IMG/VR virus record: IMGVR_UViG_3300049893_001031
Location: 1-21,946 of that record
Origin: a virus
Length of the DNA: 21,946 nucleotides
Direction: 5' to 3' (one strand)
Part shown: in pieces, positions 1-21,946 of the stretch
Layout of the letters: each line of letters opens with the position of its first letter
Position numbering within the stretch: the first letter of the stretch is position 1
Translations under genes and position numbers: made by a program
The notes under the pieces: generated by a model
What the model was told of the DNA's origin: nothing
What the model saw: only the letters and a program-made list of their open reading frames with translations
Databases searched by the model: none

Positions 1-303
1 GATATTTTGTTTAGCCCAGCTGATATTACTTTGAGTTTGTTTTCTGTGCATTGTTTCGGAACATTGTTTACAGTTTTTATGTTTAGGTAAATTTTCTTTT
101 ACTTTATCTCTTGACTTTTGTAAACATTTGCTACAAATTAAACCTTTTTTATCTAATGTGTTTTTACATTGAACACAAAGGTTTCTTGCATTAAGTAAAC
201 GTTGTCTAAAAACGCCCTTAGATATGTTTAAGAACTCTGCGGCTTTTTGCATAGAACCGCAGAGCGTATAAGCGTTTTCTAATTCTTCTTTAGTAAAAGT
301 CAT
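1..303 (-). CDS. Partial small protein with helix-turn-helix and CxxC pairs
   Basis: The ATG lies at 303-301, just after the sheath stop, and the frame stays open to the window edge, so the C-terminus is missing (101 residues visible). Residues about 5-38 look like a helix-turn-helix: GSMQKAAEFLNISKG has the usual 'A..L.IS...' pattern of Fis-like or resolvase-like recognition helices. Two CxxC pairs follow (C43/C46 and C57/C60), which fits a small zinc ribbon. A third CxxC (C78/C81) and H86 follow. The protein is therefore probably DNA-binding. It could be a late transcription regulator or the N-terminal part of a free-standing homing endonuclease, since phage HNH enzymes often pair an HTH with zinc ribbons; the missing part would decide. 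Function is not assigned. Confidence 0.6.
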   Translation of the reverse strand, partial: MTFTKEELENAYTLCGSMQKAAEFLNISKGVFRQRLLNARNLCVQCKNTLDKKGLICSKCLQKSRDKVKENLPKHKNCKQCSETMHRKQTQSNISWAKQNI

Positions 304-311
304 TCAGAATG

Positions 312-2126
312 TTAAGCTGCGGGCAAGCTGAATTCCATAACGATTTCAATAAAGCGTACAGCTTTGTTTGGACGAAGTTGTACACGAACTCGTAGTAATC
401 CTTCGTCTAATTCATCTTTAGTAGGTTCAACTGAGATAACTTTAAACTGTTGATCTTCAGATAGACCTGCGGGAAATAGATAACTGTTATTACGTAAGAA
501 AGATTCGATAGAAGCCTGAACTCGGCCTTGCGTAACAGGAGAGAAGTTCTCCCAAATTTCACGGATAAGGCCCGGCTCTAGAGAAGCTTTAACAAACTGA
601 ACAGTACGCATAACTTGAATTAGGCGTTCGTCTGCAGTTACAGCAGCTCCACCACCAGTATAACCACCATAAACAACATTACCGTAACTAGGAAAAGAAG
701 TTAGACGGTTAATATAAGCTAAGCGTAGAGGGCCTGCGTCTAGACGTTCAGAGATACTTAACATGAAACCTTTGATGCCTGAGATGCCAGCGAATTGTAC
801 GCCTGCAGGAGCGTGTGAAGGACCGCCGATTGACGTATTAGCGTCAATACGAGCAATTACACCTGCTACGTGACCAGTAGGATCAATGTCTAGTAAGTCT
901 CCGTCTTCAGCGTTTTCGGCTTCGTTAAGAACTAGTACAGGGTTAAAATACCACGCACTAACTCGTGAAGGATTATTAACTACTAGATCTTTATAACTAA
1001 TAGCTGAAGGCATATGTAGAGTAACAGTGTTAGCTACAGCTAGACCTGAAACGCTAGCAACAGTAATTTCGTCGTTAGCTGCGTCTACGGCAGTAATAAC
1101 GGTTTTAAAAGCGCCTGCTTTTTTAAGGATCATACCAGCAGTAATTTCTGATAGATCAGGAGAACCTGAGAAAGTAATAACATCACCAGTAATAGCTGAG
1201 ATAGTTAAATCATCAGTCATAGCTACATCAGTGTTAGCTTTTTCTACTTCTTTAGGAACAGCTACTAGAGAGAAACAGGTAGATAAAGTAGCGCCGAATT
1301 CAGTTCTAACAGTTTCAGAATAATCAATTAAGGAACCATGAACTAAATAAGCAGTAGCTAAAGGTAGGCCAGGAGTAGTAATTAGACCGACATTGTCAAT
1401 TACATCAAGAGCACGTAGACCAGTGCCTTCGGCTGCATCGCCAATATAATCATCAGCAGTAGGACGAGCGCCTTGAGTAGTTACGGCGAAAGTAAAACCA
1501 GTAGATGTACCACCAGTACTGTCGCTAAGGTCAGTAGCTGGGCCGCCAGCAGCATTGGTGGCAGTAACCGTATCAGTTACTACAGAAGCGGTAAAATCAG
1601 CTACGCCGTCAAGAGCGGCTTCAAGTGCAGAAGCTACGCCGTTTGCAGTTTCATTTTCGGTAATATCAACCTTAATACCAGTCTTGCCTGCAACAGCAGG
1701 ATCAGTACCGGCGTCATCAACGCTAAACCAAACATAATACTGGTTACGGTCGTAAGCTGAGTTAATATAGAAATATTTGTTATTTAGGCTGCTTGAAACG
1801 TCAGCTACGCACTCAATAGTGCTAACTTCAGCGTCGCCTTGGCCAACGTTTACGATAACAGCTTGGTTGCCTGAACCGGCGTTATCATAATAACCTTTAA
1901 CAGCGTAATAGCCGTCGTCAGCTACTTCGTCTGCCCCGCCGAATAGATCAACGAACTCTTCAAAAGAAGCAACAACCATAGCAGTATTTACAGGAGCAGA
2001 AGATAACGAAGTGCTGATTAGGAAAGAAGCAGAAGAAATACCTGCTCCTTGAATAGAAACATTGCCAATAGGCTGGTCAAAAGCCTGTACTCGTTCTGGA
2101 CCGATATTAGTATTTAAAAGTGCCAT
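312..2126 (-). CDS. Tail sheath protein
   Basis: This 604-residue protein forms the contractile tube around the tail. The C-terminal third (about 460-604) has the family pattern: R..IQVMRT, then an EIWENFSP stretch, a short 'R....IESFL' helix, FKVISVEPTKDELDEG and a final P-x-KAVRFIEI strand used in subunit-subunit interlocking. The central part has DYIGD...GLRALD and VGLITTPGLP, also typical of sheaths. Two stretches look like inserted beta domains: residues about 102-219, with NKYFYINSAYDRNQYYVWF and GTDPAVAGKTGI, and about 303-372, with ITFSGSPDLSEITAG. Inserted surface domains explain the length, which is above that of minimal sheaths. A Shine-Dalgarno AAGGGAG precedes ATG 2126. Its base composition looks richer in GC than the neighbours, as in the capsid gene, which may reflect high expression. 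Confidence 0.92.
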   Translation of the reverse strand: MALLNTNIGPERVQAFDQPIGNVSIQGAGISSASFLISTSLSSAPVNTAMVVASFEEFVDLFGGADEVADDGYYAVKGYYDNAGSGNQAVIVNVGQGDAEVSTIECVADVSSSLNNKYFYINSAYDRNQYYVWFSVDDAGTDPAVAGKTGIKVDITENETANGVASALEAALDGVADFTASVVTDTVTATNAAGGPATDLSDSTGGTSTGFTFAVTTQGARPTADDYIGDAAEGTGLRALDVIDNVGLITTPGLPLATAYLVHGSLIDYSETVRTEFGATLSTCFSLVAVPKEVEKANTDVAMTDDLTISAITGDVITFSGSPDLSEITAGMILKKAGAFKTVITAVDAANDEITVASVSGLAVANTVTLHMPSAISYKDLVVNNPSRVSAWYFNPVLVLNEAENAEDGDLLDIDPTGHVAGVIARIDANTSIGGPSHAPAGVQFAGISGIKGFMLSISERLDAGPLRLAYINRLTSFPSYGNVVYGGYTGGGAAVTADERLIQVMRTVQFVKASLEPGLIREIWENFSPVTQGRVQASIESFLRNNSYLFPAGLSEDQQFKVISVEPTKDELDEGLLRVRVQLRPNKAVRFIEIVMEFSLPAA

Positions 2127-2139
2127 TTAAATTCTCCCT

Positions 2140-3600
2140 TTATATTTCTTCGGAAACTATTATTTCATCAGGTAAAAGTTCGATAGTATTGCCAATATGT
2201 TGAACAACTCCATCGTATTCCACAGGTTCCCCTTGACGATCAATCCACGCCTGAATCCAGAAAGTGAATTCGTGACTCCAGTATTGAGCTTCTTCTACGT
2301 CACGGGTTATGTGGTCCACGTAGTGGAACATTAATAAACAATATTCTGCGTTACTAACAACTCTTGTCGTATTATAAACCGTAAACGTATCAGGAACCGT
2401 CTGATCTAAAACTAATTGAGTAGTACTAATTTTATCTATAATTTTTGCTGTAAAAACTTGCTCGAAACCGTCGCCATTCTGCTTCTTTGTCGGAGTTAAT
2501 TCGTCAAAGATAAATACAGAATCTCCTACAGAATAATCCTCATTACTCTCTACCTCTATCGTTGCACTTCCGCCTACAGTAACATCAGTAATTAACTTCT
2601 TATCTACGCTTAGTTTTGAGCGTATAATAGTAGGTAAAGCTGTTCTTGGAGGATTGAACTCTTCCCACATGCGGTTGGCTACGTCTATGTGAGTGTCTCT
2701 TTCTTTAGAATCAATTCTAACTAAATAATAAATATCTACAGGCACAGAAGGATTTATTTGAGCGTTATTTGCATAAGCTTGGCCAGCGTAACCTGAACTT
2801 GCGTTCTTTATAGGCTGACTTCCGTCTAATACCGAATATTTAATTGAACTAGGATCTGTATTTTGAAATACGTTACCTGTTCTAGAAATAAAAGAATCTT
2901 CTAATAAAGAAGGAGTACCTGCGCCGTCTATAATTAATTTTCCAGCATCTGAATCTACTGCAGTAATATTCCAACTAACAGAAAGACTATCAGTAAATAC
3001 ATCTCCAACTTTAACTGTACTTAAGTCTACTCCTTCTAAGAAACTTATCTCTCTAGTACCTGAGTCAAAGCCTAAAGAAGGTAGTTCTTCTAATAGAGTA
3101 TTAGAAACGGTTATTGTGTGGTTTCCCATATTGCTAGGAGTTACCGCACTGATCTTATAAGTTCCAATATTGTTTCCACTTATAAGCTTTAATAAATAGC
3201 CAACTTGTACTGTTTTTATTTTAAAGATGTTAGTGGTTAAGGTGTTGCCGGGTGCAGTAATAAGGCCGTCAGAGCCGCCTAGGATTACTTTATATGCTTT
3301 CTCAGAGGTTATGATAGGGGAGGTTATGATCCTGCCATATTGGGGTATAACTCGCTTAGAAAACCTATCCTCTGCCATCTTAACTAGTTTTAAAAAGAAG
3401 TGAGGGTATTGAATCTGTCTAGTATTGGCGCTTGAGTCGTAAAAATTAGCTTCTACAGGAAGGGCTATGCTTTCTCCAGTAAAAGGATCAAAAGTGTCTT
3501 TAAGAACCGTCATACTAGGGGTTCTGTCGTCATGAAAGGTAATCCTTCTTACCTCTCGACTTAAAGCTTCTTCTATGTCTCGAAGAATCCTGACACTCAT
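2140..3600 (-). CDS. Virion protein, probable tail-completion or connector protein
   Basis: This 486-residue protein is just upstream of the sheath. Residues 1-100 and 285-486 resemble one globular protein, with segments such as YYLVRIDSKERDTHIDVANR and a C-terminal EEAQYWSHEFTFWIQAWID. The middle (about 100-260) and 340-415 hold beta-rich inserts. One of them (about 184-230, with ISFLEGVDLSTVKVGDVF and NITAVDSDAGK) matches in pattern an insert of the sheath protein. Position suggests a tail terminator, neck or sheath-associated connector protein, but I do not recognise the family firmly. The start ATG overlaps the stop of the upstream gene as TAATG, so translational coupling is likely. Confidence 0.6.
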   Translation of the reverse strand: MSVRILRDIEEALSREVRRITFHDDRTPSMTVLKDTFDPFTGESIALPVEANFYDSSANTRQIQYPHFFLKLVKMAEDRFSKRVIPQYGRIITSPIITSEKAYKVILGGSDGLITAPGNTLTTNIFKIKTVQVGYLLKLISGNNIGTYKISAVTPSNMGNHTITVSNTLLEELPSLGFDSGTREISFLEGVDLSTVKVGDVFTDSLSVSWNITAVDSDAGKLIIDGAGTPSLLEDSFISRTGNVFQNTDPSSIKYSVLDGSQPIKNASSGYAGQAYANNAQINPSVPVDIYYLVRIDSKERDTHIDVANRMWEEFNPPRTALPTIIRSKLSVDKKLITDVTVGGSATIEVESNEDYSVGDSVFIFDELTPTKKQNGDGFEQVFTAKIIDKISTTQLVLDQTVPDTFTVYNTTRVVSNAEYCLLMFHYVDHITRDVEEAQYWSHEFTFWIQAWIDRQGEPVEYDGVVQHIGNTIELLPDEIIVSEEI

Positions 3601-4676
3601 TATTTAGACTTTCTTAAAAGTTTTACGAATTGTTTTATAAAATATCTAAACCATTGGATTTTTTCTATAGAACACCATTGTTTAACTAATAAGCCTAACT
3701 CTTTAACAGTGTCTTTTTCTAAGGTAGCCTTTTTAGACACTATAATGTATCGAACTTCATTCTTTTTCTTTTTTTTAACCCACTTTAATGAGTTAATAAA
3801 ATCTGTTACGTTTTTATAATCCGCTAGCGGTTCATTGGCTAGAGCGCCTTTTTTTAAGGCTATAAGTTTATCTTGTATTTTAGTTTTCTTTTTACTGTCT
3901 AAATGTTCAGCTAGTCGCTCTGCTGTTTCAAAGTCTCCTTTTTTAATATTATCCATAATTGAGGTAATATTTATGAAAGACTTTCTTATAGTATCAACGG
4001 CTTCTTGTTTTAACGTCCATTCGGCATAAGGTGAGTCAGAATCTGCTCTTTTCCTGGTTGCGTCCTTCTCAAAACGTTCTTCTGGAGTTAGACCTTTTTT
4101 CGGCTTCTCTCTATTGATGCCCGTTTGAGTAGAACATTTTATTTTTACTTTGTCTGATAAATCTATGCCAGGATTTATATAATAATTTAATTTTCCCGAA
4201 GTGTCTGGTAAAATAAATACCGCTTTATTTATATAGTTTACGGCGGCAGCATAGTGGGATTCTGCTGTATCTTCAGGATTTATGTTCATTCTCAGAGTTA
4301 CTCTATTGGCTTCCATACTATTTTTAGAGTGATGGCCGACCAATATATTAGTTTCTATTACCTCTGAAAAACTTTTACTTTCATTATATTCCGTATAACC
4401 TGCTTTACTACCTGTAAAAAACTTTAAAACATCATTTTGTATTTTAGATATATCAAAAACTTCTTGTCCGAGATTATTAGTCGCTTTGGTTTTAGTTTTT
4501 TTTGGTTGTAGTTTTAAAGTCTCTAGTTTTAGCAAAAGTTGTTTTTTAAGTTCGACTAAAGAAGCGTTTAGTTTAGGGTCTAAAATTTCACCTTCTATTG
4601 TCTGCTTTAGCGTATTTTGTAGATTGCTTAAAAGCTTTTCTACGTTCTTTGAATCAACTTTTATATTGACTTGCAT
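3600..4676 (-). CDS. Lysine-rich virion-region protein of unknown function
   Basis: This protein has 358 residues and a high lysine content. The N-terminal 60 residues (starting MQVNIKVDSKNVEKLLSNLQ) read as a beta strand plus long amphipathic helices, somewhat like the start of HK97-gp10-type tail completion proteins, but the protein is much longer than that family. The middle contains mixed beta segments (VTLRMNINPEDTAESHYAAA) and a charged stretch around 195-220. The C-terminal part is helical and ends in basic residues (FVKLLRKSK). It lies between the putative adaptor and the protein upstream of the sheath, so a role in the head-tail neck is inferred from position only. It ends in a TAATG overlap with the next gene. 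Confidence 0.5.
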   Translation of the reverse strand: MQVNIKVDSKNVEKLLSNLQNTLKQTIEGEILDPKLNASLVELKKQLLLKLETLKLQPKKTKTKATNNLGQEVFDISKIQNDVLKFFTGSKAGYTEYNESKSFSEVIETNILVGHHSKNSMEANRVTLRMNINPEDTAESHYAAAVNYINKAVFILPDTSGKLNYYINPGIDLSDKVKIKCSTQTGINREKPKKGLTPEERFEKDATRKRADSDSPYAEWTLKQEAVDTIRKSFINITSIMDNIKKGDFETAERLAEHLDSKKKTKIQDKLIALKKGALANEPLADYKNVTDFINSLKWVKKKKKNEVRYIIVSKKATLEKDTVKELGLLVKQWCSIEKIQWFRYFIKQFVKLLRKSK

Positions 4677-4678
4677 TA

Positions 4679-5440
4679 TTAGCCTCGGCCAAAGCTGATT
4701 CCTTGTGAGTTTGCCCCTTTTCTCTTCTCTTGGTCTAAGATTTTAGACCACTCTGTACGCCAATAGGTAAGATTCTGGTCTGAAACACTAGAGCCATCTT
4801 CTCCCCTACTTGCCAACATAATACTCCAAACAGTGTAATATATACAAAATAGTTTGTAGTTTTCTGTATTTCCTCTAGCTCTAAACAAAGCTAGTTCTTC
4901 TCTAAGTTTTGTAGCAGCGTTTCTTAAATGAAATTCTATAACGTTATTTCTAGCGGTTAAATCTTTTCGTATAGTTTCAGGAAGATATTCATCAATATTA
5001 AACTTCATCATACGAACGTCAGAAATGGTAGCATAACTTACTGTCTTAATTCCAATCTGACCGGCGCTGGCTAATATGTTAATATATTCGTCGCCAAAAG
5101 GATATAAGTCTCCCCCAAGCGTTCCTCTATAACTGATTATATATTCATCAGAAGGGATTATATCAGCAGGAATATTCCAGATAAATTGGTACTCAAACTG
5201 CTGGCCGGGGACTAGGGTGCCGTTTAACGTGGCAATAACAACTGGAGTAGTTGAACCGCTCTTGTTTAAAAACATAGGTTCAAAAATAGAAGCTTGGGGA
5301 GTAGTTAGGTTGTCTACCGTAACTGGAACTCCGTTATTTATAAAAATAACTTTAAAAGTAGCCGCCGTACCTCTAACGAATTGGTACGAGTCTATAGGCT
5401 CTACTCTTGTTCCTGTAACAGGACTAATTACTGCGCTCAT
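4679..5440 (-). CDS. Putative head-tail adaptor with Ig-like N-terminus
   Basis: This 253-residue protein has two visible parts. Residues about 1-130 are beta-rich, with a pattern seen in Ig-like virion domains (RGTAATFKVIFINNGVPV, then YIISYRGTLGG). Residues about 133-235 are helical: ATISDVRMMKFNID, then NNVIEFHLRNAATKLREELA, then a helix around YTVWSIMLASRG. A compact helical bundle that starts with a short 'T..DVR' segment resembles the adaptor proteins that sit under the portal (gp6/gp15-like connectors), and the gene is placed with the neck and tail genes. The family assignment is an inference. Its ATG overlaps the stop of the coiled-coil membrane gene as TAATG. Confidence 0.5.
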   Translation of the reverse strand: MSAVISPVTGTRVEPIDSYQFVRGTAATFKVIFINNGVPVTVDNLTTPQASIFEPMFLNKSGSTTPVVIATLNGTLVPGQQFEYQFIWNIPADIIPSDEYIISYRGTLGGDLYPFGDEYINILASAGQIGIKTVSYATISDVRMMKFNIDEYLPETIRKDLTARNNVIEFHLRNAATKLREELALFRARGNTENYKLFCIYYTVWSIMLASRGEDGSSVSDQNLTYWRTEWSKILDQEKRKGANSQGISFGRG

Positions 5441-5769
5441 TATTTAAGTCCTATAAGCCAAGTTATTATTGTACCAGCAGAAATTAACATCGCTAAAATA
5501 TAATAAATAAAACCCGGAATTTTGAACTTAAATTCCAGGTTTTCTTTTTGTTCTTTTTTGTATTTTTCTACAGCTTGCTTTGCAATGTAGTCTTCGTGTA
5601 GTGGGCTAATTAGTTTACTAAAGTCTTCTACCACCGTTTGCAAATCGTCTGTACGTTTTATATGATATTCTAAGTCTTTCGTATTTTTAATTACTGCTTC
5701 TTTTATATCCGTCACATCTTGTTCTATTTTGTCTACTTTATTTATAAGGAGAGTCTCTATTTCAGACAT
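5440..5769 (-). CDS. Coiled-coil protein with C-terminal membrane segment, holin-like
   Basis: This 109-residue protein has residues 1-80 almost all charged and helical, with heptad-like hydrophobic spacing. Residues about 87-107 (FIYYILAMLISAGTIITWLI) form one transmembrane segment, and there is almost no tail after it. This topology is that of XhlA-type lysis accessory proteins, which act with a holin, and it resembles some spanin-like or tail-anchor proteins as well. The neighbours upstream are a second tiny membrane protein and a papain-like hydrolase, so a role in lysis is the simplest reading. A Shine-Dalgarno GAGGG lies before ATG 5769, and a good sigma70-like promoter sits just upstream. 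Confidence 0.6.
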   Translation of the reverse strand: MSEIETLLINKVDKIEQDVTDIKEAVIKNTKDLEYHIKRTDDLQTVVEDFSKLISPLHEDYIAKQAVEKYKKEQKENLEFKFKIPGFIYYILAMLISAGTIITWLIGLK

Positions 5770-5792
5770 AACACGCCCTCACTTTTAACCCA

Positions 5793-5821
5793 TTAATAAT
5801 AAGGAGTATAGTACTTGTCAA
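5793..5821 (-). promoter_or_regulatory. Sigma70-like promoter inside the late region
   Basis: On the minus strand a perfect -35 box TTGACA (5821-5816) is followed after 17 bp by TATTAA (5798-5793), a 4/6 match to the -10 consensus. Predicted transcripts would start near 5786, about 18 nt before ATG 5769, and read into the membrane protein, the connector genes and the sheath. The -35 box directly abuts the stop codon of the upstream 41-aa ORF. No experimental support is available; the call rests on box quality and spacing. Confidence 0.6.
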
Positions 5822-5947
5822 CTATTTAATAATTAAGTATAAAATAGCTATATTACACATCAAAATAGCGCCTAAAAATAAATATATTATTAAAGGTAGG
5901 GCTTGCTTTTGAGGTTGATTTGTTTTATTTCTAGCTAGTCTGGCCAT
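5822..5947 (-). CDS. 41-residue single-pass membrane peptide
   Basis: A short ORF runs from ATG 5947 to TAG 5822. Its first 16 residues are polar and basic (MARLARNKTNQPQKQA), and residues about 17-40 are almost fully hydrophobic (LPLIIYLFLGAILMCNIAIL), ending in one lysine. This is a clean basic N-terminus plus one membrane helix. The start overlaps the end of the hydrolase gene by 17 bp in another frame, as is common for coupled phage genes. It sits between the hydrolase and another membrane protein, so it may be a small holin, an antiholin or a spanin part. No distinct Shine-Dalgarno was identified, so expression depends on coupling. A chance ORF cannot be excluded, but the composition argues against it. 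Confidence 0.5.
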   Translation of the reverse strand: MARLARNKTNQPQKQALPLIIYLFLGAILMCNIAILYLIIK

Positions 5948-6428
5948 TTAGCAGCTCATAAATATCTTTAGGAGTTAATTCATCTAAGTTATTGATTTTG
6001 TAGTCTAATTCTACTAGAAGTTCTCCTACGTACTCAGAACAAATGTAGGTTTTGTCTCCATCTCTGTAAGGGTTCTGTATCTTCTTACCTACTAGAGCGT
6101 GTAGTCTTACTATGCCGAGCCCTAATAACTGTTTAATGCCATAGTCCTTATTAAGATTTTTATAGACTTTTTTAAATAAGGCTTGTTCTTGCTTGTCTGA
6201 GACTTTTAGAATGACTTCTTTAATTTTTATATTTTTTGTGGAAAAGTCAGTATCTGTCCAACACCTAGTCTTTAGTCCGGCGGCTTCAAATACTAACCAA
6301 TCTCCAACCTTTGGCTCATACATCTTAGTGTAGACATGAGAGAACTTTGTGTTTTCTGTTTTTCTTATAATAAAAGACGGTAGGGTTTCTTTTTTAGGTC
6401 TAGAAAAACCTATAATCAAAGTCTTCAT
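5931..6428 (-). CDS. Papain-like (NlpC/P60-type, permuted) cysteine hydrolase
   Basis: This 165-residue protein has the motif order of permuted papain-like amidases of the YiiX/YebB type. The probable catalytic histidine comes first, at H31 in TKFSHVYTKM, after a strand 'LIIGFSRP'. The probable catalytic cysteine is C130 in TYICSEYVGELL, with the frequent C-S-E triplet. The VFEAAG segment (around 46-51) may supply a further active-site or structural residue. In this fold such enzymes cleave peptide or amide bonds, so the protein could act on peptidoglycan stem peptides or on a host lipid or protein substrate. The neighbouring membrane peptides favour a lysis role. There is no signal peptide, so export would need a holin. 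The start ATG lies 3 bp after the upstream stop. Confidence 0.65.
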   Translation of the reverse strand: MKTLIIGFSRPKKETLPSFIIRKTENTKFSHVYTKMYEPKVGDWLVFEAAGLKTRCWTDTDFSTKNIKIKEVILKVSDKQEQALFKKVYKNLNKDYGIKQLLGLGIVRLHALVGKKIQNPYRDGDKTYICSEYVGELLVELDYKINNLDELTPKDIYELLNGQTS

Positions 6429-6431
6429 AAC

Positions 6432-6896
6432 TTAAGTCCCTAGAAAATTATTTAATTCAGATAAACAGTAGTCTAGTTCCTCTTGATATTCTGGATAGCT
6501 ATTATATACAGCTTGGACAGCAGCTCTCGCTGTACGTAGTGCTCCACCTTCTAATAAAAAGCCTATAGACACTAATTGAGTTACTATAGAAGAAACTTGC
6601 TGTTCTGTCCTAGAGAGTACTAAATTCTTGCCTCCGATTTTAGCAATCATTTCTTTTTTTAATTTTATTCCAAAGTCTCTAGCACAAGCTACGGTTTTTA
6701 TTGCTACTTTTAAAGGATCTTGTTCTGTAGAAATAAAATGATTATCTTCAAGAATCCAACCTACTTCAGGACTAACGAACATTTCGTCAATATCTACAAC
6801 TAGTTGATTCTTTTTAGCATACTCCGCATACTCTTCTTCTTCTAAAAAACTTATTGAAGTAATAATATTATCATTAACTAGTGCATATTTTTTCAT
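6432..6896 (-). CDS. Tail-fibre-assembly-type chaperone
   Basis: This 154-residue protein has an N-terminus (MKKYALVNDNIITSISFLEEE) and a following segment (SPEVGWILEDNHF, residues about 42-54) in the classic pattern of phage tail fibre assembly proteins: a short beta domain stating 'V.PEVGW.Y...F' and then a helical C-terminal part. The helices cover about 60-154 (TVACARDFGIKLKKEMIAKI; EELDYCLSELNNFLG). It follows the fibre-like genes in the same operon, which fits a role in folding or trimerising them. These chaperones normally sit directly downstream of their client, which here would be the 177-residue protein or the repeat protein. Confidence 0.65.
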   Translation of the reverse strand: MKKYALVNDNIITSISFLEEEEYAEYAKKNQLVVDIDEMFVSPEVGWILEDNHFISTEQDPLKVAIKTVACARDFGIKLKKEMIAKIGGKNLVLSRTEQQVSSIVTQLVSIGFLLEGGALRTARAAVQAVYNSYPEYQEELDYCLSELNNFLGT

Positions 6897-6899
6897 ATA

Positions 6900-7433
6900 T
6901 TATTCATCCATTTTAGTTAAATCTAGGAAATCTACATCTTTTCTTAAACGTACAACTGAATCGTAAATACCTAAATGGTTCAAATATATACGATCTCGGA
7001 AGGTTTCAGATAAACGAGTCAATACGCACTCGACCATTATAGAACCTTCTCCATCTAAATTAATATTTAGGCTTGAGAGATTTATATTGCTTATATAATA
7101 ATTATTTGGCAGGATGGTTCCTGTAAAAGTTCCTAACAAAGTTTCTGTCCAACTTGTAACACTTACTCCGTAGACGCTAAAAGTACAAGAACTTGCCGCA
7201 GAAATGGTTCCATTAGAAGAGTTATAAAGATAAGCTGCCAGTTTAATTTGGTTAAAATTTGCAGTATTAAACTGGCCTGCATTTTTTAGTATCAACACAT
7301 TAGGCGTAAGAAAACTATTAGAATTAAATAGAAATTGCCATTCAGTACTAGCATTTTGTATAAAACGTTTAGAATAATCTACCCGAAGAACGGAAGCCTC
7401 TTCGCTATCTTGTGCTATTAAGTATTCTGGCAT
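6900..7433 (-). CDS. Beta-rich tail fibre or receptor-binding candidate
   Basis: This 177-residue protein is rich in Ser, Thr, Asn and aromatic residues and has alternating strand patterns (FTGTILPNNYYISNINLSSL; GSIMVECVLTRLSE), with no helices of note. Its start, MPEYLIAQDSEEAS, resembles the first residues of the upstream protein (MPDILIQNGGFYQ), suggesting a shared N-terminal attachment strand. The middle resembles a carbohydrate-binding jelly-roll in composition, but I recognise no family. It is followed after 3 bp by the chaperone gene, so it is a plausible receptor-binding tip. This is inference from composition and position. Confidence 0.45.
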   Translation of the reverse strand: MPEYLIAQDSEEASVLRVDYSKRFIQNASTEWQFLFNSNSFLTPNVLILKNAGQFNTANFNQIKLAAYLYNSSNGTISAASSCTFSVYGVSVTSWTETLLGTFTGTILPNNYYISNINLSSLNINLDGEGSIMVECVLTRLSETFRDRIYLNHLGIYDSVVRLRKDVDFLDLTKMDE

Positions 7434-7434
7434 A

Positions 7435-8850
7435 TTAATTACCTAATAATGTGAAGCCTTTATAAGACACTCTTTCTAGACCATCAACAACAACACCAAC
7501 TTTTACTGTGTAGTGCGTAAGGTCCGTTAATAGCGTAGCAGAAACTGGAGCAGTTATAAATCTACCGTTTACGTCAGCAGTAATTCCAGATTGAGTTAAC
7601 CCTGCGACGGCCACTCCAGAAGAGTCATATACTGTAAAATTAGCTGTACCTAAACGGGCTCCGCTTACAACTAAATTATCTCCTACAGCCCAAATAGTAG
7701 CTTGGAGCTGATTTGCTCCGTTTATAGAAAATACTGCCTTACTTTCATATTTAGGTATTTTTCCTAAAATAGGTAAGAAATAATTTCTTAATACGCTGTC
7801 TATAGTGACTGTGACTTTAACGTAATAGTTATTTAAATCAAGATTCAAAGAAGAGGCAATAGGCGTAATTTCATATAGACCATTACTATCAGCGATAATA
7901 CCTGATTGAGTCATTCCAACTACTGCCGACCCAGTGCCATCGTAAACTTGATAGGCTCCTGTCCCTAATCTACTAGGATTATTTAAAACTTCCTCATCAG
8001 CAGAAGCCCAAAAAGAGCCTGTTAATTGGCTTGCCGTATTTAAGATAAAGGTTCCTTCCACGTCATATTCTGGAATAGGTTGAACCAAAGTAGTGTAACC
8101 TTCTCTAATAGCTCCATCTAAAACCATAGTTATCTTAATCATATAATGATCTAAAGTTTTATTTAAGTTAGAAGCTATTGGAGTTATTTTATACTGTCCA
8201 TTAGAATCTACAGCAATATTAGATTCGTTCATTCCTACTATGGCTGTGCCATCTTTATCATAAATTTGATAATTAGCTATGCCCATATTAACAGAGGAAG
8301 GAACGGCTAGATTGGAGTTTTTCAGTGCCCACAAAGTTCCTTGAAGTTCGTTAGAAGGATTAATTGCAAAAGCTCCATCTACTTCATACGTATCAGCAAA
8401 AATAGACAAACCTGTTGAAATTATACTTAGAGTCACAAGATTATTATCTCTGTTACCCACTCCATCTATAGCTTTAATGCCTACGAAATAGGTAGTATTT
8501 GCTTGTATAAAAGAGCCGTCAGCTAAAGTGAAAATATCATATTGAAGTTTATCTGTAATAGCGACGAGGTTTATAGAAGAGAATAAACCTGAATTTGTTA
8601 GAGCTTTGCAGTAAACTTCATATCTTACTGGAAGAGTCACATCTGTACCCGCAGCCCAAGCTGCTCTCATCTGCCCTCTTCCTCCGTTTATAAGACTAAC
8701 TATTCCAGAGAATGTTGGAGCTGTTAAATCTATTACACAAGCCTGAGAAGTGCTTTGGTATTCGCTGCCTGTTACTAACTGGTCATAGAAAATTGTAGGA
8801 CTGGAGGTAGATTGGTAAAAACCTCCATTTTGAATTAAAATATCAGGCAT
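7435..8850 (-). CDS. Fibre/adhesin protein with FN3-like domain and three ~106-aa repeats
   Basis: This 471-residue protein has a short N-terminal segment, then a fibronectin-III-like domain at about 43-146 (RAAWAAGTD, VRYEVYCKA, YFVGIKAIDGVGN). Three tandem copies of one domain of about 106 residues follow, at about 155-257, 261-363 and 366-469. Each copy has the same landmarks: an LQGTLWA/LTGSFWA/LQATIWA strand, then YQIYD/YQVYD/FTVYD, then a GM(T/N)xSxI segment, then D.NG.(Y/F), then HY..K/YYVK/HYTVK. The copies are clearly diverged. Chains of this sort build extended fibres or baseplate-attached adhesins. The stop almost abuts the ATG of the next gene. Confidence 0.7.
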   Translation of the reverse strand: MPDILIQNGGFYQSTSSPTIFYDQLVTGSEYQSTSQACVIDLTAPTFSGIVSLINGGRGQMRAAWAAGTDVTLPVRYEVYCKALTNSGLFSSINLVAITDKLQYDIFTLADGSFIQANTTYFVGIKAIDGVGNRDNNLVTLSIISTGLSIFADTYEVDGAFAINPSNELQGTLWALKNSNLAVPSSVNMGIANYQIYDKDGTAIVGMNESNIAVDSNGQYKITPIASNLNKTLDHYMIKITMVLDGAIREGYTTLVQPIPEYDVEGTFILNTASQLTGSFWASADEEVLNNPSRLGTGAYQVYDGTGSAVVGMTQSGIIADSNGLYEITPIASSLNLDLNNYYVKVTVTIDSVLRNYFLPILGKIPKYESKAVFSINGANQLQATIWAVGDNLVVSGARLGTANFTVYDSSGVAVAGLTQSGITADVNGRFITAPVSATLLTDLTHYTVKVGVVVDGLERVSYKGFTLLGN

Positions 8851-8863
8851 AACTTAACTCCTC

Positions 8864-10939
8864 TTAGGATTCTTTTAGACCCGGACGCACATCTACTCCT
8901 GGAGGAGAGGCAAAAGTGTATCTAACAAGGGTTCCTACAGTGTTTGGAATAGTTCCTAAGGGGTTCCAAACTAAACCGTCCGTAGAATATTCAAAATAGC
9001 TAGAATGAGCAGAAGTATTATGATTAGTTAGTAAACTATCAGATAAATCATAAGCTCTAAAGTATAAAGTAGGAACAGAAGAAGTATAAGCTTTTTTTAG
9101 ACGGAAACCTACTCTTGTAGGAGAACCTGAACTAGAATGGTTATAAGAATATTCCCAATGGTCAGAGGTTTCTTCATTAGCGTCTAAAGACAGCAGAAGT
9201 TCATACACTTGTGCAGGCGAAGAACTTCCTTCGGATTGCATATTAAATAAAATTTTAAACTGAATTTCATCATAAGTCACTATGTTTGCGAGATCTTGAC
9301 CTTCATCTAAGTCCGTCCAACCTCCAGTAATACTTCCAAAACCTGAAGTTCTGTATTGAAGTTTTACATTTCCGGTTTGTTCAAATAGTTTTTCAAAGGA
9401 GCATAAAGCTCTTATTTGACTATTAGGAGTATCTAAAACTTTAGTTACAATATAAGAATAATCATAATAACTGTCTGACCTAAAATCAAAACAACCTATT
9501 CCTCTTTGGCCGGTTGTGCCTCCTGCCACAAAGAACCAACCATTTTCAGAATAAATATTTATAACCGTAACAAAGCCTAAATTAATAGTATCTAAGGAGT
9601 AAGTTTCATAATATTGATTATTTAATTCCCCGACTTGAGTTATTAATTGGTTATTTTGTAATTGTTTAATAATTATTTTCGAGGTGTTAGTTACATATTG
9701 AGCAGCGTCGAGCGTAGAACTCCAATTAGCAAATACTGGAGTAGGTGTTGTAATTTGGTTAACCGCTCCTAAAACATTACTTGTTGATAAACTAGGCCAA
9801 GTGGTAGCTCCGTTAGTTAACTCAGATAATAACCCTAAATAAAGGTTCGTGGTAGTGGAGAAGAAAGCGCAAGCGTTTCCATTCAAAACTCCTCCATTTA
9901 TAGGAGAATTAGTAGGAATAGCTTTTCTTTCACTATCTACAGATAATAAGGTGCCTGTAAGAGCAGGTAAGTTACCCGTTTTAAAACTTACAGTAGAACT
10001 CGTTGTACCAAAAGCTCTACCTACAGAATGAATACCTGATTGAGTACCAGTGGTGTTTATAGAAGCGCCGCCTGTCGTAGCAGATAATTCAAAAGTATTA
10101 GCTGTAGGGTTTCTTACGAAATAGACAGTGCCAGCTGTTAATCCTGTAGGCAAAGCTCCCGTAGTAGATAAAACTACTGGATCATTTACCGAGTAGCCGT
10201 GAGCAGTAGCTGTAACTACTCCAGGAGACGCAATAGTTATTGTAAAAGTTTGTGTACTGTAAGATAAAGCTGCAGTCAAATCTCTGACATAATACTGATG
10301 CGTAGCAGATACACCGTTATGTGCATATACCGTAGAGGTATTAGAATCGTATACTAGTCCGTTTAAAGAGGTTTCTGCTTGAAGAGAACCCATAGCGGAA
10401 CCTAGTTGAGTAAAATAAACAGCTTTTTGGTCATTGCCAGTAGCAAAAGCAATAGTAGGAGGAGAAACTAAAACGAAATCAGTCTTATTTATACTATTAA
10501 CAATAAAGACGCCGCCGTTAATTAATACAGATCCGGTAGTAGCCAAAACAATTCTCCAGCCTGTATCTGTAGAATCATTATGAACTCGCAAACCTCTTAC
10601 CGTCATAGTAGTAGCTGCAGTATTAGGTAATACGAAGTTTATACGACCGACATACGCATGAGTGCCAGTAGTAAAGTTAAAATCATAAAGATGTAAAGTA
10701 GCTAAACCTGCAGAAGCTGCAGAAAGTACAAATATTCTACCATTAGGTGAAACGAAAAAACTTCCTAAAGGAGCAGAACCCGAAGAATCTGTAGCAAAGT
10801 CAATAAATTTACTTAGAGGTGGACCTAAAACGGTTTCTCCATCTATTGTCTTTGATGCTACTCGTCCTTGAATAGTAGTTTTCGTTTGATCATAAGAACC
10901 TACTACGTCCGTAGTCAAATCTGCTAATAATGTTTTCAT
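8864..10939 (-). CDS. Large beta-rich tail fibre/structural protein
   Basis: This 691-residue protein is dominated by predicted strands and Ser/Thr/Gly/Asn, with no clear helices. The first 230 residues alternate short strands and turns (GSFFVSPNGRIFVLSAASAG; NGLVYDSNTSTVYAHNG) in a way that suggests a beta-propeller or solenoid. Residues about 230-305 carry a module common in phage structural proteins: an 'IASPGVVTATAHGYS.NDPV' stretch followed by LPTGLTAGTVYFVRNP and TANTFELSATTGGA. The C-terminus (about 590-691) resembles a receptor-binding or carbohydrate-binding domain (TLYFRAYDLSDSLL). Shine-Dalgarno GAGGAAA precedes ATG 10939. It is probably a tail fibre or large adhesin; which part binds a receptor is unknown. 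Confidence 0.6.
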   Translation of the reverse strand: MKTLLADLTTDVVGSYDQTKTTIQGRVASKTIDGETVLGPPLSKFIDFATDSSGSAPLGSFFVSPNGRIFVLSAASAGLATLHLYDFNFTTGTHAYVGRINFVLPNTAATTMTVRGLRVHNDSTDTGWRIVLATTGSVLINGGVFIVNSINKTDFVLVSPPTIAFATGNDQKAVYFTQLGSAMGSLQAETSLNGLVYDSNTSTVYAHNGVSATHQYYVRDLTAALSYSTQTFTITIASPGVVTATAHGYSVNDPVVLSTTGALPTGLTAGTVYFVRNPTANTFELSATTGGASINTTGTQSGIHSVGRAFGTTSSTVSFKTGNLPALTGTLLSVDSERKAIPTNSPINGGVLNGNACAFFSTTTNLYLGLLSELTNGATTWPSLSTSNVLGAVNQITTPTPVFANWSSTLDAAQYVTNTSKIIIKQLQNNQLITQVGELNNQYYETYSLDTINLGFVTVINIYSENGWFFVAGGTTGQRGIGCFDFRSDSYYDYSYIVTKVLDTPNSQIRALCSFEKLFEQTGNVKLQYRTSGFGSITGGWTDLDEGQDLANIVTYDEIQFKILFNMQSEGSSSPAQVYELLLSLDANEETSDHWEYSYNHSSSGSPTRVGFRLKKAYTSSVPTLYFRAYDLSDSLLTNHNTSAHSSYFEYSTDGLVWNPLGTIPNTVGTLVRYTFASPPGVDVRPGLKES

Positions 10940-10959
10940 TATTTAAGTTTCCTCGTTTC

Positions 10960-11865
10960 TTAAGTTATGGACCAAGTTATAGCATCCCGTCTATATTTTG
11001 TTCCAACTTGTGTATAAGTTATAGTTTTTGTTGCAGTTGCTGACGGAAAAGTAGGACTCGTGTACGTTATAGAAGTCACTCGTTCATCTTTAGTGCCAAA
11101 ATCTGCATAAGTAATATTCTGAATTCTGTCGTGAGAGGCTAAAATTTGCTGTCTTAAATTATTTACGTAACCTCTTTTTACTCCTGTTTTTGTGCCGTCT
11201 TCTGTACCAACTATAAAAACATTGTCAGGAGTACTTGTAAAAGCTTCTAAATCAACAGGAATAGCTGTTTGGTTAGTGGCTATAGTTACAGGAATAGACT
11301 GAGCGGCTAGTGCCGGACCTTGAGGAGGTATTTTATTATTTAAAGTAGCAAGAGTGGTTTCTGTAGCTGCGCCAGTAGGTAAAGGTAAAGAGGCGGCGGC
11401 AATATTTTGGGTATCTGTTGGCTCAGTCTTTTGTTCTAATTCAGTTAATAAATCACTTAACTTTGAATTTATACTCTGAGTTTCAGTTAAAACTGCTGCG
11501 TCTTTTGTATTAACAGAGCCATCAGGATTTATATCGAGTTCGTGCCCGGCAGAGTCTTTAATTGCTATATTGTCGCCATCAGCTGCATCTATTTCTACAT
11601 TAGCATTAAGAGAGCCATCAGCCTCTACCGTAAGCGTTGCGCCGGTATTTTTATCGCCAATATGTACGCCATCTTCATCAACGTCTAAATCTACAGAAAC
11701 ATCACCTATAGTAGCAGTAATATTAGCGTCTACGGCTAGTCGTTTTTTGCCTGCAATCTCTACTACGTCTACAGGTAAACCTGTTTTTGGATCAACAAGA
11801 GAAACTCCTTGAGTAACTCCTCTTGAATTATGCTGAGATCCTGATGATTTATTCTTAGTAGCCAT
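10960..11865 (-). CDS. Acidic beta-rich virion protein of unknown role
   Basis: This 301-residue protein has a polar, probably disordered N-terminus (about 1-20). Residues about 40-125 form short strand-turn units with many Asp and Gly (DVSVDLDVDEDGVHIGD; LTVEADGSLNANVEID; LDINPDGSVNT) that look like degenerate repeats of about 20-25 residues. A linker with TLATLNNKIPPQG at about 170 is a segment type common in phage structural proteins. The last 40 residues (ITYTSPTFPSATATKTITYT) form a compact beta C-terminus. It lies between the zinc-finger gene and the large fibre gene and may be a fibre-linking or decoration protein. The ATG overlaps the upstream stop as TAATG. Confidence 0.5.
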   Translation of the reverse strand: MATKNKSSGSQHNSRGVTQGVSLVDPKTGLPVDVVEIAGKKRLAVDANITATIGDVSVDLDVDEDGVHIGDKNTGATLTVEADGSLNANVEIDAADGDNIAIKDSAGHELDINPDGSVNTKDAAVLTETQSINSKLSDLLTELEQKTEPTDTQNIAAASLPLPTGAATETTLATLNNKIPPQGPALAAQSIPVTIATNQTAIPVDLEAFTSTPDNVFIVGTEDGTKTGVKRGYVNNLRQQILASHDRIQNITYADFGTKDERVTSITYTSPTFPSATATKTITYTQVGTKYRRDAITWSIT

Positions 11866-12404
11866 TAGCCCTCTAGCTTTTTAATAATCCTGTCTTTTAG
11901 TTCTCTTTTCTCTTGCTTAGTCATCATTTTAGGAATAGTTAATTTAGCTATTTCTTCAATCTTTGGGTCATGTAAAATATGTTTTTTACAGTAGCCGACT
12001 GAGCTTTTCTTCATAGCTTGGTAAGGGCAAATTTCTTTAGTATTAGGAGAAATAAAAGTACAGCCGTTTTGTTCAACGTGTTTAATTTCGTCCAATACTT
12101 TTTGCTCTTGCTTCTTTTCAGCTACAAAAGCGTCTAGAAGTTGTTTATATTTATTATATATTTGTTTACCATAGATTAATTCAACGTCTCTTGGCCTCAT
12201 AATAAACTTTAAATCTTTTAAAGCTAGTAAGGGCAGCTCTGGTTGATTTTTAATTAAAGGTAATTTTTTTATTTGGGAGTAAATTTTACTGTCTTTTTCA
12301 ACTACGGCGTAGCCACCTCTAAACATTACTCCATTGATAAGACCATTTACGTCTTTTAAAGCATGTTTAATAACCACGTAGTTTTTTTGTCTTGCTTCTT
12401 TCAT
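11865..12404 (-). CDS. Basic protein with C3H zinc-finger-like motif
   Basis: This 179-residue basic protein is mostly helical. Residues 115-142 contain C115-x10-C126-x12-C139-x2-H142 within a 'GC.F......C...A...S.GYCKKH' pattern, which matches a small zinc-binding motif found in phage and eukaryotic proteins. The C-terminus (about 145-179) is a lysine-rich helix. A nucleic-acid or protein-binding role in capsid assembly or gene control is possible, but none is shown. Shine-Dalgarno GAGGAA precedes ATG 12404. It lies downstream of a strong terminator, so it needs read-through or its own promoter; none was found. Confidence 0.5.
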   Translation of the reverse strand: MKEARQKNYVVIKHALKDVNGLINGVMFRGGYAVVEKDSKIYSQIKKLPLIKNQPELPLLALKDLKFIMRPRDVELIYGKQIYNKYKQLLDAFVAEKKQEQKVLDEIKHVEQNGCTFISPNTKEICPYQAMKKSSVGYCKKHILHDPKIEEIAKLTIPKMMTKQEKRELKDRIIKKLEG

Positions 12405-12434
12405 ACTTTATTCCTCGGTAAAGTAGATTACATA

Positions 12435-12477
12435 AAATAATCTCCTACGCAATATAAAATACGACGTAGGAGATTTT
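12435..12477 (-). terminator. Intrinsic terminator after the capsid gene
   Basis: A perfect 11-bp inverted repeat, AATCTCCTACG (12439-12449) and CGTAGGAGATT (12465-12475), has a loop of 15 nt. Read on the minus strand the stem is followed by ATTTTATG, and on the plus strand by TTC. It starts about 12 nt after the capsid stop codon. This is a typical site for separating a highly expressed capsid transcript from the fibre genes downstream. The T run is short, so partial read-through is likely. Confidence 0.75.
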
Positions 12478-12486
12478 CAAATCAGA

Positions 12487-13803
12487 TTAAGCGCCCAAGG
12501 GTAAAACGTACTTCATACGAGCTAGACTTAAACGATTGTATAAGTCCATGCCGCAATACCACTTTAGACGGTATTGGTAAGCATTTTCGTCTTCACGAGG
12601 ACCAACATACTCAAGTTTTAGGCCAGCGTTATCAGTTGAAGTGAAACCGGCGATACCTTTGTACTCGCCCCAGCAACCGCAATAGATGCTTGAGCCATCA
12701 AGACGCTCAGCAGCTTCAGCAGCTGAACCGGCAGGGAATAGACCAGCCGTGTTTAGAGCTTGACGAGCAACCATCTTGTTCTGCTCAGGATCGAAGAAAC
12801 TACCAGTAACGGTAACGTCTAGAGTAGCCGTGCCTGCACCGCTAGTAATAGCGTAGCGATAAAGAACGCCGTCTGAACCACGTAGAAGTAGCCATTCTGC
12901 GTCAGCAGCAGAAGCAGCAGCAAGAACAACCGTATCAGCGTCAGTAACGCTAGAAACAGTAGTTTCAACGCTATTAACAGCGTCATAACGACTTACGAAA
13001 TCGTTACGGAAAACAGGAATATCTTGATAATGTAGCATAGGCTTGTCGTTGCCTAGGCCTTGACGCTGGATCATACTAGAATCCGTACCACCACCAGTAT
13101 TACGTAGTAGTACACGTAGAGTACGAATGTCTCGTGAGTGCATCATTAGGAAGTCAGGCGTAGCAGACGTTACACGGTCAATTAGAGAGTCTAGGTCTTC
13201 TAGAGTGTAGACTCGGCCTTTTAAGCCGTTACGAGCACTAGAAGGGTCATCTTCTTCTAGTTCTAGCGTCTGAGTAGAAGCGCCAGCATTGTAGAAAGGA
13301 TGGTTAACGTCATCAACGTTACCTTGTTCGGCGTCTAGAATAGAAGCCATACCTTTGAAACGATCAGCAAGGCCAAGAGGACCGTTGTTCGTTTGGGTTA
13401 ACGTAGCTGATCGGTTAGCGTTAACTACAGCGTTCATATAAATACGAGCAATTTGCTTGGACTTAGATGAAATCTGAGCAGCTAGTTGGTCGTTAGAATC
13501 TGAAAGCTGATCGTCAACTTGAGCGTCGAGGATAATTTCAGCTAAGATAGCAGTTAGGTTTACGTTGACGTTAGTGAACGTAGCGCCAGCTTGATACTTA
13601 GACTGATTTAGGTTAGTGCCAGGAGCAGCGAAATCTGCGCTAGCTAGAGTAGCTTCACGGGTAAAGGTGTAAGCTAAACCTTTAAACGTAACGAAGGGCA
13701 TGTACTGAAACCACTGGTCAACAGAGATAATGTCAGCAACGATACCTTGAACTAGTTCGTTGTTTGATAGCGTTGCTGCGTTTGCTAAAGTAGTAACTTG
13801 CAT
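12487..13803 (-). CDS. Major capsid protein (HK97-fold)
   Basis: This 438-residue protein follows the coiled-coil scaffold gene. The N-terminal 60 residues include a 'ATLSNNELVQGIVADI' helix and a strand pair, as in HK97-fold capsid proteins of myovirus type. Residues 80-135 form a long helix (spine helix) with 'SKQIARIYMNAVVNA'. LSLARMKYVLPLGA at the C-terminus is a conserved-looking end. An insert of about 60 residues (278-336, from SVETTVSSVTDADTVV to FFDPEQNK) is beta-rich and probably a surface domain. The start ATG has a good AGGAG Shine-Dalgarno. Base composition is richer in GC than the neighbouring genes, as in the sheath, consistent with selection for high expression. No separate capsid maturation protease was recognised in the window. 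Confidence 0.85.
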   Translation of the reverse strand: MQVTTLANAATLSNNELVQGIVADIISVDQWFQYMPFVTFKGLAYTFTREATLASADFAAPGTNLNQSKYQAGATFTNVNVNLTAILAEIILDAQVDDQLSDSNDQLAAQISSKSKQIARIYMNAVVNANRSATLTQTNNGPLGLADRFKGMASILDAEQGNVDDVNHPFYNAGASTQTLELEEDDPSSARNGLKGRVYTLEDLDSLIDRVTSATPDFLMMHSRDIRTLRVLLRNTGGGTDSSMIQRQGLGNDKPMLHYQDIPVFRNDFVSRYDAVNSVETTVSSVTDADTVVLAAASAADAEWLLLRGSDGVLYRYAITSGAGTATLDVTVTGSFFDPEQNKMVARQALNTAGLFPAGSAAEAAERLDGSSIYCGCWGEYKGIAGFTSTDNAGLKLEYVGPREDENAYQYRLKWYCGMDLYNRLSLARMKYVLPLGA

Positions 13804-13822
13804 CTTTTTCTATTCTCCTATT

Positions 13823-14677
13823 TTATTTTTTAAAAATTGGGTTTTTTTCTTTAACTGCTTTTTGTAAACCCATTCTGATTAGAGACATTGAAGGAAGTTT
13901 CGCTCTTTCAGCTCGCTCCTGTTCTTCAATTTTATCTTTAGATAACCTAGCACCGTCATTAGCTCCAGGAACTGAATGATTGACTACGATCTTCTTTTCG
14001 CCAAACATACCCATTCTTTGAGCTTCTGATAAAGATAACCAAGCTTCATGAGGATCTTCATAACCTTTAACCATTTTATCAGCAAAGGAACGAAACTCTT
14101 CAGGAATCTTACCTAACTCTTCTTTAATCTTGTCACGATATACTTGCTGACGAGCCTCTTGCTCTGCTTCGTATTGCGTGGCTTTAGACTTATAACTAGC
14201 TAGGAGTTTTTCTTTCTCTTCTAATTCTCGTTTATATACATTTTCAACTTCAACTAGACGAGCTTCCCTATTGGCTAATTTTTCTTCGATAGAACGCTTT
14301 TTGTCTGCTTGGTCAGCTTCAATGGCCTCTAGCTTCTTTTTGGCTTCTAAAGCAGTTTGAGCTTCTTCTCGGACTTTAGCAATAGCTTCTTCTTTTTCTT
14401 TCGCTAACTTATCTAGTTGTTCTTGAAACTTAGTACGATAAGCTTTATTTTCTTCTCGTAGTTTAACAACTTCTTTTAGTGCGCTGTCCTTGCTCCATTC
14501 TTCAGGATTCTTAACCGTTTTACTGTCTTCTACTTTTGCTGCTGGAGCAGGTTCAGAAACTGTTAAATTTTCTCCAATAGGTAATTTATCTGAAAGATTT
14601 TCACTTCCGATAATGCCTGTTGAGGTTTCTTCAGTCTTGACCTTTGAAAGTTTTTCTAGTAAATTCTCTTGTGACAT
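13823..14677 (-). CDS. Probable scaffold protein (coiled coil)
   Basis: This 284-residue, highly charged protein has a proline- and glutamate-rich N-terminus. A long coiled coil covers about 65-190 (alternating K/E with heptad Leu/Ala/Val, e.g. KEKEEAIAKVREEAQTALEA), and a compact C-terminal domain covers about 195-284 (FRSFADKMVKGYEDPHEAW; LPSMSLIRMGLQKAVK). It lies directly upstream of the major capsid gene, which is the normal place for a scaffold. The last residues are a basic helix that could contact the capsid protein. No protease motif is visible, so this is scaffold alone. Shine-Dalgarno AAGGAG sits just after a small hairpin (14690-14706). Confidence 0.75.
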   Translation of the reverse strand: MSQENLLEKLSKVKTEETSTGIIGSENLSDKLPIGENLTVSEPAPAAKVEDSKTVKNPEEWSKDSALKEVVKLREENKAYRTKFQEQLDKLAKEKEEAIAKVREEAQTALEAKKKLEAIEADQADKKRSIEEKLANREARLVEVENVYKRELEEKEKLLASYKSKATQYEAEQEARQQVYRDKIKEELGKIPEEFRSFADKMVKGYEDPHEAWLSLSEAQRMGMFGEKKIVVNHSVPGANDGARLSKDKIEEQERAERAKLPSMSLIRMGLQKAVKEKNPIFKK

Positions 14678-14689
14678 CTTTAACTCCTT

Positions 14690-14706
14690 TTTCGGCTCTA
14701 CCGAAA
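14690..14706 (-). promoter_or_regulatory. Small hairpin before the scaffold gene
   Basis: TTTCGG (14690-14695 as read on the plus strand) and CCGAAA (14701-14706) form a 6-bp stem with a 5-nt loop. On the minus strand the stem ends next to the AAGGAG Shine-Dalgarno of the scaffold gene. It may protect the mRNA 5' end after processing or tune translation. There is no T run, so it is not a terminator in this direction. Confidence 0.4.
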
Positions 14707-14718
14707 TTGTGGTTTGTC

Positions 14719-15057
14719 TTACCCTATTAAATCACGCCCATGTGTAGGGAATGTTTTACCAAAACCTTCATCGTACATCTTTTTACTATAAGGATTATTA
14801 CTTCTTCCTACTATGTCTTCCGAGACTACAGGAATAAGTTTTACCTCATAGATCAAACTAGGACTGAAAGCTGTAATTACTGGATCTTCAACTATAAAGG
14901 GTTTTTGTTCCTTAACAGAAGTAGTCCATTCTTCTGTTAATTTTTTCCAAACTTCAAAACACTTATCATAATTAGTAGAACTAGCTATTTCTAAATGTTG
15001 TCCGTCTGTTCTTAAAATAAGTACAGCGTATACTAAATTATTAGACTTCTGTGACAT
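14719..15057 (-). CDS. Small protein of unknown function between portal and scaffold
   Basis: The protein has 112 residues when started at the ATG 15057. The upstream ATG 15063 has AGG only 2 nt away, whereas AGGAAATGCGG places the second ATG about 8 nt after AGG, so the shorter start is preferred. The sequence is a compact alpha/beta pattern: LVYAVLILRTDGQHLEIAS, then a helix FEVWKKLTEEW, then FIVEDPVITAFSPSLIYEVKLIPV. I do not recognise the family. The overlap with the portal stop (15041-15057) implies coupled translation, and its position suggests a head-assembly role. Confidence 0.55.
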   Translation of the reverse strand: MSQKSNNLVYAVLILRTDGQHLEIASSTNYDKCFEVWKKLTEEWTTSVKEQKPFIVEDPVITAFSPSLIYEVKLIPVVSEDIVGRSNNPYSKKMYDEGFGKTFPTHGRDLIG

Positions 15058-15805
15058 CCGCATTTCCTTTGCCTAGTCGGTTTTTATTTCCTTTTGGAGC
15101 GCCTCTTTTTCCTTGTCCTTGAGGCTTTCCTTCCCCTTGTTTACCGGGCTGCTTTGCACTCTTTTGAGAATGTACAGCTCTATTATCTATTTTAGCTCCA
15201 GTAACAGAAGGTCCTTCATTAGAAGTTATACCGTTATAAACCATACCAGCAGTCTCATATTTTTTAGCTAACTCTAGCTGAAAGTCAGCTTCGTCTGCTA
15301 ATTTCTCTTTATTATCATCTCTTGTCTCTTTGATAGCTTTCTTTATTTCTGCTTCTGAGAGATAAGGATATAATTGTTTATATGCCTGCTTGTCCCCGGT
15401 CTGCCTAATCTTTTGCTCAATGATGATTGTTTCCATTTGAGTCTTAGGGTCTACCGGAAACTTTGGTTCAATATAAGTAATTTCTAATTTTGCATTTTCG
15501 GAGAACTTCTTTTCTCCTGATTTTGAATAATGAGCGTTCCATAGTTTTTTAATAACTTGGAATAGTTGTTGTTCTCGCTCTTTAATTAGCTGGCCTCTTC
15601 TACGGTTCCTGTCGATTACTCCAGCTTTTTCCATCCATAAAGCGAAACCTGAAGGAGACATTTTATCTCTATATTTAGGCATTAATCCATGGTTAACTCT
15701 AACCATGTCTGTAATACTTTCTATAGTTTTAAGTAATCCTGTAATATCTGCTTTTGGATGCTCGAACCTAAAATCGCCTCGTTCGCCTACGGCTACTGCG
15801 GTGTC
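15041..15805 (-). CDS. Portal protein, exon 2
   Basis: This is the 3' part of the portal gene after the intron. In frame with exon 1 it starts at DTAVAVGERGDF and continues through FEHPKADITGLLKTIESITDM, which is the usual portal region after 'LGP' that precedes the long C-terminal helices. The long helices run through EREQQLFQVIKKLWNA. The C-terminal 40 residues are low-complexity, rich in Gly, Lys, Gln and Pro. Exon 2 encodes 254 residues and ends at TAA 15043-15041. The reading frame stays open upstream to 15826 and beyond, but that stretch codes for the homing endonuclease C-terminus in another frame. The join at 15806/15805 is inferred because it restores frame with the exon-1 end, and is not proved. 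Confidence 0.75.
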   Translation of the reverse strand, partial: DTAVAVGERGDFRFEHPKADITGLLKTIESITDMVRVNHGLMPKYRDKMSPSGFALWMEKAGVIDRNRRRGQLIKEREQQLFQVIKKLWNAHYSKSGEKKFSENAKLEITYIEPKFPVDPKTQMETIIIEQKIRQTGDKQAYKQLYPYLSEAEIKKAIKETRDDNKEKLADEADFQLELAKKYETAGMVYNGITSNEGPSVTGAKIDNRAVHSQKSAKQPGKQGEGKPQGQGKRGAPKGNKNRLGKGNADVTEV

Positions 15806-16392
15806 CTTATTTTGTAGGTCATACAATTCGGAACATATTGTTTAATTAATTCAAACATTTTAAGTACTTCTTCTTTTCGTACTTCAATTCTAAAATTTGT
15901 TTTATATCGTGTTTTAAAACTGAGTATTCCAAAAGATTTTAGAATGTCTATTAATCTTTCTACTTCTTTTTCTGTAAAACTGTCGGTACAAAAACCGCAT
16001 CTAATGTACTTACCTGCTATTTGAACATACCCATCATCTAGATACCAATAAGCTAAAGTTTCAGCAGTGAAATAAGTCTCTAAATCTTTAGGTAGTATCT
16101 TTATGCTATCTTGATACCAGAGTTTTCTTAACTCTGTAAAAAAAGGCAGGGCTTTACTTTTAAATGTCCAAGCAAAGTGTTTCTTCTGTACTCCGTTATA
16201 AATTCGCACACTTCCGTCATAATACATTTTAGTCGTATAGTTGTGCATCTTTTTATAACACTGTTCTACATACTCTTTATGGTCTTCTTTTTGTTTGATT
16301 TTTAGTCTACTATTAAATGAGGCTTTAGCTGGTTTTTCTAAATGCCCATCGCCAAGAAGTTTTCCATAAATAAAAGCTTTTAAATGTTCCAT
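15793..16392 (-). CDS. LAGLIDADG homing endonuclease inside the portal intron
   Basis: This 199-residue protein has two LAGLIDADG-type motifs: AFIYGKLLGDG at 6-16 (with acidic D15) and LAYWYLDDGY at 113-122 (with D119 and D120), so it is a single chain with both halves. The C-terminus YVPNCMTYKI is the usual end of this family ('P.M.YK'). The enzyme would make a double-strand break at the intron-free portal gene and so spread the intron. A Shine-Dalgarno AAAGGTGA is placed 8 nt before the ATG and lies within the probable P9 hairpin of the intron, which could limit translation until folding changes. The stop codon at 15795-15793 lies in portal exon 2, so the frame crosses the 3' splice site. 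Confidence 0.85.
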   Translation of the reverse strand: MEHLKAFIYGKLLGDGHLEKPAKASFNSRLKIKQKEDHKEYVEQCYKKMHNYTTKMYYDGSVRIYNGVQKKHFAWTFKSKALPFFTELRKLWYQDSIKILPKDLETYFTAETLAYWYLDDGYVQIAGKYIRCGFCTDSFTEKEVERLIDILKSFGILSFKTRYKTNFRIEVRKEEVLKMFELIKQYVPNCMTYKIRTPQ

Positions 16393-16641
16393 ATTAAATT
16401 CACCTTTCGGATCGTGGACTTTACCTTGTTCTTATTAAAGAACCGTATTTTGAAGTCTCTGAGGGCTACTCTTTTACCAAGTCATCCCTGCTGATTGTCC
16501 AATCTTTTCTATTTTCACTTTTACGTTTAATCTTTCGATTTCCGTTTAGTAAGAAAAGCTCTAAGGAGTTTCCAGCATATTCATACGTTTATTATTTTTG
16601 CTACATTTCTGTAGCCGGACCCAATTCCGCAGTTTTGGTCT
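15806..16641 (-). ncRNA. Group I self-splicing intron in the portal gene
   Basis: The core elements are all recognisable on the minus strand: P ATGCTGGAAACTCC (16578-16565), Q AATCAGCAGG (16496-16487), R CCTCAGAGACT (16464-16454) and S TAAAGTCC (16423-16416). GCTG of P pairs with CAGC of Q (P4), and GACU of R pairs with AGUC of S (P7). P6 (AGGG/CCCU) and P8 (GTTCTT-TAAT-AAGAAC, 16443-16428) also form, and P2 is GCTACA-GAAA-TGTAGC (16615-16600). The 5' splice site is set by P1: exon GGACCT (16647-16642) pairs with internal guide GGGTCC (16622-16617), giving the required U.G at the splice site. The sequence resembles subgroup IA introns. The 3' end is less certain: 15806 restores the portal frame, while 15829 gives a 4-bp P10 but a frameshift. 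Confidence 0.9.
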
Positions 16642-17805
16642 AGGTCCCAGAGAAAAGCCTAAGGCATTTGACATAGCGTTACCGTCAGGAAATACGCCAA
16701 ATCCAGCGTCATGGCTTCTAAAAGCTCCACCGGCTCCTAAGCCGCTTACTCCTGTTAACCCTCCAAATCTACTTTGGGCTGAACCGCCTCTTAGTTGATT
16801 AAAGTCGTCTACAGGTCTACCTTGTCGGGTATTTGTAGGTCTTTCTACGCCTGTTAGTACAGGAACTCCGAAAGACTGGAACTTTGCTATGTGATTTAGA
16901 TCTGTAAGTCTCATATTTACGGCGTGGTTTGCATAAATAAGAGGTTCATTTATCGGTAAGAAATAGTAATGAGCAGGATCAGAGTTAAAAAACGGCACTG
17001 CCGGTATTATTCCATAGGGGTTTTCTGATTCCATCTCAAGACCATTTTCGTCTATTGATTTATGACTTGTTGGACTCCAATAAATTTTGTTGAGTTTTCC
17101 AAAAGTCTTTGCTTTAGATGGAGGCGCTCTTTCTTGTCTGCCAAAACTAGAAGGGTTCATAGGATTACTACTAACATTCATAAAGTTTGCCGGGCCGTTA
17201 GCAGCTGTTGTAGGACTTCCGTTAAATCCGCCAAACTTACTATTATTGAATCCACCTATTAGTAACTCTGTGACGTAGTAAGGGCTTGCACTATGCCTAA
17301 CATCGTATATGCCGCCGTGCATCAAGTCTAACTGGACCTTACCGCCTTCATTCTTATCTACTACAGTACCAGTGCTTTCGTCTATAAATGATACTTTTAC
17401 GAGCACTGTTCCTAATAAGCCTAACCATCTATCTAACTTATCCATCAACATTAAGTATCTACTGTGGTTCATTATTTCTTCCCACAGTTTTTCGTCTTTT
17501 GCTAAAGCTTTTCCTGTCTCAGAATCTACTACTTTGTATATAGGTGTCTCTTTATATAATATAGAAGAATCGTCTACAATTTCTTTAGTAAGATTCAATG
17601 GAAGGATCTGCTGGCGTTCTGGATTTCTAAACTCTCTAGCTAAATCTAACCACACAAATTCATCGGACCTACCTTCATAAAAGGCTAGAGCTATTTCACT
17701 TATCCATTGTCGATAAAAAATATCAGCGTATAGATAAAGTCCTACAGAAGCAAGACCTCCTAAACGTCCTGCGGCATTATGGCCGACTCCAAGATTAAAA
17801 GAAAT
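16642..17805 (-). CDS. Portal protein, exon 1
   Basis: The portal protein makes the dodecameric DNA entry ring at one head vertex and anchors terminase and the tail. Conserved-looking elements are FYRQWISEIALAFYEG near the N-terminus, EFVWLDLAREF, then NPERQQILPLNLTKEIVDD, and LGFSLGP at the intron junction. A Gly/Asn-rich insert (about residues 170-220) separates the two halves. The frame is open from 17814, just after TAG 17817-17815, but contains no ATG, GTG or TTG before GTG 17655. Starting at that GTG would drop the FYRQW block. An ATT at 17805, preceded by an AAGGTAGGG ribosome-binding-like sequence, is the best candidate and is used here; a sequencing or assembly change is the alternative. 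Together the two exons encode about 642 residues. Confidence 0.75.
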
Positions 17806-17877
17806 ATTAGTACCCTACCTTTCTAAAAGATTTTAAATCTAGAATTTTTACTAATTTAAAATATAAGATAGAAGTTA

Positions 17878-18090
17878 TTATTTCTTTTTTCTACTAGCTG
17901 GTTTCTTAACTTCTTCCTTCTTCTTACCTATAACAGCGTCGAGAGCTTTTGCTCGCTCTTTCATTTCTGTTTTTACGTAAGATTTAATTTCTTTATCTTT
18001 TTTAAGAGCTTCTGCTTGTAAAATAACATCTACAGCAGCTTTAGCTCGTTGTTTACGTTCGTATTCTTTGTATTCTTCCTCGGTCATCAT
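17878..18090 (-). CDS. Small charged helical protein
   Basis: This 70-residue protein is almost entirely charged and helical, with a basic tail (KKPASRKKK). The hydrophobic positions are spaced as in a coiled coil (YERKQRAKAAVDVILQAEALKK). A strong GGAGG Shine-Dalgarno lies before the ATG pair at 18090/18087. It is the first gene after an intrinsic terminator, so it may depend on read-through. No function is recognised; its position between terminase and portal suggests a head-assembly or DNA-binding role. The gap to the portal is about 60 bp with an A/T-rich imperfect hairpin. Confidence 0.45.
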   Translation of the reverse strand: MMTEEEYKEYERKQRAKAAVDVILQAEALKKDKEIKSYVKTEMKERAKALDAVIGKKKEEVKKPASRKKK

Positions 18091-18099
18091 AAAACCTCC

Positions 18100-18136
18100 A
18101 ATAAAAATAGGAGCTAAGCAAACCCTAGCTCCTAAC
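18100..18136 (-). terminator. Intrinsic terminator between two small genes
   Basis: A perfect 9-bp stem TAGGAGCTA (18108-18116) and TAGCTCCTA (18126-18134) has a 9-nt loop. On the minus strand the stem is followed by TTTTTATT, and on the plus strand by ACTATTTATTTTTTT, so it could terminate in both directions. It lies between the genes at 18140-18352 and 17878-18090. Confidence 0.75.
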
Positions 18137-18139
18137 TAT

Positions 18140-18352
18140 TTATTTTTTTGGACCTTTGTGTGATCCTTTAGGAGCTGCAGGAGCTGATTTGCTGCCGTCG
18201 TTGGCACCGCTGTAATCAGTACCCGTGCCATCGCCCATAGGCATAGCTTCAGGGACTCCTGGTTTCATGCTGTTTAGTTGTTTTGAGGTTTTACCGTGTG
18301 AAGGTAGATGAGGAGCATCTCCACTTACTTTACGGTCAGTACGTTGAGCCAT
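18140..18352 (-). CDS. Small disordered-type protein
   Basis: This 70-residue protein is of low complexity, rich in Gly, Ser, Pro, Lys and Met. It starts MAQRTDRKVSGDAPHLPSHG and ends in a basic segment (PKGSHKGPKK). No fold or family is recognised. The start is well supported by an AAGGAG Shine-Dalgarno. Low-complexity basic proteins in this position could bind DNA during packaging or decorate the head, but that is only a possibility. Confidence 0.4.
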   Translation of the reverse strand: MAQRTDRKVSGDAPHLPSHGKTSKQLNSMKPGVPEAMPMGDGTGTDYSGANDGSKSAPAAPKGSHKGPKK

Positions 18353-18374
18353 TTTAAGTTTCTCCTTTTAAGTT

Positions 18375-18593
18375 TTAAAACTCGCCTTTGACAAGGCTAT
18401 TCATTCTGTCTAAACTGATAGTTTCTTTTTTCTTACCAAGAAAGTCTGAAGTACTTCCTTTTTCTACTGCTCCAACATCAACAGCCATAGCATATGAACT
18501 TCCAATACCTCTATCTCCACTCTTGGTTTTAGGGTATTTTCTTTCATCTGCTTTACTGCCAGTCTTTGCAGTTTTACCTTGGGACTTAGCCAT
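18375..18593 (-). CDS. Small basic protein of unknown function
   Basis: The protein has 72 residues from the ATG at 18593, chosen over the upstream start at 18620 because AAAGG lies 8 nt before it and because it overlaps the previous stop as TAATG. The N-terminal half is lysine-rich and probably disordered (AKSQGKTAKTGSKADERKYP). The second half has GSSYAMAVDVGAVEKG and a short C-terminal helix (SLDRMNSLVKGEF). No family is recognised. Confidence 0.45.
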   Translation of the reverse strand: MAKSQGKTAKTGSKADERKYPKTKSGDRGIGSSYAMAVDVGAVEKGSTSDFLGKKKETISLDRMNSLVKGEF

Positions 18594-18823
18594 TATTTTA
18601 ATCCTTTTTCTTTTAACCAATTTAATGCAAATTCATTAATGGCTTGCATTTTTTGAAAATTGTTCATTTCTTCATATTTTTTATTATAGACTGCATCTTT
18701 AAACTCGTCGTAAATAGCTGCATACAAGGCGTTAATAATATAAGACTTATTGGCTTTTACTGATAACTGACTTGTGTCTATCTTAAAAAATCTATTTTGT
18801 CGGTATATTAAAGATTTGCTCAT
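18593..18823 (-). CDS. Small helical protein of unknown function
   Basis: This 76-residue protein is helical throughout, with aromatic residues (YIINALYAAIYDEFKD; MQAINEFALNWLKEKG). There is no membrane segment and no recognisable motif. It lies directly after the 105-residue beta protein with almost no gap, and its stop overlaps the next ATG (TAATG). It belongs to the small-gene cluster between the large terminase and the portal. Confidence 0.5.
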   Translation of the reverse strand: MSKSLIYRQNRFFKIDTSQLSVKANKSYIINALYAAIYDEFKDAVYNKKYEEMNNFQKMQAINEFALNWLKEKGLK

Positions 18824-18824
18824 T

Positions 18825-19142
18825 TTAGACCGATGCTGCGATTGCTAGTCTTCCTGTGCCGCCGCTGCGAGTTACTCTAACGGCTACAAAGTTATGCGTA
18901 GTATAAGTTGTAGGCGCATTAGCTGCCGCTATTGCTGTAGAACTAAACCAGTTAGTTCCATTAACAGTAAATTCTACTGTTCCAGCTAGAGTGTCTGTAC
19001 CTTGAAAGGTAACTCGTGACATAGCTCCACCAAAACGAACAATTTCTACAGAATTAGTAGCGTCTAATACTTCTGTAGCTAGGCTTACGCCTGTAGTAAC
19101 CTTTTGATTTAAAGGTTGAACTTGTTTTTTTGAATAACTCAT
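18825..19142 (-). CDS. Small beta-sandwich virion-type protein
   Basis: This 105-residue protein has a polar N-terminus (about 1-20) and then alternating beta strands: VEIVRFGGAMSRVTFQG, TVEFTVNGTNWFSSTAI, then TTYTTHNFVAVRVTRSGG. The 'VNGTNW' and 'HNFVAVRVTRSGGTG' segments recur in small phage proteins of unknown function that look like decoration or stabilising proteins. It directly follows the large terminase on the upstream side (1-bp gap). A role as a capsid decoration or fibre-linked domain is inferred. Confidence 0.5.
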   Translation of the reverse strand: MSYSKKQVQPLNQKVTTGVSLATEVLDATNSVEIVRFGGAMSRVTFQGTDTLAGTVEFTVNGTNWFSSTAIAAANAPTTYTTHNFVAVRVTRSGGTGRLAIAASV

Positions 19143-20759
19143 TTAAAAACCGCCCGTTATAGTAAAGTGAGTTCCTCTGTCGTGAAATAAATAGACTAGT
19201 AGATACCTTAAGGCGTCAATTAAACCTTCGTAGCCTTCTACTGTCTCGTCGTAATCTTCTTTTAATGCTCCAGATTTAGCTTTTTTAAACTTAGCCGTAC
19301 TTAGCGCATATATAAGATTAACGCAGTTTCTAGATATAAATAATTTAGGAGCAGTCTTTTGTATTCCGCCAGCAAGAATTACAGGTTTACCATGGCTATC
19401 AAATTGTGGAAACTGAAGCCAATGGCGAATCATATTACCGCCGATTTCTCTATCTTGCTTCAATCCTACCGGCCTGTAACCTAATACTGATTCCATATCG
19501 TCCCAAGCACTTCTTCCGTTTAATTGTACTTGGTTGCCTGAAATATCGGCAACAACTGCTTTTACTTTAATATCTCTTAGTTTATGCGGAGCTACTTTTT
19601 CTTGCATCCATATAGAATGAGCTAGTTTAGTTAGCTCTTTTTCTTTATTGATTATTTGTTGAGCTTGCATGTATGAGGTAGTTTTTGGAGTAAAACACTC
19701 GTCAAAGATAACTACGTCATTAAACTTATTAACTTGAGCAAAGATGGTGCTTGCTGGTTTAGCAAAGTTGTGGTCACAAGCAGCAAATATTGGACCCTCA
19801 GAAGGATGCCATTTATAGTCTATTAGGTTTGCATACTCGTTAAATTCATCTTTTTCAGAGATTAGTCCAGGAAAACATATATCAGAAACTGCTTCAAAGT
19901 CAGCTAAGTATTCTTGTCTAAACTGAACAACTTTACCGTTATTTATCGCTTCTCTATAAGCTTTGTCTATTTCTTCTTTAGATTTTTCTGGAGTAGAAGC
20001 TAGTAGAGGGTTGTCATAACTTGTCTGCCTAAAAGCACTCCAGTCTGACATATCATCATCTACGCCTAAAGAATCATCTTTTATAATATCTACTTCGCCG
20101 TTACGTTGTCTATTTCCTTTTTGTCCCATTAGGAACATTTTGTAATAGCTATTACGCCCCCTGGGCGTAGAAATAAAAATTGCACTACCTTCTTTATCAA
20201 TGAGAGTAGGGCGAATCATCTGTGAAAATATATCGTAGATCTGATCGCAAAGGGCGGCTTCGTCTACAATAACTAAATCTAAAGCTTCACCTGCTAATGA
20301 ATCAGGATTTTCTAAAGACTTTACTTCTAGCACGCTTCCCCAAGGTGTACTTATATAAAAATCACCTTTTTGCGTTCTACACTGTCCGCCATTAGGTTTA
20401 CCTGGACGAACTAACTGTAATTGCGTAACTAGTATATTTCTAACTTCTCGGAAGATTTTTTCACCGAGATCATAAGTAGGAGCACATACCCACACTCTTC
20501 GACTAGACTGCATTAAGACTGTAGTAGCTACTAGTGCCGATAACAACGTCTTGGACCACCTCCTGCCGCACGCTAGAACTTTGAATCTAGCAGGATCGTC
20601 AAGAACCTTTAGGTGCCCATCATGCAGAGGTTGTAGTAGTTTACCTTGACTAGTTCTTATTTTCTTAGCGCATAGATAGTTCTTAACGAAACCTTCTACA
20701 TCTAGTTCTCGTAGATTTAAAGGTTTACCTTCTTGTCCATGTTCAAAAAGTTTCGTCAT
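19143..20759 (-). CDS. terL: Terminase large subunit
   Basis: This 538-residue packaging motor and head-filling nuclease has an N-terminal ATPase. A deviant Walker A, ACGRRWSKT, lies at about 63-71, Walker B LVIVDEA at about 162-168 with the catalytic Glu in DEA, and a coupling motif FISTPRGR lies near 195-202. The C-terminal RNase H-like nuclease has acidic residues D329 (FAACDHNF), D405 (VVADISG) and D515 (GLIDALRY), the usual three-Asp metal site. The arrangement fits full function. It overlaps the small terminase stop as TAATG and lacks a strong Shine-Dalgarno, so coupled translation is likely. Confidence 0.95.
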   Translation of the reverse strand: MTKLFEHGQEGKPLNLRELDVEGFVKNYLCAKKIRTSQGKLLQPLHDGHLKVLDDPARFKVLACGRRWSKTLLSALVATTVLMQSSRRVWVCAPTYDLGEKIFREVRNILVTQLQLVRPGKPNGGQCRTQKGDFYISTPWGSVLEVKSLENPDSLAGEALDLVIVDEAALCDQIYDIFSQMIRPTLIDKEGSAIFISTPRGRNSYYKMFLMGQKGNRQRNGEVDIIKDDSLGVDDDMSDWSAFRQTSYDNPLLASTPEKSKEEIDKAYREAINNGKVVQFRQEYLADFEAVSDICFPGLISEKDEFNEYANLIDYKWHPSEGPIFAACDHNFAKPASTIFAQVNKFNDVVIFDECFTPKTTSYMQAQQIINKEKELTKLAHSIWMQEKVAPHKLRDIKVKAVVADISGNQVQLNGRSAWDDMESVLGYRPVGLKQDREIGGNMIRHWLQFPQFDSHGKPVILAGGIQKTAPKLFISRNCVNLIYALSTAKFKKAKSGALKEDYDETVEGYEGLIDALRYLLVYLFHDRGTHFTITGGF

Positions 20760-21355
20760 TAAATCTTTTTAGTCTTATGGATAATTTCGTTAATTTCTCT
20801 AAACTGCTCTACTACTTCGTTCTTAGTCTCAGCTTTCTCTACATAGTCGCCTGAGAGAGTTAGCCAAATTTTAGCGGCTGGAACATTGCCGCTTACTGCC
20901 GAATTATATAAACTATAAATTACGTTAGAGCGTTTATCAGGAGAAAATAAACCTGTAGGGCCGCTTCTAGCTTTTGACCATACGGCTTCAGGCCAGTTCT
21001 TTGACTCTCGCCATTTAATTATAGTATTTTTAGAAGGAACAGCTTCTAATAAAATATCTCTAATTTCTCGTTCTTCTTCAATGTCTGTTGAATAGCGAGT
21101 CTTAATTTCTTCTTTTAATAATTCTATGGACTTCTCTACGGCAGGTTTTTTATCATTCTTAATGACATAGTAAGCTTCTATGTCGTGCAGAATCTGCTGG
21201 AGAAGGGTCCATTCTGAGTTGCCCGAAATTTCAGCTACTCGCTTAAGAGCTAGCCTTTTTTTAAGCGAAAGTTCCGGTTTTGTCAGCGGCTTCGGTGTCT
21301 CCTGAGGCTGCTGGCTCTGCTCGTTCGTTTCGTTTTGATTTTTTATCTCGTCCAC
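20759..21355 (-). CDS. terS: Terminase small subunit
   Basis: This 198-residue protein recognises phage DNA and regulates the large subunit. The helix-turn-helix-like region lies at about 105-125 (SKNTIIKWRESKNWPEAVW), and the segment NVIYSLYNSAVSGNVPAAKIWLTLSGDYVE (about 144-173) is typical of this family's oligomerisation core and C-terminus. The start codon is GTG at 21355-21353, supported by a good ACGAGGA site 8 nt upstream. As a result the first 31 residues overlap the zinc-ribbon gene by 95 bp in another frame. The N-terminus is polar and rich in Gln and Asn. It lies directly upstream of the large subunit, as usual. Confidence 0.8.
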   Translation of the reverse strand: MDEIKNQNETNEQSQQPQETPKPLTKPELSLKKRLALKRVAEISGNSEWTLLQQILHDIEAYYVIKNDKKPAVEKSIELLKEEIKTRYSTDIEEEREIRDILLEAVPSKNTIIKWRESKNWPEAVWSKARSGPTGLFSPDKRSNVIYSLYNSAVSGNVPAAKIWLTLSGDYVEKAETKNEVVEQFREINEIIHKTKKI

Positions 21356-21593
21356 TCGGTTTTTCCTCGTAACTTATGGTTTTTACTGCAACTTCTTCTT
21401 TAGTCGGAGTATCCTCAAAAGTAGTGACTTGTAGCATATCCGGGTGAGATCTAAAGCTTTTTCGGCCTTTGCTCTTCTTTACGGACATTTCACAAGCAGA
21501 AGTTGGGCAAAATCTAGGTTTTACATCTCCCCAATCGGAAGGTAAAATTTTACTCCAACCACAACCTAAACACTTATATTTAACTTTTTTCAT
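21261..21593 (-). CDS. Zinc-ribbon protein upstream of the terminase genes
   Basis: This 110-residue protein has a four-cysteine ribbon at the N-terminus: C8 and C11 (CLGC), then C29 and C34 (CPTSAC). The rest is polar, basic and then Ala/Glu/Thr-rich, and probably disordered. It is the first gene after the non-coding leader, with an ACCGAGGA site before the ATG at 21593. The final 31 codons lie over the start of the small terminase in another frame. A DNA- or RNA-binding regulatory role is possible; none is shown. Confidence 0.6.
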   Translation of the reverse strand: MKKVKYKCLGCGWSKILPSDWGDVKPRFCPTSACEMSVKKSKGRKSFRSHPDMLQVTTFEDTPTKEEVAVKTISYEEKPSGRDKKSKRNERAEPAASGDTEAADKTGTFA

Positions 21594-21636
21594 TCAATCC
21601 TCGGTTGACTAAGTATGCTAAATAGTTAAAATCATT

Positions 21637-21710
21637 AAAAAAAGGTACGGAGGCAGTTAAAAAGTCAGTCTAGAATAGACTTACTAATTAACAAGAGGCC
21701 CTCCGTTTGG
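21637..21710 (-). terminator. Nested hairpin with T run (terminator or attenuator)
   Basis: Three inverted-repeat pairs are nested around one centre: outer ACGGAGG (21647-21653) with CCTCCGT (21700-21706); middle GTTAA (21656-21660) with TTAAC (21688-21692); inner AGTCTA (21667-21672) with TAGACT (21676-21681) and a 3-nt loop. On the minus strand the outer stem is followed by ACC and seven T residues (21643-21637), a terminator-like tail. It lies in the leader of the terminase operon, about 50-115 nt before the first ATG, so it could be a terminator for an upstream operon or an attenuator. Confidence 0.65.
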
Positions 21711-21825
21711 TGAGTAAATTAAATATATGTAATTAGGTCAGAAAATAGCTCTAAGTTTAAAAACTTGTAAGAGTGAAAGGTATTTCTGCTAAAATATACA
21801 TACACTTAGTAAATATCAGTATATA

Positions 21826-21877
21826 CTTAGTCAAATAATTAATCGTACAGTAGCTTGATTAATTTTACCTGACTAGG
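21826..21877. repeat. Second nested inverted repeat in the leader
   Basis: CTTAGTCA (21826-21833) pairs with TGACTAGG (21870-21877), with one G.U, around an inner perfect 8-bp repeat AATTAATC (21837-21844) and GATTAATT (21857-21864) with a 12-nt loop. There is no T run on either side. It may be an operator-like site or the stem of a small structured RNA. Confidence 0.5.
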
Positions 21878-21946
21878 CTCATTTATGACACTTTCTACGT
21901 AAAGCTTTAAAAAATTAAGGTCCCAAGTAAAGTTTATATTATAATT

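Follow-up and report, generated by a model that had tools for sequence, protein, structure and literature searches.

A group I intron with a LAGLIDADG endonuclease ORF, probably mobile, in the portal gene of an uncultured phage

Results

A portal gene in two frames

The DNA analyzed is a 21,946-base record of an uncultured phage, and 'the window' denotes this full stretch. On its minus strand a gene for the portal, the ring through which DNA enters the phage head, is split into two frames (17805-16642 and 15805-15041), and the 836 nt between them hold an ORF of 199 residues:

16642..17805, minus strand: portal exon 1, 388 codons (ISFNLG...LGFSLGP), identified by homology to 67 relatives, phrog_104 and the Foldseek portal hits of the relatives' model
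15806..16641, minus strand: group I intron, 836 nt, beginning after U and ending in G, identified by covariance model R1 and the exact in-frame junction in comparison with relatives
15793..16392, minus strand: LAGLIDADG_2 homing endonuclease ORF, 199 aa, identified by PF03161, phrog_11023 and I-SceI
15041..15805, minus strand: portal exon 2, 254 codons (DTAVAVGERGD...), identified by homology to relatives

The length given for the interruption in a preliminary description, 836 nt with the endonuclease ORF included, is correct. Its assignment of the gene as a phage portal is supported by both sequence family and fold: 21 of 26 uninterrupted relatives matched phrog_104 (best E 4e-9), and in a Foldseek search with a model of L023 with 25 relatives, which was of modest confidence (pLDDT 57.5), solved portals ranked first (best E 1.8e-9). 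When the exons are joined, the frame is restored and a single protein of 642 residues results, with U before the intron and G at the intron end. No stop interrupts either exon or the endonuclease ORF, and exon 1 probably starts with AUU at 17805.

Besides window position 17805, AUU portal starts were apparent at L002:3776, L005:3795, L023:2127 and L026:4861, other contigs having ATG, GTG or TTG at the same place, and some AUU starts directly follow a strong ribosome-binding site (L005, AAAGGAGGTGTACC-ATT). A connection of AUU starts with introns was rejected, since the portal genes of L023 and L026 start with AUU yet contain no intron.

The insertion site is empty in relatives

Six close relatives were obtained first, and searches with alignments brought the set to 67 distinct contigs in all. 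Exon 1 alone gave no match when close relatives were searched for, and portal relatives were found neither among annotated phages nor in the genome collection. All 67 contigs are uninterrupted at the insertion site (GP|D), which lies in LGxSxGPDxxxAVGE or a near variant of it; this agrees with the junction after the proline of LGP that had been proposed. Homologues reading straight through this region had also been named as grounds against an intron. They do exist; they present the empty site that is expected of an insertion and do not refute one, because the portal frame of the window reaches a stop 27 codons into the intron.

No other contig carrying the window intron at the portal GP|D site was found among the 67 relatives, and a search for the same intron elsewhere with the exact core pattern returned nine contigs, none with this portal. 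The description of the target as nearly fixed holds for the protein, where GPD is invariant, but not for the DNA: all six bases pairable with the window guide are kept in 9 of 45 distinct relatives, and T precedes the cut position in 22 of the 45. The insertion region is conserved about like the top fifth of the portal gene.

Splice sites and ribozyme core

The elements of the intron RNA were placed as follows, all on the minus strand:

16642..16647: exon strand of P1, GGACCU, with the 5' splice site after its U (sequence, scored)
16617..16622: P1 guide GGGUCC, the internal guide sequence (sequence)
16600..16615: P2 hairpin GCUACA-GAAA-UGUAGC with GAAA loop, 16615-16610/16605-16600, predicted in every fold
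16417..16590: ribozyme core P3-P8 (P, Q, R, S), from the R1 match and the P4-P7 covariation over 22 introns
16587-16583/16448-16444: P3
16577-16573/16493-16489: P4
16567-16565/16500-16498, plus 16558-16552/16510-16504: P5
16488-16486/16465-16463: P6
16417..16457: P7, GACUU (16457-16453) with AAGUC (16421-16417), enclosing P3' (16448-16444) and P8, from sequence and a compensatory change
16428..16443: P8, 16443-16438/16433-16428
16401..16416: P9, CAC/GUG, 16416-16414/16403-16401, from sequence; weak alone, with a similar layout in L002 and L005

P1 comprises six contiguous pairs, GGACCU (16647-16642) with GGGUCC (16622-16617), and has U.G at the cut, exactly as first described. For this 5' guide the shuffle p was 0.14 over the whole intron and 0.005 if only the first 60 nt were shuffled. 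The terminal intron base (15806) is G on the minus strand, and this boundary is fixed by the relatives. P10, on which the preliminary description is silent, is weak in the window, with only 2 contiguous pairs; the element is not universal in group I introns. A guide at the 3' end was sought in the window intron and not found; the best guide is the 5' one.

In the core, the P, Q, R and S elements of a group I intron stand in order and P4, P6, P7 and P8 pair as expected, so that the preliminary description is borne out on these points as well. Covariance model R1, which consists of the cores of 11 other phage introns and excludes the window, matched at 16590-16417 with 100.4 bits (E 2.1e-22) as its sole match in the 21,946 bases, and it gave no match up to E 10 in the intron-free relatives L004, L006 and L007. 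A chance origin of the core match is excluded by this score, reached at a single place with a model built without the window. Across 22 aligned cores, P4, P5, the P5 extension, P6 and P7 were paired in 95.7% of cells, compensatory changes were seen at 13 of 21 pairs, and covariation was 0.416 compared with 0.144 in shuffled and at most 0.093 in slid controls, the fitting of the alignment to the tested structure favouring that structure somewhat. The last P7 pair is U-A in the window and mostly A-U elsewhere (GACUA/UAGUC in other introns), a compensatory change. Energy minimisation of the core alone recovered P2, P3, P4, P5, P6 and P8, and the core with flanking exon folded 2.6 SD below shuffles.

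The lack of a covariance-model match had been put forward as a sign against the intron, and here the outcome was divided: RF00028 was not matched in an Rfam search of the window at the gathering threshold or at E 5, whereas the closer model R1 matched strongly, and RF00028 missed homologous cores in other phages, too. The single Rfam match in these searches, a snoRNA, was judged to be due to chance. By blastn, the first 249 nt of the intron find matches in isolated phages, in gaps that interrupt or adjoin genes for RNR, capsid, lysin, polymerase and tail proteins; the phage regions fetched include many RF00028 introns and several others with homologous cores below the Rfam threshold. At gathering score, RF00028 misses window 16590-16417 and the cores in L011, L012, L019, L020, L021 and L022. 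Counts of phage introns based on RF00028 are probably too low.

P7.1/P7.2, typical of group IA, are absent from the window. The intron was not filed under group IA, although its P3-P6 resemble IA-like phage introns that have these elements, because only four bases (CAAA) separate P7 and P3'.

The intron-encoded endonuclease

PF03161 matches residues 6-178 of the 199-residue ORF (E 1.8e-33), phrog_11023 matches it with E 6.6e-19, and its nearest solved structure is I-SceI (E 1.8e-7). Both LAGLIDADG motifs are present (LLGDG and YLDDG), and identity to phage relatives of the endonuclease is 22-30%. A single-sequence fold was unusable (pLDDT 40). The ribosome-binding site of the ORF, GAAAGG, sits in the P9 loop. 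Full endonuclease would be made only from unspliced RNA, because its last 13 nt, stop included, fall in exon 2; production of the enzyme would in this way be coupled to splicing.

Other introns in the phage family

Portal introns were found after residue 45 in L028, L069 and L073 and near residue 62-64 in L002, L005, L082, L084, L085 and L087. These portal introns scored 49-179 bits with R1, and those of L002, L005 and L028 contain LAGLIDADG ORFs (26-31% identity).

Further interruptions were noted outside the portal gene. Major capsid genes are split in L002 (8104-9009), L087, L092 and L099, the L092 insert being only about 320 nt long; by eye, the L002 capsid intron follows GAATGGT and has the guide GCCAUUC and the P10 UCAAA/UUUGA. 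In L028:287-1522 the terminase large subunit is interrupted by about 1.2 kb near the Walker A motif (CGRRFGK), with no LAGLIDADG match, by either an intron or an intein.

For the residue-64 introns, a search for guides close to the 5' end gave none. Guides were located downstream of core and endonuclease, close to the 3' end, in L002:3962-4991, L087:4028-5000, L005:4019-5024 and L085:4010-4999; the boundaries of these introns were set so as to suit both the protein and the guide, a choice in favour of the guide. In L002 and L087 the guide stands 32-33 nt from the 3' end and forms 16 contiguous pairs with the ligated junction (p < 0.001); the pairings, GUUGUUUUUU.GGGAUU and GUUGUUUUUU.GGGGUU, show a compensatory change. 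The L005 guide has 11 pairs at 39 nt from the 3' end (p 0.011) and that of L085 has 10 pairs at 53 nt (p 0.023), while the same test gave no clear guide in L084, nor in L082 with the boundaries used. Behind most 3'-end guides stands a hairpin, usually with a GNRA (GAAA-type) loop like that of the window P2.

By eye, the starts of residue-64 introns pair with exon 10-20 nt upstream of the splice site (L002:3940-4000, L005:3980-4050, L082:520-570, L087:4000-4060), for example GUACGUCA/UGACGUAC in L002 and GUUCGUCAAU/AUUGACGAAC in L005, which places the splice site in a hairpin loop. The two strands appear to change together between phages, likewise by eye.

Short inserts with guides in related portal genes

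Three phages (L005, L087 and L082/L083) have short portal inserts of 35-57 nt, which begin after U and end in G:

L005:3899-3934: core-less insert, 36 nt, in codon 35
L087:3942-3976: core-less insert, 35 nt, after residue 45
L082:393-435 and 449-505: core-less inserts, 43 and 57 nt, also present in L083, a second assembly

None of the inserts in L005, L087 and L082 contains a ribozyme core. Their guides form a P1 of 6-7 pairs with exon 1, with U.G at the cut, and a P10 of 3-6 pairs with exon 2 (shuffle p for the four guides 0.00015, 0.0047, 0.0075 and 0.00025), and in some a GNRA-capped P2 hairpin follows the guide. In L005, L087 and L082 alike, a full intron near residue 64 is present as well.

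The exact empty sites are seen in L053, an insert-free relative roughly 90% identical to L087. Exon 2 of the two differs by 140 synonymous and 24 replacement codons; judged by these codon differences the L087 portal is under selection, and because of this its insert must be removed or bypassed. When the intron-free L053:5001-6938 was compared with L087:3807-6760, which has both the 35-nt insert and the full intron, the 61 nt between the two sites were only 74% identical in DNA, which would fit co-conversion during homing.

Some of the portal frames are irregular. An extra A in exon 2 (ATTCTG-A-CCC) breaks the frame in the divergent L002 (about 5010) and L078 (about 988) alike, and L082 has a 2-nt excess (CTTAGAGTAAG), a frame error; the portal genes of L082, L002 and L078 may be broken.

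The short inserts are candidate core-less group I introns, which would be served by a core elsewhere. We give an even chance to the reading that detached-guide group I splicing occurs naturally in the portal genes of this phage family, with one core splicing several P1-P2 modules per transcript. If that is true, the window intron would be an ordinary, guide-first relative of the detached-guide introns.

Discussion

The portal gene of the window very probably carries a mobile group I intron, for which splicing and homing are predicted; most likely the intron would splice itself and home. Going by its family, the core would fold in the late transcript, a guanosine bound in P7 would cut after GGACCU, and the freed exon would attack after the terminal G at 15806. 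The joined mRNA would then encode the 642-residue portal, with GGGACCU-GACACCGCA as the predicted ligated product. Unspliced RNA would yield a truncated portal ending 27 codons into the intron and would be the sole template for the endonuclease, which starts behind P9 and has its stop in exon 2. This enzyme, in turn, would most likely cut portal alleles that lack the intron, at the conserved GPD codons, and repair would copy the intron in (homing). A helper for the splicing of the window intron is possible, because phage introns that splice during infection yet not in vitro have been reported (PMC11878797).

It is unlikely that the intron is real but decayed, splicing inefficiently without help and leaving the portal poorly expressed or the phage defective. 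Such a state would suit the missing Rfam match, the compact 3' half without P7.1/P7.2 and the weakness of P10 and P9, but both splice sites, all core helices and the compensatory change in P7 have been retained, and both exons and the endonuclease ORF have stayed open. Even a need for a helper would not imply decay, given the infection-only splicing of phage introns (PMC11878797). Considerably less probable still is a locus that does not splice at all, where the portal is translated as two separate fragments on either side of a free-standing endonuclease gene. Against it stand the one uninterrupted protein found at this site in the 67 relatives' contigs, the significant group I core within the non-coding 249 nt and exon boundaries that fit the U and G rules exactly, even though each exon has an open frame to itself and the second fragment could start at a TTG. 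We give hardly any credence to an intein, a group II intron or an assembly artefact, despite the window intron being known from a single contig: an intein is contradicted by the stop 27 codons in and by an ORF that is not continuous with the portal frame, core and endonuclease type are those of group I, and other portal introns of the same family occur in independent assemblies.

The group I intron is new and its site, too, is new, occupied in no relative found, though in kind the intron is ordinary; what is unusual for an element of this well-known type is its host gene, the portal. Phage introns are reported mainly in genes of nucleotide and DNA metabolism, and it has been asked why (PMC11878797). 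Head genes appear as recurrent intron targets as well, because the family has introns at no fewer than three places in the portal and split capsid genes in addition. As the window further shows, RF00028 can fail to detect a strong phage group I core. If the guide-only inserts are confirmed, one ribozyme would serve several introns and offer a model of how self-splicing introns could come to depend on a shared machine; we know of no earlier natural group I system of this kind.

Comparison with known systems

With phage introns of the SPO1, Twort and T4 type (RF00028), such as those in the RNR small subunit of Acinetobacter phage Herod and Pseudomonas phage KIL1 and in Staphylococcus phage lysin genes, the window intron shares the core helices, the U.G and terminal G rules and the endonuclease inside, and P3-P6 are up to about 80% identical over 95 nt. 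It differs from them in residing in a portal gene, in lacking P7.1/P7.2 and in being unmatched by RF00028. In mycobacteriophage LittleE (PMC3706429), a capsid-gene intron has a LAGLIDADG-like ORF on the opposite strand and a core whose class is not settled. Like the window, LittleE has a split head gene, an exon 1 ending in U, an intron ending in G and a LAGLIDADG-like ORF; the gene is a different one, however, and the LittleE ORF lies on the opposite strand. The endonuclease resembles I-SceI, LAGLIDADG_2 (PF03161) and phrog_11023 in sequence family, in its two motifs and in being intron-borne, whereas its stop lies in the downstream exon and its identity to phage relatives is 22-30%.

Portal introns of the relatives, at two other sites, have the same gene and the same core family in common with the window intron and differ in their sites and, in L002, L005, L085 and L087, in guides at the 3' end. 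At the level of titles and abstracts, a non-exhaustive literature search found no natural group I case of permuted or detached-guide order; what it did find were group II introns that are naturally permuted (PMC8637638) and group I 'spliceozymes' made by engineering (PMC4509937). The detached-guide reading of the related portal genes, if it holds, would be the natural counterpart of the engineered group I spliceozyme.
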